Of a DNA stretch of 64,000 nucleotides, positions 1 to 64,000 are shown piece by piece. This DNA comes from a virus. The stretch's first letter is position 1. Every line of letters begins with the position of its first letter. Position numbers and translations under genes: made by a program. The notes beneath the pieces are model-generated. The model made no database searches, was not told the DNA's origin, and worked only from the letters and a program-made list of their open reading frames with translations. The stretch lies in the IMG/VR virus record IMGVR_UViG_3300036774_000066, positions 92,610 to 156,609 of that record. The stretch is one strand, 5' to 3'.

Positions 1-268
1 TATCACAGAATATCAAAACAAGCACCAGTAAAGCACTTGCCTCGAACTTCGGAAGATGAAACACAGCAATTCTCTTTTCCATCAGATCAATCAAGTGAGC
101 GTACTTCCGAGTTTCCTCCAACATTCCTTCCAAATCAGCAGTATTCCCTTTGTCCATCAAAGCAATCTTGATAAGCACCGAACTTTCCTCTTTAGTTAGA
201 GGACGTACCTCATACGGAGTTGTAGCAACCAACGGATAATCAGGGACCATCAAGTTACGCAATGTCAT
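1..268 (-). CDS. Hypothetical protein, 3'-truncated by window edge
   Basis: Reads MTLRNLMVPDYPLVATTPYE at the N-terminus and stays open to base 1, giving at least 89 residues. GAGGT five bases before the ATG supports the start. The protein is charged in the middle and turns hydrophobic near the window edge (LLVLVLIF), which may be a membrane helix. No family recognised. It is the most distal gene seen in the accessory operon, 26 bases after a cysteine-rich gene. Confidence 0.6.
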   Translation of the reverse strand, partial: MTLRNLMVPDYPLVATTPYEVRPLTKEESSVLIKIALMDKGNTADLEGMLEETRKYAHLIDLMEKRIAVFHLPKFEASALLVLVLIFCD

Positions 269-294
269 ACGTCACCTCTCCGGTTAATACGATT

Positions 295-579
295 TTATCC
301 TACAAACTTCTTAGATAATGAACCAAGAAGATGCTCTCCTATTCGGCAAGGAGTATTACCCCTCTCATACTGCTCATGCGCAAAGCAAGGAGTCTCATTG
401 TACCAAGGCATAGCATGAACAGCATAAGAATATTCACCGGGCTTACTCCCTTGTAAATGCTTACACGGACCAATGCCCTCATGGAAAACAATATTGCCTT
501 CCACCGGACCCTTTACAGGATCGTCAACAATAGGAACACATAAGCGAATGCAGCAGTAACCGCAATGCAAACAAATCAT
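295..579 (-). CDS. Cysteine-rich YkgJ-like putative metal-binding protein
   Basis: About 94 residues. The N-terminus MICLHCGYCCIRLCVPI has the CxxCGxCC pattern of the YkgJ zinc/iron-chelating family, and later single cysteines sit in GPCKH, ETPCF and NTPCRIGEH contexts as in that family. A longer reading frame runs upstream, but GAGG five bases before this ATG and the upstream gene ending at 581 fix the start here. Metal binding is inferred from the cysteine pattern. The role in the phage is unknown. Confidence 0.6.
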   Translation of the reverse strand: MICLHCGYCCIRLCVPIVDDPVKGPVEGNIVFHEGIGPCKHLQGSKPGEYSYAVHAMPWYNETPCFAHEQYERGNTPCRIGEHLLGSLSKKFVG

Positions 580-580
580 G

Positions 581-775
581 TTATCCTCGCTGTACCATCC
601 AAAACTCGTCACCCCACTCATCCACGTTAGGTACAGGCAAAGCATGACTAAGCATCTCATGAAGTTTCTTATTCTCTTTTTCCAACCTTTCATACTCCTC
701 AATGTAAACCCAAACCCCCGCTGGATTTTCCAACATTTCTCGGTTTGCATAACAAGGCAAATACTTCTTAGGCAT
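581..775 (-). CDS. Small hypothetical protein
   Basis: 64 residues beginning MPKKYLPCYANREMLENPAG, with a charged helical segment (YIEEYERLEKENKKLHEML) that could form a short coiled coil. The start follows AAAGGTCTGGTC, a ribosome-binding block repeated identically before the gene ending at 805. No family recognised. It nearly abuts the cysteine-rich gene downstream. Confidence 0.55.
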   Translation of the reverse strand: MPKKYLPCYANREMLENPAGVWVYIEEYERLEKENKKLHEMLSHALPVPNVDEWGDEFWMVQRG

Positions 776-804
776 GACCAGACCTTTCATATCTTAAAAG
801 ATAC

Positions 805-1059
805 TCAATATCCTATCCTAAAGAAATACTCAATTGCCGAATGCACGAGAATCAGGTGCGTCTTTGTCCTGAAATATTCATACGGATTGTAAAGATTCAA
901 AGCAAGTTCCCGGTACATATCCGGGTAGAACTTCTTGACCAACGCATTGACCTTACGTTTGCAAGCTCTCTTCGCTCCCTGCATCAGTCGCTCCCACTCC
1001 GCAGAAGTGCAGTCCACACATCTTGTCTCATACTCTATGGTAACGTCACTGTACTGCAT
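805..1059 (-). CDS. Small hypothetical protein
   Basis: 84 residues starting MQYSDVTIEYETRCVDC. It has one CxxC near the N-terminus, a basic middle (KRACKRKVNALVKKF) and an aromatic C-terminus. The ATG is chosen because AAAGG lies seven bases upstream; a TTG start five codons earlier has no ribosome site. It overlaps the end of the upstream gene by 14 bases. No recognised family. Confidence 0.55.
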   Translation of the reverse strand: MQYSDVTIEYETRCVDCTSAEWERLMQGAKRACKRKVNALVKKFYPDMYRELALNLYNPYEYFRTKTHLILVHSAIEYFFRIGY

Positions 1060-1345
1060 GACCAGACCTTTCAATGTCTCGAAGAAAGTTGCAGACCTTC
1101 AACACGGCAGGATACGGGACACAATACTGCATCCCCACAACCTGCATAGAAATATCACCTTCACGAATCCCCTCTTTGTAAAGCTGCTCGGCAAGGACCG
1201 CGAGCGGATCATTCTCAATGACTGCCTGTATCCTTGCCGCAATCTGCTTTTGTGTAGATAGCACTTTTTTTACCTCACCGTATTTGGCATCCGGCAGGTA
1301 CTTTTTCACGCTATCTGTCACTCTCTGGATTGTTTTGTCTCTCAT
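1046..1345 (-). CDS. Hypothetical protein
   Basis: About 99 residues starting MRDKTIQRVTDSVKKYLPDA. GGAG lies six bases before this ATG, which is preferred over an in-frame GTG four codons upstream. The protein looks soluble and mostly helical, with no cysteine motif or membrane segment. ATGA-type coupling to the upstream gene (1342-1788) indicates one operon. Function unknown. Confidence 0.6.
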   Translation of the reverse strand: MRDKTIQRVTDSVKKYLPDAKYGEVKKVLSTQKQIAARIQAVIENDPLAVLAEQLYKEGIREGDISMQVVGMQYCVPYPAVLKVCNFLRDIERSGHAVQ

Positions 1346-1788
1346 TTCATACTCCACTTTCCGTCAACGATCTTTCCCCTTGGGTAATCTTTCGGGTCAA
1401 GCCCGATGTCCCGAATCGACCCAAGAAGCAGATCATAGTTGTCTTCAATCCGGCTCCCGTGCCGTCGCACATACTCCCCCAACTCGATCTCTTGTGTGTG
1501 ACCTACATGGTCAATAATATCCTTGACACACAGAGAAACCTTTGCAGTGACCTCTACCTTGACCCGAACAGCAATAGCCGGAATACTCAGGCTGTCCACC
1601 AAAACCGGGCTTAAAGTCAAGTCCTGCTTAGAAAGGTCTTGTATCGTGTGAATAGCCTCATCGTCGGTCAGGATTACCTTATCCTTGCCAACAATAGCCG
1701 CGTTGATCTCGGAGAAAGGCAGGTCACATTTCCCGTCCGTCAGACACCGCAATGCAGTTCTCAAATCATAAACCTTGACTTTTGCCAT
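1342..1788 (-). CDS. Hypothetical protein
   Basis: About 148 residues from MAKVKVYDLRTALRCLTDGK. The ATG is chosen after GGGGTAGGTGTTT; a GTG two codons earlier is possible. A mixed alpha/beta soluble protein with no diagnostic motif seen. It is translationally coupled to the next gene by a 4-nt overlap. Function unknown. Confidence 0.6.
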   Translation of the reverse strand: MAKVKVYDLRTALRCLTDGKCDLPFSEINAAIVGKDKVILTDDEAIHTIQDLSKQDLTLSPVLVDSLSIPAIAVRVKVEVTAKVSLCVKDIIDHVGHTQEIELGEYVRRHGSRIEDNYDLLLGSIRDIGLDPKDYPRGKIVDGKWSMK

Positions 1789-1794
1789 AAACAC

Positions 1795-1989
1795 CTACCC
1801 CTTTCTTTTAAGATAATTGTGGTATTCCTTCACCATGTCATCTGTATTCTTCCATCCGGCAACCGTCAGAAGGTGATGATCCTGATTGACAATCGAAGCA
1901 GCACCAGAAATCAAGTCAAGATCATACAACGAGGTAGAAATAGCCTCGTGCTTTTCGTCATACTTTGTAAATGCTCTGTACTTAGGCAC
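1795..1989 (-). CDS. Small hypothetical protein, GTG start
   Basis: 64 residues reading MPKYRAFTKYDEKHEAISTS. The initiation codon is GTG with GAGG five bases upstream. The fold YRAFTKYDEKHEA...SIVNQDHHLLTV looks like a short beta-hairpin protein. No family recognised. It sits 2 bases from the upstream gene. Confidence 0.55.
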   Translation of the reverse strand: MPKYRAFTKYDEKHEAISTSLYDLDLISGAASIVNQDHHLLTVAGWKNTDDMVKEYHNYLKRKG

Positions 1990-1991
1990 AA

Positions 1992-2186
1992 TTACCTCTT
2001 ATCAAGCGAGGTAAGGGAATTAGAACACCTCACCCGACTCACCAAAACCCGACTCGTCACAACAGCATCCTTGAAGCACACAACATACTTCTCCGAATCT
2101 GACTCCTCCCGGTCCAACTCCAACCGTATAACAGCATTGGGAGTTCCAGCCGGATAATCCTCGTATCTCTTGACTCTCTTGCTCAT
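1992..2186 (-). CDS. Small hypothetical protein
   Basis: 64 residues, MSKRVKRYEDYPAGTPNAVI at the N-terminus, with a good AAAGGAG ribosome site. Charged, with no membrane segment. The sequence VIRLELDREESDSEKYVVCF suggests a short beta sheet. Function unknown. Bases 2187-2257 upstream of it hold no gene. Confidence 0.55.
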   Translation of the reverse strand: MSKRVKRYEDYPAGTPNAVIRLELDREESDSEKYVVCFKDAVVTSRVLVSRVRCSNSLTSLDKR

Positions 2187-2257
2187 ACTCTATTCTCCTT
2201 TCCCATCCACTTATATAAGGCGCAAAATCTATACCTGATATATCAAAGGAAATCCCA

Positions 2258-2641
2258 CTAAACCGCCAAGTCCTTGTCCATAAGGGACATAAGACGGCTC
2301 AAGTCTGTAACGGAGAGAACTTGCTTCCAGTACCTTGTGATTTTTGCCTTGAGTATGGCAAACTGCTTTGCACTCAAGACCCGTCCCGCCTGAACCTGTC
2401 TCGCAAAACTTGACAGGATTTCAGCATCATAGGCACCAAACCCCACCCCATTGTCCTCCACCGTCTTTTCTATCTGCTGTTCTGCTGCTGTCTGTCGCGC
2501 ATACACGACCTCCAAAGCCCGGAGTGCCCATCTCGGGTCAGTCCGCAGCTTCCCTTGCACGTACACCGCTATCTGCTTCTTGGTGTACTTCTTGGCCTTC
2601 AAAACAACTTTCTGCGTTCCCGTCTCTACTTGGCTACTCAT
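2258..2641 (-). CDS. Hypothetical phage protein, first gene after an early-type promoter
   Basis: 127 residues from MSSQVETGTQKVVLKAKKYT. The sequence contains a run reading ALEVVYARQTAAEQQ and then NGVGFGAYDAEILSSFA, ending in a basic helix (LKAKITRYWKQVL). I have the impression that this layout recurs in phage genomes, but I cannot name the family. The ATG at 2641 follows GAGGAG. A longer frame would start inside the promoter region. The sigma70-like promoter at 2666-2694 sits directly upstream, so this is probably expressed early. Confidence 0.6.
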   Translation of the reverse strand: MSSQVETGTQKVVLKAKKYTKKQIAVYVQGKLRTDPRWALRALEVVYARQTAAEQQIEKTVEDNGVGFGAYDAEILSSFARQVQAGRVLSAKQFAILKAKITRYWKQVLSVTDLSRLMSLMDKDLAV

Positions 2642-2665
2642 AACTTCGATCTCCTCTCTACTTCT

Positions 2666-2694
2666 AATATACAACGAATCAAGGGAAAAGTCAA
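2666..2694 (-). promoter_or_regulatory. Early-type sigma70-like promoter with upstream element
   Basis: On the minus strand, TTGACT (2694-2689), a 17-base spacer and TATATT (2671-2666). An A/T-rich stretch precedes the -35, and the 12-mer CAATGACTTACA (2733-2722) lies 27 bases upstream of it. The promoter at 8995-9023 has the same hexamers, spacer length and 12-mer. The repetition makes this strong as a sequence call. Early timing is inferred. Confidence 0.8.
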
Positions 2695-2741
2695 TAGTTT
2701 TCAAAACTTTTTTCTAACCTCTGTAAGTCATTGAAAACAAA

Positions 2742-2767
2742 TAAAAAGGGCAAGAACCTTTCGGCCC
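2742..2767 (-). terminator. Rho-independent terminator after lipase gene
   Basis: Minus strand: GGGC, inner GAA/TTC pairing, GCCC, then TTTTTATTT. The stem is short and bulged, but the T-run and its place between the lipase stop and the next promoter support the call. Confidence 0.6.
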
Positions 2768-2809
2768 ATGCCCCATCACCATTCCACAACAACCTTTTAG
2801 GAAATAAGG

Positions 2810-3622
2810 CTAAGTCGTACACTCCTTCAAAACTTCCTGCATCGCAGCAACTCCCACAGCATCCCCAGACGATTGACAGTCTGCCATAATTGACTGAGTA
2901 TAGCGAGAATGGTAGTGATCCCTAATCAAGTCTTTCTTGCGTGTAAACCACCCTCCAATATGAGGAGGATAGACTACTTCTTTTCCTACTGCCCGTGCTC
3001 CTGTTGAATCCGGGGGAACCTGTGCCACAATATCTCGCCCGTTAATCACACGAGTACAGTCAACAGGAAGCATATTATACTGGTCCCTAAAGTCCTTCGT
3101 CCCTGCCCTTGGACACCCGAAAAAGATTGCTGAGTGTGGTATGTCAAGCTGCTTCCCAACATACCCAGAGCAAAGCGTTCCTAACGCCCCACCCCTGGAA
3201 TGACCTGTAATCAGAAGACTTTTCAGCTTCCAGAACCTCCAAAAACTTCCAGCACTCTTCTTGGTCACATGCTCTACATCTTCCTCACCAATAGACTGCT
3301 TGATATACTGCAACAAATACTGAGTAACCGAAGGCTCAAAGTATTCCCATGATGTAAAGAATCCCTTATGCACAACATCACTTTCCCATTCAGACTTTCC
3401 AGCCAAAGGCAAAATATCAAAGTTAGACACCCACCCAAGATCATCTGACGTTGGACAAAAGGCAATCACAATTCGATCAGAAAATTCTGCTATAAAGGCA
3501 TAGTCAGTATCGTTCCACATAGGAGTAAAAATCAAACTGTCCGCTACAAGAGGGTGCGACGAATCCTCTGGCTTATGAGAAGCCCTCTCTGCAAACCGCC
3601 ATGCATCTGCAATTGCTTTCAT
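2810..3622 (-). CDS. Class 3 lipase-like alpha/beta hydrolase
   Basis: 270 residues. The nucleophile elbow GHSRGGALG (around residue 140), the aspartate in INGRDIVAQVPP and the histidine in the DHYHSRY segment give the Ser-Asp-His order of class 3 lipases. The upstream strand IVIAFCPTSD and the FFTSWEYF region also fit that fold. No signal peptide or membrane segment is evident, so it should be cytoplasmic or packaged. Expected chemistry is ester hydrolysis of lipids; the substrate is unknown. It precedes a terminator and follows the TSCPD gene by 10 bases. A role in lysis or membrane attack is only a guess. Confidence 0.8.
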   Translation of the reverse strand: MKAIADAWRFAERASHKPEDSSHPLVADSLIFTPMWNDTDYAFIAEFSDRIVIAFCPTSDDLGWVSNFDILPLAGKSEWESDVVHKGFFTSWEYFEPSVTQYLLQYIKQSIGEEDVEHVTKKSAGSFWRFWKLKSLLITGHSRGGALGTLCSGYVGKQLDIPHSAIFFGCPRAGTKDFRDQYNMLPVDCTRVINGRDIVAQVPPDSTGARAVGKEVVYPPHIGGWFTRKKDLIRDHYHSRYTQSIMADCQSSGDAVGVAAMQEVLKECTT

Positions 3623-3632
3623 AAATCATCTC

Positions 3633-4310
3633 TTAACATCTGGAAAATCCACACGTACACGAAACACAGCCAGACTCATGCCGTAATTTCGCTCTACAGT
3701 CAGGGCAAAGTCCTTGACTTACCCAAAAATCTTCCCCTCTCCCCTCGTCACCAACAACCCTATGGGGTATAACTCCCAATCGTTCTGCCTTCTCAACAAT
3801 TGACTCTTCCTTGTATTTCTGTTCCTCAACTTGATGTATGCGAACTTCTCTTGCCTCAATAGACTTTTCTCTAAGGTCTTCCGTCGCAGAAAAAATCGCC
3901 TTCAGTTCCCCTTGATGCTGTTCAAAAAACTTTTGCGCTTGTAAAGTCTTCTTCATTGCAGACGCTAAAGCCCGCGAACAAGAGGAATTTCCTGTCTTCT
4001 TAAACGCCTCATCCTTTCCGGCACGGTATCGTGCTGTCGGACACACCTCTGACTCCAATTGGTCAATAATCTCCTCAATAGGAGTTCCCCTCTGTAAGTG
4101 CAAAGAGACAAGCCGCCCCGTCATCTTTGTACTTGACGCACACCCACCCTTAGAGGATGATCCACAAAACACCTCTATCAACCGTACCTTATCGTGCCAA
4201 TTAAACTTAATAGAGAAGAATGCGGCACCACAACCTGTTTCTTCTCTGAATGTAAGTCCAATGGTAGGATTATCTCTGTGAACTCTTGACAGATTTGTAG
4301 TGTCATCCAT
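3633..4310 (-). CDS. Stand-alone TSCPD-domain protein with C-terminal zinc knuckle
   Basis: 225 residues. Residues about 25-115 match the TSCPD domain: TGCGAAFFSI, EVFCGSSSKGG, then LVSLHLQRGTPIEEIIDQL and an ESEVCPTARY segment. This domain is normally found at the C-terminus of B12-dependent (class II) ribonucleotide reductases, or alone. A helical linker follows, and the C-terminus has CPDC...CVSCTCGFSRC, like the NrdJ C-terminal cysteine cluster. The catalytic reductase domain is absent here and no reductase gene is in the window. It may be an accessory subunit or regulator. It shares a TGATG overlap with the upstream gene. Confidence 0.7.
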   Translation of the reverse strand: MDDTTNLSRVHRDNPTIGLTFREETGCGAAFFSIKFNWHDKVRLIEVFCGSSSKGGCASSTKMTGRLVSLHLQRGTPIEEIIDQLESEVCPTARYRAGKDEAFKKTGNSSCSRALASAMKKTLQAQKFFEQHQGELKAIFSATEDLREKSIEAREVRIHQVEEQKYKEESIVEKAERLGVIPHRVVGDEGRGEDFWVSQGLCPDCRAKLRHESGCVSCTCGFSRC

Positions 4311-4801
4311 CAGAACTTCTCTCTTTCCTCTGTAAACATTTTATCCGTGACCTCTTTACACTTTAACTCGTCCACATTCGGAAAAATACCCATCATGTGC
4401 TCGACAAAGCACAGAGTATTCTTTACCATCGCTTGCGGGTCAAGTTTGGTAAGGTCTAACTTGTAAACATCCCCATATCTCCATGTTCCCTTATTTGCAT
4501 ACTTAGTTCCAAAAAACTCCTTGTGAATCTCAGTCACCGAGTGCATTAACTCAAGCTGCTCCGGCACATCAGGATCAGCACAACACAAAAATCCCTGAAT
4601 CATACAATCGGCAAGGTCACGCATTGTCAAGCCTTTAACTTCAGTCTTTCCACGCTCCCCTTGGTCTGTCCACATCTGACCATTATAGGGACGGTCCCTC
4701 GAATTGTCATAGTCAGACGATCCAAGAGTTGCAGAAAGTAAATGATCCAACTTCTTTTCAAAAGCTGGATCATCTACATCGACCACCGGAACACCCTGCA
4801 T
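4310..4801 (-). CDS. Hypothetical protein
   Basis: 163 residues from MQGVPVVDVDDPAFEKKLDH. Acidic, soluble and predicted helical; no recognised motif. It overlaps the TSCPD gene start by one base (TGATG) and follows the 4803-5240 gene by one base, so the three are co-translated. A link to nucleotide metabolism is possible from context only. Confidence 0.6.
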   Translation of the reverse strand: MQGVPVVDVDDPAFEKKLDHLLSATLGSSDYDNSRDRPYNGQMWTDQGERGKTEVKGLTMRDLADCMIQGFLCCADPDVPEQLELMHSVTEIHKEFFGTKYANKGTWRYGDVYKLDLTKLDPQAMVKNTLCFVEHMMGIFPNVDELKCKEVTDKMFTEEREKF

Positions 4802-4802
4802 A

Positions 4803-5240
4803 CTATCCCTTTGAAAAATCCGTGAGTTCCCCTACCCTCTTGACAAGTCTATCCTTGATCGTCGGGGCTTTCTTCAGTCGCGGATTCTTGTCATTGACCT
4901 CAATATACCCCTGCCGATTCTCAATGTGCTTCCACACCTCGCATCTTTGCAGATGCATAAGAAACGGCACAATGGCTGTGAATCTGCGAGTTACCCGGTC
5001 TTCCTGCTCTGTAAAGTCCAAGAAGGAAGTTGTACTCCGAAACGTGTACTTCGTAGACCGCATCCAGAAGCCTCCATTGGGCATCCTCTCAAGCACAAGA
5101 GTAATAGGCTTTCCTCCTATGGCTCGAAAAAGATGTATGTCTTCCCCCTTGACTGCGACCTGAAAGTAACCCTCCCCAATCAATCCGGCAACTGCCGCCT
5201 TCGTTGACATACGCTTAACAACAGACTTAGCAGCACTCAT
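4803..5240 (-). CDS. Hypothetical protein
   Basis: 145 residues beginning MSAAKSVVKRMSTKAAVAGL. The region GEGYFQVAVKGEDIHLFRA is rich in beta strands and the C-terminus is basic. No catalytic motif seen. Its ATG overlaps the stop of the upstream DNA-binding-like gene by 4 bases. Function unknown. Confidence 0.6.
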   Translation of the reverse strand: MSAAKSVVKRMSTKAAVAGLIGEGYFQVAVKGEDIHLFRAIGGKPITLVLERMPNGGFWMRSTKYTFRSTTSFLDFTEQEDRVTRRFTAIVPFLMHLQRCEVWKHIENRQGYIEVNDKNPRLKKAPTIKDRLVKRVGELTDFSKG

Positions 5241-5638
5241 TTTGTCAACCTCCTTACTTCAACACGTTTAGGTTTAATCAACTCCTCCACCTCAAGATGT
5301 ATGCTACATGCCTTGTTTACAGCAGATACAAGTTCCTTCACCTGATTGTAACATGCAACATTTTCAGATACCCATATTGACGTATAAACTCTAATCCTGC
5401 TCCTCTTCTCCTTTGTCTCTCCCTCAGACTCCGCTGCATCTCTCTTGGAAAATCCCAATTTCTTTCTCCGTTTGTAAAACAAACTCATGTCCAACTTGAA
5501 CTTTGGATGCGCCTCCTCAAACTGTGTAAAAGTAGCAGTAGGATTTTCTCTCAAAAAACGATCTACAAGACCGTAATTGATCTTCCTACGCTTCTTTACT
5601 TCCGATACACCTAACTCAGCCACAGCGTCCGTTTCCAT
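5237..5638 (-). CDS. Putative helix-turn-helix protein
   Basis: 133 residues. Residues 20-62 (YGLVDRFLRENPTATF, then DMSLFYKRRKKLGF) look like a three-helix HTH unit of the kind found at the N-terminus of transposase-like or regulatory proteins. A highly basic linker (KEKRSRIR) and a C-terminal helical domain follow. DNA binding is an inference from this pattern and the basic charge. It is the first gene after the terminator at 5672-5747. Confidence 0.5.
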   Translation of the reverse strand: METDAVAELGVSEVKKRRKINYGLVDRFLRENPTATFTQFEEAHPKFKLDMSLFYKRRKKLGFSKRDAAESEGETKEKRSRIRVYTSIWVSENVACYNQVKELVSAVNKACSIHLEVEELIKPKRVEVRRLTK

Positions 5639-5671
5639 AGCAACATCCTTTCTTCTTACAACATCATGAGT

Positions 5672-5747
5672 AAAAAAGGAGTCCTGTATAGAGGCCCATC
5701 CTCACCCTGCAAGGAGCAAACAAGAGAGCAAAGAGGTACAGGACTCC
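5672..5747 (-). terminator. Terminator-like hairpin with unusually long loop
   Basis: Minus strand: an exact 11-base inverted repeat GGAGTCCTGTA/TACAGGACTCC (5747-5737 and 5688-5678) encloses 48 bases and is followed at once by TTTTTT. It lies just after the stop of the 5754-5945 gene. It can act as an intrinsic terminator, but the loop is far longer than usual and may carry a small RNA or a binding site. Confidence 0.6.
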
Positions 5748-5753
5748 CACCCG

Positions 5754-5945
5754 TCAAAGCTGTTTCTGAAATGTACTCCCAGAAGGAAAACTGTTCGGCA
5801 ACTTGATGTCATACGTGGTATCAGATATAACCTTCTGACCCGGAGAACAAAAATCACTGGCACTAACAGGGTCACTAAGATCATCAAGGATAGAAATACA
5901 CTCATCGCTCCCCGACTCGTTACTGCAATGGATAATGCGAACCAT
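5754..5945 (-). CDS. Small hypothetical protein
   Basis: 63 residues starting MVRIIHCSNESGSDECISIL. GGGAG lies five bases before the ATG. Acidic and serine-rich, with three cysteines. An overlapping frame at 5702-5905 has no ribosome site and was not preferred. Function unknown. Confidence 0.5.
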   Translation of the reverse strand: MVRIIHCSNESGSDECISILDDLSDPVSASDFCSPGQKVISDTTYDIKLPNSFPSGSTFQKQL

Positions 5946-5947
5946 AA

Positions 5948-6529
5948 TTACTCCCTTATGTCAAGAGATTCCGACTCAAACTTCTCAAACGACTTCATCC
6001 CCTTGATCTTCCCGGCCAACGCCTTACTAACCTTGTTGTACCAGGCAATATCCTTCTGACGCTTCTTGACCGTTTTGTTATACTCAGTCACGAAAGCCAG
6101 AAACGCAGCATGAAAATCCTTTCGCCTCTTCCGCATATTATTGGTCCCGGTAATCAATCTCTCCCTCACGGCCTGCCGCCACTTGACAAGATCATCAACC
6201 GTATTATCCTCAACTGCCTTTGCTTCCTGCACACAATGAAGAGCACTTTCCAAGTGAAGATTTAGAAACTCAGTAGAAAAAGACTTGCCATGCGTCCATC
6301 TCTGACGCAGAAACTCCATCGTTCCTTCCGGGTCAAGTCCGATTCTCGCTCCTTCAGCAAAAATTCCTTCATACAACAACTTACGGTCTTTCCGAGCATT
6401 CTCCTTGACAAAATCATCTGCGATCCTTTTTGCACTATTGTCTATCTCAACAACCCGCTTTACATCATCAACATCAACGGTCTTCCTGACCTTAGCAACA
6501 GGGTTTCTTCTTACAACTTTCGTAGCCAT
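5948..6529 (-). CDS. Hypothetical helical protein
   Basis: About 193 residues. Very basic N-terminus (KVVRRNPVAKVRKTVDVDDV), then a long, mostly helical, highly charged body ending near KSFEKFESESLDIRE. Two tandem ATGs exist; the second has better spacing from AAGGAG. The basic tail might bind nucleic acid. No family recognised. Confidence 0.6.
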   Translation of the reverse strand: MATKVVRRNPVAKVRKTVDVDDVKRVVEIDNSAKRIADDFVKENARKDRKLLYEGIFAEGARIGLDPEGTMEFLRQRWTHGKSFSTEFLNLHLESALHCVQEAKAVEDNTVDDLVKWRQAVRERLITGTNNMRKRRKDFHAAFLAFVTEYNKTVKKRQKDIAWYNKVSKALAGKIKGMKSFEKFESESLDIRE

Positions 6530-6544
6530 CATACACTCCTTCGG

Positions 6545-6898
6545 TTATCCGTTAATGGGGAAAAACGGCTCGTCACACTGCTCCAAACGTACTTCCTCTG
6601 AAAGTGACCTCTGATACTTCTTACAAAAGCCAATACACCCTTCCTCAAGTGGAACATCCAAGTAAGTACACCCTTTACACGAAACACTCTCCACCTTGTA
6701 GTATTTGTATCCCCGTGCTATTCGCTTGGAGAAAAACGACCCGACAGAAGGTGCCGCCATCCACTCCTTCACTACCTCTTCCGAAACATCATGATACTCA
6801 TATAACGATCCGTTTTTGAACTTGACCTGAAGAACTTTTTTCGCAGGATTATGTGCGTATGCCTCAATGTTGGAAGAAGTAACCGGACTCAGCTTCAT
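6545..6898 (-). CDS. KTSC-domain protein with extra cysteine tail
   Basis: 117 residues. Residues 5-65 fit the KTSC domain: VTSSNIEAYAHNP, VLQVKFKNGSLYEYHDVSEE, then the SVGSFFSKRI region and YKYYKV. After it comes a short cysteine segment (CKGCTYLD, GCIGFCKKY) that may bind metal. KTSC proteins are common in phages and small genomes; the family's link to RNA or DNA processes is weakly defined. The ATG at 6898 follows AAAGGAG, preferred over a start 15 codons earlier. Confidence 0.7.
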   Translation of the reverse strand: MKLSPVTSSNIEAYAHNPAKKVLQVKFKNGSLYEYHDVSEEVVKEWMAAPSVGSFFSKRIARGYKYYKVESVSCKGCTYLDVPLEEGCIGFCKKYQRSLSEEVRLEQCDEPFFPING

Positions 6899-6941
6899 TT
6901 TCTCTCCTTTTATGGGTTCCCTTGATAATACGTAAAAACAC

Positions 6942-6972
6942 AAAAAAGGGGAAGAGCTTTCACTCCTCCCCT
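6942..6972 (-). terminator. Strong rho-independent terminator
   Basis: Minus strand: a 10-base-pair stem AGGGGAGGAG/CTCTTCCCCT (one G-U), loop TGAAAG, then TTTTTT. It closes the GC-rich, apparently untranslated region downstream of the prepilin-like gene. Confidence 0.85.
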
Positions 6973-7208
6973 CCGGTCAAGCTGCCGTGCGACAAAGCCG
7001 CTGCTCTACTTTGCCGCGTTACCCCACTACGGGCCTACACTTTTGTTGATAGAGCGTAGTGGCTCCACCCTTTTGTGTGCAGGGGCGAGATGTTGGTGCC
7101 CTGTAAGTTTCGGCAACTTTCTCTAACGAACCGGGCATCCTTCGGGAAAACCCCGTAAGGCACGCGCTGGTCCGCTCTCTGTTAATACGCTGACCTCTCC
7201 AAAAATCA
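6973..7208 (-). ncRNA. Putative structured non-coding RNA, GC-rich
   Basis: A 236-base gap between the prepilin-like gene and a terminator, in a genome that otherwise packs genes end to end. It is clearly more GC-rich than its surroundings. Minus-strand stems: GCGGCAAAG/CTTTGTCGC (7017-7009 with 6997-6989), a perfect CCACTACG/CGTAGTGG (7062-7055 with 7031-7024), GTGCC/GGCAC (7163-7159 with 7100-7096) enclosing CGGG-loop-CCCG, and a CGG/CCG hairpin just before the terminator. An 88-codon frame at 7019-7285 lacks a ribosome site and overlaps the prepilin gene. It does not match tRNA, tmRNA or RNase P signatures that I know. Its 5' end is not defined. Confidence 0.6.
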
Positions 7209-7610
7209 TCAGGACTTAGGCTTGTACTTTCGCAACAGACGACCATTACAATACGTCCCGGCTTTGTCCCATTGCCAAGGAGCATACCGAAATACTGCTA
7301 CCTCAACAGAATCCCCCTTCACCACATTGGCAAACTGACGGTCCTCGGAAGAAAAAGTCACGACCTCGTTGCCAATGTCAAGATCAACTGCAAAGGAAAA
7401 TGTACCAGAGGGAAGCCCACCACCGGCACTACGCCCGGCAACCACAGACATACTCATGTTGGAACACGCCGTTACCTTTCCGATAAACTCCTTCCGAGAA
7501 AAGAACTTGTACCCCGCAGTATAGATAAGACTCCCGATGATTCCCACGATCACGACCACAACCATCAACTCAATGAGAGTGAAACCACGCAACCACTTCT
7601 TCTGAAACAC
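7209..7610 (-). CDS. Type IV prepilin-like / pseudopilin-like protein
   Basis: 133 residues from a GTG start with GGGAG six bases upstream. The N-terminus is a textbook class III signal: short basic leader MFQKKWLRG, then the cleavage site before FTLIELMVVVVIVGIIGSL, with Phe at +1 and Glu at +5. The hydrophobic helix would anchor it in the inner membrane until a host PilD-type peptidase processes it. The rest is a small beta-rich domain with two cysteines, including EDRQFANV and the APWQWDKAGTYCNGRLL segment. Unusual in a phage. It might interact with host type IV pili or secretion pseudopili, but no assembly genes are present. The longer GTG start at 7667 lacks a ribosome site. Confidence 0.75.
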   Translation of the reverse strand: MFQKKWLRGFTLIELMVVVVIVGIIGSLIYTAGYKFFSRKEFIGKVTACSNMSMSVVAGRSAGGGLPSGTFSFAVDLDIGNEVVTFSSEDRQFANVVKGDSVEVAVFRYAPWQWDKAGTYCNGRLLRKYKPKS

Positions 7611-7639
7611 AACAGGCTCCCTTCTGTAAATGTGAAAAG

Positions 7640-7720
7640 GTACAAGGATAACTGGTTTTCGTGGCACACACCACGCGGGGAATCCCGTAACCGCCTATTA
7701 GCCCTTCGCTATCCCTGTAC
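7640..7720 (-). promoter_or_regulatory. Structured 5' leader of the prepilin-like gene
   Basis: Minus strand: GTACAGGGATA (7720-7710) can pair with TATCCTTGTAC (7650-7640), 11 pairs with one G-U. The 59 enclosed bases hold CGTGG-TGTGTG-CCACG and a GCGG/CCGC hairpin. The element ends 30 bases before the GTG start. This is consistent with a riboswitch-like or protein-binding leader, but it fits no class that I can name. Confidence 0.5.
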
Positions 7721-7733
7721 CCAAAAATCCTTC

Positions 7734-7952
7734 TTACAACCTGATTCCAAGGTAAGACATACGTACCCGCCACGATTTATGAAAAGCCTGTAGAAAAGTC
7801 TTTGCAAGGAAGGATGACCCGGTAAGCATGTCTATCAATACGTGGGAATCGGGAATATGCTTTAGACCTTCCTGCTTTCCCCTGTACTCAGATAGAAGCA
7901 AAACGGAAATCACATCCCAACGATGAAGTTTTCTTTTCTTTCGTCTTCTCAT
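7734..7952 (-). CDS. Small basic hypothetical protein
   Basis: 72 residues from MRRRKKRKLHRWDVISVLLL, with GAGGT five bases before the ATG. Strongly basic N-terminus followed by a moderately hydrophobic segment and an amphipathic C-terminus. No recognised family. It precedes the prepilin leader and may share its transcript. Confidence 0.5.
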   Translation of the reverse strand: MRRRKKRKLHRWDVISVLLLSEYRGKQEGLKHIPDSHVLIDMLTGSSFLAKTFLQAFHKSWRVRMSYLGIRL

Positions 7953-7960
7953 TCATTACC

Positions 7961-8170
7961 TCAATCAACTATGGCATTCGCAGCATTCTCCATCCTCTGT
8001 CGCAAAGAACTCTCCCCTGACAACCGAGTCACTCTCTTGACTGCATCGGAATATTCCTCTCCATCTCCAGCAACACGGTCTTTCCAACAATCAAGATTCT
8101 CCCCACGAACAATCTCCCTGAGTCGGGCATCACACCGCATATTACCACAAGTTGAACATGACTTTTTCAT
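7961..8170 (-). CDS. Small cysteine-containing hypothetical protein
   Basis: 69 residues. The N-terminus MKKSCSTCGNMRCDARL has a CxxC plus a third cysteine, and a fourth lies at LDCWKD, a pattern typical of small zinc-binding proteins encoded by phages. GAGG lies seven bases before the ATG. Function unknown. Confidence 0.55.
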   Translation of the reverse strand: MKKSCSTCGNMRCDARLREIVRGENLDCWKDRVAGDGEEYSDAVKRVTRLSGESSLRQRMENAANAIVD

Positions 8171-8179
8171 AGACTTACC

Positions 8180-8725
8180 TCACGACCGCACGTTAAGGTC
8201 AAAGGTATACTGCAACTCAATTTCCTCTGCCTCTTTGTTAATCTTCTGCATCTCTGCAAGCGCAGCATTCCAGCGATCAACCAAGACGGAAGCCTTACTT
8301 GACTTATCCCCAAACAAGGGATTTTTGGGCTGGATTCCGTACTCCAAACGGTCAGCCGGAAGATCGTTCTGCAAGTACCCCTGATTGCTTTCAATGATCT
8401 TCTTGAGGTTGACAACAGGAGAGGAGTCATACCCAATGAGGAAGCTCAACGTGGGATTCTTGCCGGAGTCCGAAATCCTTACCTCGATGTTGTACATGCC
8501 ATAGTTAAATGTATACCGGACAGGCATGGAAGAAAGACCCTCCTTGTCAAGCGAGTCCCGAACCTTTCCCTCAAGCCGTTTCGTGATCTTCTTGCCGTCT
8601 TCCGATTCCAGCCCGGCAATCACGGCACGGCACACCTTGGAACTCAGTCGGTTCCACTCAATACGTTCCTTAGACTCTTCAACAATCTTTTCCAACACCA
8701 GCGGCTTAACAAACCCGATTGACAT
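8180..8725 (-). CDS. Hypothetical protein
   Basis: 181 residues from MSIGFVKPLVLEKIVEESKE. Start fixed by GGGAGG five bases upstream; a longer frame to 8860 overlaps the upstream gene and has no site. A mixed alpha/beta soluble protein with a long C-terminal helix (ALAEMQKINKEAEEIELQY). No motif recognised. It starts just before the upstream stop, so the two are coupled. Confidence 0.6.
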   Translation of the reverse strand: MSIGFVKPLVLEKIVEESKERIEWNRLSSKVCRAVIAGLESEDGKKITKRLEGKVRDSLDKEGLSSMPVRYTFNYGMYNIEVRISDSGKNPTLSFLIGYDSSPVVNLKKIIESNQGYLQNDLPADRLEYGIQPKNPLFGDKSSKASVLVDRWNAALAEMQKINKEAEEIELQYTFDLNVRS

Positions 8726-8726
8726 A

Positions 8727-8978
8727 TCAGCCTCCCACCCCAACGGGGTAATAGTATTTAAGATACACCTCTTGGAGAATTTCAAAAGGAACTTCCCCGC
8801 ACTTCGGACAGGCATACTTCGCTGCCTCTGCCCGGAAAGCATCACCCTGTTTAATTGCATTCGCTATCAAAGAACACGCTTGCGCCTCTTCCTTCTCTCC
8901 ACACATTTCCCAAAGGGCCGCAGCTTCGGCCCACTGATTCATCCGCTCTTTCTCTCTTGCTTTCTGCCGAATCATCAT
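8727..8978 (-). CDS. Small zinc-ribbon-like protein, first gene after an early-type promoter
   Basis: 83 residues. A helical first half rich in Ala/Glu/Arg (MMIRQKAREKERMNQWAEAA) is followed by KYACPKCGEVPF, a single CPxCG knuckle. GGAGG lies five bases before the ATG. It is directly downstream of the promoter at 8995-9023 and leads the 8978-6942 unit, which includes the prepilin-like gene. Confidence 0.55.
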   Translation of the reverse strand: MMIRQKAREKERMNQWAEAAALWEMCGEKEEAQACSLIANAIKQGDAFRAEAAKYACPKCGEVPFEILQEVYLKYYYPVGVGG

Positions 8979-8994
8979 ACTGACCTCCACTCTT

Positions 8995-9023
8995 AATATA
9001 CAACAACTACAAGGAAAAGTCAA
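8995..9023 (-). promoter_or_regulatory. Early-type sigma70-like promoter with upstream element
   Basis: Minus strand: TTGACT (9023-9018), a 17-base spacer, TATATT (9000-8995). It is preceded by an A/T-rich stretch and, 28 bases upstream of the -35, the 12-mer CAATGACTTACA (9063-9052). Both boxes and the 12-mer are identical to those at 2666-2733. Confidence 0.8.
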
Positions 9024-9071
9024 CAAAAATATTCAAAAACTTTTAATTCCTTGTAAGTCATTGATTTTCAA

Positions 9072-9143
9072 TCAGTCCTTTGCCCCTGAAAGTATCCTGA
9101 AAAAAGCCATCACCGCGAGGATTATCACAATCAGCGTCAGCAT
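9072..9143 (-). CDS. Tiny single-pass membrane protein
   Basis: 23 residues: MLTLIVIILAVMAFF then RILSGAKD. The ATG follows AAAGGGG with five bases between. Almost the whole peptide is one membrane helix with a basic C-terminal end. It lies between a terminator and an early-type promoter. Many phages carry such peptides. It could be a lysis or membrane-modulating peptide, but nothing proves this. Confidence 0.5.
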   Translation of the reverse strand: MLTLIVIILAVMAFFRILSGAKD

Positions 9144-9205
9144 ACAAGCCCCTTTCTTTTAGTTGTTTCTCTGTCTCCAATATATAATATCGCAAATCTC
9201 ATGCC

Positions 9206-9246
9206 CCAAAAAGAAAACCCTCAAAACAAGCTAATTTTGAGGGTTT
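9206..9246 (-). terminator. Rho-independent terminator after papain-like protease gene
   Basis: Minus strand: a perfect 12-base-pair stem AAACCCTCAAAA/TTTTGAGGGTTT (9246-9235 with 9226-9215), loop of 8, then TTCTTTTT. It lies 60 bases after the stop of the protease gene. Confidence 0.85.
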
Positions 9247-9306
9247 CCTTAAAACCTGTAGACTTATCTCACATAACCCCCACAGAAGGAGAAAAGAACT
9301 CTCTCG

Positions 9307-10083
9307 TCACTCGCTCAATGTTTTGTGGATCGTCCAAAAGTCATCTGACAAATTCCGATCTGCGAGATAGTCATACGGAATTGTAAAATGCCCTGTCATT
9401 CCCCACGTCGCACCCCACGAGTTACGGACCAAAAACCGCTTCTGAGTATCATCATAGCCTACACACAGCACGGCATGACCTCCAAGAACCTGCTCACCAG
9501 ACTTAGGCATATCCACAATACCCGTCTGTGCAACATACGAACCCTCAAAACTCTCATACACGGTAAACCCAAAAACAAAAGGATACCCCAAGGATAACTG
9601 AGTTCGCATGTCGTCAACTGTATTAAGACGGGTATAACTTAACGAATCAGCAATCTTATGTGGGGAAGCTGCTGCATAGCAAGACAATGAAGGCTTCTTT
9701 GTAAACCTTGAAATAATATACGGCCACATACTCTCAGGGCACACCCCCAAAGAAAACAAAGTCTTCACCCCGTCTCGTATCGCAGCACCGGAGTCATACC
9801 TGACAGTACCTTCAAGTTTCCTTTCGTTATAGTAGATAAAAAGACGACTGAACATTATTGGAGTCTTCTTATCCTTCAAGTCAAGAAACTCGATTGCAGC
9901 AGAAAGGGCATTGGCAGTACATGATCCCAACTGTCCCTGATCGTAAACAGGAGGACAAAAAGTTCTCAAATCTACCACAGGGGGAAGGGAAGGAATACTC
10001 TTTTTGTAAACATGGTCGCGTCTGTCAGGTAAATCCGGCTTCCATCCGTATCTACTCATCTCAGGCTTTGAAAAAATCCACAT
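9307..10083 (-). CDS. Papain-like (C1 family) cysteine protease
   Basis: 258 residues. The QGxxGSC motif in YDQGQLGSCTANALSAA gives the oxyanion Gln and catalytic Cys (about residue 56), LGGHAVLCVGYD gives the His, and VRNSWGATWG gives the Asn. The short N-terminus (YGWKPDLPDRRD) is typical of bacterial and phage C1A enzymes without a long propeptide. No signal peptide. GGAGGAG precedes the ATG, and a TATACT late-type box sits about 20 bases upstream. It may process a host or virion protein; the substrate is unknown. Confidence 0.85.
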   Translation of the reverse strand: MWIFSKPEMSRYGWKPDLPDRRDHVYKKSIPSLPPVVDLRTFCPPVYDQGQLGSCTANALSAAIEFLDLKDKKTPIMFSRLFIYYNERKLEGTVRYDSGAAIRDGVKTLFSLGVCPESMWPYIISRFTKKPSLSCYAAASPHKIADSLSYTRLNTVDDMRTQLSLGYPFVFGFTVYESFEGSYVAQTGIVDMPKSGEQVLGGHAVLCVGYDDTQKRFLVRNSWGATWGMTGHFTIPYDYLADRNLSDDFWTIHKTLSE

Positions 10084-10100
10084 AACTCCTCCTCTGTTAA

Positions 10101-10106
10101 AGTATA
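10101..10106 (-). promoter_or_regulatory. Putative late promoter box (TATACTTTAA)
   Basis: Minus strand TATACT followed by TTAACAGAGG, 18 bases before the protease start. It shares the TATACTnAA pattern with four other sites and has no -35 at the usual distance. Confidence 0.5.
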
Positions 10107-10109
10107 GAG

Positions 10110-10607
10110 TCAAGCTGGCTGAACTGAGTCCAACGAATCCACCCGAAATTCAGCATCGTCATAATGGATCAAAAAATATCGGTTACACCCGGCATTGACC
10201 TCCCTAACCGCGAGATTCTGAAACATCACAATATCCCCCACATTTACGTCAGGACGGCTGTAATTCCGACCCTTGGGAACATCAATCACCTGTTGACCAA
10301 AGCTGTTCCTACGCCCTCCCCCGGATGACCAATACACCGATTTCTCTCCAAGCCGCACAACCTTACCTATCCTCCACACACGCCAACACGTCGCCGGAAT
10401 AATCAATCCAACTTTAGACTTTACTTCCTGCACAAGTGGCTCGACCATGATATAAGGCCCGATGATCGTCAACATATCGGCAACAATCAACTCTCGACCA
10501 CAACCCATACATCTACGACTCTCCCGTGCCTCTAAGACTTTTCCCTCGTCAACATCTTTCCATTCCCGTGTCTTGAGACAAAATTGGCAAGCATACGGCT
10601 CACTCAT
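10110..10607 (-). CDS. GroES-like co-chaperonin with N-terminal zinc finger
   Basis: 165 residues. Residues 48-155 follow the Cpn10/GroES pattern: IIGPYIMVEPLVQEVKSKVG then LIIPAT (the strand, mobile-loop and GG-IIP region), RIGKVVRLGEK, DVNVGDIVMFQN and the final RYFLIHYDDAEFRV strand. Ahead of it, C7/C10 and C33/C36 form a likely four-cysteine zinc site. Phages such as T4 (gp31) encode co-chaperonins that pair with host GroEL to fold the capsid protein; the same role is inferred here. A glycine-rich loop (SSGGGRRNSFG) interrupts the domain. The zinc-finger fusion is unusual. Confidence 0.65.
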   Translation of the reverse strand: MSEPYACQFCLKTREWKDVDEGKVLEARESRRCMGCGRELIVADMLTIIGPYIMVEPLVQEVKSKVGLIIPATCWRVWRIGKVVRLGEKSVYWSSGGGRRNSFGQQVIDVPKGRNYSRPDVNVGDIVMFQNLAVREVNAGCNRYFLIHYDDAEFRVDSLDSVQPA

Positions 10608-10810
10608 TCCCGTAACTCCTTTACAACAGGGGATGCTTCACAAACTACAAACTGATTAGACTGTCCTGCCATTACCTCATGTCTAAAAATATCATTGTAA
10701 ACAGGCTCTCCGTCCCGAAACTCCAAAACAAACGTCGGACGTGTAATAGCCGCTACACACTTCACAGGACGACCTTCAAGGATATATCTCTTTCCTACTT
10801 GTAAAGTCAT
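10604..10810 (-). CDS. Small hypothetical protein
   Basis: 68 residues from MTLQVGKRYILEGRPVKCVA. An all-beta, SH3/OB-like small domain is suggested by alternating hydrophobics. It overlaps the GroES-like gene by 4 bases and the upstream gene by 4 bases. Function unknown. Confidence 0.6.
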   Translation of the reverse strand: MTLQVGKRYILEGRPVKCVAAITRPTFVLEFRDGEPVYNDIFRHEVMAGQSNQFVVCEASPVVKELRE

Positions 10811-11076
10811 AGCTCAGTTTCTTCTTTCTCATCAAATTCAAGTGCAAAGGAAATAAAACTCTCCTCTTGCTTATCATCTCTCAACACAACAGAAAATCCT
10901 AAAAATGTGTGCTCTACCCTCACCCTCACTTCAAACCCAAACTCTTCCCTGACCAAAACCTCTGTATAAGCAATCAACTCACGTAAAGATATTTCCGAAG
11001 GAGAAATAAAGTATCTCTTCACCGGAACGCGAAGTCTATCCACCAAATCCTGAAGTAAAGCAGTGTCAAGCATCAA
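10807..11076 (-). CDS. Hypothetical protein
   Basis: 89 residues beginning MMLDTALLQDLVDRLRVPVK. A helical N-terminal half and a beta-rich C-terminal half with an acidic tail (FDEKEETEL). No cysteine motif. It is coupled to both neighbours by 4-nt overlaps. Function unknown. Confidence 0.6.
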   Translation of the reverse strand: MMLDTALLQDLVDRLRVPVKRYFISPSEISLRELIAYTEVLVREEFGFEVRVRVEHTFLGFSVVLRDDKQEESFISFALEFDEKEETEL

Positions 11077-11333
11077 AGATACCCATTTCCATTACAACGA
11101 TCACAAGAAACCTCAACCCCTATACCAAGTTCTCTCTTTCCTCGACCCCAACAAGTCATACAAGCATCCCGTAAATCTTTCAACATAACAGAAACAGTAG
11201 GATTATCTAAGTTTCTCCCGAAGCGAACAAAAACCATGTCCTCCTTTTGATTACACAACTCCGCATTATCAACAACGCAACTTCCTAAAGTTACGTGATG
11301 TACTGTAGTACCAATTGCAGGCTTTTCTATCAT
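11073..11333 (-). CDS. DnaJ-type zinc-knuckle protein
   Basis: 86 residues. The C-terminal 30 residues hold two cysteine knuckles, CMTCWGRGKR and SCDRCNGNGYL, which resemble the CxxCxGxG repeats of DnaJ and other chaperone zinc domains. The first half (GTTVHHVTLGSCVVDNAEL) is beta-rich. With the GroES-like protein three genes downstream, a role in protein folding is possible but not shown. Confidence 0.6.
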   Translation of the reverse strand: MIEKPAIGTTVHHVTLGSCVVDNAELCNQKEDMVFVRFGRNLDNPTVSVMLKDLRDACMTCWGRGKRELGIGVEVSCDRCNGNGYL

Positions 11334-11782
11334 ACTTTACTGCTCCCGTCGTTCACAGGCTCCTCATCGGGATAAGGATTATTGACAAAATTCAATGCAA
11401 CATCAGCCTGCAACATCTTCAAAATAGTACACTCCGCACAAACCTTAGTAAGAATATCTGCATGTTCTTTACTTTTAGTGGTACATATTATATCTACAAC
11501 CCAATCAACATCATCCTCACCTTCTTTTTGCATGTTTTCTACAATGTCAATGGCAATATCTCCAAAACCCTTAACATTATCAGAAAAACAAGCACGATTA
11601 TCCCTCCTAAGAAGATGCGCAGTTATTCCTCTCCCTATGCACACCCCAACCGCCGTCTCCACAAAGTCAAGAGCAGAGGGATTCTTCTTGCCAGAACTTC
11701 CGACAAAGGTTACTCGACCACCTACCCCTTCCCAAGTCACCTCTACCGCTTCACAAGTACGTATGTCCAGTTTAACCGCCAT
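11330..11782 (-). CDS. Hypothetical protein
   Basis: 150 residues from MAVKLDIRTCEAVEVTWEGV. GGGAGGAG lies four bases before the ATG, which overlaps the upstream stop as TGATG. A mixed alpha/beta protein with six or more scattered cysteines but no paired knuckle. Function unknown. Confidence 0.6.
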   Translation of the reverse strand: MAVKLDIRTCEAVEVTWEGVGGRVTFVGSSGKKNPSALDFVETAVGVCIGRGITAHLLRRDNRACFSDNVKGFGDIAIDIVENMQKEGEDDVDWVVDIICTTKSKEHADILTKVCAECTILKMLQADVALNFVNNPYPDEEPVNDGSSKV

Positions 11783-12099
11783 CACTCTCCTCCCGAACAA
11801 TGAAAAAATCCACTGTACTTACACTGGTAAACTTGGTTATGCCCATACGTATAGGCATAAAAACATGCAGACTCTTCTGAAAAGTGGTTCAACTTTCCAC
11901 AGACACAATACCTTGACAAGGTATGCCTAACCTTCTCAAAGCAAGAAGGACACAACCACTCTTTAGCCTCTTTACTAAATGCAAGTCCTTTCGCAAACCA
12001 CTTCTTCTTTAAGCCATCCTCTATCTCACGCCCTACCCTAACTATTAGTTTCTCACTAAAACACACAGAGCAAGGATATTCATACAATTCCCTGCTCAA
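11782..12099 (-). CDS. Zinc-finger protein of unknown role
   Basis: 105 residues with three CxxC/CxC sites: PCSVCFSEK, EWLCPSCFEK and RYCVCGKLNHF, and further Cys/His near the C-terminus (QCKYSGFFHC). This suggests two zinc sites. No enzyme motif seen. It is coupled by a 4-nt overlap to the upstream gene. Confidence 0.6.
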   Translation of the reverse strand: MSRELYEYPCSVCFSEKLIVRVGREIEDGLKKKWFAKGLAFSKEAKEWLCPSCFEKVRHTLSRYCVCGKLNHFSEESACFYAYTYGHNQVYQCKYSGFFHCSGGE

Positions 12100-12317
12100 T
12101 TGGGCAACTTCCTTATCTCAGGTTCAACTCCAAAAGTAGTACGGACATACTCAGCCCCATACCCAGGGGTAGTCTCAAACTGCATATTCATTCCACCCTG
12201 CTCACGCATCCCCATAGCATAAACCATAGGATTAGAATACTGAGTGAAAAATACCACAGTATCATTATACCCCTCTCGGGTAAAAACAAAAACTTTGTCA
12301 ACCTGTACCTGAAACAT
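12096..12317 (-). CDS. Small hypothetical protein
   Basis: 73 residues from MFQVQVDKVFVFTREGYNDT. GGGAG lies seven bases before this ATG, which shares a TGATG with the stop of the 12317-12469 gene. An upstream in-frame ATG at 12380 would overlap that gene fully and was not chosen. Beta-rich. Function unknown. Confidence 0.6.
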   Translation of the reverse strand: MFQVQVDKVFVFTREGYNDTVVFFTQYSNPMVYAMGMREQGGMNMQFETTPGYGAEYVRTTFGVEPEIRKLPN

Positions 12318-12469
12318 CACTTCTCTCCCAACAATCTCAAAATTCTCTTTTGTCGTTTCTTCTTTGCACAAGTAACGCAAAAAGAGGGGTTCTTGAGTTT
12401 ACACGCAACACATGGGTCTTTTGTGATCCTATCCATATCCTCATCAGAAATTTCATCTTCTTGCTTCAT
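12317..12469 (-). CDS. Small zinc-knuckle protein
   Basis: 50 residues: MKQEDEISDEDMDRITK followed by CVACKLKNPSFCVTC and a basic tail (KKKRQKRILRLL). The four cysteines make a compact zinc knuckle. The ATG follows the upstream stop directly (TAGATG), and the stop is shared with the next start (TGATG). This tight packing supports a real gene, although the ribosome site is weak. Confidence 0.6.
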   Translation of the reverse strand: MKQEDEISDEDMDRITKDPCVACKLKNPSFCVTCAKKKRQKRILRLLGEK

Positions 12470-12739
12470 CTATACGCATGTCCTAAACATCAACCGAGAA
12501 GAAAATTTCTTTCCCCTTGACTCATCAAAATATGAAAAGCGCACCACACAAGACTCGCAAGCAATATCCCCCGAAGTCAAGGTAACTGAAATAACATCTT
12601 CTTTAATAGAAATTGTCCTATTTACAGAGACAGAATCTCCTCCGTCCTTGGACAATAACAGGTTGACATACTTCTTGTAAACATCTTCTTTCCAAGGCAC
12701 CTTAAAAGACAAAACCGGAGGACTTGTTACTATCATCAT
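12470..12739 (-). CDS. Hypothetical protein
   Basis: 89 residues from MMIVTSPPVLSFKVPWKEDV. Beta-rich, with two cysteines (ACESCVV). It sits 3 bases downstream of the DNA polymerase and may be co-expressed with it. No family recognised. Confidence 0.55.
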   Translation of the reverse strand: MMIVTSPPVLSFKVPWKEDVYKKYVNLLLSKDGGDSVSVNRTISIKEDVISVTLTSGDIACESCVVRFSYFDESRGKKFSSRLMFRTCV

Positions 12740-12742
12740 AGA

Positions 12743-14923
12743 CTATCCTTTCGGAACCCACATATTATTTTTATAGACAAAAGGAAACAGCGTTCCCCAT
12801 GTCCTACCTATCGAAATCTCTGCCAACATCGGAACTTTCCACTCAGTAATTTTGATTTCCATGATATTCTGCAACATCAAGACCATTTCTGTAAACTTCG
12901 CCGGATTTCTTGCGTCTATCGAGAAGTTTATCTCATCGTGAATGGATGACTTGAGATAAATCCCATCATCTCTACCAATCCAATTTCGACACTTGTTGTA
13001 TATGTTAATCAAAGAAATTCGCATCATGTCTGCTGCGCAACCCTGAACAGGGTGATTCGTACAAGTCCTATCTGCATATCCAGACATTCTTCTGCTGCCA
13101 AGCGAATACCAATGTCTAAGTCTGCGCTTACGCCCAAAATAAGTGGAAATATACCCGTTACGTCTCCCAAAATTCATCACACCGTCACACCAACTCCGAA
13201 TACCAATAAGACCTTCCCACCACCTGTCAAGTAAAACCTGTGCCTCTATTTCAGATATTCCAAGCTGACGTGAAAATGTCTTAGACCCACCTTGGTATAA
13301 TGCTCCAAAGTTTAACGCTTTTGCAGCCTTCCTTTTTTCCTTGTCATATAAGGATTCGTCATTGTTACATATACACATCAAAGCAGTAGACTTATGCACA
13401 TCTTTATTGTTTGTAAAAGCATCTATCCAAACAGGCTCGTTCGCTAAATTTGCTGGAATCCGTAACTCCTGTGCTGCATAATCAATTGACACCCACAGAT
13501 GATATGGGTAATTTGGCTTGTATGCAGCACGTATGTTCTCGTCAAGTGAAAAACCCTCAATCCCGTCCTTACCATCAACCTTCTCAAAACGGTAATTCAG
13601 GAAGGAAAATATATCTGGTGAGTCTACAGAAACAGGTTCTTCTATTGCCTTGTAATATGCAGGGTGCGGCTTTGGAATCGCTTGACCGTTAATCTTGCAA
13701 AAATACTTATTCTTTGCATCAGAACCAGAGGCGAAACGCCCCGTGGGTACAGCGTTATGTTTGTAGGCAAATCTGACGCCTCCTCCCAAATCCTCTCTCC
13801 ATTCATTCAAAAACGGCTTACAATATGTCGTCTCAAACTTCTTCAGCTTCTTATACCTGACCAACAAAGGTATAACCGGATGCTGACCTATTAACTCCTC
13901 CAATGCCTCTTCATCCGTAGAGATACTCTTTCCTGATTTTGTCATCTTCTTAGGCTGTATTCCAAGCCTCTGTAAAGCAATCAGTAATTGCTTCGTTGAT
14001 CCTAACCCAAAACTATACCCAAAATGAGCGAAAATCTCCATTGACAAATTAGCCAACTTATCTGTAACTTCTGAATCCAGCTTCTTAACCAAATCTCTGT
14101 CAATTTTAACAGGGTCATCTTCCATTACCATTAAAGGCACCAGAACTTGATTGTCAATATCGCATACAAATTTCATCTCTTCATATACATGATACAAGAC
14201 AAAAATCAAATTGTACGGGGCAAGCACGTCATCACACGCATACGCAAAGCAGTCATTCGGGTCATTGTATGCAAAGTTCGTTACCTCCTCCCGTTCACTC
14301 CCTACGCTATCCCCCGCCTCTCCATCCCCTTCGGAACCTCCCTCCCCATCCTGACTACCCTTCTCCCCTTCCGGTCCTTCCATGACCTCCTCGAAGGTCT
14401 TCATCTTCCACCCAAGAAAGTGCAAAGCTGACCATTTCAAGTTAGGCATTCGGACATTCGTATCTGCGTTGAATGTAACCACGGATAAGTCAAAGTAAGG
14501 CATCTGGTCAATATCCATAAACTTTCCGAGTCCGGCCTTCTTTAATACTCTATAATCAAACCGATAATTGTAGAATAATGCACGCTTCGCATATTTACAA
14601 AAAGCAGCAACTACCCGTAAAGCCAAATCAAGAGGTACATTCTTTCCAACATGGTGTCCTACAGGCATGTAAAAGGCTTGTGTTTTACTTATAGCAATAG
14701 AAATTCCAACAAGATTTTCCTTCTCTGTGTTCAACCCTGTCGTCTCTGTGTCAATCGAAATTAGTTCTGGCTGAAAAGCATGTGCAGCAGCAATCAGATT
14801 ATTCAACTGATCTTCTGTTGTAATCAAACGCCTATCTTGACCTGAAGGATAATTCGGGTCCGGCTGTGCAGCACTGTACCAATGCTTATATCCCTTTTGA
14901 CGGGCATCTTTCCCAATTGGCAT
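12743..14923 (-). CDS. Family A DNA polymerase with 3'-5' exonuclease
   Basis: 726 residues. The exonuclease motifs are intact: SIDTETTGL (Exo I), FYNYRFDYRVLK (Exo II) and YACDD (Exo III). Polymerase motifs: A, SIDYAAQELRI; B, RKAAKALNFGALYQG; C, SSIHDEINF. The motif B position that sets dideoxynucleotide preference is Phe, as in E. coli Pol I. No 5'-3' exonuclease domain; the separate nuclease at 21367-22332 would supply it. Between Exo II and Exo III there is an acidic low-complexity insert (GSQDGEGGSEGDGEAGDS and flanks, residues about 185-215). This is the likely phage replicase. It shares a TGATG overlap with the primase-like gene. Confidence 0.95.
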   Translation of the reverse strand: MPIGKDARQKGYKHWYSAAQPDPNYPSGQDRRLITTEDQLNNLIAAAHAFQPELISIDTETTGLNTEKENLVGISIAISKTQAFYMPVGHHVGKNVPLDLALRVVAAFCKYAKRALFYNYRFDYRVLKKAGLGKFMDIDQMPYFDLSVVTFNADTNVRMPNLKWSALHFLGWKMKTFEEVMEGPEGEKGSQDGEGGSEGDGEAGDSVGSEREEVTNFAYNDPNDCFAYACDDVLAPYNLIFVLYHVYEEMKFVCDIDNQVLVPLMVMEDDPVKIDRDLVKKLDSEVTDKLANLSMEIFAHFGYSFGLGSTKQLLIALQRLGIQPKKMTKSGKSISTDEEALEELIGQHPVIPLLVRYKKLKKFETTYCKPFLNEWREDLGGGVRFAYKHNAVPTGRFASGSDAKNKYFCKINGQAIPKPHPAYYKAIEEPVSVDSPDIFSFLNYRFEKVDGKDGIEGFSLDENIRAAYKPNYPYHLWVSIDYAAQELRIPANLANEPVWIDAFTNNKDVHKSTALMCICNNDESLYDKEKRKAAKALNFGALYQGGSKTFSRQLGISEIEAQVLLDRWWEGLIGIRSWCDGVMNFGRRNGYISTYFGRKRRLRHWYSLGSRRMSGYADRTCTNHPVQGCAADMMRISLINIYNKCRNWIGRDDGIYLKSSIHDEINFSIDARNPAKFTEMVLMLQNIMEIKITEWKVPMLAEISIGRTWGTLFPFVYKNNMWVPKG

Positions 14924-15366
14924 CAGACTTTCCTATTCAATAACGTATTCATAAAAGACAAACAAACCATATTCGCATAACTCAAAAAGTCTACTCTCTG
15001 TGCAATGAATTTCGATCTCTCAAAAAGCAAGTTGCCCCTCAAGTCAATCCTCTCAATGTCCGCGTACCCATGCAAAATCTCGTCTGGGACATCCCCCCGA
15101 GAACGTAAAGTTCTTTCTATATCAACATCGGTATACCCAAGAAACACCAACACATCATAAGGCCGATACTGTTTAGCCTCTGAAAAGCAATGCAGACAAT
15201 CCTTAAATATCTTTCCTGACCTTCTTCCTCCTGCTTCATCGTCATGGAAGGGACAGAAACAAAGCTGCCCAACATAAGGGTCTTCCAATCCTACCTGTTC
15301 AAGTAAAGGCAGGATTTTGAAGTCCTTGTTCGCCCACCGTATCAATACTCCTCTTGACAAAGGCAT
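14923..15366 (-). CDS. Primase-type CHC2 zinc-binding protein
   Basis: 147 residues from MPLSRGVLIRWANKDFKILP. The block CFCPFHDDEAG, then KIFKDCLHCFSEA, matches the CPFH...CxxC zinc domain at the N-terminus of DnaG-type primases. The RNA polymerase (TOPRIM) catalytic part is absent; the remainder is helical and unlike TOPRIM. It may recognise the template for a primase coded elsewhere, or act with the DnaB-like helicase. The ATG is four bases after the stop of the small membrane gene. A GTG at 15387 is an alternative start. Confidence 0.65.
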   Translation of the reverse strand: MPLSRGVLIRWANKDFKILPLLEQVGLEDPYVGQLCFCPFHDDEAGGRRSGKIFKDCLHCFSEAKQYRPYDVLVFLGYTDVDIERTLRSRGDVPDEILHGYADIERIDLRGNLLFERSKFIAQRVDFLSYANMVCLSFMNTLLNRKV

Positions 15367-15370
15367 AGGC

Positions 15371-15529
15371 TCATTTTTTCTCCCCACTAACCAAGGGGTT
15401 TCCCAAGGAAGAAAGAGACGAAATAGCTATATCAACCGAAACCACAAAGCCACTTAGCAGAAACATAATAGACAAAATAAGAAAAATTCCTGTAATACCG
15501 TGTCTCTGAACCACTGAAAAAATCGGCAT
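15371..15529 (-). CDS. Small single-pass membrane protein
   Basis: 52 residues: MPIFSVVQRHGITGIF then a membrane helix (LILSIMFLLSGFVVSV) and a polar tail ending GEKK. GGAGGG lies four bases before the ATG. It fills the whole gap between the helicase and primase-like genes. Function unknown. Confidence 0.6.
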   Translation of the reverse strand: MPIFSVVQRHGITGIFLILSIMFLLSGFVVSVDIAISSLSSLGNPLVSGEKK

Positions 15530-15530
15530 A

Positions 15531-16922
15531 CTACCCTCCAAATCCAGGTAAGGTATTCGTTACCAGTAATTGTGTAAAGTCAACAGGAGCAGAAACTCCT
15601 CCCGTTCCTTTTTCATCTCCGACAACACAATATTCAGGGTCAAAAAAGACAGTAACAGGACTTTCAAAGGTAGTCACATATCTATTCTTTGGTAAATTTA
15701 TCAATATCTCCTTTCTTTGCTTCAGGGAATCCGAAGTATAAACAAACGACACGTATGTTGAATCTCTCTCCAATGCGTTTATCTCAGCCAACGCAGTAAG
15801 AGGGTATGCTCCCTCTACCCCTCCCCTCGTTGGCTTTCTGACAATATCATACCACGTCCTATTTGTCTGAGATAACATCATCAGGGAAAATGAAGTCCCG
15901 TGAAAGTCCATACAAAGATTGTTGAAAAAAGCAACGTACCTATTCGCTGGCTCTTCCATATCATGTGGAGCAAGAAACTTGAACTTCTGCGCGTAATCCA
16001 CAACCATGTAATGAATCGGAAAATTCAGCCTTGACAAGCGAGACAAAATACCAGAAAATGACGTATTTGAAAAGTCAGAAATATCAAGTATTTCCAACTT
16101 GCCATGCTCAGAGTTATTCAACAAGTCATCGCTTACTTCATCGAGTATATGGCTCTGCTCCTCTGGATTCATAGTTGCAAAAATTATCTTTTCCTTCGGA
16201 ACCGGACGAAAGATACTCCTGAATTTTTCGTGTTTGGAATGCCTTGACAAAAAGTAAGACATCAACAAGTGCTTCGGCATCTCAAACGACAAATACACAC
16301 CATTCAAACCACATCTAACAGAATTTCCATACGCCGCCGACAACCCCAACGTGGTCTTTCCTTGACCTGCAAACCCTCCCACTGAGTACATAGTCCCGAA
16401 TGCAATCCCTCTCAGATGCTCGTCCAACTCCTTTACAAACGTCAACATTCCTACAGGCGCAGACTTCCTCTTCAGATACGCTTCTTTGAAACTAAGTTGC
16501 TTCTGCTCAGTTACAGAAGAAACTTTCTCCAATACCTTAGAAATCTGCGAAAGAAGCTGGTCCTTAGATAACTTACTTATGCCCTTTGAAATCTCCAATA
16601 ACGACCTTGACAACTCGCCTTTTTGAACAGCATCTTGATGTATCTCAATGTACCCAAGAAATTCCGCAATGTTAATATCATCTTTCAATGCTGGAACTGA
16701 CCCTGTATACCCCATGTTCCCTATGATAAAATCAAGGGAAGGAATTTCCTTAGACTTTACAACAAGTCCAGAAATACGATTCAACAGCGGATCATCCAAT
16801 ACAGGAAGTACCGCCTGAAGCAATGCACACTTCTTCTCAAACGGTTGACCACCGAGAAGGTAGCCAATCATGTAATCAACAGGAGTGTAGTTGATATATG
16901 TAGTATTACTTTGTTCCGACAT
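15531..16922 (-). CDS. DnaB-like replicative helicase
   Basis: 463 residues. RecA-fold motor: Walker A GFAGQGKTT (around residue 184), NGVYLSFEMPKHLL (as in the DnaB FEMS region), Walker B HYMVVDYAQ, sensor SLMMLSQTNR, and the ERDSTYVSFVY then LINLPKNRY segment near the C-terminus where DnaB has its arginine finger region. The N-terminal 160 residues are helical and probably form the hexamerisation/primase-contact part. It would unwind DNA ahead of the family A polymerase. It overlaps the upstream gene by 17 bases. Confidence 0.85.
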   Translation of the reverse strand: MSEQSNTTYINYTPVDYMIGYLLGGQPFEKKCALLQAVLPVLDDPLLNRISGLVVKSKEIPSLDFIIGNMGYTGSVPALKDDINIAEFLGYIEIHQDAVQKGELSRSLLEISKGISKLSKDQLLSQISKVLEKVSSVTEQKQLSFKEAYLKRKSAPVGMLTFVKELDEHLRGIAFGTMYSVGGFAGQGKTTLGLSAAYGNSVRCGLNGVYLSFEMPKHLLMSYFLSRHSKHEKFRSIFRPVPKEKIIFATMNPEEQSHILDEVSDDLLNNSEHGKLEILDISDFSNTSFSGILSRLSRLNFPIHYMVVDYAQKFKFLAPHDMEEPANRYVAFFNNLCMDFHGTSFSLMMLSQTNRTWYDIVRKPTRGGVEGAYPLTALAEINALERDSTYVSFVYTSDSLKQRKEILINLPKNRYVTTFESPVTVFFDPEYCVVGDEKGTGGVSAPVDFTQLLVTNTLPGFGG

Positions 16923-17271
16923 TCTTTTTCTTCTTTGCTATTCTCCTGTGATAAAAAAGAATCATAGCCCTCACGCACTTCTCCAACTCCGAAGGCTTTG
17001 TAGGGTATGCCAACTCAGCCACAGCACCCAAGTAAAACCTCTTCGCTATTGGTGTTGACAAAGAAGGAACATCCCTCACAACAACATACACAATCCCGCT
17101 CAATCTTAAATAGATGTATCTCCAAACTGTAAACTTAGCATTAGAGATAAAAAGGTACTTGGTTTTAACCGACAAAATTCCCTTGACAGACTCATACTCG
17201 TATCCACACTGCCCAAGCACGAGTGTCAAAATATCCGCAGATTCTTTATCAAGAAACACTGAAACTTTCAC
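16906..17271 (-). CDS. Hypothetical basic protein
   Basis: 121 residues from a GTG start reading MKVSVFLDKESADILTLVLG, with AAGGAG eight bases upstream. The frame runs further back, but that part overlaps the upstream gene's C-terminus. Ends in a very basic tail (HRRIAKKKKNVGTK). Lies between the zinc-finger gene and the DnaB-like gene, so a replication accessory role is possible. No family recognised. Confidence 0.55.
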   Translation of the reverse strand: MKVSVFLDKESADILTLVLGQCGYEYESVKGILSVKTKYLFISNAKFTVWRYIYLRLSGIVYVVVRDVPSLSTPIAKRFYLGAVAELAYPTKPSELEKCVRAMILFYHRRIAKKKKNVGTK

Positions 17272-18136
17272 TCTTTTTTCTCCTTTTCTTAGGTTCTTCT
17301 TCTCTCGGAAGTGGCTCAACTCCTCTTCCCGCCCTCCCTGGATCACTTGCCGCATACGTTATCTTTTTCTCCGCGACGGAAGAAGAGGGTGGAGGTGGAA
17401 TCTTCTTTTCAGGCTCAGGCTTCTTTACCGGGGGAGAAACAGAAGGGGCTGGCTGCGGCTTTACTGCTGGTTTTGACAAAACAGGCTGCGGCTTCGGTAA
17501 AACGTCTCTCACACCTGTAGTATTTCCCTCGTATCGAAGTGTATGAAACCCCACAGACCCTAAAAAATCAGCTATGTCAACATTCCCAACTGTTTCTCCT
17601 TGCAACCTCTCTCCGTTCTTGTAGTAATATCTACTGTAAACCGGAAACGCCTTGCCCTTCACAAACACCCATGTATATCTTCTACGCATCTGCCTATGCT
17701 CAATCAAGTTCGCAAAGAGATTAGGCAGACTATTGTTTACATGCTCATGGAACCCCGCATATATCGCAAGAAATTCATAACACGCCAAATCTGCTAACCC
17801 ACGGCACGGCTCAATCTCAGGCGTACTTTGCACAAAAATCTTGATAATATCATCCGTCTCTATTTTCCTGAACGAGTTTGAAAATCCCGCCCTCGCCCAA
17901 AAATAAGCTGCTGCCCAATTCACAATTCGAGGGTCAGTCACATTGACATAGTAGACAATATCACGCGCAAGGTTCTCGTTCTTCAACTGTTCCGCTATCC
18001 TCGCATCCCCTGTAATCTCTCCAATAGCCAAATCAATCACCCTCTGCATTGAGTCATACTGAAAGCAACCACATGGCACCCAAAGCCCTTCTGCGTTCTT
18101 ATAGTACCTGTTCCCATCACAAACACTACAAGCCAT
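17249..18136 (-). CDS. Zinc-finger protein with proline-rich tail, replication neighbourhood
   Basis: 295 residues. The N-terminus MACSVCDGNRYYKN then VPCGCFQYD is a compact four-cysteine knuckle, as found in some helicase loaders. The middle 150 residues are helical with no Walker motif. The C-terminal quarter is a proline/lysine-rich disordered tail (PQPAPSVSPPVKKPEPEKK). It sits between the SNF2 helicase and DnaB-like helicase genes. A loader or adaptor role is an inference from position and the zinc knuckle only. GGAGGG precedes the ATG. Confidence 0.5.
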   Translation of the reverse strand: MACSVCDGNRYYKNAEGLWVPCGCFQYDSMQRVIDLAIGEITGDARIAEQLKNENLARDIVYYVNVTDPRIVNWAAAYFWARAGFSNSFRKIETDDIIKIFVQSTPEIEPCRGLADLACYEFLAIYAGFHEHVNNSLPNLFANLIEHRQMRRRYTWVFVKGKAFPVYSRYYYKNGERLQGETVGNVDIADFLGSVGFHTLRYEGNTTGVRDVLPKPQPVLSKPAVKPQPAPSVSPPVKKPEPEKKIPPPPSSSVAEKKITYAASDPGRAGRGVEPLPREEEPKKRRKKSESFSVS

Positions 18137-18157
18137 AAACCCTCCACACTCAATACG

Positions 18158-19696
18158 TCAAACTGCCCTTATTCCATCAGGCTGTTGTAAAATAAACGCT
18201 CTGTCCTCCGCAGACATCTTGCCTATCTCTTTCTTCCTCCACAACAAATCCTTCCGCATCTTGACAATGTAGCCTTTAGAAACTTCAGCACCAATCTCCG
18301 GCAAATTCGGGTTCTTTGAAACAACCTTCGTGATCTTGTCTGCGTTGTGCTCCAACATCAACCTCTTGTACGAGTCAATTGTTCCCTCTGCCACTATGAT
18401 ATACACTTCCATAAACTCATGCTCAGTGTTCATGCGCACCACACGCCCGACCACCTGTATAAACTCACCAATAGAAAATGTCAAGTTGAAAAAGATAACT
18501 GTATTCGATACCTGCAAGTTCAGACTTTCCCCGCCCGCGCCCGTCATAAGTATGATTGACCTCGGGGCAAACTCATTAACGATCTGCTCCCTCTTGGCAA
18601 GCGTCGTGCTTCCTGTGACTACATGCAAGTCTACTCCACAGAACCTACCTCCTATCAGGTACTTCAGCCTGTCAAGTGACTCCCTCAATGAAGAGTACAC
18701 AATCACTGCCTTTCCTTCTGCCAACTTCTTCTCAATCAACTCCAAACACTTCGCTTCCTTAGATGTATACAAACAACTTGACTGAGTTGGAATAGAAAAA
18801 TCACTGCCCCTCAAACAAGTGTCCACGGCTATCTGTAAATCCGGCAACCTCGCCGCAAAATCCTTGTACGTCCCTCCCAAAATACCCATAGCTGCACGTA
18901 AATAGATCAGATTTTCCTGCCTTGACAAAACCACAGGCTCATAGCTAAACCGTACATCAAAATCCCTAAATCTTGACATAACATACGGCTTAATCAACTC
19001 CCGCAGGATTTCCAAGTTCCTGTATCCGACTATATCAAATATCGTCCGTAAACCTAACTTCCTCATCTTTCTAATAGTAAACTGCATCATAAACTGAGTC
19101 TTTGTTCCTAACACACCAGGAAACATGAAGTTGACCAACACGTATAGGTCTTCTATGTGATTCAGCAATGGCGTAGCCGTCAACCCCCAACAAACTAAAC
19201 TATGCTGCTTCAACACTTTACATAATCCATACCAAGTAATGCCCTTCTTCTTGTCATTCTCTCGGTAAAACTGACCCTTCTTGATTTTATGCATTTCGTC
19301 CAATACCAACACAACGCTCTGCCCTCTCAAGTATAGCTTCTCCAAGTAGAGTTTTGCATCCTCCAACTGATGATACGTGACTATCGTTATGTCCTCTTCC
19401 CCCGGTGTCAAAGGTGCATACTCCGTCATCGACCACTCAGGGCGACAAAGGAAATACTTGTAATGAGTCTCACCCTCAATCTCTTTCAACCAAGTAACCG
19501 TAGCTGACTTTGTACACACAACAAGTAAATGGAATTTTTTGTCAGGGTTCTTTCTGCGTAAAGCCTCAAAGGAAACCAAAGCCGCGTATGTCTTCCCCAA
19601 ACCTGTCCCAAAAGCAAGTATATGATCGGACGGCTTCGACAAGACCTGTAAAGCCTCAACCTGTTCGGGAGCTAATAGCATGTCAAAGTGACCCAT
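18158..19696 (-). CDS. SNF2-type superfamily 2 helicase/ATPase
   Basis: 512 residues. SF2 motifs in order: I, AFGTGLGKTYA; II, VVLVLDEMHKIKK (DEMH box); III, CWGLTATPLLN; V-VI, MTGAGGESLNLQ and FIQVVGRVVRMN. The layout and spacing fit SNF2-like ATPases found in phages, thought to remodel protein-DNA complexes or help recombination and replication. No nuclease or other fused domain. It opens the replication gene run 18136-12743. The 210 bases upstream contain only a hairpin. Confidence 0.9.
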   Translation of the reverse strand: MGHFDMLLAPEQVEALQVLSKPSDHILAFGTGLGKTYAALVSFEALRRKNPDKKFHLLVVCTKSATVTWLKEIEGETHYKYFLCRPEWSMTEYAPLTPGEEDITIVTYHQLEDAKLYLEKLYLRGQSVVLVLDEMHKIKKGQFYRENDKKKGITWYGLCKVLKQHSLVCWGLTATPLLNHIEDLYVLVNFMFPGVLGTKTQFMMQFTIRKMRKLGLRTIFDIVGYRNLEILRELIKPYVMSRFRDFDVRFSYEPVVLSRQENLIYLRAAMGILGGTYKDFAARLPDLQIAVDTCLRGSDFSIPTQSSCLYTSKEAKCLELIEKKLAEGKAVIVYSSLRESLDRLKYLIGGRFCGVDLHVVTGSTTLAKREQIVNEFAPRSIILMTGAGGESLNLQVSNTVIFFNLTFSIGEFIQVVGRVVRMNTEHEFMEVYIIVAEGTIDSYKRLMLEHNADKITKVVSKNPNLPEIGAEVSKGYIVKMRKDLLWRKKEIGKMSAEDRAFILQQPDGIRAV

Positions 19697-19750
19697 TGCT
19701 TAATCCTACTCCTATCCTTAATCCAAATAGACTAATAACCCACAAAATCA

Positions 19751-19784
19751 AACAGGAGAAGAAATTTCATTTCCCTCTCCTGTT
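19751..19784 (-). terminator. Hairpin, possible weak terminator
   Basis: Minus strand: a perfect 9-base-pair stem AACAGGAGA/TCTCCTGTT with a 16-base loop, then TGATTTTG. It lies in the 210-base gap (19697-19906) between the HAD and SNF2 genes. The T-run is interrupted, so termination is uncertain. No gene is seen in the rest of the gap. Confidence 0.4.
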
Positions 19785-19906
19785 CTTTCTGAAACATTGG
19801 TATTTGTTATATGAGCAATGTCCTCTTCCCCTATTGGTTTTTATGCCGTAAGGTTCGGAGTCCAAGACTCTCAAAGTGTTAGAAAATGCACGATGTTTGT
19901 CCTATT

Positions 19907-20290
19907 CTATCCGTTTCTCTTTTTACCTTCCCAACTCTTAAAACCCTTTATCTCATTATACGCTTTTTCCCAATTTCCCCGGAAGGTTATTCCCATATCG
20001 TCCAAATACACGTCAGCAAAAATTTTCCTTGAGTCATGAGTTTGATCTGGATTCTCGTTCACATGGTCATACGGTATTCTATTAGCGTCAAGGTACTTTT
20101 TCAACAACCCTTCTTCTTCTCTCGCTGTCCAAATAATAATCATCCACCCCTCATCGTGGAGTTTCTGAAGATACTCCGCAGCACCCTCAATAGGAGAACC
20201 AAAGACACCCTTACCCTTATCTCCCTCAGAATAATCTGCAATAACTCCGTCAAAGTCAACTGCGAGAGTTTTTCTTCTTTTCTCTGCCAT
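19907..20290 (-). CDS. HAD-superfamily hydrolase
   Basis: 127 residues. Motif I LAVDFDGVIADY (DxD), motif II region MIIIWTAREEE (Thr), and the C-terminal VYLDDMGITFRG (acidic motif IV) fit small HAD phosphatases. No cap domain. Phage HAD proteins of this kind act on nucleotides or on 3'-phosphate nucleic-acid ends; the substrate cannot be told here. Its start lies inside the end of the acetyltransferase gene (35-base overlap). Confidence 0.8.
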   Translation of the reverse strand: MAEKRRKTLAVDFDGVIADYSEGDKGKGVFGSPIEGAAEYLQKLHDEGWMIIIWTAREEEGLLKKYLDANRIPYDHVNENPDQTHDSRKIFADVYLDDMGITFRGNWEKAYNEIKGFKSWEGKKRNG

Positions 20291-20924
20291 ACTGTTCTTC
20301 CTCTGCCTTGTCTAAAAACTTGTTTACATCTGGACTAAGCATCAACGGTAGAAACTTCTTTACTTTTGAGTCAGGCCAATTCCACCACTGTAAACGAAGG
20401 AATCTCTTGATAGTCTTTGAATCAAAACGCACCTTAATAACTTTAGCAGGATTTCCACCAACAACAGTGTAGGGAGGAACATCTTTTGTGACAACAGAGT
20501 GAGTCGCTACACAAGCCCCATCCCCAACGGTAACTCCATGAAGAATCGTTGCGTCGTTCGCTATCCAAACATCATTTCCGATAACAACCGGACCTTTCGA
20601 CTTCGGGTGTCCTTTTATCCTCCACGCAGCCTCACAAAAAATGGTAAAGGGATACGTTGTAGCCCAATCCATTCTGTGATCTCCGTTAATGAAAATAACC
20701 GAATTGGCAATAGAACAATATGATCCTATTGTCAAGTTTCCTCCATACTCACGCCGCCCACAAACCTGCACCTGTCCAATATAAGTGTGTTTTCCAACAA
20801 AAACCCACGGATAAGTCTCAAGAAATCTCTGCGTCATCAAAGCAGAGCTATTTGTGATATATGTATTTACAGCACGAAGATACTGCTCCTCAGACATTCC
20901 TTCATGAAAGTCAACATCAGGCAT
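20256..20924 (-). CDS. CatB/Vat-type hexapeptide acetyltransferase
   Basis: 222 residues from MPDVDFHEGMSEEQYL. Left-handed beta-helix repeats run from about residue 65 (IGSYCSIANSVIFI, VVIGNDVWIANDATIL, VTVGDGACVATHSVV). The segment NGDHRMDWATTYPF matches the xenobiotic acetyltransferase signature, including the catalytic His, and VVGGNPAKVIKVRF is the usual C-terminal coil. It transfers acetyl from acetyl-CoA to a hydroxyl acceptor such as a sugar or antibiotic. In a phage, acetylation of host surface glycans is plausible. GGAG lies seven bases before the chosen ATG. Confidence 0.85.
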   Translation of the reverse strand: MPDVDFHEGMSEEQYLRAVNTYITNSSALMTQRFLETYPWVFVGKHTYIGQVQVCGRREYGGNLTIGSYCSIANSVIFINGDHRMDWATTYPFTIFCEAAWRIKGHPKSKGPVVIGNDVWIANDATILHGVTVGDGACVATHSVVTKDVPPYTVVGGNPAKVIKVRFDSKTIKRFLRLQWWNWPDSKVKKFLPLMLSPDVNKFLDKAEEEQYGREKKKNSRS

Positions 20925-21363
20925 ATAGGCTCTCCAAAGAAATACCACAATAGGCACAAATCAAGCTAACCAAAATATCTTCTTTTTTCAAAACCCCATT
21001 TACAAGTAAAAGCAAGAGCAAATTCCGTAGCACAGAAACAGTTTCCCCAGATAACTCAGGGATATGCGTTGTACACTCCGAAAAAAGAACATGCTTGCAC
21101 TTGTAAACATTAGAACAAACTCTACATTTACTCTGAACAAACCTCTCATGAAAATCCCTACCATGCTTCTCAATCCATTGCAACCCGAAATCATCTCCGG
21201 GGTCTTTATGTATCCTTTCCCCTTCCACCCACTTCTCAAGTTCCATCATGTGAGTTTCAGCGATTTGTTTCCTCTTGTAAACACTACTCCCCACTAATAC
21301 CTGTAGATTTTTCTTAATCTCTCTACTCTTTTTTCTCCCAAGAAGCCAACGTAAAAAGTGCAT
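20917..21363 (-). CDS. Hypothetical cysteine-containing protein
   Basis: 148 residues from MHFLRWLLGRKKSREIKKNL. The middle carries CRVCSNVYKCKHVLF, a probable zinc knuckle. The C-terminal third is strongly hydrophobic (VLRNLLLLLLVNGVL). No family recognised. It overlaps the acetyltransferase gene by 8 bases and follows the exonuclease gene by 3. Confidence 0.55.
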   Translation of the reverse strand: MHFLRWLLGRKKSREIKKNLQVLVGSSVYKRKQIAETHMMELEKWVEGERIHKDPGDDFGLQWIEKHGRDFHERFVQSKCRVCSNVYKCKHVLFSECTTHIPELSGETVSVLRNLLLLLLVNGVLKKEDILVSLICAYCGISLESLYA

Positions 21364-21366
21364 AAA

Positions 21367-22332
21367 TCACCCCGCAATTGGCAATTTCACAGGCACATAC
21401 TCCTTGTTTGAAAACGGTAGAAACCTCACAAAATCCCCTTTAACCTGACTTAGCTTGTACTGCTCAATAAAATCCCACGTACTGTTGCACCGATAAACAG
21501 GAAGACCTTCAATAAAGCGTGCCTTCATCAGACTAAAAAGAGAAATCATTGAATCTGGACTCTCTCGCAGCATCTCAACCCACTTCGCATCTTTCTTCTC
21601 ATCCCCTCGATAGTCCGACTGCAAAAATCTCTCTGGACTACCAAACAAATTTGCGATCCTTGCCCCTAAACTCCTCGGGAAACGTGGATAACCCGGCCCA
21701 AGGGAGTCACTACTATCCCCTCCACATACAGACCTAAAGAATGGCACGTTCTCAGGCTCACAACCCTTGAAAGTCTCCCTAACCTCTGGTATCCCCCGTT
21801 CAATGAATTTACTTCCATCGCACTTATTCCATAAGACACACCTATCGTTTACACACTGCATCAAATCTTTATCATAGCCATAAATCAAAATCTTACTTGC
21901 ACTACCGGATAGTTTCTTAGACAAAGTATAAATAATATCATCACCCTCATACCCGTCATAGGCTGACAAATAAACATTAGGAAATAGTGAGGCTGACTGA
22001 ATTATCTCAAACAGTTTCTTCCAAATATCCGGCCTATACTCTCTCTTGGATTTATACTCTGGATGTTCCTTCTTTCTGAGATTATTTCTTGAATCAAGAC
22101 AAAGAATAATAGGAGAATCAGGACTTCTCCGTATCATCATAAGTAAACCCATCAAAAACCCATGAATATCCCCTGTGGAAGTCATTATTCCCGAATGGTC
22201 ATCTATCACGCTAAAATCTGTGTACCCATAGAAAGACTTATGCAAAAGCCACGAGCTATCCACAAGGAAAATCTTGTTTACAAATCCATAAAGCGGACGC
22301 AACTCTGACTGTTCTGTGACATGCGCTTCCAT
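21367..22332 (-). CDS. 5'-3' exonuclease / flap endonuclease (FEN, RNase H type)
   Basis: 321 residues. PIN/FEN metal-site motifs: IFLVDSSWLLH (first Asp), LCLDSRNNLRKKEHPEYKSK with the Arg/Lys arch region, YDGYEGDDIIYTL (EGDD) and IYGYDKDLMQCV. A helix-hairpin-helix-like part follows at GGDSSDSLGPG. The enzyme removes RNA primers or 5' flaps and complements the family A polymerase, which lacks this domain. It is the first replication gene after the terminator at 22354-22387, and CAGGAG lies 15 bases before the ATG. Confidence 0.9.
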   Translation of the reverse strand: MEAHVTEQSELRPLYGFVNKIFLVDSSWLLHKSFYGYTDFSVIDDHSGIMTSTGDIHGFLMGLLMMIRRSPDSPIILCLDSRNNLRKKEHPEYKSKREYRPDIWKKLFEIIQSASLFPNVYLSAYDGYEGDDIIYTLSKKLSGSASKILIYGYDKDLMQCVNDRCVLWNKCDGSKFIERGIPEVRETFKGCEPENVPFFRSVCGGDSSDSLGPGYPRFPRSLGARIANLFGSPERFLQSDYRGDEKKDAKWVEMLRESPDSMISLFSLMKARFIEGLPVYRCNSTWDFIEQYKLSQVKGDFVRFLPFSNKEYVPVKLPIAG

Positions 22333-22353
22333 GAGATACTATACGTTTTCTCC

Positions 22354-22387
22354 TGAAAAAAGAAACCCCGCAAGCAATCTCGCGGGG
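22354..22387 (-). terminator. Rho-independent terminator at end of structural region
   Basis: Minus strand: CCCCGC (22387-22382), 10-base loop, GCGGGG (22371-22366), then TTTCTTTTTT. It separates the tail genes from the replication genes. Confidence 0.9.
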
Positions 22388-22407
22388 CCACAATCCAAAA
22401 ATACAAA

Positions 22408-22935
22408 TTAAGCTGAAATAGGTGGAGAATCTTGAGGAGACTCAGAAGAATCTTCTTTACTCTGCACCGGAAAAGGTAATTCCTTTTCAGACTTTTCAGG
22501 ATCACCTATGTAACCCTCCGTTGCCTTTCTCGTCTCCCTTCGTACAATATCCAACTTCTCCACAACACTGTCAATTGCCTTGACAATGCCAGGATTATCT
22601 ATCTCTCCGCTCAAAATTGTATCCCCAACTTCTCCAACGATCAAGTCACACCCTGCATCGGAAAGAGCCTTGCACAGCATCTTAAATTCAATGCTGAATC
22701 TCTCCTTCTCAGGATTATCCGTAGGATTATCGTTCTTAAAAAGCTGCTGTCGCAAAAAGACCTTCACAGCCTGACCAACAGCACAAGTAAACCGCATCTC
22801 ACCAATGACCTTCGTTCCCTCCGGCAAAACCGGAGCCTCCTGTGGAGAAGGCTGAAAAAACCGAATGCGATGAAACACAGTGTGCTTGGTGACAGCACGC
22901 TCAAACTCAGAAAACTTCACATACGAATGAATCAT
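22408..22935 (-). CDS. Hypothetical protein, last gene of the structural operon
   Basis: 175 residues from MIHSYVKFSEFERAVTKHTV. An acidic, helical protein with a disordered Ser/Glu/Pro tail (KEDSSESPQDSPPISA). AGGAGG precedes the ATG. Placed directly after the fibre genes and before a strong terminator. It might be a fibre assembly factor by position, but no family is recognised. Confidence 0.6.
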   Translation of the reverse strand: MIHSYVKFSEFERAVTKHTVFHRIRFFQPSPQEAPVLPEGTKVIGEMRFTCAVGQAVKVFLRQQLFKNDNPTDNPEKERFSIEFKMLCKALSDAGCDLIVGEVGDTILSGEIDNPGIVKAIDSVVEKLDIVRRETRKATEGYIGDPEKSEKELPFPVQSKEDSSESPQDSPPISA

Positions 22936-22988
22936 GAAAATTCCTCCTGTTTCTTACTAATACGACCAAAGCTAAAAAATCACACAGA

Positions 22989-24155
22989 CTACCCAATGGA
23001 CTTTGTGAACCGCACAACGAAACTGGAAATAATTGTTGAATAAGTCGGCAAGTCCACATACTCATCACCAACCAATTGCAGTATCTTCAATGACCCATCA
23101 GTCCGTACCAAGACAGCCCCGTTCACATACTGACTATTATTAACAAAAGCAAAGGGAAGAAGAACTTCCTGTGACGGCAGGTAGTCAGATGCAAGAAAAA
23201 CGTCCGTATAAACCGGACCCGTAACAAGACCGCCAAATCCCTGAAATACCATTTCCACAACAACACCGTTAGTAGCAGGATTTGAGGTAAACCTACTCAC
23301 AAACACCTTCGGGTGTGTAGGAGAAATACCTCCAGAACATCCATTAACTGTTATACTATACAAGTGGGAAAGATCAGGAAGTAAAGGATCAAGCTCGTTA
23401 TACAACTCGTCAAGGGACTGCTTAACTGTTCTTACCGTTGCTCCAGTAGCAACATTGTAAAACACCTCGTCAGCCATCACATCCCGCTTAGGAATATAAG
23501 GCAGCCCCTCGTAGCCTCCAATAGCAAAGCTACAATTTCCAGCTTCAAACAAAGTAAGAGAACCGCCAGACATTGTATATGGGGTAAACCCACCACACTC
23601 AATTTTCAAAACCAACCGAGAAAAGTAGGCTGCGTCGGCACAAAGAGTAGAAACCCACAATCTATGTAAACGCCCGTCACCCGGATGCTTATAGTCACCC
23701 CGAACATTGGCAAACTCCGTAAACGTACCACCTGTAGCATTGATAGACCCAATACGAATACGAACATTCGGTAAAGAAGTAGCAACATCGCATGAAAAAG
23801 TAACCACCCTGTCCACACAAACATCTTTAGGAATAAACTGAAGTATAGTATGTGGAGAGGACACTAAACCTAAATCCAAAATATTCCCAACAACAAACTT
23901 CACCCCTCCCCTAAAGGAGGACTGATCTATTGTAACAACTTCATGACTACTTATATCAAAAGTAGTAAATCCTGAATCAAGGTAACTATCCGCTATGTCA
24001 ACCCACCACTTATCACAAAATTCCTGCGGATTAGCTACCACACGAGGAAAGGTATTAAGCCGATTAAGAAACTGCGGGTTATAGCACCGACTCACCATGT
24101 TCTGTAACAAGGGGGAAAACCCGGCAACACTTCCCTCACTATTAGTCATATTCAT
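22989..24155 (-). CDS. Probable tail fibre or fibre-associated protein
   Basis: 388 residues from MNMTNSEGSVAGFSPLLQNM; GGAG lies seven bases upstream. Mostly beta, rich in Gly/Ser/Thr/Val. After about residue 50 it resembles a beta-sandwich (WWVDIADSYLDSGFTTFDIS onward), like carbohydrate-binding domains on phage fibres. Located between the large fibre-like gene and the operon end. Receptor binding is inferred from position and composition, not from a named family. Confidence 0.55.
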   Translation of the reverse strand: MNMTNSEGSVAGFSPLLQNMVSRCYNPQFLNRLNTFPRVVANPQEFCDKWWVDIADSYLDSGFTTFDISSHEVVTIDQSSFRGGVKFVVGNILDLGLVSSPHTILQFIPKDVCVDRVVTFSCDVATSLPNVRIRIGSINATGGTFTEFANVRGDYKHPGDGRLHRLWVSTLCADAAYFSRLVLKIECGGFTPYTMSGGSLTLFEAGNCSFAIGGYEGLPYIPKRDVMADEVFYNVATGATVRTVKQSLDELYNELDPLLPDLSHLYSITVNGCSGGISPTHPKVFVSRFTSNPATNGVVVEMVFQGFGGLVTGPVYTDVFLASDYLPSQEVLLPFAFVNNSQYVNGAVLVRTDGSLKILQLVGDEYVDLPTYSTIISSFVVRFTKSIG

Positions 24156-24184
24156 ACCTCTACTCCATTCGTGTAAATAATGAC

Positions 24185-27100
24185 TTATTTCATCTTTGCC
24201 AAGTAACGTCCACAAGGAACCATTGCAGATAGAAAAGCATCACAAGAGTACGACCTATAGGTAGGTAAACTATCCCCAAAAGAAAGCATAATTGCAATTT
24301 GTCCACCACTCATCTTAGAAACTGAGAACAAAGCAGCAAACACACTATCCCCAAACCCAAGGGGAAAGTAAGTCTCAAAGTCTACCGCTTCAGAGTGGAT
24401 ATGTTGACCAATAGCAGTATTATTTGATTCAAAAATACCTTGTTGAAGAACAAGATACTCAAAAGAGAAAGCAATAGCATGACGAATATCATAGTTAAAA
24501 TGACCTGAATAAAAATATTCCAGAAGAGAACCTCTGTCCTTGTACACATCACACGGCATTGCTCGCACAAACTGAACAGCACTCCCTAAAGAATACTCAT
24601 GTGAAGGAAATGCTGCTGAAACCGCTCTTCCGTCAAAAGGAATAACAGCCCGTGCAATGTAGTTATGTAAAGGATGGTTAAACATTCCGTTAAGCTGGTC
24701 CAGCAGGTTTATTACGCCTCTCGATGGTATCACCCGCATATTCTTATACCCAGAGCCAAGAGTGGAAACTAACACAGGGTTCTCCGGTACGTAAACTACC
24801 TTACTCTCACTTACCCACGGACCACCTACCAAAGTAAAACAAGCACCTCCAGCATGGACTCTTGGTGCATACTCTGTATAAAAAACAAGAGTATCATCCG
24901 GCAAATTCCCTATGGCGTCATCATACCGAAGAGCATGGTCCATCGCACCACGACCCTGATACATCGCATTCTGTGATGTACCACTTCCGTTTCTATCAAC
25001 CATTCCCAATACTATCTTACAAAGTAAAGAGGTCACTACGGTACTCGATCCAAAGTTACCCAGATAACTCTTAATACCATACGTCCTATACACCTTATCG
25101 TCCTTAAAGATATTACATATTGTCAAAAAATATGGATGATTAACAGTTTCATCAGAATTTTCAAGGTATGGACAAGCAGAATCAGGAATATCCTTTCTCC
25201 AATACTGAGAGTAATGCAAATCTTCTGACCATCTTGGAATATCCGACATCATCCAGTATATTCCAGTAGTAGAAAATCCATAAAGAACTTTCAAGTGATC
25301 TTTTGGTCCATAACCCCTACTTCCATCATAATCCTCAGAAACGGTAAGCCAAACCTTGTATGTACCAAACCCACACTCTGCTTCCATAATCACAGAAATC
25401 TCCGTAGGTAAATCACTGCCTGTCAATATATCCGTATCTGTAACAGGGGTCAGCGCAATGTTATCCCACACAACCCCATCAGCAGATTCCGCATACGTCA
25501 CTATAGCGTCAGAATCGTTAATAAACCACATCTTAAACCGAGGTGTAGGAAGTGAAGTACCTGCACCCGTGTCAAACATCACACATGCTTTTATGATATT
25601 AGTTCCATGTCCAGTCAATCCAGTGCAAAGTGTAGGACCAGTCCAATTAACTCCGTCTGTTGACACATACATATTCAACTGGTGCAAAAGATTAGTGGCA
25701 AAAAGATAATACTTCATTGTCACAACAGCAGCCTTTACAACAGATATACCATTCACGTTATTCATATCTCCACAATCAGGCAAACCTGCACAAGGAACAG
25801 GGGAAGAAAAACTATTAAGGTCAGTTGACGAATACAGGTCAAATCCTCCTGTAGCAGTATTAGCAACCCAAACTTTGTACTTTCCGTCAGAATCTCTCAT
25901 ACAACTACCGAAGGGGCGAAATTCTGACTGAGGAAGGGTAACAGGGGTAGTAGGATTTCCGTCAAGTGCAATTTGATCTGATATAAAAGCAAAGGTATGA
26001 ATCCTTCTCGTTTGTTCATCAAAACCAAGAGGCTCATACTGGTTATATCCAAACGCCTCCATCAAAGGAGTCCCATTCGAGGTCATGCTGAAGTTTCTTG
26101 CCTTCCCCCAAACGGGAGTCCTGTCAAGAAAAGAAGACCCACGAGAAAACTTAATGTAAACCTCACCTACCATTCCATCATGTGAATGTACTGAGTATCC
26201 TTCATAACTTCCAATATTTCCAGACTGCACATACCCTTGTATTGCTGCACCTGTCAAAGAAGTCCAAGACATATTTACAGTTGCGCCATTACTCGCCCAA
26301 CGAAATTTAGGAACCATACCAGTAAATACCACATGATCTCCAGCACCACCATTCCATGAAGGAAGCATCTGTAAATCAGCCTTCACCCAATGCCCAATTT
26401 GGTTGTACTCAAAAAATCCAGTAGGAATACACAGATTACCCGGATCGTCAATATCGGAAATAAAACAAATTGCAGCCTGACTCTCCTCTGCGTCTGACCA
26501 AACTTGACGTATTCCATCAGGGGCAGCAGGTATGCCATTATTTGTAATAATTTTATACTTCAACTGTGTTCCAGCAAGAGTTGAATTGCGAATACCCATA
26601 CCCTCAAAATGCCTATTCCCATAAATATCCAACTGTGTAGAAACAACTCCATCAGGTAGGCTATATTGAGAATACCAGTTGGTACTTAATGACCCTCCCA
26701 TAAGTTTCTTCATCGTCTTTTGATAAACTTCTTCCCAATCAAAAGTCCCAAGAGTAACGGTATGCCGCATATCCATTACATCCCGCTCCGCAATAATAGG
26801 AAAGGAAAGAAGATCAGGACGTGAAGAACCTCCATTGATATTTGCTTCACTGAAGGCAGCTTGATTTCTCCGATGCACAAAACAAATAGGAATACACCAA
26901 GCTAACCCGCCAACTCCCAAAGATGTATCCCCCGAAGCAGCAAATAAGCCATAGTCAGAAGAAACAATTACAAAGTTAGCGGTTGAAGAATCAGAGCTTC
27001 TCTTTCCCTGTGCGAAAAGGGCAGCATTCGTCAATATATTCTTAGGAATAACAGAGTTAGTTGTGGAGTCCTCAAAATCAAGAGAGAAAACCCGTATCCT

Positions 27101-27934
27101 ATATCTCACCTGAATGTACTTTCCTGTTACTCTGTCAACATAGATAGTTCCAACCACAGAAGGATGTGTCGGGTCAAGAGTCCCGTAAACAGTTCCACTC
27201 ACGTAAGGATAGTCTACATTGGTAATTGTTGTCGGAGCAGTATCATCCGGTAAATTACTTGCAGGTCCATACTGAGTATTTCCGTAGTAGAAAAACTTGG
27301 AAGTTGACAAATCTATTCTCTCCCGCCACACTTCCAAAAATGCCATATCCTGTCTTTTACCAAACACAGGAGCATCAGGAAATCTAATAGTAATATCCGG
27401 CCTACTCCCATCAAAAGAATTAGAAGTCAAGACAAGCTGATACCCGTTCACAAGAACAACAACATCTGTACCATTTGACTTAATGCGAACACTATTATCT
27501 ACCAAACCTCCCTTATCACAAACAAGATCACCAGGGGATAGCATACTCTCCAAGTCAGTTCCTACAGTAAATTCCTTTACATCCCCAGTATTTCCAGAAA
27601 GAAATCCAGAGGCAGCAATACTTCTTCTGTAAAGAGCATCCCTCTCAATAGAAGAAAGACCTCCAAAACTATAATCCACTGTGTCAAGATACCCAAGTAT
27701 GTCATCCACCTTCTTAGCAACAAAAGAGTCACGAGCACCAAGACTCTGAAATACGGGCTTCTCCGCAGGCGCGTACACGGGAGTCGTCGTATTCCAATAC
27801 GATATGTCAAACACCGCATCAGGCTTAAAAGAATCCCCCCAATTCAAGTAAGAATTTGGGTCAGGAGGATTATTCAAGTTGTTCCACGAAGGAAATCCCA
27901 AGTCATCACGAATTTTAGTGATTCCAGTAGCCAT
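24185..27934 (-). CDS. Large tail fibre / adhesin with propeller-like region
   Basis: 1249 residues. The N-terminal 500 residues contain short repeats typical of baseplate-attached fibres. Residues about 690-900 carry repeated blades of the form FKMWFIND...YAESADGVVWDNI and LNMYVSTDGVNWTGP, resembling the GH43/GH32 or sialidase-like propeller style (blade ending S-x-D-G-x-x-W). It may bind or cut host surface polysaccharide; catalytic residues cannot be assigned. It follows the gpI-like baseplate gene and the 27946-28518 gene, the usual place for fibres. Second-largest group of surface proteins here after 45.3-50.6 kb. Confidence 0.65.
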   Translation of the reverse strand: MATGITKIRDDLGFPSWNNLNNPPDPNSYLNWGDSFKPDAVFDISYWNTTTPVYAPAEKPVFQSLGARDSFVAKKVDDILGYLDTVDYSFGGLSSIERDALYRRSIAASGFLSGNTGDVKEFTVGTDLESMLSPGDLVCDKGGLVDNSVRIKSNGTDVVVLVNGYQLVLTSNSFDGSRPDITIRFPDAPVFGKRQDMAFLEVWRERIDLSTSKFFYYGNTQYGPASNLPDDTAPTTITNVDYPYVSGTVYGTLDPTHPSVVGTIYVDRVTGKYIQVRYRIRVFSLDFEDSTTNSVIPKNILTNAALFAQGKRSSDSSTANFVIVSSDYGLFAASGDTSLGVGGLAWCIPICFVHRRNQAAFSEANINGGSSRPDLLSFPIIAERDVMDMRHTVTLGTFDWEEVYQKTMKKLMGGSLSTNWYSQYSLPDGVVSTQLDIYGNRHFEGMGIRNSTLAGTQLKYKIITNNGIPAAPDGIRQVWSDAEESQAAICFISDIDDPGNLCIPTGFFEYNQIGHWVKADLQMLPSWNGGAGDHVVFTGMVPKFRWASNGATVNMSWTSLTGAAIQGYVQSGNIGSYEGYSVHSHDGMVGEVYIKFSRGSSFLDRTPVWGKARNFSMTSNGTPLMEAFGYNQYEPLGFDEQTRRIHTFAFISDQIALDGNPTTPVTLPQSEFRPFGSCMRDSDGKYKVWVANTATGGFDLYSSTDLNSFSSPVPCAGLPDCGDMNNVNGISVVKAAVVTMKYYLFATNLLHQLNMYVSTDGVNWTGPTLCTGLTGHGTNIIKACVMFDTGAGTSLPTPRFKMWFINDSDAIVTYAESADGVVWDNIALTPVTDTDILTGSDLPTEISVIMEAECGFGTYKVWLTVSEDYDGSRGYGPKDHLKVLYGFSTTGIYWMMSDIPRWSEDLHYSQYWRKDIPDSACPYLENSDETVNHPYFLTICNIFKDDKVYRTYGIKSYLGNFGSSTVVTSLLCKIVLGMVDRNGSGTSQNAMYQGRGAMDHALRYDDAIGNLPDDTLVFYTEYAPRVHAGGACFTLVGGPWVSESKVVYVPENPVLVSTLGSGYKNMRVIPSRGVINLLDQLNGMFNHPLHNYIARAVIPFDGRAVSAAFPSHEYSLGSAVQFVRAMPCDVYKDRGSLLEYFYSGHFNYDIRHAIAFSFEYLVLQQGIFESNNTAIGQHIHSEAVDFETYFPLGFGDSVFAALFSVSKMSGGQIAIMLSFGDSLPTYRSYSCDAFLSAMVPCGRYLAKMK

Positions 27935-27945
27935 CGGAAAACTCC

Positions 27946-28518
27946 TTATGTATTAGAACCAAAACGAATCTGATGCCAAATGTCAAGGACCATCGAATGA
28001 TTCACAGGGAGAGGGGTTGTCAGCCTCTTGTAAGCCATAATCTCATTTTCTTTACCCTCATACACTGTATCTCGCCAAGCAACAGTAGGAAATAAACCTT
28101 CCTCTGTAATAACTATACTGGCAGGAGGAACAAACCCCGTTACTTTATACGTTATGAAAGAATCAGGATAGGAAGGCAAAGGAGAAGTATCTACTGCGGG
28201 AAACCCCAACGTAAGACCAGAATACAGCACTTGACCAGCCGGATATAAACCAACAGAAGGAGATTCAAGGTGAGTTCTATTCGGGTCCAAAGGTTCTGAA
28301 GAAAGAGGAGGTAACTTAATTCCAAGACACATGGTACTTATACGTCTTGACGCATAAGTAATAGGATCAGTTGCCATCAAAGCAACATGCCTTCTCCCAC
28401 AAAGAGGAATAAAATTCTTCTCTTCAAACAGAAGAGTAGGAGTACCCCGAAAGTCCTTTCTCTCCCACTGAAAAATTCTCAAAAATCCCTCTATCACACA
28501 AAAATCTTCTTGATACAT
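27946..28518 (-). CDS. Hypothetical baseplate- or fibre-adjacent protein
   Basis: 190 residues from MYQEDFCVIEGFLRIFQWER. The start is set by GGGAG five bases upstream; the longer frame back to 28644 overlaps the gpI-like gene. Proline-rich middle (LPPLSSEPLDPNRTHLESPS) and a beta-rich end. Lies between gpI-like and fibre genes, so it may connect them. No family recognised. Confidence 0.55.
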   Translation of the reverse strand: MYQEDFCVIEGFLRIFQWERKDFRGTPTLLFEEKNFIPLCGRRHVALMATDPITYASRRISTMCLGIKLPPLSSEPLDPNRTHLESPSVGLYPAGQVLYSGLTLGFPAVDTSPLPSYPDSFITYKVTGFVPPASIVITEEGLFPTVAWRDTVYEGKENEIMAYKRLTTPLPVNHSMVLDIWHQIRFGSNT

Positions 28519-28534
28519 AGCCGCTCCCAGATAA

Positions 28535-30538
28535 TCAATAAGGATAGCCCATGCTCTCGTAAAGTGGCACGGAATGGTCATTATGATCGTATATCCACAG
28601 TTTATCGGTTTGACAATCGTTGTTATGAAGAACAGACCCACCACCAGCTAAATTAAACCCTGAACCCGCTTGCAACTGAAACTTGCTAAATGAGTAACTC
28701 TTATCAGGGGCAAGATGATATTCCCCATAAGTATCAACATTCGCAGCACTATTAACTATATGAGAATCAGGAAAAGCATTCCATCCAGACCCATCATTGT
28801 AATATCCTGTTACAACATTACCAACCCTTTTGATTCTTAACTGTACTTCCTTGTAAGGTGTCCAAGTAAACGTAGCAAAAAGAGCGTTTGTATTTGTAAC
28901 CCAAACAAAAACATTCTGTCCAGGGGTAGTATGGCTACCTACACCAACAACAACCCAATCTATGCCAAGTAAATCTATCAATCTCAAAAAGATTCCATTG
29001 CCAGCAAGAACATTCTGGAAAGCAGACATTTTTATATTGAAGTCAAGTTGAATATCCCCATTGATATTAGAAAAAAGTCTCCAATATACTCCGTGGTCAA
29101 CGGCATTTCCAAGAGTAGCACAATAATCACTACTCAAAGGAGGACGTACATCTAACACATACTTACTCAGAAATTCCACATCCCAACCCGAGTCAATAAC
29201 ACCTCCGTCAAAATCATCCATTTCATACGTTTCCAAGTAAACCCAAGAAGGAGAAGCAGCATGATTATGAAAAGCACACCACCCTCGATGAGGATAATCC
29301 CCTAAACAATCAGGAGGCCAACTGGAACAATAGCTATGGTCATAGTAAGCATCTCTATAAATATCCCATTCAGCAGATGTATGTGTGATAGAATCACTAT
29401 GAGTATCAATCGCTAAATGATCGTGCTTCGGAGGAGGACAACACGTACTCCCATGAGTCAAGCAATCTGAAGGCTTCCAAGGAAAGGATTCTGTAAAGGG
29501 ACTCGGCTTAATACCCAACGGATCAGTCAAAATATGCAAATAGAATTTTGTAAAATCCTCAGTAATTGGAAAAATATCTCCACACTGGTCCTTATCACAA
29601 TCAGGTCCAATAAACTTAACCGCTGCATAAATCTCATACAATATATGCGCCGGAATCACCTCATCAATTCTCTTTACAATATCGTCAAATGCAGCAGGTA
29701 TTAAACTGATAAAAAAGGAAAAGTCAGGCTGAATCCTTATCATTGAATCAGGAAAATATACCCACTCATTCACTGGCTTGTGCTTACCAAAAATATCCTT
29801 ATTCTCTGCGGGAATATCCCTTGTCCTAACATCTATGTACCTACGATCATTCCTATCATTCTTATTTGACCAGACAAACAGAACAGTAACATCTCTTCCA
29901 ATAGACTCAAAAAGAACCTCATACCCTCGCGGAACACCCTTCAAACGATACCACTGTGTCGCCCATTTTAACTCATTTCTGCGAATACTCTCAGAGGAAA
30001 GAGGAGGAAACACTATCCACGAAGGAGGATCAGTAACAGTTGTAGGAACTATGTGCTTATTCCCATTTATCTGACTCTTATATGTCTCTCCATCATAGTA
30101 AACCAAACTGTTATAGTGATACTCCGTGTCTTTATCCCATGCACCACCAACAGGAGAAGGAAGTATCAAGTTATCAAAAATAAACTCATATCCAATAGTC
30201 CTTGCTAAGTAAGTGAGAAAAGAAACAGGTACTTCATCCGGGTCCATCAAAGAAGATAGTCTCTTAATCTCATTTCTCAAACTCTCTACTGCGTCAACTG
30301 TCTGACCATTAGAATCAACAAAGGAAGAAGTACCCTCTAAGAATATCTTTTGTACCAAGAAAAGAATATACCGAATAATACCTCTACCATTCGGGTCTTC
30401 CTTTGGAAAAACAGCAAGAGGATTCATCGGATCAGACGGATTATTTACATCTCCGTCAATATGACGATCTTTTGGCACAGGGGAATCAGCCCAATCCCCC
30501 TGTCCAAAACGCCAAAAATTTCTTCGCGTCCAATCCAT
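28535..30538 (-). CDS. Baseplate wedge protein, tail protein I-like, with added surface domains
   Basis: 667 residues. Residues about 75-120 and 185-270 follow the P2 gpI/tail protein I pattern (PVSFLTYLARTIGYEFIF; LKWATQWYRLKGVPRGYEVL), but an insert at about 125-180 looks like a CBM5/12 carbohydrate-binding module (WDKDTEYHYNSLVYYDGETY...W). The C-terminal 250 residues resemble a concanavalin-like beta-sandwich. gpI-type proteins form the outer baseplate arm that holds fibres. It follows the gp6-like gene by 3 bases. Confidence 0.75.
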   Translation of the reverse strand: MDWTRRNFWRFGQGDWADSPVPKDRHIDGDVNNPSDPMNPLAVFPKEDPNGRGIIRYILFLVQKIFLEGTSSFVDSNGQTVDAVESLRNEIKRLSSLMDPDEVPVSFLTYLARTIGYEFIFDNLILPSPVGGAWDKDTEYHYNSLVYYDGETYKSQINGNKHIVPTTVTDPPSWIVFPPLSSESIRRNELKWATQWYRLKGVPRGYEVLFESIGRDVTVLFVWSNKNDRNDRRYIDVRTRDIPAENKDIFGKHKPVNEWVYFPDSMIRIQPDFSFFISLIPAAFDDIVKRIDEVIPAHILYEIYAAVKFIGPDCDKDQCGDIFPITEDFTKFYLHILTDPLGIKPSPFTESFPWKPSDCLTHGSTCCPPPKHDHLAIDTHSDSITHTSAEWDIYRDAYYDHSYCSSWPPDCLGDYPHRGWCAFHNHAASPSWVYLETYEMDDFDGGVIDSGWDVEFLSKYVLDVRPPLSSDYCATLGNAVDHGVYWRLFSNINGDIQLDFNIKMSAFQNVLAGNGIFLRLIDLLGIDWVVVGVGSHTTPGQNVFVWVTNTNALFATFTWTPYKEVQLRIKRVGNVVTGYYNDGSGWNAFPDSHIVNSAANVDTYGEYHLAPDKSYSFSKFQLQAGSGFNLAGGGSVLHNNDCQTDKLWIYDHNDHSVPLYESMGYPY

Positions 30539-30541
30539 AAG

Positions 30542-32578
30542 CTACTCTTGTATGTCAACAGACTTAACGGTCAAAAGTTGATACGCCGCAACAGGAACCT
30601 CATCTCCATAAGCAATAGAAGGTATAACTCCTGCCCAAAGAGTAAAAGAAATTACTCCGGTAGTTTGACCAATAGCAGTGTAAAGCAAGTGTTTGTGAAA
30701 AGAAAGTCCAGGTACAAAGGTTGCAAACAAGGTATATATCGCTTTTCTTATGTTGTTCTTAACAGTGACACGATCAAACTTCAAATCAACTATCAAATTG
30801 GAAATAATAATATCAATATAAGAAGGTTGCCCATCCAAAACTTCTGTCTGCACAACAGACATTCCAACATCCCCTTGATACTGTGATCCTATGAGATTTC
30901 CAGCATTCAAGTAATCTCTCAAGTCATCTAAAAGATTCGGCTTAGACGCATCCGTCGCGGATACATACTGCACCGAGTCAACAATCCCATCTCCATCTGT
31001 ATCAAGTTCAACAGGACACCAAATATACACAAGCATCACGTTAGCCATGTACGAAGGATAATAGGTATTCAATAGAAAATCGTATGTTCCTGCAACAGGA
31101 ACTCCCCCTGAAACATTCCCAAGAGCATAATGCCCACCTCCCAAATCCTTGAGAGGGACAGTCAAGGGAATCTGGTGATTCAAGTTGTCTGCGTCATTCT
31201 GTGGCCGAATTACAGCAGCCTTACCCGCAGAACCCCAAGAAGGAGAAACGTACTTCAAAGCTAAAGTCAAGATGTCATTCTTTGTGATTGCCCTCTCTGT
31301 AGTCTTAAACCACCCCGGAGCCAGATAACGAATATGATCCAAACTCTCCTTGTCAACACCACCAAAACCTCCTGATGTATTTACATTGTTCACTGTGAAA
31401 GGAGTTTCAATGGTATTCACATACCCCACCACATTTCCCGAAGCAACTCCTTTAATAACATGATTTCCTGCTACTCCTCCACCTGTGCGATAAAACAGAA
31501 CTACGTCAACAGTAGGTATTGCTCCATGTGTCAATCCATCCCCAAAAGCAATCTTGAGATTCCCCTTTTCCGTAAACTGTATTACGTAAACTTGATCTGT
31601 CGGCGTAGCAAGATTCAAGGTATTTTTTGATTGCTGTTCCCATCTCGCACCATTCACAAATACAACCCATGAATCTTCAATCACACTCCCCTGTGAAGAA
31701 ACAAACTTCTGAAAATCCCCTCCCGGCTCGGGCGTAAAAACATCTGCCTGTGAAGTACCCTCAAGTAAAGCAAGACCGTACACATTCTGAGCAGAGTCAA
31801 CAACCCACCAAGGATCACCAACCACATTCGTCGGCTGATGACCTATATTTCCATCTTGTAAACTTCGATAAGTCCCGCCATTGAAAAAACAAATCTCTCC
31901 TGCATGAAAAGTCACACTGGATGTCCAATATAACGGATATTCACCAAGAAAATCACGCAATACCCAATTAAGGTCTTCCGAAACTATGTACAAACCACCA
32001 ACCTGAGTAATAGAAATCTTCTTAGGAACTGTCAAACTTGAATACGGCGCATCACCAGGATTAGGAAAATCCAACAAATTTATAGCAGCAAATTTTCCAG
32101 TAGAAATTTCTTTCTTTGCAAAGTAAGCCAACTCAAGATTCAGATTATCCACAACAAAACTGGAAGGAGGAACAACAGCATGAGTTGTTGTGTCAAAATA
32201 AGCTCCCCGTAATTCCAAAACTTGACCAGAAGGAATCACAGGAACTCCACGTACAGGTACTCTTGCTGCCACAGGAGCAGTTGGTGTATATCCAAGCAAA
32301 TTCGTAATATGAAGCATCCCACGGTAACGCTCCACTACGTCAATAAAGCTATTATTCGCAACCTTATCCATGTTAAAGGAAAGAACGTCAGACAAATAAG
32401 AAATCAAATCCATATAAGCAACACCAATATTCGATTCAAACAAATCATTCCAAAAAGGAGTGTCATGCGCCTGTACCCATGTACGCAATGCCTCTTTCAT
32501 CAAGGAGAAATCCCTTGACGAATAACGCACCTCTTCCAAAGGCTTAAATATCTCTTGGACTAAAGGAGAAATTGCCAT
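30542..32578 (-). CDS. Baseplate wedge protein gp6/gpJ-like
   Basis: 678 residues. The N-terminus with YSSRDFSLMKEALRTWVQ, then NIGVAYMDLISYLSDVLSFN and FIDVVERYRGMLHITNLLGY, is the T4 gp6-like baseplate signature. The middle GGFGGVDKESLDHIRYLAPG resembles the baseplate J domain. Around residue 215-265 there is a CBM5/12-like insert (YWTSSVTFHAGEICFFNGG...WWVV), which also appears in the gpI-like protein. gp6 and gp25 form the baseplate ring that triggers sheath contraction. Gene order gp25-gp6-gpI is as in many myoviruses. Confidence 0.85.
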   Translation of the reverse strand: MAISPLVQEIFKPLEEVRYSSRDFSLMKEALRTWVQAHDTPFWNDLFESNIGVAYMDLISYLSDVLSFNMDKVANNSFIDVVERYRGMLHITNLLGYTPTAPVAARVPVRGVPVIPSGQVLELRGAYFDTTTHAVVPPSSFVVDNLNLELAYFAKKEISTGKFAAINLLDFPNPGDAPYSSLTVPKKISITQVGGLYIVSEDLNWVLRDFLGEYPLYWTSSVTFHAGEICFFNGGTYRSLQDGNIGHQPTNVVGDPWWVVDSAQNVYGLALLEGTSQADVFTPEPGGDFQKFVSSQGSVIEDSWVVFVNGARWEQQSKNTLNLATPTDQVYVIQFTEKGNLKIAFGDGLTHGAIPTVDVVLFYRTGGGVAGNHVIKGVASGNVVGYVNTIETPFTVNNVNTSGGFGGVDKESLDHIRYLAPGWFKTTERAITKNDILTLALKYVSPSWGSAGKAAVIRPQNDADNLNHQIPLTVPLKDLGGGHYALGNVSGGVPVAGTYDFLLNTYYPSYMANVMLVYIWCPVELDTDGDGIVDSVQYVSATDASKPNLLDDLRDYLNAGNLIGSQYQGDVGMSVVQTEVLDGQPSYIDIIISNLIVDLKFDRVTVKNNIRKAIYTLFATFVPGLSFHKHLLYTAIGQTTGVISFTLWAGVIPSIAYGDEVPVAAYQLLTVKSVDIQE

Positions 32579-32582
32579 AGTA

Positions 32583-33116
32583 TCATCCTACGTTTGAAAC
32601 AATCCTCAATGACCCAACCGCCGCTTTTTGTGCCTGTAAATACAAATCAACTGGCAAACCTGATTCTATAATAGTGTAGTTATGGTGTATCGCAACATCA
32701 GACCCACTTGAAAAAACATTGATAGACAACAGGTTAATCCGTGGTTCCCATGTCCGTATCGCATCTGTCATGTAAACAACAATCTCTGCCCTTAGTACAG
32801 CGTCGTTAGGCTCAAAGAGAATATCTAAGAAATGTGATCCAAAGAGAGGCTGCATCAACCTTCCACCTACTCTCGTCGTGTAAATCATCAAAATGGAAGC
32901 CTTGACAAGTTCATTCGTACACTTCACACCAAGGCGACCGTCTTTTCTTGGAGCGGTAGGAACTGCGGCACCCTTCCACCTACACCCAAACTGCTGTAAC
33001 ACAGGAGGAGGAGCATACCCTTGTATCTCTTTCGGAATAGCAGGATTAGCTGTCCACGCATGAGGATCAGTAAGTTGCGTCTGGTAAAGTTCTGTCTCAA
33101 AAGGAATGTTAGCCAT
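32583..33116 (-). CDS. Baseplate wedge protein gp25-like
   Basis: 177 residues. The region TTRVGGRLMQPLFGSHFLDI then LFEPND and the block AIRTWEPRINLLSINV fits the conserved gp25/lysozyme-like baseplate family (P2 gpW type). It carries an N-terminal extension of about 60 residues. gp25 starts sheath assembly on the baseplate. The next gene is gp6-like, as expected. Confidence 0.9.
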   Translation of the reverse strand: MANIPFETELYQTQLTDPHAWTANPAIPKEIQGYAPPPVLQQFGCRWKGAAVPTAPRKDGRLGVKCTNELVKASILMIYTTRVGGRLMQPLFGSHFLDILFEPNDAVLRAEIVVYMTDAIRTWEPRINLLSINVFSSGSDVAIHHNYTIIESGLPVDLYLQAQKAAVGSLRIVSNVG

Positions 33117-33130
33117 AACATTAAGTCTAT

Positions 33131-33568
33131 CTATGCAATCGGAATTTCTCTTGCCCCTTCTTGCTTCTTAACAGAGGAAAGCATCGGCGGAGGTTTATCA
33201 TATACCCATGTCCATCCGTAAATATCCGTTGCAGGTAATCCCTGTCCACCACTACCGCTTCCTTTGTCAAGATGCTTCTTTGAGTTAAACTCCATCAATA
33301 AATTCTGATACTTAGTCACAGTTGGGTCTTGTGAAGTGGATGCCTGCCTCTTATCATCCTCCGATTGCCCGGAAAGACTGTATGCAAAATACTTGGCAAA
33401 AAAGGAAGGAGGGGTAACAGACGGATCAGCAAACACATCCTTCTTCAAGTCAACAAAGAAAGAGTCAACCTTCGCTTCAATTGCTATCGTCTGTGCAGAA
33501 ATAGCGTCAGTTACAGCCGTGGACATTGCCTCAATTGCAGCTACTACATCGTCAAGAGTTGCAGCCAT
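33131..33568 (-). CDS. Hypothetical baseplate-region protein
   Basis: 145 residues starting MAATLDDVVAAIEAMSTAVT. N-terminal helix of heptad type (AIEAMSTAVTDAISAQTIAI), then a glycine-rich linker (GSGSGGQGLP) and a short beta tail. GGAG lies six bases before the ATG. Sits between the PAAR and gp25 genes, so probably virion-associated. No family recognised. Confidence 0.55.
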   Translation of the reverse strand: MAATLDDVVAAIEAMSTAVTDAISAQTIAIEAKVDSFFVDLKKDVFADPSVTPPSFFAKYFAYSLSGQSEDDKRQASTSQDPTVTKYQNLLMEFNSKKHLDKGSGSGGQGLPATDIYGWTWVYDKPPPMLSSVKKQEGAREIPIA

Positions 33569-33571
33569 GTA

Positions 33572-33886
33572 CTACTCCGAAAAAGTTACAGGGGAACCTT
33601 GAATAATCACACCGGAACCAGAAGGACCAACTACAGAATCCATTACTCGTGCAAACCCAAACCCATTGTCTCCCTTTGTCACAGTAGAACCTCCCACAAC
33701 CGAACCTGTCCCACATATCGTACAATTAAGCTGGACTTGATCTCCTTGACGTACAACAAAACTTCCGTCTAACTTCTTAGTCTTATCACCAGAAATCAAG
33801 TACCCGCCAGGAGGTTGATTATACGGATATGAGTTATGTGCGCAATTGTATTGAACCATGTCATTATTACGTCCTACTGCTTGCAT
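33572..33886 (-). CDS. PAAR-like spike tip protein
   Basis: 104 residues. The pattern RQGDQVQLNCTICGTG, SVVGGSTVTKGDNGFGFARV and VVGPSGSGVIIQGSPVTF has the short glycine-rich repeats and Cys/His ligands of PAAR-repeat cones that sharpen the gp5/VgrG spike. Placed next to the hub and spike genes. PAAR identity is inferred from layout and repeats. Confidence 0.7.
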   Translation of the reverse strand: MQAVGRNNDMVQYNCAHNSYPYNQPPGGYLISGDKTKKLDGSFVVRQGDQVQLNCTICGTGSVVGGSTVTKGDNGFGFARVMDSVVGPSGSGVIIQGSPVTFSE

Positions 33887-33887
33887 G

Positions 33888-34601
33888 TCAATACAACCTA
33901 CTTGCCATTGATGATAAATCCTGCCGCATACCTGTACACGTATTCATCACAGCCTGATCTTCATTCTTCATTGTCTGGACATTTCCCTGTGCATCAAAAG
34001 ATACCTGAGACTTCAAAGAATTGTATCTAATAACAGCAGGGTCATTCTGAGAGGCAGGATATTTTGCTATTAAGCAATAAAGTGTATTGTCGGTTGCCTG
34101 TATCAAGGTATAAATACCAGAATTTTTAACCAACGTATCGAAGGCTTCCTTCATTCTGGCAATCAATCCCAAAGGAGACTTCGCAATTGCCCCTGAAACG
34201 ACCTGTGCGGCCTGTGCCTGTGCTTCCTTGGCCTTTGTATTCGCTAACTGGACATACGTGGTAGCCATAGCTAATACGGCTGCTGGAGGGTTTGCAGGAT
34301 CAAAAGGACCATTGTTCGCTATATACGTCTCTACCCAATCAATAAACATCTGCGCATTCGGTAAAACACAAACAGCAATAGGACATCCCAGAATCAAATC
34401 AAGATACTCCTCCATTGTCAGCAAGTGAACATCCGGCAACTTGAACTTGAGCATCAATTCCCCAAGGTCAAGACCCTGAGAATACTTTTCCAACTTTGCA
34501 CTGACTTTGTTTGCCTTGTCAACAACAACACTCAATTTCGAGTTTATAGTAGATAAAAACTTGATAGAACTATCAAAGAGGTCTTGACAAGAGTATGCCA
34601 T
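33888..34601 (-). CDS. Hypothetical helical protein of the baseplate hub region
   Basis: 237 residues. Long helices (LSVVVDKANKVSAKLEKY; the TTYVQLANTKAKEAQAQAAQ region) with little beta structure. It follows the spike gene by 2 bases and precedes the PAAR gene by 1. Position suggests a hub or spike cap, or an effector carried by the spike. No family recognised. Confidence 0.55.
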   Translation of the reverse strand: MAYSCQDLFDSSIKFLSTINSKLSVVVDKANKVSAKLEKYSQGLDLGELMLKFKLPDVHLLTMEEYLDLILGCPIAVCVLPNAQMFIDWVETYIANNGPFDPANPPAAVLAMATTYVQLANTKAKEAQAQAAQVVSGAIAKSPLGLIARMKEAFDTLVKNSGIYTLIQATDNTLYCLIAKYPASQNDPAVIRYNSLKSQVSFDAQGNVQTMKNEDQAVMNTCTGMRQDLSSMASRLY

Positions 34602-34603
34602 AT

Positions 34604-35266
34604 CTATATTCCACCATACGAGTTATTCTGAATCTGTACAGCCTTATGTACCAACTGCCCAGGAGTTTCCTCTACCATTCCTCCATCAGCCTTTAGTTTC
34701 CATTGCCCGCCTACCAAAAAGTTACAATCACCAGACACATTTACAGTTAAATCACCATTGACAGTAATATCCATGTCATTCTTTGTTGAATCTATAAGAA
34801 CTGAGTTCCCATTCTTGTCAGATATTTCTACTGATTCTTTTCCGCTCTTGTCTACAAACTTCAAGTAATGCCCACTTCGGGTCTTTATGATTCGTACTTC
34901 GGGGTAATCTGTTTGTGCCTCTTTTGGAATTTCCGTTTGTCCGTTAGGAGAACCGTACCAAGTCCCTACCCACACAGGATATTGATATTCTCCATTGATA
35001 AATGTTATCCAAACAGTATCCCCCTTGTTCGGAATGAAAACAAACCCATAGTTATTCCCACCTCCATCAAGGGCCATGTACTCCGTCCAAGGTAGCCTAT
35101 CTGTATCATTTCTATAATCCTCGTCATGAATAAACGGAATGTAAACCTTCAGTCTTCCCCGTTTATCAGGGTCATTATTGTCCACGCACCAGCCACGATA
35201 AATACCACCAAGCCGCTCCTGTGGGGTCATACCGTCCTTAATCATCTGTGCCGGAGTCAAATTCAT
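34604..35266 (-). CDS. gp5/VgrG-like baseplate spike protein
   Basis: 220 residues. An OB-fold N-terminus (YRGWCVDNNDPDKRGRLKVY, then GFVFIPNKGDTVWITFING) matches the gp5/gpV OB domain. The region SVEISDKNGNSVLID then DMDITVNGDLTVNVSGDCNF is the repeat-rich beta-helix needle. There is no lysozyme domain, unlike T4 gp5. It overlaps the hub gene by 4 bases. Confidence 0.9.
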   Translation of the reverse strand: MNLTPAQMIKDGMTPQERLGGIYRGWCVDNNDPDKRGRLKVYIPFIHDEDYRNDTDRLPWTEYMALDGGGNNYGFVFIPNKGDTVWITFINGEYQYPVWVGTWYGSPNGQTEIPKEAQTDYPEVRIIKTRSGHYLKFVDKSGKESVEISDKNGNSVLIDSTKNDMDITVNGDLTVNVSGDCNFLVGGQWKLKADGGMVEETPGQLVHKAVQIQNNSYGGI

Positions 35267-36531
35267 TTAGGCTCTACAACCTTTGTAACAAGATTTGATT
35301 CCCTTACCTCTCGCAAAATACTTCCTATCTTTGTTCTCGTCTCAAGGTCTAACTGTGAAGCTGACCTTGGAGTATTCATAGAATTTCTTGACATTTCTAA
35401 GGATGATGTAAAATTACCTCCCTCAATACTCTGAGTAATTCCCGTTACCCAATAAATACCCGACAAAGGGTGTATTCTATCTTGTGCAGTAATAACAATA
35501 AACTCTACGAAACACTGAATAGGGATAATTGGATCACCTACAATTTCAGCAGTTGCCGTATAGTTATTCAAGTTATATAATGCAAATCTTGACTTTCCAT
35601 AATCATCAATATTATCCTGCTTAGGATGTGCAGACTTAATAACTCTACCGTGAGAGTTACCTTTCGGTTTAATTACATTAACTTCTCCTGTACCTGTAAT
35701 AGTAGCTATAGGATAATTTGAAGCATTTACGGTAGTCTTAATTACCTTCTTTTTTATAGGGTCAACACTCTCCACATAAACATCATGTGATCCCAAAAAC
35801 ACCTGCTTGTAAGCGTCTTCACTTGGAGAAAATGAAAGAACTTCTCCATTCATTCCTCTGTACACAATGTACGTTTTGTAAACATCAATCTTACCAGTAT
35901 TCTTAGGATTGTACAAAGGAGTATGAAAATGAAGAGCACCCGACTCATCAAAGAAAAAAGTATACCCTCCCAAACCTTGCAAATTAACTGCCCGTGGAAC
36001 AAGTTCATTCTGAATAAAATAAAGAGTATTACAATTTCTTTGTATTATTGGACTATCAAATCCCCCTCGTGTCTTTTCTATGATAGCCTTAATCCCTCTA
36101 TTATCAGCATATTTCTGGACAATATCAGAAATCCTCATTCCAGCCTTAAAAGACAAATTTCCTCTATCATAATTTGCATCAACAGAAATATCATAAAACT
36201 CCAGCCGTAAAGTAACCCCATCAGAAGTAAACTCTGGCGCATATCCAGTCAATACCCCATCAATGGCAGGGGAATAATAGTCCGCCCATCCATACCTGAA
36301 CACAATCTTAGCCTGAGTAGCACCCTGAAGTAAAATAAAGGACTCCAAAAAGGTCCACGTAGGATCAAAGAGAGTTATTGTTCCAGTATTTCCTGTACCG
36401 TTAGTCTTTCTTTCGTATGTAAAGCTCTGGAAATAGTTATACATCGGGATAATATTACCGTTTATAGACAAATCAAAATAAACCTGTCTTAAAGTACCCG
36501 AAGGAATTAACGGTAAAGCCTCTGGTGCCAT
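35263..36531 (-). CDS. Baseplate hub protein gp27/gpD-like
   Basis: 422 residues. The N-terminal beta-barrel (RQVYFDLSINGNIIPMYNYF, TITLFDPTWTFLE) and SFKAGMRISDIVQKYADNRG, then FIQNELVPRAVN, match the gp27/GpD hub family that trimerises to hold the spike. A C-terminal domain of about 150 residues follows. Gene order hub-spike supports the assignment. Confidence 0.85.
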   Translation of the reverse strand: MAPEALPLIPSGTLRQVYFDLSINGNIIPMYNYFQSFTYERKTNGTGNTGTITLFDPTWTFLESFILLQGATQAKIVFRYGWADYYSPAIDGVLTGYAPEFTSDGVTLRLEFYDISVDANYDRGNLSFKAGMRISDIVQKYADNRGIKAIIEKTRGGFDSPIIQRNCNTLYFIQNELVPRAVNLQGLGGYTFFFDESGALHFHTPLYNPKNTGKIDVYKTYIVYRGMNGEVLSFSPSEDAYKQVFLGSHDVYVESVDPIKKKVIKTTVNASNYPIATITGTGEVNVIKPKGNSHGRVIKSAHPKQDNIDDYGKSRFALYNLNNYTATAEIVGDPIIPIQCFVEFIVITAQDRIHPLSGIYWVTGITQSIEGGNFTSSLEMSRNSMNTPRSASQLDLETRTKIGSILREVRESNLVTKVVEPK

Positions 36532-36535
36532 TCAC

Positions 36536-36856
36536 TTATCCTGTTACAATATCACTTAGTATAAGTCTTACTCGATCAAAAGACGGAACTCTCAAACGGA
36601 TGCCCGGAATAATCTCTTCAAAAATATCCTCTACCTTATTTGCATGTGCAATTATCCACCAAAGATTAGGGTCATTGTAATACTGAACAGCAATCAAGTC
36701 TAACCTTCCAACTTCTATCTCTGTAACTCGATGGATAATGTCATCATCTGCTTCAGGGAAATTCACTGGTTCCCAAATATCAAAATACTCAGAATTACCC
36801 TCTTTTAGTAAAGGAGTTATCAACATCCGAGAAGAAGGCTGTAAATCTACTGACAT
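36536..36856 (-). CDS. gp53/LysM-like baseplate protein
   Basis: 106 residues. The segment VGRLDLIAVQYYNDPNLWWI, followed by IAHANKVEDIFEEIIPGIRL and RVPSF, is the LysM-type pattern seen in T4 gp53 and its homologues in other contractile tails. It links the hub to the baseplate. It overlaps the upstream gene by one base. Confidence 0.85.
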   Translation of the reverse strand: MSVDLQPSSRMLITPLLKEGNSEYFDIWEPVNFPEADDDIIHRVTEIEVGRLDLIAVQYYNDPNLWWIIAHANKVEDIFEEIIPGIRLRVPSFDRVRLILSDIVTG

Positions 36857-37554
36857 TAAGCTGCCCTTCCTCCAGAGATAAACTTGTCAAAATCTGTCCC
36901 TACTGTCAACTCAGCAACTTTCGTTCTTGCAGAAGCTACAAACTTAGGATTTATCGCTGCTAACCCCAAATTATCATTATTCAAAACTCCATTAAACGAA
37001 ACAGGAATATCACTTATTACTCCAAGAGTAATACTACACTCTGCAACCATAGGAAGCAATGTATGTACAGGCTTACTTGGTACATCTACATCTTCTTGCA
37101 AAACCTCCCAAGGAGTACGATATGTAGGTGTAGCTTCCTTCAAAATACACATCTTCGCAAGAAAATCTCCAAACACAAATAAAACCTTTGGAGGTCGGTA
37201 AGAAATTCCTTGATACACAATCGGATACTTCAAAGACCTTAGAAAATTTACCTTTGACACAACATCATCAAACACATTCCTATATGCAAAGAACTGCAAT
37301 GTAAAAGAAAGTTCTTCCGCAGATGTACTTTGATAAACCTGATAAGGTGCCCATCTTCCTACAATGTCAATATCATTATATGTAGCTTCCGCACCAGAAT
37401 GAGAAATCTCTTCCGGCAAATATGTAAACCCAAGTTTGTAAAAAGGAAAAAATTCTCTTAACTTCTTTGGATAATTCCGATCAATCAAAAGGTATGCCCT
37501 TGCCTCGTGCTCGGCACGCCCAAAAGATTCTCCGCCAGTCAAAGCACTTGACAT
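36856..37554 (-). CDS. Tail tube initiator / CIS tube-like protein
   Basis: 232 residues. The part LGFTYLPEEISHSGAEATYN, then the ELSFTLQFFAYRN strand, resembles the CIS_tube/gp48-type proteins that cap the hub and nucleate the tail tube. A short C-terminal helix follows. Its location between the tape measure and LysM-like genes is the same as in many contractile tails. Family assignment is based on pattern and position. Confidence 0.65.
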   Translation of the reverse strand: MSSALTGGESFGRAEHEARAYLLIDRNYPKKLREFFPFYKLGFTYLPEEISHSGAEATYNDIDIVGRWAPYQVYQSTSAEELSFTLQFFAYRNVFDDVVSKVNFLRSLKYPIVYQGISYRPPKVLFVFGDFLAKMCILKEATPTYRTPWEVLQEDVDVPSKPVHTLLPMVAECSITLGVISDIPVSFNGVLNNDNLGLAAINPKFVASARTKVAELTVGTDFDKFISGGRAA

Positions 37555-37569
37555 AGGAAACTCCGTCTA

Positions 37570-40224
37570 TTACCAATAAGAAACACCAAGAGAAGCCAAA
37601 GGAACACCTCCTGATGTAACTCCCCCACTCTTTTTCTTCTTTTGTAAATCAAGCTGCTGCTGATTTACTTTTCTCAAAGCATCGACTCTTTTTTCTACTC
37701 CAGACATATCTACATTTACAAGGACATCTTTACCCTGCTCCTTTACAACAGCAGATTTTCCCATATCTGCCCTAACAGCCTGGACATCTACTTCCTTCTT
37801 TCCAAATAATCCTGTCCATACATTACCAATATCTTTCATCTCTCCACCCATCAACCTACCAAACTCTTTCGGGGTAATCTGACCGGACACCAACCCTATT
37901 ACACCTCCAATTAAAGAAGCAGCAGAACCAATTATCTTAACAATGGATATAATAGTTCCGGCCACAGCCTTCAAAGCTACAACTAAAATATCTAATACCT
38001 GTACAACTCCTGTAGACACAAGTGAGGCAAACCAAGTTAAAGAATCACCAAGCCACTTAAAATTATCCCCCATTGCTCCTTTTCCAAAAGTATCTGCCAT
38101 AAACTTAGTAATAGTATCCCATAGCTGCATAAAACTAAGCCGCAACTGCTCCAATGCAATCCTGAAAGGTAAAGAGTTCTTATATGCAACAACAAAAAAA
38201 TCGGCCAACGTCATTATCAACCCAATAACACCCCCAAGTTTCAGTAACTTAAACAGTTTTGGTATCCATGAAAACAACCCTTTCATCCAAGGCATACTCT
38301 TAAATAATCCAGTAAATAGTCCTCCTGTAAATTTACTTGAAGCCTTAAAAGACTTAGCAAACGCTCCTGCTGACTTTTTACCTACTTTACCAAATATTCT
38401 CTCATACTCCTTATCATAAGTAGACAAAGAAATACTGCCTTTCTTACCAAAAAACTTACGAGGTTTAACCATAGATTCAAAAAAACTATTGAGTGCTCCC
38501 TTCAATCCCTTCTTTCCTCCCTTACCAAAAAGCATCTTAGTAACAAGCCCTGCCTCTCCCGCCTTTCCCACACCCTTAAAAAACCCAGAAAAAAGTTTAC
38601 TAACACCAGACATCCTAAACAAACTTAACCCGAAGAAAATAGACTCTAACATAGGAAGTAAACCTTCAAGAGCATTCACTATATTGTTAATCAAAGGAAG
38701 GGTCTTAGTAAATCTTGTCACTTGTATGTTAATCTGTTGCCATAAAGACTTTGACTTCATATTAGCCTTATTCAAAGCCTCATATCTTCCCGTAGCCTTA
38801 CCTAAAGAATGAGCTAATTGATCTGTAGCTTGCTTACCTTTTTTACCTCTTGCTGCTAAGTCAATTAAAGTCTCCTCTGAAACATTGAAAATCTGAGAAT
38901 AGACACTCCGCATCTGTGTAGCTGCAAGAGTATTCCCTTTTGTAGCCTCTCCTAAATTTGCTAACTTCTCCATTACTGCACCAGGATCACCCTCTGCCAA
39001 CTTTTTATTGACAAATTCAGCAGACAGACCAAATCTCTGCAAAGCAACCTTCGCCTCAAACGATCCAAAATTCACCTCCTTAATAACCTCGTTCAAAAGG
39101 TCAGCATCAAGACCAGCATTATACATCCCTGCTCCCATAGCAGCCATTGACTTAATAGCTTTTCCCATCTCCTCCGGTTTCCATATCCCTGTCATACTCT
39201 TAGATATATCTGCTGCTTTTTCAAGATACTCCGTTATATTACTCAATCCAATAGTAATACCTGTTGTTTTTTCTGCATCCCTAAAACCTTCCGACATATC
39301 AAGAACAAGCTGGTTTACATCATCCGCTGCCATCTCGGTATAAAAAGAAAGGTCTTTCGCAAACTTTGATAAGTTAGCTCCCTGAAAATCCTCTACAAGA
39401 CCCAAGGTTTTTGACAATTTAATTGCATCCTGCTCAGTCAACTCTGACTCTTTTCTTAAATCATACATATTCTCAAAGGTTCGCTCTATGTCATAACTTG
39501 CACCGTCAAAAGAAGTAATCAAGGCTTTTCTTGTTTGTAACATTTCATCTCTTGTTTGCCCAAAATGCTCCCGCAACTTTTTAGTAAGATCAACCATACT
39601 GGAAATATGAGTTTCCATATCTGCATATTCTGACTTTAGACTCCTTGCCACTTCTGAAACTTGTTCAAGACCTTCCCCGCCTTCATGCATACCTCGCATA
39701 TTCCGCATACCCATTCTCAAAGCTGTCGCTCCCAACCCTCCTCCGGGTATCGCTCCATGTGCCATAGGCAAAAGTTGGGGTAAAGCCCACTTCCAAAAAT
39801 CCCTATTTTTCTTCTTTCCCAAAGGTACAACCATCTCCGGTCCAGCTTCACCTATGAGAGCATGTGTAGGCTTATTTACAATTGCTCCCTTTTCCAAAGG
39901 AACAAGTTTCGGCAACCTACGCAACTTTACATCCACCTCAACCTTACCAAACTTTCCTCTTGACAACTGAGAAAAAGAGGCCATCAAGCCTACCGCCTGA
40001 TGACCTATTTCGACGTACTGTTCCATCTTGTTAATAATTCGATCCAACCCACCAGTAAACATACCTGTCTGGTTGGCCTTCTTGTAAGCCTCGTCCATTG
40101 ATGCTGTCAATTGACGATAAGCAGACGTAACTCTTTTCAAGTGTGGAGTCGCATCATCCACGAATGAAAGGAGAAACCCTACATTCGACATTCCAATTGC
40201 AGCAGTTCCCGCACCAGCAGGCAT
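37570..40224 (-). CDS. Tail tape measure protein
   Basis: 884 residues. Helical, with hydrophobic stretches (VLDILVVALKAVAGTIISIV and the GSAASLIGGVIGLV region near residues 770-815) and the common motif NKPTHALIGEAGPEMVVPLG, which in most tape measures lies near the C-terminus but here is at residues 117-136. It sets tail length and enters the cell envelope during infection. At the usual 1.5 angstroms per residue the tail would be about 130 nm. The position downstream of the tube and chaperone genes confirms the call. Confidence 0.9.
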   Translation of the reverse strand: MPAGAGTAAIGMSNVGFLLSFVDDATPHLKRVTSAYRQLTASMDEAYKKANQTGMFTGGLDRIINKMEQYVEIGHQAVGLMASFSQLSRGKFGKVEVDVKLRRLPKLVPLEKGAIVNKPTHALIGEAGPEMVVPLGKKKNRDFWKWALPQLLPMAHGAIPGGGLGATALRMGMRNMRGMHEGGEGLEQVSEVARSLKSEYADMETHISSMVDLTKKLREHFGQTRDEMLQTRKALITSFDGASYDIERTFENMYDLRKESELTEQDAIKLSKTLGLVEDFQGANLSKFAKDLSFYTEMAADDVNQLVLDMSEGFRDAEKTTGITIGLSNITEYLEKAADISKSMTGIWKPEEMGKAIKSMAAMGAGMYNAGLDADLLNEVIKEVNFGSFEAKVALQRFGLSAEFVNKKLAEGDPGAVMEKLANLGEATKGNTLAATQMRSVYSQIFNVSEETLIDLAARGKKGKQATDQLAHSLGKATGRYEALNKANMKSKSLWQQINIQVTRFTKTLPLINNIVNALEGLLPMLESIFFGLSLFRMSGVSKLFSGFFKGVGKAGEAGLVTKMLFGKGGKKGLKGALNSFFESMVKPRKFFGKKGSISLSTYDKEYERIFGKVGKKSAGAFAKSFKASSKFTGGLFTGLFKSMPWMKGLFSWIPKLFKLLKLGGVIGLIMTLADFFVVAYKNSLPFRIALEQLRLSFMQLWDTITKFMADTFGKGAMGDNFKWLGDSLTWFASLVSTGVVQVLDILVVALKAVAGTIISIVKIIGSAASLIGGVIGLVSGQITPKEFGRLMGGEMKDIGNVWTGLFGKKEVDVQAVRADMGKSAVVKEQGKDVLVNVDMSGVEKRVDALRKVNQQQLDLQKKKKSGGVTSGGVPLASLGVSYW

Positions 40225-40227
40225 TTA

Positions 40228-40413
40228 TTAGCCCCTTCTTGACACGCGAGAATGTGGCTTACCCTTTGCAACCCTCATTGCATCATCCTCCTGCTTTTTC
40301 TCTTCCTTCTTAGTATCTGCCAACTTCTTATGAAGATACCTGAATCTCTCCCACGGTAAAGATTCAACCCACTCTGGATTGAACCTTCCATAATAGGTCA
40401 ACTCAAAAATCAT
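40228..40413 (-). CDS. Small tail assembly chaperone candidate
   Basis: 61 residues: MIFELTYYGRFNPEWVESLP then WERFRYLHKKLADTKKEE and a basic tail. A pattern of aromatic residues with a following charged helix recurs in the second small protein encoded between the tube and tape measure genes in many tailed phages. Function by position only. No slippery frameshift site was identified with confidence. Confidence 0.5.
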   Translation of the reverse strand: MIFELTYYGRFNPEWVESLPWERFRYLHKKLADTKKEEKKQEDDAMRVAKGKPHSRVSRRG

Positions 40414-40432
40414 GTCATCAATATCTGATTGC

Positions 40433-41221
40433 TTACTGTCTTTTTCTTGGACGAAAAAACTCAGCCGTAAACGGCATCATCACCTCGTCCAGATAGCCGC
40501 ATTTTCGACATTCTGTGTTGACCATGAGAGAAATACCAGACTCTTTTTCTTCGACATCATTAGAAATCTCATTTATGTCTCCTGCATCCAACCCGGAGAC
40601 ATACTGCTCTTTCGCATAATAATCCAAGTCCGTCTTATCCCCCACAGCCTGAATCATGGTTGCTATTCGCATAATGAAAGATGGGTCAGAAGGGTCACTT
40701 GACTGCATCAACATCCGCTTTGCACTCTTAGAAATTGAGTTCTCGTCGCGCCCGCGCAAGAACCTGTATGTGATAATCTCCCCTGAATTGGGCAACTTCA
40801 ACTCAATAGGTTCCTTCACAGAAGAAGACATCTCTTTCGTCTTCAATTCCTTTGAAATATCAATCTCTTCCTTGTACTGCGCTCCACACGCATCACACTT
40901 CAAAGGGAAAGAGTAAATCGCACCCATTGACCGAGTACGCAAAATCAGGAGAACATACATACGATCTGTCAATAGAAAATCCACGGGGTCTATGGCGCAA
41001 TTGACAACGCAAGAAGAAATAATCGTATTCAACTTAATCATTGCATCACCACCGGGATTGTACAGGATCGAAAGTTCCCTTGCGGTCAAGGGACGAAGCA
41101 TGACTGTACCATCGGGAACCTTCCCGTCATACAAAAATCCCTTACTTGGCAACGTGATAGAAAATGTGTTGGAAGGAAGAGGAACTGAAGAAGACCTTGG
41201 AACTGCATTCTCAATAGACAT
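40433..41221 (-). CDS. gp26/gp51-type baseplate hub assembly protein
   Basis: 262 residues from MSIENAVPRSSSVPLPSNTF. It holds a likely four-cysteine zinc site split between CDACGAQY (about residue 110) and ECRKCGYLDEV near the C-terminus, with GKVPDGTVMLRPLTARELSI before it. This layout is that of the T4-type baseplate hub subunit/assembly protein placed between tube and tape measure genes. AAAGGG lies eight bases before the chosen ATG. Confidence 0.65.
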   Translation of the reverse strand: MSIENAVPRSSSVPLPSNTFSITLPSKGFLYDGKVPDGTVMLRPLTARELSILYNPGGDAMIKLNTIISSCVVNCAIDPVDFLLTDRMYVLLILRTRSMGAIYSFPLKCDACGAQYKEEIDISKELKTKEMSSSVKEPIELKLPNSGEIITYRFLRGRDENSISKSAKRMLMQSSDPSDPSFIMRIATMIQAVGDKTDLDYYAKEQYVSGLDAGDINEISNDVEEKESGISLMVNTECRKCGYLDEVMMPFTAEFFRPRKRQ

Positions 41222-41273
41222 ACATAGCCCCTTTCTCAGAGTGAGAGTGATAACATAAAAACCATAGACAATC

Positions 41274-41310
41274 AAGGTGGAGTGATGATTAGGTAATCAC
41301 CACTCCACTT
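41274..41310 (-). other. Strong intergenic hairpin after tail tube gene
   Basis: Minus strand: the arm from AAGTGGAGTGGTGATT pairs with AATCATCACTCCACCTT across loop ACCT, 16 pairs with one bulge and one G-U. It follows the tail tube stop by 9 bases and has no T-run. It could stabilise or process the tube mRNA, or weaken read-through. Confidence 0.6.
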
Positions 41311-41319
41311 GACTTCTGA

Positions 41320-41880
41320 CTATATCGTAGGAACCAGATTCACCGCTGTCGCCGCCCTCGAAGCATAACACTTGTCCATAGAAATAGTCAAAGAAATCTT
41401 GACAGGCTCCGCTGAAGCCATATCAATCTGACCCGCATTGAACGTCGTCGGAAACATACCAATGCAAGACCAGAACCTATGAAACTGCTGATTCGGTCCA
41501 AACAATTCGATCTCACCACGCTTCTTATAGTTTCTGGCAAGACCAATGCGACCTGTCACAGGATCATAGACTTTTTCATGCCACAGCTTCAAGACCCGTG
41601 CCGTCCGCATGTCCACAAAGTCCTTGAACATCACCTCCATATCTTCAAAGGTGACAATTCCGGCAATCTTCCTTTTCTCATTCAAGAAGTTTGTCTCAAG
41701 AGCTTCCACTGTAGTCACGGGCAAAGGAAATGACTGAAGGGAAAGAGTAATAAGATGCTCTCCCCTGTCAACAATCACATTCTCAGCAAGATCAAAAATC
41801 CTGAGAATGGCATTGTTACCGCGCTGCTCTTCAAACGCCCCACCCTGCGCAGCTAAATGCGACGCGCTTAGATCATTCAT
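41320..41880 (-). CDS. Tail tube protein gp19-like
   Basis: 186 residues. GNNAILRIFDLAENVIVDRG, then LSLQSFPLPVTTVEALETNF, the VYDPVTGRIGLARNYKKRGE region and the IGMFPTTFNAGQIDM segment near the end match the T4-type tube protein family. It stacks into the inner tube along the tape measure. It is preceded by a TATACT late-type box and followed by a strong hairpin, suggesting high independent expression. Confidence 0.9.
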   Translation of the reverse strand: MNDLSASHLAAQGGAFEEQRGNNAILRIFDLAENVIVDRGEHLITLSLQSFPLPVTTVEALETNFLNEKRKIAGIVTFEDMEVMFKDFVDMRTARVLKLWHEKVYDPVTGRIGLARNYKKRGEIELFGPNQQFHRFWSCIGMFPTTFNAGQIDMASAEPVKISLTISMDKCYASRAATAVNLVPTI

Positions 41881-41894
41881 AGCTTCCTCCGTTT

Positions 41895-41900
41895 AGTATA
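41895..41900 (-). promoter_or_regulatory. Putative late promoter box (TATACTAAA)
   Basis: Minus strand TATACT followed by AAACGGAGG, 14 bases before the tail tube start. It shares the TATACTnAA pattern of the other boxes. Confidence 0.5.
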
Positions 41901-41912
41901 GAGTTTAGTAAA

Positions 41913-43772
41913 TTACTCTGAGAACTTGGCACCAGACGAGTAAAGGTTAAAATCAACAGTTAGGAACTCCGCCGTTCCCGTGGGCTTCAAAAGAATCTTC
42001 CCGTACATCTCACTTCTGTCAATCGCTGTCGCATCGGTCGTTGACGAATCACAAATCACTTTCACATCATCAAGACCTCTGCCCCTCTTTACCTCTTCCA
42101 CATACGGAGTAACAAGATTGATAAAAGTAGTCCACGTCAAGTCATCGTTCGGTTCAAAAACGAGATACCGAACAGAGGTAGAGATAACCTTCTCCAAATA
42201 CAGAAGCATCCGTCGAACATTCACCCGGTCAAGTTTTGTCGGACGATTCTGCAAGGTCCGCTGACCCCACACAGTAAAGCCAGTGGAGGGATCAGGGACA
42301 ATGACGTTGCAATTCGCTTTACGGTCATACAAGTAATCCACGTCAGGGTCCGTAGGAGTGAACTGAAGTCCCAAGGGTTGCGGATTCAACACACCCCGAT
42401 TCAAACCAGCAGGCGCAAACCATGTCGCTGCAACCGCGTCATTGTAAGCGTACCTTTGGGCAATGTATCCAGAAGGAGGAAGGATGACGTTTACGTTGTT
42501 GTAGACATCATCATCGACCACCCAAGGCCAGTACAGAGCACCGTATGAGGTATCCTTCGCCGGACCATTCGCTCCCTGTCTCCATGCAATGACCTGTTCC
42601 CGATTATAGCCCAACGGCGGATCAACAAGATAGAAGCAGTCCCGGCGAATGTTGCGACAAACATCATCCATTGCAACAATGATAGAATGGTATCTCGCAA
42701 GGTCAACGCGCGTCCCATCAATCTGCACACCCGGAACAGCAACAAGGTTCAAGTCAAGAATCTTGCTGTTTGACATTGCATAAACACCAGTCTGTGAAGC
42801 ATACGTTCCAGCATAGTCGATGGCATCACAATCAATCCCGTCATCTCCTCCTGCAAAAGTAAAGTTATTTACAGCAGGAGCAGTTGTCGGATGAGCAACA
42901 CTGTAAGGCAAAACTTCAATTACCACATTCGTAGAAATAGGATCACCCCTCCGACCCTCATTGATAACCCGAATAACAAAATTATCACTTGTCGGGTCAA
43001 GGCTTACCCCATGATAAGACTCCACAGCAACAAAAGCAGAGGAAAGTGTGTCCCATCCCTGCACAATGAAATCAAAATCATCAGCATCAGTAACATTCTG
43101 AATTGAAATCTGAATACGAGTATCCCCGGTATCTGCCCAAGTACCCGGAGAAGTTGCAGACACCCGTAGCAAGTCGTGTCCCAAACCATCATTGACAATA
43201 GCTTGAGAGATACCTGATTCAGAATAGCTACAATGGATATTATTAGTACCACTTTCAGGAGGATTCAAGAAACCATCACTCCCATCTCCAATGTCAAAAT
43301 CCCCTGTCTGGTAATCAATACTTCCAATATCATTCCCTGCCTCTACAAGTCTTCCCAAACCATTATCAGTTACATGATGCGTCCCTGTAAACGGATACGT
43401 AATATCAATCGTTGACGGTGTTATAGGAGAATTTGTCAAAGTTCCTGTAAATTTCTTCAGGCTTCCATTACCAGAACCAATAGCCTCATTCGGAATCTTC
43501 AGGTTTATCACCCTAACAAACACGCCCTGATTGCCAATCTTGAGAAACTGCTCCATCGCATACCACGCCTTATCCTTCCAAGCCGGATTCGGGTATCCAA
43601 GTTTCTTGACAAGTTCCGTAGGATTTGCAATAAGGTTACGATCATTAACCTTACCTTTTGCAGCACGTCCTACCACACCAAAAATCGTGGTCGAAAGTCT
43701 CTCTGCATACTGAGAGAAATCAAACTCACGAAACGCAACACCAGGGCTAAGAAGGGGATATGAATTTCCCAT
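41913..43772 (-). CDS. Tail sheath protein
   Basis: 619 residues. The N-terminal PLLSPGVAFREFDFSQYAER and STTIFGVVGRAAKGKVND, and the C-terminal NRPTKLDRVNVRRMLLYLEK then VISTSVRYLVFEPND and EFLTVDFNLYSSG, are diagnostic for contractile tail sheath proteins. A large variable insert (residues about 110-330) is rich in beta structure and probably surface-exposed. Contraction drives the tube through the envelope. Confidence 0.95.
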   Translation of the reverse strand: MGNSYPLLSPGVAFREFDFSQYAERLSTTIFGVVGRAAKGKVNDRNLIANPTELVKKLGYPNPAWKDKAWYAMEQFLKIGNQGVFVRVINLKIPNEAIGSGNGSLKKFTGTLTNSPITPSTIDITYPFTGTHHVTDNGLGRLVEAGNDIGSIDYQTGDFDIGDGSDGFLNPPESGTNNIHCSYSESGISQAIVNDGLGHDLLRVSATSPGTWADTGDTRIQISIQNVTDADDFDFIVQGWDTLSSAFVAVESYHGVSLDPTSDNFVIRVINEGRRGDPISTNVVIEVLPYSVAHPTTAPAVNNFTFAGGDDGIDCDAIDYAGTYASQTGVYAMSNSKILDLNLVAVPGVQIDGTRVDLARYHSIIVAMDDVCRNIRRDCFYLVDPPLGYNREQVIAWRQGANGPAKDTSYGALYWPWVVDDDVYNNVNVILPPSGYIAQRYAYNDAVAATWFAPAGLNRGVLNPQPLGLQFTPTDPDVDYLYDRKANCNVIVPDPSTGFTVWGQRTLQNRPTKLDRVNVRRMLLYLEKVISTSVRYLVFEPNDDLTWTTFINLVTPYVEEVKRGRGLDDVKVICDSSTTDATAIDRSEMYGKILLKPTGTAEFLTVDFNLYSSGAKFSE

Positions 43773-43787
43773 AAGTAAAACTCCTTA

Positions 43788-44036
43788 CTAAAGGGTTAAT
43801 CGACTCTTTTTCTTGCGCACAATCTTACTCTCTCCACCCGCGCCCGCACTCACTCCACCTGTCTCACCTGAATCAACTTTCGGCGGTACTACAACATCAG
43901 ACTTTTCCTCCTTTGCTTTGGTCAACTCAGGCTGAGTCTGCGGTTTCTCTTGTATTGTTTTTTCACCAGATTGGTGTTGATTGCTTGGGTCATCATAATG
44001 AATCATCCTACCATTTACCATGATTGACTTGAGCAT
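43788..44036 (-). CDS. Small disordered hypothetical protein
   Basis: 82 residues from MLKSIMVNGRMIHYDDPSNQ. After the first 20 residues it is low-complexity (Gln, Glu, Lys, Pro), then VSAGAGGESKIVRKKKSRLTL. Unlike its neighbours it has no folded core. It sits between the FN3/PKD gene and the sheath gene. Unknown role. Confidence 0.5.
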   Translation of the reverse strand: MLKSIMVNGRMIHYDDPSNQHQSGEKTIQEKPQTQPELTKAKEEKSDVVVPPKVDSGETGGVSAGAGGESKIVRKKKSRLTL

Positions 44037-44045
44037 AAAATCTCC

Positions 44046-45323
44046 TTAGTAAGCACACTTATGATAGGAAACTCGCTTAGTTTCAAAAATCTTAAAATTA
44101 ATCATATCCTTTGAGTTTATCCTAACACTTATCACCTTGTCCAAAGAAGCAATAACAAAGGACTGTAGAAAATGTAAAGGAACTTTTGATGCAGGCATGA
44201 CAAACGTGAATAAAGGAACTCCCCCAACATTCAATATCTGTACCGACCACGTATTCTCCGAGATAAAAACTCCCTCAACCACGTAAGTCTCCGGCCACAC
44301 AGGAAACGAATGAGACACAAGGTAATCGTTCAACACATCAGCCGGGGCAAACATCATCCTTGGATTAACAAAACGCATCTCTCCCACATCCCTATCAAAA
44401 ACCTTGAAAAATGCATTCCCACTCGCGTTAATCAAGTGAATAGTCTCAGGTGGAGTACAGTTGTATGAAGAATAAACTACTGTATCTATTACATCCCAAG
44501 GAACCTCTTCGATATAGTCAGGAATATGTATAGTCTTAATTGAAGTAACTGAAGTAACACCATCACTTGCTGTTAAAGATGCAGTATATGTTCCTGGCCT
44601 CTGTTTGTACAAAGGAGGATTCTGCTCTGTAGAATTTCTACAGTCTCCAAAATCCCACAACCAAGAATTAGCTCCTTTACTTAGGTTAATAAATCTTGTT
44701 CCTACTGGAGTAGTTACTACGTTAAAATCAGCACTCAATGGAATTTCTGTGAAAATAACTATACTTACAAACTCGGAAACAGAAACAAGATCACTTACTA
44801 AATCGGCTCCCTCAATATCAATGCCAATAAACTCAGACACAACTACGAAGTCATCTACAAAAACAGACTCCTCAATGGTCAAGCTGACAACATTCGACCA
44901 AAACGACTCCAAGGAAAGACTTGTTACTCTGGCAAGAACACGGTAATAATAAGTATCGGCAAGGGGAACAACATCATCAAACGTAAGATTAGGACCAGAA
45001 TATACATTAACAGGGGATAAAAACAAGGCTGACGTATCTCGCTGAAGTAAATACTCATCCGAACCAGTGGACACTCCCCAAGTTACAGTTACAGTCAAAG
45101 GACCAGACTGAACAGCAGATATTAAAGCAGGAACAGGGACTACGTAAGAAGTAGTATACACATTGGGAGGAGAACTGGCATCTACAAACACAACATCTAA
45201 ATTATTAGTATCAATAAAGTTAGATAATTCATTCGATCTGGTGGCACTCCAATCAAGTACGGTAACTTCTGGAGAAGTATCGTTAATGTCTACAAACTGA
45301 AGTGCTTTAAGTCCAATAGTCAT
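44046..45323 (-). CDS. Virion surface protein with FN3-like and PKD domains
   Basis: 425 residues. A fibronectin III-like domain covers about 50-150 (SAVQSGPLTVTVTWGVSTGS, then DTYYYRVLARVTSL). A PKD domain covers about 205-275 (RFINLSKGANSWLWDFGDCR then NPPLYKQRPGTYTASLTAS), with the classic WDFGD motif. Such Ig-like modules decorate heads, sheaths or fibres and bind carbohydrates weakly. The gene is coupled to its neighbour by a short overlap. The ATG at 45323 is preferred over a TTG two codons earlier. Confidence 0.75.
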   Translation of the reverse strand: MTIGLKALQFVDINDTSPEVTVLDWSATRSNELSNFIDTNNLDVVFVDASSPPNVYTTSYVVPVPALISAVQSGPLTVTVTWGVSTGSDEYLLQRDTSALFLSPVNVYSGPNLTFDDVVPLADTYYYRVLARVTSLSLESFWSNVVSLTIEESVFVDDFVVVSEFIGIDIEGADLVSDLVSVSEFVSIVIFTEIPLSADFNVVTTPVGTRFINLSKGANSWLWDFGDCRNSTEQNPPLYKQRPGTYTASLTASDGVTSVTSIKTIHIPDYIEEVPWDVIDTVVYSSYNCTPPETIHLINASGNAFFKVFDRDVGEMRFVNPRMMFAPADVLNDYLVSHSFPVWPETYVVEGVFISENTWSVQILNVGGVPLFTFVMPASKVPLHFLQSFVIASLDKVISVRINSKDMINFKIFETKRVSYHKCAY

Positions 45324-45325
45324 AA

Positions 45326-45733
45326 TCAATATGAGTATACAGTGAAAACTCTGATAGGTTTTTCTTCTTGGACGTAAACACTCACGTCAACTACACTTGA
45401 CGCAATATTCTTAGTTACATGAACAATCGGAGAAACCCCCGAAAATGGCTCTATCTCCAAAAGTGTAAGATTATTGTTGACATCTGTGTACCACAACCAA
45501 AACCTATCCGCATAAAAAACTCCCCCTAAGTCTAACGCACGAGAGACAGAAAACTTATTAACAACAAAATCAAATCTGTAAACAAAAGACCCCTCATATT
45601 CTTTAAGATATAGCCTGCCTCCGCTTTTGTACAAAGACCATGTAGACCCCTTAACAATGACATTATGAGGAAACGATTCTGACCCAGAACCTCCCTGAAA
45701 TAATTCCGTATTGTCAGTTACAGGTATACTCAT
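45326..45733 (-). CDS. Hypothetical beta-rich structural protein
   Basis: 135 residues from MSIPVTDNTELFQGGSGSES. It consists of alternating strands with conserved Tyr/Trp (KSGGRLYLKEYEGSFVYRFD; YADRFWLWYTDVNNNLTLLE), like a partial beta-propeller. It is coupled by 4-nt overlaps to both neighbours. Likely part of the virion surface set. Confidence 0.55.
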   Translation of the reverse strand: MSIPVTDNTELFQGGSGSESFPHNVIVKGSTWSLYKSGGRLYLKEYEGSFVYRFDFVVNKFSVSRALDLGGVFYADRFWLWYTDVNNNLTLLEIEPFSGVSPIVHVTKNIASSVVDVSVYVQEEKPIRVFTVYSY

Positions 45734-45978
45734 TTTGGTACATTGGAAACGGCGTAATCCAATCCTACCACAAGCTGCTTCAATCGCTGTCCTTCCGGTG
45801 TTGTCATTGTAGAATCTGTCAACAATTCCTTCATTGCCCCGAGAAGATCGGTCTGAGCCTTGAAAAGTCCGTCAGCCATCTTCACCGGATCGAATGGGTC
45901 TTTCACTATTTCCGAAGACAAGGAAGCAGCATAAAAACCCACCTTTGACAACTCAGCAATAACAATGGCTTTGTCCAT
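45730..45978 (-). CDS. Small helical hypothetical protein
   Basis: 82 residues: MDKAIVIAELSKVGFYAASL then helices through KMADGLFKAQTDLLGAMKEL. Ala/Leu-rich and soluble. It lies between two surface-protein genes and may be their chaperone; that is inference from position. No family recognised. Confidence 0.5.
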   Translation of the reverse strand: MDKAIVIAELSKVGFYAASLSSEIVKDPFDPVKMADGLFKAQTDLLGAMKELLTDSTMTTPEGQRLKQLVVGLDYAVSNVPK

Positions 45979-45988
45979 AATCTTCTCC

Positions 45989-48900
45989 TTATGAATACAG
46001 CGTGTAGAGATATTTCAAAGTAAGATTTTTGCCTGCATCTGCCGCTGAGAACACAAATACTCCATTGACACCTGCTATGTACGTGCCTGCTGTAGGTTGA
46101 ATAACTTGAATGAAAGTATTGTAATCCTGCGCGGGTATATTCTTTAAGTCAATAGGTACATTCCCTATCGCATCAGCGTAGGTATAAGCAAGTTTACAAC
46201 TTGTAGAACCATTATTGATAGCGTAATACACACCAAAATTCCTGAGAGGAAAAACAGGACGATAAGTACCGTTAATAGCAGAATAACCACCTGTTATCCG
46301 AACAGGAGTCCCTGTTGGAATATTAAGACCGTGTGTTAAAACATCTGTACCAAAGTCAACAGAACACACCGTTTCAGCAGGCAAAACAAACTTAGTATAC
46401 TGTGTCAATCCTTCAAATACGTCTACCATCCAATCAACAGGCTCCATATCTCGAAAGTCAGGGTTACTTTGTTCTGCAATGTGAAAAATCCGAGGGTCAG
46501 AACTCGGAACAGTCACAGGTACTCCAGAGCTTACATTGGCCTCGCAAGAATAATACCGAGCCTTGACTTGTACGGTTTGCAAGTTGTCCTTTACTTTGTA
46601 AGGTGCGTAGACAAAAGTAAATCTCTCTGTAGCAATGAATTGTTGGTCCCAATTTTTACCTACTGCATTATTAAATGCTACTGATACACCGTGAAGTAAT
46701 GCTTGAGTTCCTGTTTTCTTGATAAGAATATCTGTTGAATCATCCTTAACCCAACTGCTAACGGGATAACCGAACTTAACGGGAACCGGGGGATATTGAG
46801 CAAGGATTACTGGACCCACCATAACACCATAGATACCATTACCAAAATCTACTTTATTCCTCGCAGATAGGAAGTCCCGTCCACTAACCCACGCGCCTGT
46901 AAGTCCTCCGGGTGCAGCGGTTTGTGGGGGAGAGCCCCACACAAAAGTAGCTGAACCTATATTAGAGGTGTTCCAATCATTAGAATATGTAACCAAAAAC
47001 ACATCATTAGTAAGTTGAACACAAGCAACGGTATATTCATTGCTCCAATAACCCGTAGAGTATGTATTAAGAACAGTAAGTGATCCTGTTCCTTTTCCTG
47101 TCACAATAACGGAAATTTCGTATCCATAGTAATAGCAAAAAGTAAGAATCTGATTTGTACCTCTCCTTATCGCACCACCCATAGAAACCCACTCATTTAC
47201 TATACCTCCGCCAGATATTTTATACCAACCTACCCCATCATCCATTACCCACCCTTGACGGTAGGCAGTAACACCACCACCAGACGGATCACCCATTCGG
47301 GTTACACGACCATTATATACATCCAACTGACCTCGTTGAATATTCACTTCGTTGTTAGTCAAACCATCCAAAGCCTGTCCTGCTGTATTAAGATATTGAG
47401 TAGCTGTTAATGCGCCCATGTCAATCTTGCTAAGTCCAGTAGAATGCCCTGACCAGAAATATCCCGTCACAACATCTTTCTGCAAATCAGAGATATTGGT
47501 ATCAATAAGCCCAATTATGGTAAGCAATGAAGGGGCGACTGTCGGAGTAGCACTATTGTACTTGTAAATACCCGTTGTAGTGTAAATGTACAAAAAGTTA
47601 CCATCAGGAATAAGACCATTTACAACAAGAGAACTCGTTCCCCATTTACACAAAGCATCAGATGTTTCTAAACTCATCAAAGGCCAGCGACACACGTTAT
47701 GAACCCCACTAACCCTACTCTTCTGCACAGAATAGATATAATCATTGATTTGAGCCTGTCCACGAAGCATGTAAGTAGGTTCGTCATTCCAACCAACACC
47801 ACCTTCTCCAATGTCATAAACAGCATCAAGAATTTGGGGCATTGCCTTTCCGTCAATGTCCACACCCATACATATTTGGTTAGCATTCAAGTGCCCAGGA
47901 CCAGACGAATAAACATTGGGCCACGTCCAAGGTTGAACCTCCAAGGAATACTTACCAGTATTTTGACGAATGATAGTATGTGTACCAATTCCTGTATTCG
48001 TAATAACAACCGCTAACCCACCTTGAGATAGGGATACTCTAAAGTTTGTACCCCCGTCTAAAAGATAATAGTCAAGATTCGGTAAAAGAGGATCAGGAAG
48101 TGTATCCGTCGAAGTAAATCTTACTATGTCGTCAACAGCCCAAGCACTCTGACTCACAAAAATCTTATTTGGGGCAGGATTAACTGTAAATGTCTCATCA
48201 ACAAGATCAGAAGCGTCTCCCGTTTTTGTAATCTTGACACGTCCCACCATCGGTATTTTTGTAGTAGGTATTCCTGAAAGAACAATACCACCTTGTGAAG
48301 ATGCTGGATAAGACGGATCGGAGAATATCTGTGCAATGCGAGATGCGGGATGGACAAACACGCGAGAGATAGAAGGTGCTTGATCGGGAATCGGGCTTAT
48401 GCCATAAATCTGATTCATAAACCCACTGTCAGGAGCCGAATAGTAGGCTTTCCTACCGGGAAATACAACATTCCCCAACGGTCCAATAATATCACCTACA
48501 TCGTAATCCCTTTTAACTTCTGTAACAAATTCTGCTCCACCGTCATTCCTGTTAGTATTGAAGTAATGAGGGTTAATTGAATCAATCGCACACTCAGGAT
48601 TTCTCATCACTTTATTGAAATCAACCGGATAGATAAACGGAGAGATAACAGGAGTGCCGTAGTTATAGCTCCTTCCATCTATGTTAAATAGCGTTTCCCC
48701 ACCTTTGAGGAGTTGCGAATTGATGCCGTATTCAATGAAGTGATTGTTGGGAGATTTGTACCCTCCAGTGGCGTAGTTAAAGAAATTCGTGTACTTGACG
48801 TAGAGATATTGATTCGTTTGCTGAGTAATAGGAGTGCTAAGAACGATGTATGAGATAAATCTATAAGGATTACCACTTCCCCCTACCCCTATGGTTGCAA

Positions 48901-49228
48901 TGGTTCTGGGTGACACGGGAGGAGCAAAACTCGCAGCATTATACTTAGACCTCAAAGAGAAGTCTACCCCACCAGAGTCACTTTGCTGTGTCAAAAGATT
49001 AAAAACAGTGGAGGCACCAGCACGACGATACTCTACTCCAACTGTAGGAACCGTATCGGATAATTGAATCCACAGGTTAGTCGCGTAGAAATAATTTCCA
49101 AATGAGCCTGTTATGAAAGTCCACAACAAATAGTCAGTACAAAGGTTCCACTGCGAACCCTCCTGAACTACAAGTCCTGTGTCCTTGTCAACCAGTTTCC
49201 ACTCATACAAACCTTTAGCCTGAACCAT
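45989..49228 (-). CDS. Large beta-rich tail fibre or virion surface protein
   Basis: 1079 residues. Starts MVQAKGLYEWKLVDKDTGLV, a pattern seen in tail-associated proteins with a head-proximal anchor. The middle (residues about 520-660) has propeller-like blades (FLYIYTTTGIYKYNSATPTV, then SGHSTGLSKIDMG). The whole protein is beta-rich with few Cys. It heads the surface-protein group 49.2-43.8 kb. It may be a fibre, a neck whisker or a sheath decoration. Exact role not assignable. Confidence 0.55.
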   Translation of the reverse strand: MVQAKGLYEWKLVDKDTGLVVQEGSQWNLCTDYLLWTFITGSFGNYFYATNLWIQLSDTVPTVGVEYRRAGASTVFNLLTQQSDSGGVDFSLRSKYNAASFAPPVSPRTIATIGVGGSGNPYRFISYIVLSTPITQQTNQYLYVKYTNFFNYATGGYKSPNNHFIEYGINSQLLKGGETLFNIDGRSYNYGTPVISPFIYPVDFNKVMRNPECAIDSINPHYFNTNRNDGGAEFVTEVKRDYDVGDIIGPLGNVVFPGRKAYYSAPDSGFMNQIYGISPIPDQAPSISRVFVHPASRIAQIFSDPSYPASSQGGIVLSGIPTTKIPMVGRVKITKTGDASDLVDETFTVNPAPNKIFVSQSAWAVDDIVRFTSTDTLPDPLLPNLDYYLLDGGTNFRVSLSQGGLAVVITNTGIGTHTIIRQNTGKYSLEVQPWTWPNVYSSGPGHLNANQICMGVDIDGKAMPQILDAVYDIGEGGVGWNDEPTYMLRGQAQINDYIYSVQKSRVSGVHNVCRWPLMSLETSDALCKWGTSSLVVNGLIPDGNFLYIYTTTGIYKYNSATPTVAPSLLTIIGLIDTNISDLQKDVVTGYFWSGHSTGLSKIDMGALTATQYLNTAGQALDGLTNNEVNIQRGQLDVYNGRVTRMGDPSGGGVTAYRQGWVMDDGVGWYKISGGGIVNEWVSMGGAIRRGTNQILTFCYYYGYEISVIVTGKGTGSLTVLNTYSTGYWSNEYTVACVQLTNDVFLVTYSNDWNTSNIGSATFVWGSPPQTAAPGGLTGAWVSGRDFLSARNKVDFGNGIYGVMVGPVILAQYPPVPVKFGYPVSSWVKDDSTDILIKKTGTQALLHGVSVAFNNAVGKNWDQQFIATERFTFVYAPYKVKDNLQTVQVKARYYSCEANVSSGVPVTVPSSDPRIFHIAEQSNPDFRDMEPVDWMVDVFEGLTQYTKFVLPAETVCSVDFGTDVLTHGLNIPTGTPVRITGGYSAINGTYRPVFPLRNFGVYYAINNGSTSCKLAYTYADAIGNVPIDLKNIPAQDYNTFIQVIQPTAGTYIAGVNGVFVFSAADAGKNLTLKYLYTLYS

Positions 49229-49236
49229 ATAATCTC

Positions 49237-50586
49237 CTATGTGTTGGTAACGATCATCAAAGACTTGATTCCTGCCGCTGTCTGAAACGTAATGCTATCT
49301 TGCTCAAAATCTCGGCTCTCCTCATACTCAGAAGTTTTCGCAAGCACACTTCTCATCCCTGAAGCTGTCTGAAACGTGATACTGTCTTGCTCAAAATCTC
49401 TGCTGTCAATATACTCAAAAGTCTTAGTTAGTAAACTCCTCATACCCGCAGACGGCAAAGGAGTCAATTCATCTGCTATGATAATTTCGTTAATTGTATT
49501 TCCATCAACTGTCTGCTTCTCAAAAGGATCAAATACTTCAACCTGCTTGTAATTTGCTTCAGGGGTAACTACATCCCCTTGAATCAAGACGGGGCAAGTG
49601 GCACGCAATCTAACATACTTTACACCAAGAGAACCTGACCACTGTACCCATCTGTCAGCGGAAAAGGCACCGTTGGCATTGAATGAATAAGAGGCTTCAA
49701 CGGTGTACGTGCTACCACTTTTTGAACACACCTCAATGTAATACGGATAATTAAGGTACTGTAGATTGGTGTTAGGTGTCAAGATGAATGGTAAGAATAT
49801 GAAAGGCTTGTAATCTAATCCCACCAGCCTGAAGCACATTCCCGTAACGCTTATAGGGTAAATTTCTAAATTAGTAATAGAACTTACTGCCCTTGAAGCA
49901 GAGGCAGTTTGAAATGTCAAGTTAATGTCAGGTTGGTGATTAAGGGTTATCACCCCTACGTTATTCTGAGTATTCGGTAAGTATCTCCAAGTCAACTCAG
50001 AGGATAAATCAAAAACTCTCAGATAAACAACACTGTCCTTTTTATATGAAAGAAACACCTTGTCAAGGGAAGAGTCATAAAATGCGCTCGGCTGCTCACC
50101 TGTACTAAGGCGAATTTCCTCATCCGTCCATACCCAATCACTGCCAGATAGTTCCTGCTTGCGTATGTAAATCCCTCTACCAGTTTTTTCCACTTCTTCT
50201 ACCGTTACAATAGCAGTATGCCCCACATTTATATAAGCAAGCACTACGGAAGATGCAATGTCTTCCATAGTCCACGAGGTTACATAATGAAGACCCATTG
50301 AATCCGCATATACAAGAATAAAAGAATCAATCGGAAGAACACGAGTGTCAGAACCCCACGAAATAGAAGAACCGTTTACATTACCCGAACCCGCTGGAAT
50401 ATTTATGGTTAATGGAGGAGTAGAAGTAATATGGGCAGTAAGACTCGAATATCCTGTTAAACCAGAAGTAAAGAATTTCTCATAAAACACCAACATCCTG
50501 CCAGAATTAGCAACAACAACAGAAGGAGAACTGCTGTATCTTCCATTATCAGTATCAAGAGTTAGTTTGGTGGTATTAGTTATCAT
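49237..50586 (-). CDS. Beta-rich virion protein with C-terminal tandem repeats
   Basis: 449 residues. The first 250 residues look like a sialidase-type propeller (SSSPSVVVANSGRMLVFYEK; GEQPSAFYDSSLDKVFLSYK). The C-terminal 75 residues are a tandem repeat of about 33 residues: KTFEYIDSRDFEQDSITFQT and KTSEYEESRDFEQDSITFQT, each followed by a GMRS- or GIKS-type turn. A shorter copy of the TFQTAS piece occurs near residue 230. Likely surface-exposed and possibly receptor-binding. Confidence 0.55.
   Translation of the reverse strand: MITNTTKLTLDTDNGRYSSSPSVVVANSGRMLVFYEKFFTSGLTGYSSLTAHITSTPPLTINIPAGSGNVNGSSISWGSDTRVLPIDSFILVYADSMGLHYVTSWTMEDIASSVVLAYINVGHTAIVTVEEVEKTGRGIYIRKQELSGSDWVWTDEEIRLSTGEQPSAFYDSSLDKVFLSYKKDSVVYLRVFDLSSELTWRYLPNTQNNVGVITLNHQPDINLTFQTASASRAVSSITNLEIYPISVTGMCFRLVGLDYKPFIFLPFILTPNTNLQYLNYPYYIEVCSKSGSTYTVEASYSFNANGAFSADRWVQWSGSLGVKYVRLRATCPVLIQGDVVTPEANYKQVEVFDPFEKQTVDGNTINEIIIADELTPLPSAGMRSLLTKTFEYIDSRDFEQDSITFQTASGMRSVLAKTSEYEESRDFEQDSITFQTAAGIKSLMIVTNT
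49255..49440 (-). repeat. Tandem coding repeat in the 449-residue virion protein
   Basis: Two copies of about 100 bp within the 3' end of the gene, differing at scattered bases. The shared core encodes SRDFEQDSITFQTA. Such repeats can expand or contract by recombination and change fibre length or binding. Confidence 0.7.
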
Positions 50587-50594
50587 TTACCAAC

Positions 50595-51335
50595 CTAACA
50601 GTCAGAATTAACTTCTTCATTGACAAGAACTGTCCCAACAATCTTTGTACCGTCTCCTCCATCATTAAGCGGAAAGAAAAGCCACGCTCTCGCTACCATG
50701 TCAACGGTACTTCTCAAAATTCTGTTAGACTCAGAAGGTTCTAAGTCACTGTTGTCAGACATTCCTTCCAAACGCAAAGGAATTATCTTGTCTCCCCAAC
50801 CATTCCCAATTGTCACCGTGCGGAATAACTCATTATGTGCATTCCCATAATTTGCCATCTGAGAAAACAGCCACTCCCAGATATGTGCCTCAGTAAATTT
50901 TCTCTTGTACCAAAAATCAAGCTGATAAGGAATGTTTATCGGGAGAGGAGTTCTTGAAAGATTTGCTTTTCTCTTGTCGGGACTAAATGACAATGATCTA
51001 ACACCAGACCGCATGAATCTTGTTTCATCTATGGTAGGTGTTTGTCTGTAAATCGAAACAAAAGGCAGGGGTATTCTCTTCCAAGTCTCTAAGGCTTTTG
51101 TATCCATCCCGTCACCAATGCCGGGATTATTCGGGTCAAGCCATCCTTTACGAACAAGAAGCTGCTCCATCTCAGCAACAGCACGATGCGGGGTAGCAAA
51201 GCATCTCAATATTCCGAAGTTTTGACGCGGAGTACCTGAAATATCACCATAGTTTACCTTTAGCGTATCTAACCATAGATATACCATCTGATCGTAGGTA
51301 CGAAACGAGTCATTCAAAGTGTATGGACTTGCCAA
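50595..51335 (-). CDS. gp15-like tail terminator / sheath stabiliser
   Basis: 246 residues. The middle LPINIPYQLDFWYKRKFTEA and the C-terminal RSTVDMVARAWLFFPLND resemble T4 gp15 (PIKMIYELSIFTRY and WSLTFEVNGWMYPP regions) in order and character. gp15 caps the tail and joins it to the neck. The start is TTG with AGG six bases upstream, and no ATG occurs nearer. The 136 bases upstream hold two tetraloop hairpins. Confidence 0.55.
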   Translation of the reverse strand: MASPYTLNDSFRTYDQMVYLWLDTLKVNYGDISGTPRQNFGILRCFATPHRAVAEMEQLLVRKGWLDPNNPGIGDGMDTKALETWKRIPLPFVSIYRQTPTIDETRFMRSGVRSLSFSPDKRKANLSRTPLPINIPYQLDFWYKRKFTEAHIWEWLFSQMANYGNAHNELFRTVTIGNGWGDKIIPLRLEGMSDNSDLEPSESNRILRSTVDMVARAWLFFPLNDGGDGTKIVGTVLVNEEVNSDC

Positions 51336-51381
51336 GATACACCTGTACCTTTTCTCAAACTACCAGGAGAACTTATCTGTC

Positions 51382-51465
51382 AAGCCCTTACGGGCCTTAT
51401 CCGTTGGACCTACCCGCACGCTTACGCGCACGCGCACGCCCATATATGTAAGCCCTTGCGGACTT
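51382..51465 (-). promoter_or_regulatory. Twin tetraloop hairpin element before the gp15-like gene
   Basis: Minus strand: AAGTCC-GCAA-GGGCTT (51465-51450) and AAGGCCC-GTAA-GGGCTT (51398-51382), both closed by GNRA-type loops. An alternating purine-pyrimidine tract (CGTGCGCGTGCGCG type) lies between. The gap 51336-51471 has no gene. It is probably an mRNA structural or protein-binding element. Confidence 0.5.
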
Positions 51466-51471
51466 TATAGA

Positions 51472-51720
51472 CTACTTCTTTTTCGGTCTTCCAAGCCCAT
51501 CATTCCAATTACCAGCAATCACATTCAACCACAAAATTACATCCCCTATTTCCTTTGCTTGACTCAAAAGCATCATAGCATTATTCTTGGCTGCATCATC
51601 AACATCATATCTCCAAAAAGCATCAGGATCGTCAACCTTGTTATAGTCCATCGCTTTTGGTGGAAACCGTGATTCATCGAGATTATCTTCCTTACTATAA
51701 ATTTCCTGAAGTAAACTCAT
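51472..51720 (-). CDS. Small hypothetical protein
   Basis: 82 residues from MSLLQEIYSKEDNLDESRFP. It is helical in the C-terminal half (AAKNNAMMLLSQAKEIGDVI) with a basic end (RPKKK). It overlaps the upstream gene by 4 bases and is located in the neck/connector gene region. Function unknown. Confidence 0.5.
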   Translation of the reverse strand: MSLLQEIYSKEDNLDESRFPPKAMDYNKVDDPDAFWRYDVDDAAKNNAMMLLSQAKEIGDVILWLNVIAGNWNDGLGRPKKK

Positions 51721-52574
51721 ACTGCTCCCTTCTTCTTTGTTTTCTTCTTAGAAATTACAGCAGCCCTCGCCTTATGCTTTCGCATCTTAATAAACTTCGG
51801 CTTCGGTCGTGGTAACTTTGCCTTCAAGGACGGCCTTATATGACCAACAACCTGTGACCAAAAATCATGTTTCTTTGGATTCTTCTTGTTAATATTCATC
51901 AGATAAACAGCAGCTTGCCGTGCCTTTGTCTTATCCCCACCCTTCTTTGAAACCAAGTCATCCGCTGCCTCTTTCGGGGTCTTCTTTCCGGGGTCCGTCG
52001 CAGTCCCTCTTACTTTACGTCCCTTGGCCTTTTTCTTGCCCTTGGCTAAACTCTTGACCCTCTGGCGACCCTTTGAGTCAGGCTTCTTCTTGCGTGCCCC
52101 TGCACCCTTCTTAGCGATCTGAAACAACTTCGCCCCACTCTTAACCAATCCGGCAATTCCCCCCGCAATTGCTCCAATTATTCCAAAACCCATAACAATA
52201 GGAGCAGCAGCAATAGAGGCAATTTTTCCCAGTAAACTCTCTAAAAGAAACTCTTCCTTGATCTCTTGCTTCTCAGACTCTTTTTCCCGAGACACCCTCT
52301 CCCCACTCAACACAGAGGAAATAAAATTAGACAACTGCTCGTTGTCCTTCACCTCTGGACTGTCAAGCATCATCTTCAAAGTAACAAGAACAGCATTCTC
52401 ACCAGTCTTTCCGAATCTCTTTATGGCATTCGTAGTAATATCTTTCAAAGACTTGACAAAGTTACCATGACCCGCAGCCTCAAAAGAACTCTTGACAAAC
52501 TCGATTGCCTCAAGTTCTTTGGAAGTCCGCTCCTTTGAACTACTCTGATAAACACCCTCATAGAAAAACATCAT
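51717..52574 (-). CDS. Basic protein with central membrane segment
   Basis: 285 residues from MMFFYEGVYQSSSKERTSKE. Helical N-terminal 130 residues, then a Gly/Ala-rich hydrophobic segment (ASIAAAPIVMGFGIIGAIAG), then a very basic C-terminal half full of Lys/Arg (KKKPDSKGRQRVKSLAKGKK). The C-terminus could bind DNA and may be packaged. AAGGA lies eight bases before the chosen ATG; a longer start overlaps the upstream gene. No family recognised. Confidence 0.55.
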   Translation of the reverse strand: MMFFYEGVYQSSSKERTSKELEAIEFVKSSFEAAGHGNFVKSLKDITTNAIKRFGKTGENAVLVTLKMMLDSPEVKDNEQLSNFISSVLSGERVSREKESEKQEIKEEFLLESLLGKIASIAAAPIVMGFGIIGAIAGGIAGLVKSGAKLFQIAKKGAGARKKKPDSKGRQRVKSLAKGKKKAKGRKVRGTATDPGKKTPKEAADDLVSKKGGDKTKARQAAVYLMNINKKNPKKHDFWSQVVGHIRPSLKAKLPRPKPKFIKMRKHKARAAVISKKKTKKKGAV

Positions 52575-52575
52575 G

Positions 52576-52809
52576 TTACTTGTCCTTGTGATGCTTATGC
52601 CAGTTTGCAACCAAACGCTTTACCCCAAGAAAGGCAGCACCTACCAACACTCCAATACCGATAGAAATTCCACTATCAAGTTCGGGAGGGACATTATTTA
52701 CATGAATCTTGAGAATACCTATCACAATTCCAGAAAGAGCACCCACAACCGCACCCTCTACTCCACCTTCAAGCCCCTTCTGCTTGGATACTTCTACGTC
52801 GTATGCCAT
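52576..52809 (-). CDS. Small two-helix membrane protein, holin-like by shape
   Basis: 77 residues. Two glycine-rich hydrophobic segments, VEGAVVGALSGIVIGILKIH and SGISIGIGVLVGAAFLGVKR, with a short polar turn and a charged tail (HKHHKDK). Size and topology fit a holin, but many phages have other two-helix proteins. AGGAGG lies before the ATG and a TATACT box is 20 bases upstream. No lysin gene is adjacent. Confidence 0.5.
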   Translation of the reverse strand: MAYDVEVSKQKGLEGGVEGAVVGALSGIVIGILKIHVNNVPPELDSGISIGIGVLVGAAFLGVKRLVANWHKHHKDK

Positions 52810-52828
52810 AAAATTCCTCCTCTAATTC

Positions 52829-52834
52829 AGTATA
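52829..52834 (-). promoter_or_regulatory. Putative late promoter box (TATACTGAATTAGAGG)
   Basis: Minus strand TATACT followed by GAATTAGAGG. The stretch GATATACTGAATTA matches the box at 56576 almost exactly. Confidence 0.6.
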
Positions 52835-52846
52835 TCGAATAAGCTA

Positions 52847-53206
52847 TCAATCAACCCTCTCAGGCATCTTTACATCGGGTAAAACAGACTTCAAATATTC
52901 AGAGTCAAATCCTCCCTGGGAAAGAGAAGCCATAACCTTATTTACACTCTGCAATCGCTTATCCCCTACATCATCATAGCAGTTAGAAACTCTTACAGGT
53001 AAATACAAGTATACTTTAGCTAAGTAGATCACCTCTCTCTTTTCTAACTTGACAATAATCCTGTGACCACCTACCAACAACACCAGACAATTCTTTGCAT
53101 CATCCCGTAAAGCCTCGCTTACATCATAGTCATTAAGAAAAACAACTTGCCGATACTTAATAGAAAATCCCAAGTCAAAGGTCAAGTCCAATGACTTACA
53201 ATCCAA
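52847..53206 (-). CDS. SNase-like (staphylococcal nuclease fold) protein, start unclear
   Basis: At least 119 residues. Including codons upstream, the frame reads WILRAKVNKVLDCKSLDLTF then DLGFSIKYRQVVFLND, which follows the SNase pattern RAKV-x-VxDGD-TLDV-x-IDLGF...R-x-RL-x-x-ID. Key catalytic residues look degraded, so it may bind rather than cut. The first strand lies before the TTG at 53206. No ATG, GTG or TTG exists between there and the amber stop of the upstream gene, which is in the same frame. ACG at 53242 has GAGG at good spacing. Amber read-through or a non-standard start are both possible. Confidence 0.5.
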   Translation of the reverse strand: MDCKSLDLTFDLGFSIKYRQVVFLNDYDVSEALRDDAKNCLVLLVGGHRIIVKLEKREVIYLAKVYLYLPVRVSNCYDDVGDKRLQSVNKVMASLSQGGFDSEYLKSVLPDVKMPERVD

Positions 53207-53245
53207 GACTTTGTTGACCTTTGCACGTAAAATCCAATCCGTAAA

Positions 53246-53881
53246 CTACCTCACAGTCCTTACATGCCTCTTGTGAACCATGCCTCGAATAATCACTCTA
53301 CGCTGCTGCATTATCTCAGTATTACCTGTTGTAAATGCACGGGAAACCATCTGCTCAACATCCACATGAGGAAGTTTCTTTTTTAGATTATTTGTCAACA
53401 AATTCGACAGCCTCAACACATGCGTATGAATCTTCGCACTCAACTCTCTACTTGTCGGACGAAAAACAGGACGTGCAACCATCTTGGAAGTACCATACTC
53501 CAAGTACCGTGCAATCGTCTGTAATCTCTTTCCATCAGGGTAAGCTAAGTCCTTTACACCAACTCTATAAACAATAGCCTCCCGTACACTTTCATTAAAT
53601 GCACCAATATTATCCAAGAAAAACCTTGTCCGAATAAGAATCCTTGTATCATATCCCTTTCTCTTTTTCCACAACAAATAGTTAGGAGTAAGAGGCTTAT
53701 GATGAAACTGCTGCTGAATAATCTTGCTCTTTATTCCTCTTGCAGTATCAGTTGCCAACTTCTTAACAAAGGCTTCCCCCGTTGACCGGATAATACCAGG
53801 GATCAACCCAAAATAAAAATTAGGAACTTGGGTGCCCCACATCACCGCCTTTTGACGAGTCTTAGAAATTCTTTGGGGCAT
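53246..53881 (-). CDS. HK97-gp10-like tail completion protein
   Basis: 211 residues. ARYLEYGTSKMVARPVFRPT is the hallmark of the HK97 gp10-like family (EYGT-x-x-M-x-ARPF-x-RP), which connects neck and tail in many phages. The C-terminus is basic. It ends in TAG with the SNase-like frame continuing directly after it. The ribosome site (GGAGAGGG) is embedded in the terminator-like hairpin just upstream. Confidence 0.8.
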   Translation of the reverse strand: MPQRISKTRQKAVMWGTQVPNFYFGLIPGIIRSTGEAFVKKLATDTARGIKSKIIQQQFHHKPLTPNYLLWKKRKGYDTRILIRTRFFLDNIGAFNESVREAIVYRVGVKDLAYPDGKRLQTIARYLEYGTSKMVARPVFRPTSRELSAKIHTHVLRLSNLLTNNLKKKLPHVDVEQMVSRAFTTGNTEIMQQRRVIIRGMVHKRHVRTVR

Positions 53882-53887
53882 AAATGA

Positions 53888-53917
53888 AAAATCCCTCTCC
53901 TTTACAGAAGAGGGATT
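53888..53917 (-). terminator. Rho-independent terminator overlapping a ribosome site
   Basis: Minus strand: AATCCCTCT (53917-53909), loop TCTGTAAAGG, AGAGGGATT (53898-53890), then TTTCATTT. The opposite strand also has a T-run after the stem, so it may act both ways. The stem contains the purine-rich start region of the HK97-gp10-like gene. Confidence 0.75.
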
Positions 53918-53947
53918 CCTTTTTTCTTGCCTGTCATACTCAGGACA

Positions 53948-56536
53948 TCAGAAAATATCCAAAAGTTCGGCTACTGCTTGCTTCTGGTCATCTCCCCATG
54001 CCCATACGTAAACCTTGTCCGTATTGGTGTAGACATAGGCAATCCAAGAGCCAAGAGGAACGTCATAGTCGGAAGGATAAGCACCATCACCCATCCCAAG
54101 GAAATTCCCCTTTGTCGGGTCCGTGTACTGAAATGCCATAACAATCAAAGACTCACCCTCATAGTTCACCTTTTCCCCTGAATCAACTCCGTAACGCTGG
54201 ATACCCGCAGAGCCTTCGTCAATGGACTGCTCGTTCTTTTTTCTTTTTGAAACCTTAACACCACCTTCCATATCTGCTGTCTTAACAAAATCCTTCTCAT
54301 GCTTCTTAAAAAGTTTCTTAGCAAGCGGAGTTAGAATATCCTTTACCTTATCAAGAGAAGGTCCATCCAAAATCTGCTGACAAGCAGAAATTAAACCTAT
54401 ACAAATAACATCATCGTCACCATCCGACCAATCCTCAAGACTTTCACCTATACCATCCACATACTCCATCAAATAACTATCCAAATCTACCTTTTTTATC
54501 TTCAAAGCATTCTTTACAGCAAGAACCGCTCTTTGGTATGAATCAGGCATATACTTGTCTAACAAAGTAAAACAAAAACTTTTCCCTAACTTATCATTAT
54601 TCCCAATCTCATCTATCGCATTATCAATATCAGAACTGGTTGCAAAATTACCAACAGTCTTACTTCTCCAGTTAAAAGTAATATCCTCGTCAATGGACTG
54701 CTCATCCTTCTTTGCAAGTCGAAGAAGAATATCGGAATAACTATCGTCTCCTTCATCATCAGCAAAATTCGCTGCCCTATACAAATCTCCCTTTGCTTTC
54801 TTGACATACTTCATAACTTCCTTGGTCATAGAAGGAAGTTCCGTTGCATCATCATCTCCTGTGCCACTGTACAAATCCTTTACCATCTTCTTAACTTGCT
54901 TCTCAATCTTACCCAAATCCACAGAGCCTTCGTCAATCGGGTACACCATGTCATCCAAACCCTCAATAACATCATCATCCTCAATCAACTGAGTAAACTT
55001 CTCATAGGACATCTCAGAGTTCAAAAAACTCTCAAGTGTCTTCTTGTCAACCTTACCAGAGGCAAACTTCGCAATCTCTTCCTGCACATCCTTACCAATA
55101 TCCTTAAAGAAAAGTTTGTCAGCAGGAACATAATCATCTCTTCGGTCAATGGGATTTTTCCCAGACTTTGTTGGCTCATGCGGGAACGATCCTGACGCTG
55201 CTCCACCAGCAGAGGCAGACTTGTCATTCCATCCCTCAATTACTTGCTCATCCTTTTTGGCTTTCCGCTTGCCTTTGGGTTTCTTACGTAGTTTGCGAAG
55301 CCTTCCAAAAATCATCGACTTTGCTTCCGGCTCATCAACAGAATAATCCTTCTGTGCCTTCTTGACAGCCTTCTTCAAAATCGCAACTGCGCTTCCCTTA
55401 CCCTTTGCCGCTTCCTCAAGATCGTCAAAGTCAATCTCGTCAAACTCATTAACACTATCAAGCCCAAACTCCGGGGCAATCTCAGTGTCAATCAATTCGT
55501 CTACACTTTCAGCAAAAGTATCCTCGTCTCCCTCGTCCTCCCCCGCCATCATATCCTTGTCTTTGTTCTTCTTGGGGAGATAGTCATGCCTTTTGTCAAT
55601 AGGATTTTCTTTGGAAATTGTCGGAGCATGAGGAAATGAACCAGCAGCAGCCCCACCGGAAGAAGCAGACTTGTCATTCCAGCCTTCACGTACTTGTTCA
55701 CGATACTTTGGTGCCCTGTTGGAAAAAGCCGGATCAGACTCTTTCTTTGCCTTCCTCTTACCCTTCGGCTTCCGACGAAGATTCCGAAGACGACCAAAGA
55801 TCATCGACTTTGCTTCCGGCTCGTCAACACCGTACTTCTTCTGAGCAGACTTTACAGCCTTTTTCAGAATAGTAACCGCACTGCCCTTACCTTTTGCTGC
55901 CTCTTCCAAATCATCAAAATCAACGTCCTCAAACTCCTCTACGCTCTCAAGTCCAAACTCAGGAGCTATCTCAGTGTCAATCAATTCATCCAAGGAAGAC
56001 TCTTGGGTAGACTCCGCGACAGGGGTAAGAAACCGCTTCAAAATACCAAGAGCACACGACGTATCCCCTCGCTGCTCCCTTGTAAGATCAACAGCATGAC
56101 GCACCATGCTCTCAACCTTCTCATAAGAAAGAGCATTACCAAACACCCGCTTCCCCTGCTCAGTCGCATACCGAATCAGGGAAGTCTTATCAATCAACTT
56201 CTGCTCTCTCGCTTCCATCATATCATACCCCTTTGACTTGTACCCACGCGCCTGATTGAAGTCATGAAAATCAACATTCCCACCGCCTGCATATCCCAAC
56301 ATCAAGTTGGCAGCACCAGAGTAATCCTTCTTGGCAATCTTCTCACTCACCAAATCCCGGTCGGGCAATCCAGCATTGTAATACATGCCAAACGCCTTCT
56401 CAATCATTGACTTGTGATCGTCAATATTCCCCGTCCAATTTCTCAAAAAACCAAGTTTGTCCTTCACATACTCATACACCTGGGTAGGGGAAACTTCATT
56501 CATCACTTGAAACATCTCTGATTGAGAAAATCTCAT
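53948..56536 (-). CDS. Large internally duplicated protein, candidate internal head or scaffold-associated protein
   Basis: 862 residues. Two long copies of one module lie in the first half: SLDELIDTEIAPEFGLESVE ... KGKGSAVTILKKAVKSAQKK, then SVDELIDTEIAPEFGLDSVN ... KGKGSAVAILKKAVKKAQKD, each followed by DEPEAKSMIFGRLR, a basic stretch and a GWNDKSAS-x-GGAA-x-GSFPH linker. The acidic/basic modules look like flexible, DNA-binding-like pieces, and short acidic sites such as EQSIDEG recur and could be cut by the prohead protease. Placed among neck and connector genes. No family recognised; a role inside the head is inference. Confidence 0.5.
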   Translation of the reverse strand: MRFSQSEMFQVMNEVSPTQVYEYVKDKLGFLRNWTGNIDDHKSMIEKAFGMYYNAGLPDRDLVSEKIAKKDYSGAANLMLGYAGGGNVDFHDFNQARGYKSKGYDMMEAREQKLIDKTSLIRYATEQGKRVFGNALSYEKVESMVRHAVDLTREQRGDTSCALGILKRFLTPVAESTQESSLDELIDTEIAPEFGLESVEEFEDVDFDDLEEAAKGKGSAVTILKKAVKSAQKKYGVDEPEAKSMIFGRLRNLRRKPKGKRKAKKESDPAFSNRAPKYREQVREGWNDKSASSGGAAAGSFPHAPTISKENPIDKRHDYLPKKNKDKDMMAGEDEGDEDTFAESVDELIDTEIAPEFGLDSVNEFDEIDFDDLEEAAKGKGSAVAILKKAVKKAQKDYSVDEPEAKSMIFGRLRKLRKKPKGKRKAKKDEQVIEGWNDKSASAGGAASGSFPHEPTKSGKNPIDRRDDYVPADKLFFKDIGKDVQEEIAKFASGKVDKKTLESFLNSEMSYEKFTQLIEDDDVIEGLDDMVYPIDEGSVDLGKIEKQVKKMVKDLYSGTGDDDATELPSMTKEVMKYVKKAKGDLYRAANFADDEGDDSYSDILLRLAKKDEQSIDEDITFNWRSKTVGNFATSSDIDNAIDEIGNNDKLGKSFCFTLLDKYMPDSYQRAVLAVKNALKIKKVDLDSYLMEYVDGIGESLEDWSDGDDDVICIGLISACQQILDGPSLDKVKDILTPLAKKLFKKHEKDFVKTADMEGGVKVSKRKKNEQSIDEGSAGIQRYGVDSGEKVNYEGESLIVMAFQYTDPTKGNFLGMGDGAYPSDYDVPLGSWIAYVYTNTDKVYVWAWGDDQKQAVAELLDIF
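55210..56010 (-). repeat. Direct duplication of a roughly 135-codon coding module
   Basis: Copy 1 about 55645-56010, copy 2 about 55210-55520. Shared protein runs include DELIDTEIAPEFGL, FDDLEEAAKGKGSAV, DEPEAKSMIFGRLR and KPKGKRKAKK, with many silent differences, so the duplication is old. Confidence 0.7.
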
Positions 56537-56575
56537 AACGTGCTCCTGTAAGTTTCATTTATCGACTCATAATTC

Positions 56576-56581
56576 AGTATA
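56576..56581 (-). promoter_or_regulatory. Putative late promoter box (TATACTGAATTA)
   Basis: Minus strand GATATACTGAATTATGAG, 40 bases before the 862-residue gene. GATATACTGAATTA also occurs upstream of the membrane protein gene at 52809. Confidence 0.6.
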
Positions 56582-56594
56582 TCCAAGATTGCTA

Positions 56595-57167
56595 TTATGA
56601 TCCAGGCTGCTTCGATTTTGCAGTCACAGAAGAATACAAAAAGTAATCAGTGTTAAACCATCGTCCTGTCAACTCGTATGTCTCAACCTCATAGATATTG
56701 TCACGCCAAATAAACTTATCTTGAGGTTTGATTTTCATGCCCAACAACTCAAACTGAAAATTCAAGAAGACAAATCTTGGCGCATGAACATCATCTATTC
56801 CCTGCTTGACTAAATTCTTCTCAGACTTTTCCCACATCAAGTTGACATTCAAATCAACTGGCTCTGCAAAATGGTCATACTTCGTTGGATCAATTGCCGG
56901 ATCAGTGTGCGGCTGTGTAAAATTCCCTGCTAAAGCATCCGGTACTGTCTCACCCCACAAATCATCAACAAGAGATACACTTAGATCAGTTGTTATTCCC
57001 CCAGAAGCAGCTTGTAAAGGTAGAAGAAAAGAGTAATACTGGACTAACGGAAATCTTCTTTCGTACTTCTCTCTTGCCATTCTCTTGTAAGCAATAAGGT
57101 CTTGTGTCTCTTTCTTAGCAAGCTGAGTAGTGAACCGATACTTGGTATCTGGATTGATAAAAGGCAT
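56595..57167 (-). CDS. Putative neck / head closure protein
   Basis: 190 residues from MPFINPDTKYRFTTQLAKKE. Beta-rich with a helical N-terminus. The segment LLGMKIKPQDKFIWRDNIYE, then VETYELTGRWFNTDYFLYSS, resembles head-closure/adaptor barrels where a strand pair ends in an aromatic-rich loop. Located between the connector-like gene and the tail genes, as neck proteins are. Assignment is by position and character only. Confidence 0.5.
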   Translation of the reverse strand: MPFINPDTKYRFTTQLAKKETQDLIAYKRMAREKYERRFPLVQYYSFLLPLQAASGGITTDLSVSLVDDLWGETVPDALAGNFTQPHTDPAIDPTKYDHFAEPVDLNVNLMWEKSEKNLVKQGIDDVHAPRFVFLNFQFELLGMKIKPQDKFIWRDNIYEVETYELTGRWFNTDYFLYSSVTAKSKQPGS

Positions 57168-57171
57168 AGCA

Positions 57172-57882
57172 TTACTCTACCTCGACCAACTGCATAGTTG
57201 TCAACTTATCATCAAGATCAGCAAGCATCGTCTGTACAGTCCCAATCATTTCATCCGCATCAGTCTCCATGTTAATATCACCACCCTTAAACTTTCCACG
57301 GATTCTCGCTGCTGATTCCATTGACTTTGCAAGGGCAAACTCTTTTACCCATGTAATAGCCTTATCCCACGTCATATCATCCATCACATTTACAGCAGGG
57401 TGATAGCACACAGTCACACGGTTTTCAAAGAAGTACCCCGAGACAATCACCCGATCCTCTAACTCAATCCATGTAATCTTATTGCCAACAAACGTACTTA
57501 ACTGACTCTGAAATCCTTGATAGTATGCGGCATGAGCAATATCCGCAGTATAAATCATTCTACTTTGTAAACCATACAACTGAGAGTCAACATCGGAAGC
57601 ACCCGCAGACTCTTGTTGGGTATTGTAAATCTGATGAATGGAATCAACGGGTTTTGACAAAGCAGATTTTAGAAACCACCTACTGTTCCCAGACATAGCA
57701 CTATTACTTGCATCTGATACAGGGATAGTCTCGTACTTCTTCGGCTCATAGTACCAAGGCTTTATCCTTCGGACACCCTCGCGAATAAACGTAGTTATAG
57801 CAGAATCTTCTGTCTCCAAATCAACAATATTATCACCTGTCAAGGTATGCTTGACCCAAGTAATAACATCCGCTTCCGTCAT
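57172..57882 (-). CDS. Putative head-tail connector protein
   Basis: 236 residues from MTEADVITWVKHTLTGDNIV. The N-terminal helix set followed by EDSAITTFIREGVRRIKPWY and a C-terminal helix-rich region (DKAITWVKEFALAKSMESAA) follow the general head-tail connector (gp6-like) layout, which starts with TEADV...WV and contains a long helix with FIREGVRRI. It ends 4 bases before the next gene. Position supports the call. Confidence 0.5.
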   Translation of the reverse strand: MTEADVITWVKHTLTGDNIVDLETEDSAITTFIREGVRRIKPWYYEPKKYETIPVSDASNSAMSGNSRWFLKSALSKPVDSIHQIYNTQQESAGASDVDSQLYGLQSRMIYTADIAHAAYYQGFQSQLSTFVGNKITWIELEDRVIVSGYFFENRVTVCYHPAVNVMDDMTWDKAITWVKEFALAKSMESAARIRGKFKGGDINMETDADEMIGTVQTMLADLDDKLTTMQLVEVE

Positions 57883-58275
57883 TTACTTTACCTTCTTGCG
57901 TCCAAAAGCCTTGATACTACCTGTGCCCGTTGTACCCAAAGAAAATGCAGGTACAACATCTTTCACCTGTACTTCCTGCTTATCAACGGTAATTTTCACT
58001 TCATCCAAGACAGCAACAGAATCTTTCAAAACAACAGGGCCATCTGCAACATCAGGCTTTTCCCCTACAACTGACATAACAGCATTCTCATTCGCCGGAA
58101 GAACCATAGGACCAACATCAAACTCCACAACATTCATCGGAACGGACAAAAGAAACTTCCTTTCCGAATCGGACAAAGAATCAAGTTCTATAGGATGATG
58201 AGGAACAAAGTGAATTTCCTTCTTTGCAATTACAACAACCTGAGTGTTCTTAGCCATGTTAGTCACAAGAAACAT
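57883..58275 (-). CDS. Hypothetical head-region protein
   Basis: 130 residues from MFLVTNMAKNTQVVVIAKKE. Rich in Val/Asp/Lys and mostly beta, with a flexible tail (SLGTTGTGSIKAFGRKKVK). AGGAAGG lies six bases before the ATG. It comes after the capsid gene and a terminator, so it could be a decoration protein or connector accessory. No family recognised. Confidence 0.5.
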   Translation of the reverse strand: MFLVTNMAKNTQVVVIAKKEIHFVPHHPIELDSLSDSERKFLLSVPMNVVEFDVGPMVLPANENAVMSVVGEKPDVADGPVVLKDSVAVLDEVKITVDKQEVQVKDVVPAFSLGTTGTGSIKAFGRKKVK

Positions 58276-58293
58276 AAAAAACCTTCCTGTGTT

Positions 58294-58326
58294 TGAAAAA
58301 AAGGGTACGGGAGATTTCCCGTACCC
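58294..58326 (-). terminator. Rho-independent terminator after major capsid gene
   Basis: Minus strand: a perfect 10-base-pair stem GGGTACGGGA/TCCCGTACCC with loop of 4 (58326-58303), then TTTTTTTC. It lies 37 bases after the capsid stop and probably trims the abundant capsid mRNA. Confidence 0.9.
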
Positions 58327-58362
58327 TCCCCTTTCTCACATTCCTACGTAGGAAAGTGAAAA

Positions 58363-59796
58363 CTATGAAATCGTAACAGGGGCGAAGAACTTGGAGTTCA
58401 CGAACTTGCGCCCGTAACTCTGCACCATACCGAAACGCCCAACCATGTCATCAAGCACAATGGTCCGCGTTGTGTAAAGTGGCAGGTACGGTGCCCACAC
58501 ATAACCAGCCTCCAAGAACATATTGCCCTTGTAGCCAAGGAGATACTTCAGGGAATTGTAGTACGGATTCTTGTAAACCCGGAAGTCTCCCAGAGTCCCA
58601 ATGTAATGCGGTCCCGGCTGAATCGTCCCTTCCCTCTTGAAAAGAGGAGCAAGAGCCTCGACAACCGAAGAAACCTCTGTGCCTACCGCAATAAAGTTAC
58701 CAACCGCCCGACGAGTCGCTGCAAAGATCGCGTTTGACGTGGGGAGAATACTCTTGTCATAGAAAGCCCACTTGTGCTCACTCCACGGCACGCCCGCGTC
58801 CGGGGTCCGGTTCCAAGTGTACCCTGTGGCAGTTCCACCCGCCATGAGTTCACTCAGAATACGACCATCGGTTTCCTGACGCACTTCCGCAGCCAAGGAA
58901 GCCTTCAACTCCGTGTCAACCGAACGACCAAAAGCCTGCTCAACGTCCCACGCAGAATCCAGCGTGTAACGCGCACGGCACTTCTGGTTCTCAGCAGTCA
59001 CAGGAATTGACGTGATGGAAATATCCACTTCGGGAATCAACTCAGTGTTTGACTCGAAATTGTTGTCATACACCGCAGTCACCAATTCCCCATTGGCAAC
59101 ATTGTTACTGAATGTCACGTCAACGACACCAGTAGTAGGCACAACGGTTGACGCAGCACCAACATCACCGATGAGGTTTCCAGTACCATCATCGTGAACA
59201 GTCATAACGACACCGCCAGCCTTCTTTGCCGTAATGACAAGTGTTCCAGCAACGATGGGATGAGCATTGAGAGGATTGATTGCCACGCCAGCCCCACCGT
59301 AATGAGCATGTGCGCCATCACCCGTTGAAAGGGTCTGCGAGACACCTTTCTCATGTGTATAGCTGATACCCGCGCCCGCCTGCGCAGAGCCAGCCACATC
59401 ATAGGAAAACATCTTCGTTCCCGCAGCAATGTCACCGCGAGTCGTTCCATACAGGAACTCAAGAAAGAAGATTTCTCCCTGTCGCCGTGTCATCGGCTGG
59501 ACAGAGACAATCTCGTTCGCAATCAGGGAAGGAAGAACTGCCGCAATGAGTTCAAACCCATGCTTGATGAAAGAACCGACATTGACAGCCGCAGTCGTTT
59601 CATCCATCCTCTTGAAGAAACGGTCGGTATTCTCCAGACAAATTGCCGTAGTAGCAAGGGTCAACTCACTTACGTCAGGCTTACCACGCTTGACACCCTC
59701 CAAAATATCGCTCCATTTCGACATAGCATAATCAGCCATGCCAAAAAGGGCTTCCTTCGCCTCATTCAATGCAACTTCATTAAGAGCCTTTGACAT
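58363..59796 (-). CDS. Major capsid protein, gp23-like
   Basis: 477 residues from MSKALNEVALNEAKEALFGM. LPSLIANEIVSVQPMTRRQG then EIFFLEFLYGTTRGD is the T4 gp23-type signature (LIA-x-x-VVxVQPM). The long middle with beta strands and Gly-rich loops, and the end YGRKFVNSKFFAPVTIS, fit HK97-fold capsids of T4-like phages. AAGGAG lies seven bases before this ATG; the frame runs 12 codons further but has no site there. It should be cut by the protease encoded just upstream. Confidence 0.9.
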   Translation of the reverse strand: MSKALNEVALNEAKEALFGMADYAMSKWSDILEGVKRGKPDVSELTLATTAICLENTDRFFKRMDETTAAVNVGSFIKHGFELIAAVLPSLIANEIVSVQPMTRRQGEIFFLEFLYGTTRGDIAAGTKMFSYDVAGSAQAGAGISYTHEKGVSQTLSTGDGAHAHYGGAGVAINPLNAHPIVAGTLVITAKKAGGVVMTVHDDGTGNLIGDVGAASTVVPTTGVVDVTFSNNVANGELVTAVYDNNFESNTELIPEVDISITSIPVTAENQKCRARYTLDSAWDVEQAFGRSVDTELKASLAAEVRQETDGRILSELMAGGTATGYTWNRTPDAGVPWSEHKWAFYDKSILPTSNAIFAATRRAVGNFIAVGTEVSSVVEALAPLFKREGTIQPGPHYIGTLGDFRVYKNPYYNSLKYLLGYKGNMFLEAGYVWAPYLPLYTTRTIVLDDMVGRFGMVQSYGRKFVNSKFFAPVTIS

Positions 59797-59807
59797 AGGA
59801 AAACTCC

Positions 59808-61292
59808 TTAGATTTTCTTGATGATGTCGCAAACCGAGTCGGCGCGACTTGTCTTGGTAGCGGACTGAAGATCAACATTTTCATGTATCACTTGAAGTCC
59901 ACCAATGATAGGCTTATGTAAAGCCCCTTCAAATATCCGAGGACGATTCCCCTTATGTACAAGGACAGGCTTAGGAGTTTCTTCATGAATCAGGTCTTCT
60001 TCTTCAAAAAGATCCTCTTCATGCTGTTCCTCCACCGCACTTTCCTCTAACGCAAGGTTAAGTCTTGAATACAAAGATGCTTTCTCAGAGATAAGTTTCC
60101 TTCTCTCTGAGTCCCATTCCTTACGCGCATCGGTCAACTCTTCCACCTTCTTACTGAGAAGGCTATTTGACTCGATCAGAGAAGAAATTTTCCTCCCGTA
60201 TTGTAGGAGTCTTGCCAAACCCTGACCCTCTTTAATTGACGTGTCAGCAGCATGAGATTCAATCACGACTTGAGGTGTTCTCTTTGCTTTTGCAAGAGTA
60301 ATCGCACTCTCAATATCGGATATAAGATTAGCATTTTCATGCTGGACAACATCATAAAGAGTCTCAAGATTTTGCATTTCTTCCCTAAGACTATCTCCAG
60401 AATCCATTGTTTCAATCTTCGATGTAACCTGAACCGACTCCACCAAAACAGAAATCTTATCCTTCAACTCTACTACCTCTGACTTGCTCCTCTGCAACTC
60501 AGAGTCTCGTGTTGAAAGTGTCTCTTCAAGGGACTTTGTTTTCTTCCGTAAAGCCTCAACTTCTTTCTTTAACTCCTCAATGACAAGAGCATCCTTACTG
60601 GAACTTTCATTGAGAGACGGTTGTGGCTGCTTCACTCTTTCCAAAATCAAATCACCATTACACCCAAGTTTTTCAAGTATTCGCTTGAAATAATCAGGGT
60701 CTTCTTTGAAAGAATCAGGAGAAGATTCAAGAATAATTTTCTCTATCTGCTCCCGTACAGGTCTTGGATATGCATTCTGCGCGGACGGCTCAAAAACAAA
60801 ATCAAACCCTCCCCACTTGTAACCCTTCTCAGATACAAACTGCTTTCCCTCTTTTTGAACTGTGTTTCCACCTCCACGAGTAGACGCACCTAACTTTACA
60901 TTCGCTTTCAAAAGGGTAGAAACTATACGCCCCATCGGAGTGTCAAGAACTTCGGACTCTGCCATCAAAGCCTTCTTGTTCTTATCCACCCACGCACTTG
61001 TCATAACGTGAGAAACAGTAGACAAAGGAGGTACAAACTTATCTGCGGGATGATCTGCTGCACCAACTAAAGCACGCTCTTTTATCGCTACTTGAACATC
61101 ATCACGGTTTAACACACTATCCCAAAACTCATTCGTGTAAACACGACCATTCCTATTCTCAGTTTCCGTAATACCAATAGGCCCGCGCACCTTCATTATC
61201 ACGCCAGGACGTAGACTTTCCTTCTCACACACCAATTCAAAGGTGGAAGAATCAGTAGAAGGAAAATAGTCATCAGTCAAAATAGGGTCCAT
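59808..61292 (-). CDS. Prohead protease fused to scaffold-like coiled coil
   Basis: 494 residues. The first 220 residues hold the gp21-type (S80/U9) protease: ENRNGRVYTNEFWDSVL, ALVGAADHPADKFVPPLSTV with the catalytic His, and VKLGASTRGGGNTVQ with the catalytic Ser. Residues 230-420 form a long coiled coil (KEVEALRKKTKSLEETL, QRSKSEVVELKDKISVLVES). The last 70 residues are low-complexity with EEDLFEEEDLIHEETP. T4 has protease and scaffold as separate genes; here they are one chain. It lies directly before the capsid gene. Confidence 0.9.
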   Translation of the reverse strand: MDPILTDDYFPSTDSSTFELVCEKESLRPGVIMKVRGPIGITETENRNGRVYTNEFWDSVLNRDDVQVAIKERALVGAADHPADKFVPPLSTVSHVMTSAWVDKNKKALMAESEVLDTPMGRIVSTLLKANVKLGASTRGGGNTVQKEGKQFVSEKGYKWGGFDFVFEPSAQNAYPRPVREQIEKIILESSPDSFKEDPDYFKRILEKLGCNGDLILERVKQPQPSLNESSSKDALVIEELKKEVEALRKKTKSLEETLSTRDSELQRSKSEVVELKDKISVLVESVQVTSKIETMDSGDSLREEMQNLETLYDVVQHENANLISDIESAITLAKAKRTPQVVIESHAADTSIKEGQGLARLLQYGRKISSLIESNSLLSKKVEELTDARKEWDSERRKLISEKASLYSRLNLALEESAVEEQHEEDLFEEEDLIHEETPKPVLVHKGNRPRIFEGALHKPIIGGLQVIHENVDLQSATKTSRADSVCDIIKKI

Positions 61293-61310
61293 GTTTACCT
61301 CTTATCCTTG

Positions 61311-61316
61311 AGTATA
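61311..61316 (-). promoter_or_regulatory. Putative late promoter box (TATACTCAAGG)
   Basis: Minus strand GATATACTCAAGGATAAGAGG, 19 bases before the protease-scaffold gene. It shares TATACTnAA with the other boxes and has no -35. Confidence 0.5.
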
Positions 61317-61348
61317 TCTTCTTTTTATGAATTACCTCTATCACAACA

Positions 61349-63352
61349 CTATTCTATTGGACGTACTCTCGGTTCCTTTGACATATTGTAAAGTACCAAT
61401 CTTTCCCTTGCCGAAGGATCAATCTTAAAAATTTCTTTCAAGTTCAATCCGTGAAATCCTTTTGGACAAACCCAAACAGTTCTCTTTCTAATTCTTGGTG
61501 TAAAAACAGTATTGAAATCTTTATTCTTAACAGTTTCACTATACGTATCCCCGAATGCACCATCCGTCAACTGAATAATAATATCAGGGCAATGGCACTT
61601 GGTAAGTGCTGCTACAAAATTGAAGGTAAAGTCAGTATTACCACCATCAAACTTATCAGCAAGTACACGCTTTAAGTTAGTATCAGAAAATCCTACCAAC
61701 CTGAGATATTTACTCCTGTCAAGAGAACCCCAAAAGAAAACATGCACAACGGCACTTCCCAAAATAGCCCGATAAGACTCAAAAAAATCCCTCAAGGCTT
61801 CCAATGCAGGCTGAAACACATGCATTGACTTAAAGCTACCAGACCTATCTGCCATTATGAGAACATTCTTAACTTTCCTTTCCTCAACACTCCCACCCAT
61901 TGCCCCTTCAACCTCAATCCTACGAGAAATCACGTTAGGATCACGCTTTTCGTCTACACTAATAATGTGTTTCAAAACACGCCTCATTATCTCCCGCCAA
62001 CGAGACTCTGACCCAATCCCTCTCAGAGCAGGAATCTTGGAAACGTCAATAACACCCTCTCCAAGCGCATTATCAATAATACTCTGCGGGTCAAAATCTT
62101 CCTCACCAAGTTCATTCTTTTTTATCGTACCATTACGACGCATTTCTTCCAAAGCCTTCTGTACTGCCTCGACTACTGCTTTGTCAATCTCATCGTTTGT
62201 TGCAGTAGTTCCCGGCTTTACTTCCTCCTCACTTACTTGATTCATCAAATCAATACCAGCCTCAGTACCGTGACGAGATTCCACACCCTCCTTTGCCCTT
62301 TTCAAAGCCTCTTTTATCTGCTGTTCTGTTCTCTTTGCTTGTGCCAGAATATTGTCAAAAGGATCAACGGGAATACCGGGAATACCACCTTCCCCTCCAC
62401 CTTCTCCTCCACCTTCTCCTCCACCTTCCCCTCCACCTTCCCCGCCCTCACCACCGGGAGTACCGCCTTCTCCACCGCCTTCACCTCCACCTTCCCCGCC
62501 CTCACCACCGGGAGTACCACCCTCTCCACCTCCACCTTCTCCACCACCTTCACCTCCACCTTCTCCTCCAATTTTAGGCATTTCCAAAACGCGTACCTGA
62601 TCTAAAGTAAGACCAGAGTACACATCACCAACAGACTCATTTGTGTCTTCTGGTATTACCTTAACAGAAATATGCCCATCATCCGAAATATCAATTACTT
62701 TAGCTGTCTCTCCTGTTGAAGTTACTTGTACAACAGACCCAATAGGTAGGATAGATTTAAGACGCTCCCCACGGGTACTCCCTCCCAAATTTTTCTTTTT
62801 ACCTTCTCCACCTTGCTTTCCTGTACCTTTGCCCTCACCGCCTTCTCCACCCTCTCCACCTTCTCCACCCGCGCCTGCACCTGTGCTACCCTTCTTGCCC
62901 TTTCCGGCCTTCTTGCCTTTTCCGGCCTTCCCTGCACCGCCCTCACCACCTTCTCCACCTTCACCGCCCTCACCGCCTTCCCCTCCACCGCCCTCTCCAC
63001 CTTCTCCACCCTCACCGCCTTCTCCACCTTCACCGCCCTCTCCACCCTCACCACCTTCTCCACCCTCACCACCTTCTCCACCCTCACCGCCCGCGCCTGC
63101 ACCTGTGCTGCCCTTCTTGCCCTTTCCGGCCTTCTTGCCCTTTCCGGCCTTCCCTGCACCGCCTTCTCCACCCTCACCGCCCTCACCGCCTTCTCCACCC
63201 GCGCCTGCACCTGTGCTGCCCTTCTTGCCCTTTCCGGCCTTCTTGCCTTTTCCGGCCTTCCCTGCACCGCCCTCACCGCCTTCTCCACCCTCACCGCCTT
63301 CTCCACCCTGAACACCCGATGAACCTGGACCCGCGCCTACCTCTCCTGACAA
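61349..63352 (-). CDS. VWA-domain protein with long Gly/Glu repeat region, 5' end chimeric
   Basis: Up to 667 codons, but the true 5' end is lost. Codons 1-14 are foreign (see the topoisomerase piece). Codons about 15-330 are repeats of GGE and blocks like GAGKAGKGKKAGKGKKGSTG, interrupted by a folded stretch (GSVVQVTSTGETAKVIDISD then DDGHISVKVIPED). The C-terminal 200 residues form a VWA-like domain with a complete metal site: VLIMADRSGSFKSM (DxSxS), FDGGNTDF (Thr) and IIQLTDGAFGD (Asp). It resembles the VWA-like domain of DUF2201/CobT-type proteins, which often work with MoxR-type AAA ATPases. A metal-dependent protein contact role in head assembly is possible. A TTG start and a weak ribosome site are artefacts of the join. 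Confidence 0.65.
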   Translation of the reverse strand: MSGEVGAGPGSSGVQGGEGGEGGEGGEGGAGKAGKGKKAGKGKKGSTGAGAGGEGGEGGEGGEGGAGKAGKGKKAGKGKKGSTGAGAGGEGGEGGEGGEGGEGGEGGEGGEGGEGGEGGEGGGGEGGEGGEGGEGGEGGAGKAGKGKKAGKGKKGSTGAGAGGEGGEGGEGGEGKGTGKQGGEGKKKNLGGSTRGERLKSILPIGSVVQVTSTGETAKVIDISDDGHISVKVIPEDTNESVGDVYSGLTLDQVRVLEMPKIGGEGGGEGGGEGGGGEGGTPGGEGGEGGGEGGGEGGTPGGEGGEGGGEGGGEGGGEGGGEGGIPGIPVDPFDNILAQAKRTEQQIKEALKRAKEGVESRHGTEAGIDLMNQVSEEEVKPGTTATNDEIDKAVVEAVQKALEEMRRNGTIKKNELGEEDFDPQSIIDNALGEGVIDVSKIPALRGIGSESRWREIMRRVLKHIISVDEKRDPNVISRRIEVEGAMGGSVEERKVKNVLIMADRSGSFKSMHVFQPALEALRDFFESYRAILGSAVVHVFFWGSLDRSKYLRLVGFSDTNLKRVLADKFDGGNTDFTFNFVAALTKCHCPDIIIQLTDGAFGDTYSETVKNKDFNTVFTPRIRKRTVWVCPKGFHGLNLKEIFKIDPSARERLVLYNMSKEPRVRPIE
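62379..63310 (-). repeat. Low-complexity Gly/Glu and Lys/Gly repeat array
   Basis: Two blocks (62379-62572 and 62812-63310) of 6-9 bp units coding GGE/GEG, with three copies of a 100-bp unit coding GAGKAGKGKKAGKGKKGSTG plus AGAGGEGG. GC-rich against the rest. The contig join to the topoisomerase gene lies at its outer edge, as expected for a repeat that misleads assembly. Confidence 0.85.
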
Positions 63353-64000
63353 TCAGCTCGGAGCCACACTTCTCACAAGTTCCAACGATCTTGTCGGTTC
63401 GGAGACCTTCTCGCAGAGATGTGCCTATCTCCTCTTCGTTCTCTTCCAGCTCCTTGAATATCGAGGTAAGCATCTCCCTGGACTCATCTATGACTTCAGC
63501 CTCCTTGATCTTGCGCTCTGATATGCTGGTCATGTCCTTCTCGAGGGTCTGGGTCATTTCCGGCTTGGTTATGGCGGAGGCGTACTTCTCAAGAGTGTCA
63601 ACAACTGCGTAGGCTGTGTTCGTAGGCTTCATGGGGTTGCCGTGGACGTATGCACGGGCGTACAATTTGCTTATGATGTCGTGGCGAGTCGATTTAGTCC
63701 CAAGGCCAAGATCGTCCATGAGCTTTATCAGCCTTCCTTGGCCATACCGGGCCGGCGGCTGGGTTTCCTTGGAGGCAACCTCATGCCCTAACACCTTCAG
63801 GCGCTCGCCCTCTTTTAGCTCTGGAAGGATGATCTCCTCGGATTTGCTGTAAGGGTAGTAGGCACGCCATCCAGCCTCTATCAGCCTCGCTCCGCTTGCT
63901 TTGAAGGGCTCTGTTCCGATATCGACAGAGAGATTAGAGACCTCCCAGGAAGACTGCTCGGCAAGGGTGGCGAAGAATCGGCGCACAACTAGCTCATATA
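63310..64000 (-). CDS. topA: Archaeal-type DNA topoisomerase I fragment (not phage; both ends missing)
   Basis: The frame is open through the right window edge and reads YELVVRRFFATLAEQ, then ARYGQGRLIKLMDDLGLGTK followed by STRHDIISKLYARAYV, then a zinc ribbon start GTCEKCGSELIVRRGRRGSR. This is the late core and first zinc ribbon of a type IA topoisomerase. The match is closest in character to archaeal (methanogen-like) enzymes. It breaks off after FIGCSGW, where the next cysteine should come, and continues into the Gly/Glu repeat. Base composition is more GC-rich, with different codon use from the phage. Confidence 0.85.

Follow-up and report, generated by a model that had tools for sequence, protein, structure and literature searches.

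A lone prepilin-like protein with an orphan mature domain in a myovirus-like phage contig

The locus and its phage

The window that we analysed is a stretch of 64,000 nucleotides (positions 92,610 to 156,609) at the end of the 156,609-bp virus record IMGVR_UViG_3300036774_000066. It carries, on the minus strand like all the clear genes of the region, a small gene whose product resembles a type IV prepilin, with the following features in window coordinates.

7617..7624, minus strand: Shine-Dalgarno sequence GAAGGGAG, with a 6-nt spacer to the GTG at 7610-7608
7209..7610, minus strand: prepilin-like gene of 133 aa, GTG start, stop included (coding-potential test)
7584..7610, minus strand: basic leader MFQKKWLRG with Gly-1 at its end, predicted prepilin peptidase cut (sequence, PF07963, TIGR02532)
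7500..7583, minus strand: hydrophobic N-terminal helix FTLIELMVVVVIVGIIGSLIYTAGYKFF, from Phe+1 and including Glu+5 (PF07963, TIGR02532, AlphaFold)
7212..7499, minus strand: orphan mature domain, predicted to be periplasmic, with C49 and C121 (homologue searches without a match)

The gene is real and its motif is not expected by chance. When codon use was compared with that of the phage's own long genes, the prepilin frame scored +47.6 log units, against -29 to -71 for the other five frames. Simulation of random contigs with matched composition gave an expectation of 0.2 loose prepilin motifs per contig, and the strict motif did not occur in 20 simulations. Within the 156,609-bp contig the motif scan found this prepilin motif and no second one, in agreement with the Pfam profile. 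The GTG start and good ribosome site that the initial annotation had read from the letters were recovered, with GAAGGGAG ahead of the GTG, at the coordinates it gave but on the minus strand, which it had not mentioned. The phage-encoded prepilin-like protein that it described is confirmed, and is solitary over the entire contig. The initial annotation had also stated that no pilus assembly gene lies nearby; this stands for the prepilin peptidase (Peptidase_A24) and the T2SSE ATPase, neither of which gave a match in a profile search of the whole contig.

The contig is myovirus-like. Among its genes are those of a contractile tail sheath, an A-family DNA polymerase and a major capsid protein that has relatives among T4-like phages. 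The closest capsid and sheath proteins, at about 40% identity, are those of Bacillus phage SP-15 and Listeria phage LIS04, and for the sheath also Microcystis phage Mel-JY01, which, as a clue to the host, points weakly to this set of phages. Searches with the capsid and DNA polymerase retrieved one other contig only, IMGVR_UViG_3300031772_000001 (167,660 bp), with gene order in common, 94% identity over the best capsid segment and 73% identity in the DNA polymerase. The matching site of this relative, where the KTSC gene and a structured RNA lie downstream, holds other genes and no prepilin; the window gene is thus accessory.

The minus-strand neighbours of the gene encode a class 3 lipase (2810-3622), a TSCPD-domain protein, a KTSC protein and a papain-like (C1) peptidase (9307-10113), the lipase and the peptidase being observations in their own right in a phage. 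The TSCPD domain (3633-4310, minus strand), which is related to the end of ribonucleotide reductase, stands alone here and has a cysteine-rich tail. Farther along the same strand, a 667-aa protein (61349-63352) has long GEGGEGG repeats ahead of an apparently globular C-terminal part. Between the prepilin and KTSC genes lies a structured RNA (6945-7119, minus strand) that ends in an intrinsic terminator, folds better than 100 of 100 shuffled sequences (z -4.7) and has no match in Rfam. Folded independently, the RNA at the same place in the relative (about 6085-6320 of locus L009, minus strand) gives the same multi-helix junction at low sequence identity.

A prepilin signal ahead of an orphan mature domain

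The N-terminus of the protein reads MFQKKWLRG/FTLIELMVVVVIVGIIGSL, the longer stretch after the leader being FTLIELMVVVVIVGIIGSLIYT, and has all the elements of the prepilin-type N-terminal domain, namely a short basic leader, Gly-1, Phe+1, Glu+5 and a hydrophobic helix. It scores 30.6 bits with PF07963 (cut-off 21.2) and 32.5 bits with TIGR02532 (cut-off 16.3), so that the complete prepilin peptidase site proposed initially is borne out. AlphaFold places a helix at residues 12-39, with a pLDDT of about 90 at residues 11-30. The glutamate at +5 is required for assembly or methylation, not for cutting. As read from the sequence, so perfect a site favours processing by the host.

More specific pilin models cover only the first 25-30 residues. 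The closest of them for the N-terminal helix are GspH and GspG, whose scores (30 bits against a cut-off of 80 for GspH, 25.1 against 88.85 for the GspG equivalog) lie far below their thresholds. The phage family phrog_3433, labelled "pilin", aligns at residues 7-28 only, with profile positions 19-40 of 127, and thus falls short of a match to the whole profile.

The mature domain, of about 95 aa, is an orphan. Searches of viral contigs, phages, plasmids and species genomes with this domain or the whole protein returned chance matches and no homologue, as did a scan of viral contigs with a hand-made motif of the domain. The domain alone gave no match in Pfam or PHROGs, and PDB sequences gave weak, N-terminal matches, with nothing convincing beyond residue 35. 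Scans of 84,980 species genomes for exact peptide patterns, a method limited to close relatives, revealed no relative of the domain; the searches by tblastn and HMM had a wider reach than these pattern scans. Matches in plasmids were rejected as antisense to a fimbrial gene, and a Salmonella phage match because its protein has no prepilin signal. The AlphaFold mean pLDDT is 47 for the whole protein and 34 for the mature domain, which gives no usable model. Both computational checks suggested at the outset, a structure prediction of the mature domain and a search for homologues in other phages, were thus run and came back empty. The initial annotation had named homologues lacking the Gly/Phe/Glu site as evidence against its reading; since the domain has no detectable homologue, this does not bear on it directly, and conservation of the protein's own site cannot be measured.

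Lone prepilin-like proteins in other phage contigs

Lone prepilin-like proteins are widespread across phage contigs. A scan of viral contigs for GFTLIELM retrieved at least 120 loci, and the matches listed include host-like major pilins together with many small proteins that stand alone and differ in their mature parts. In 13 contigs chosen for comparison, from the two families below and others, the large terminase was identified in 8; Peptidase_A24 was absent from all 14 contigs (the window contig included), and none of the 14 passed the T2SSE cut-off. This kind of protein is already known at the level of sequence, as PHROGs holds phage prepilin-like families, one of them named "pilin" and several listed as unknown. 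A literature search to which most subscription journals were closed found no paper on the function of phage-encoded type IV pilins. To this kind the window protein contributes an orphan mature domain; the survey of families with interchangeable anchors is the more general result.

The first family, (a), is defined by a small phage domain with the pattern GeRtGvv.KlSkKGl.CKTWEGE, and was collected by its KTWEGE motif with the N-terminus disregarded, except for two members (L057, L063) that came from the prepilin scan. These two have intact prepilin signals. Most members carry the domain on lipoprotein signals (L145, L147, L148, L156, L162, L175), and one has a decayed prepilin-like helix (L150, MKQKGLILIDWV). 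The domain has no match in PHROGs and nothing convincing in Pfam. These sequences show that a prepilin helix can substitute for another anchor. A kinship between this domain and the mature domain of the window protein was considered and dropped, as profile comparison with hhalign gave a probability of 1.6%.

The second family, (b), comprises small prepilin-like proteins with the layout MKQRGFTLIE-helix-CIEGYKF...LDEFGKGVRC (L222-L289). It was collected by the C-terminal 48 residues only, which gave 69 loci; the 68 that were read comprise 56 distinct members. Gly-1 and Glu+5 are both present in 49 of the 56; in two more, Gly-1 is kept but position +5 is Gln or Asn (L266, L282). The anchor is plain or decayed in four (L253, L276, L283, L289), and a cut-short sequence (L288) also lacks the site. 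Among the aligned sites Gly-1 is found in 51/51 and Glu+5 in 49/51 (0.28 bit), whereas the variation in helix columns 9-23 amounts to 1.6-2.7 bits. Parsimony on the family tree gives about five anchor losses, the alignment having too few columns for a safe count. This pattern indicates that the entire prepilin signal, Glu+5 included, is under selection in some phages, and as Glu+5 is kept although cutting does not need it, the family appears to have been selected to meet the filament machinery. The family seems to be undescribed although widespread, with members in contigs of 331 and 374 kb and in a freshwater cyanophage isolate (Synechococcus phage BUCT-ZZ01, UTS52068.1). Its two-cysteine signature, CI(E/D)GYKF / GKGVRC, is absent from the window protein, which does not belong to it.

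Possible roles at the host inner membrane

Taken together, lone phage prepilin-like proteins probably act in the host inner membrane, where they may serve as decoy pilus subunits. For the window protein, our preferred reading, to which we give a probability of about 0.42, is that an accessory gene encodes a host-processed, inner-membrane-anchored periplasmic protein whose action on type IV filaments may be that of a decoy minor pilin. Its hydrophobic helix would serve for insertion into the inner membrane by the host, whose prepilin peptidase would cut after Gly9 and methylate Phe+1, leaving the 95-aa domain facing the periplasm. There the protein could meet a host platform, that of a type IV pilus, a type II secretion pseudopilus or a competence pseudopilus, and disturb or alter the filament, with an effect on competing phages or on host behaviour. 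The initial annotation had put forward entry into host pili, a block to pilus-dependent phages or altered motility as effects that the protein might have. We slightly favour some action on type IV filaments over none, judging from the signal and its counterparts in other phages.

One might also ask whether the helix is just a tether, cut or not, which holds in the inner membrane a periplasmic domain aimed at something other than pili, for example at DNA entry or receptor exclusion. We regard this as a serious possibility, though short of probable. It accords with the lipoprotein, intact prepilin and decayed prepilin-like anchors that carry one and the same domain in family (a), and with the plain or decayed anchors and the two proteins without Glu+5 in family (b). 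The perfect site of the window protein speaks against it, since Phe+1 and Glu+5 would be superfluous for an anchor, as does the conservation of Glu+5 in family (b). The decoy reading is supported by an unrelated family of lone prepilins that conserves Gly-1 and Glu+5 while the helix drifts, and weakened by the lipoprotein signals of most members of family (a), which favour a plain anchor role. As the families hold members without the site, yet the site of family (b) is strongly conserved, both readings stand; and as the window protein belongs to neither family, both serve as analogies only.

Other explanations fit less well. That the phage carries a working host pilin, a normal minor pilin of the host filament that aids the infected cell as an auxiliary host gene, would agree with GspH and GspG being the nearest specific models, but that likeness ends after the first 25-30 residues, far below the equivalog cut-offs, and the pattern scan of the 84,980 species genomes, which reaches close relatives only, revealed none for the mature domain; we consider it rather improbable. 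A virion or assembly-related membrane protein whose helix came to resemble a pilin by convergence is very unlikely: the gene does sit amid small reading frames of unknown function, about 15 kb away from the tail genes, but the structural module (about 22-62 kb) does not include it, the region around it differs from one relative to another, and the related phage does without it. A chance reading frame without function, for which the lack of homologues of the mature domain might be invoked, has a negligible probability given that motif, ribosome site and codon use agree.

Type IV pili are phage receptors. One might speculate that in many tailed-phage lineages lone decoy prepilins with varied periplasmic domains use the host prepilin peptidase and filament machinery to exclude other phages, and that the window domain is a new fold among them; we find this generalisation rather doubtful at present. 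If lone phage prepilins do pass through the host peptidase and platform, they would represent a widespread and apparently unstudied phage route to host surfaces. The surveyed families supply the same domains in intact, Glu+5-lacking and lipoprotein-anchored versions, which makes the question directly testable.

Compared with known systems, the window protein has in common with type IV prepilins (PF07963 N_methyl, TIGR02532) the leader, Gly-1, Phe+1, Glu+5 and helix, but no known pilin globular domain was recognised after its helix. The phage prepilin-like families phrog_3433, 11263, 27437, 13280, 11596 and 10597 have the same N-terminal segment, over the first 25-30 residues only, and the mature part of the window protein matches none of them. 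Family (a) resembles it in that a small phage domain is borne by a prepilin helix in some members, although the domains have no profile similarity; family (b) likewise consists of small solitary prepilin-like phage proteins, but with a different and shorter mature domain. The comparison with PfsE of Pf phage, a small protein by which type IV pili are blocked at the inner membrane, concerns action alone, as there is no known kinship with the window protein. When PfsE binds to PilC, twitching stops and pilus-dependent phages are blocked (PMC8764522), and as a precedent for phage attack from the inner membrane on type IV pili we count it in favour of the decoy reading.
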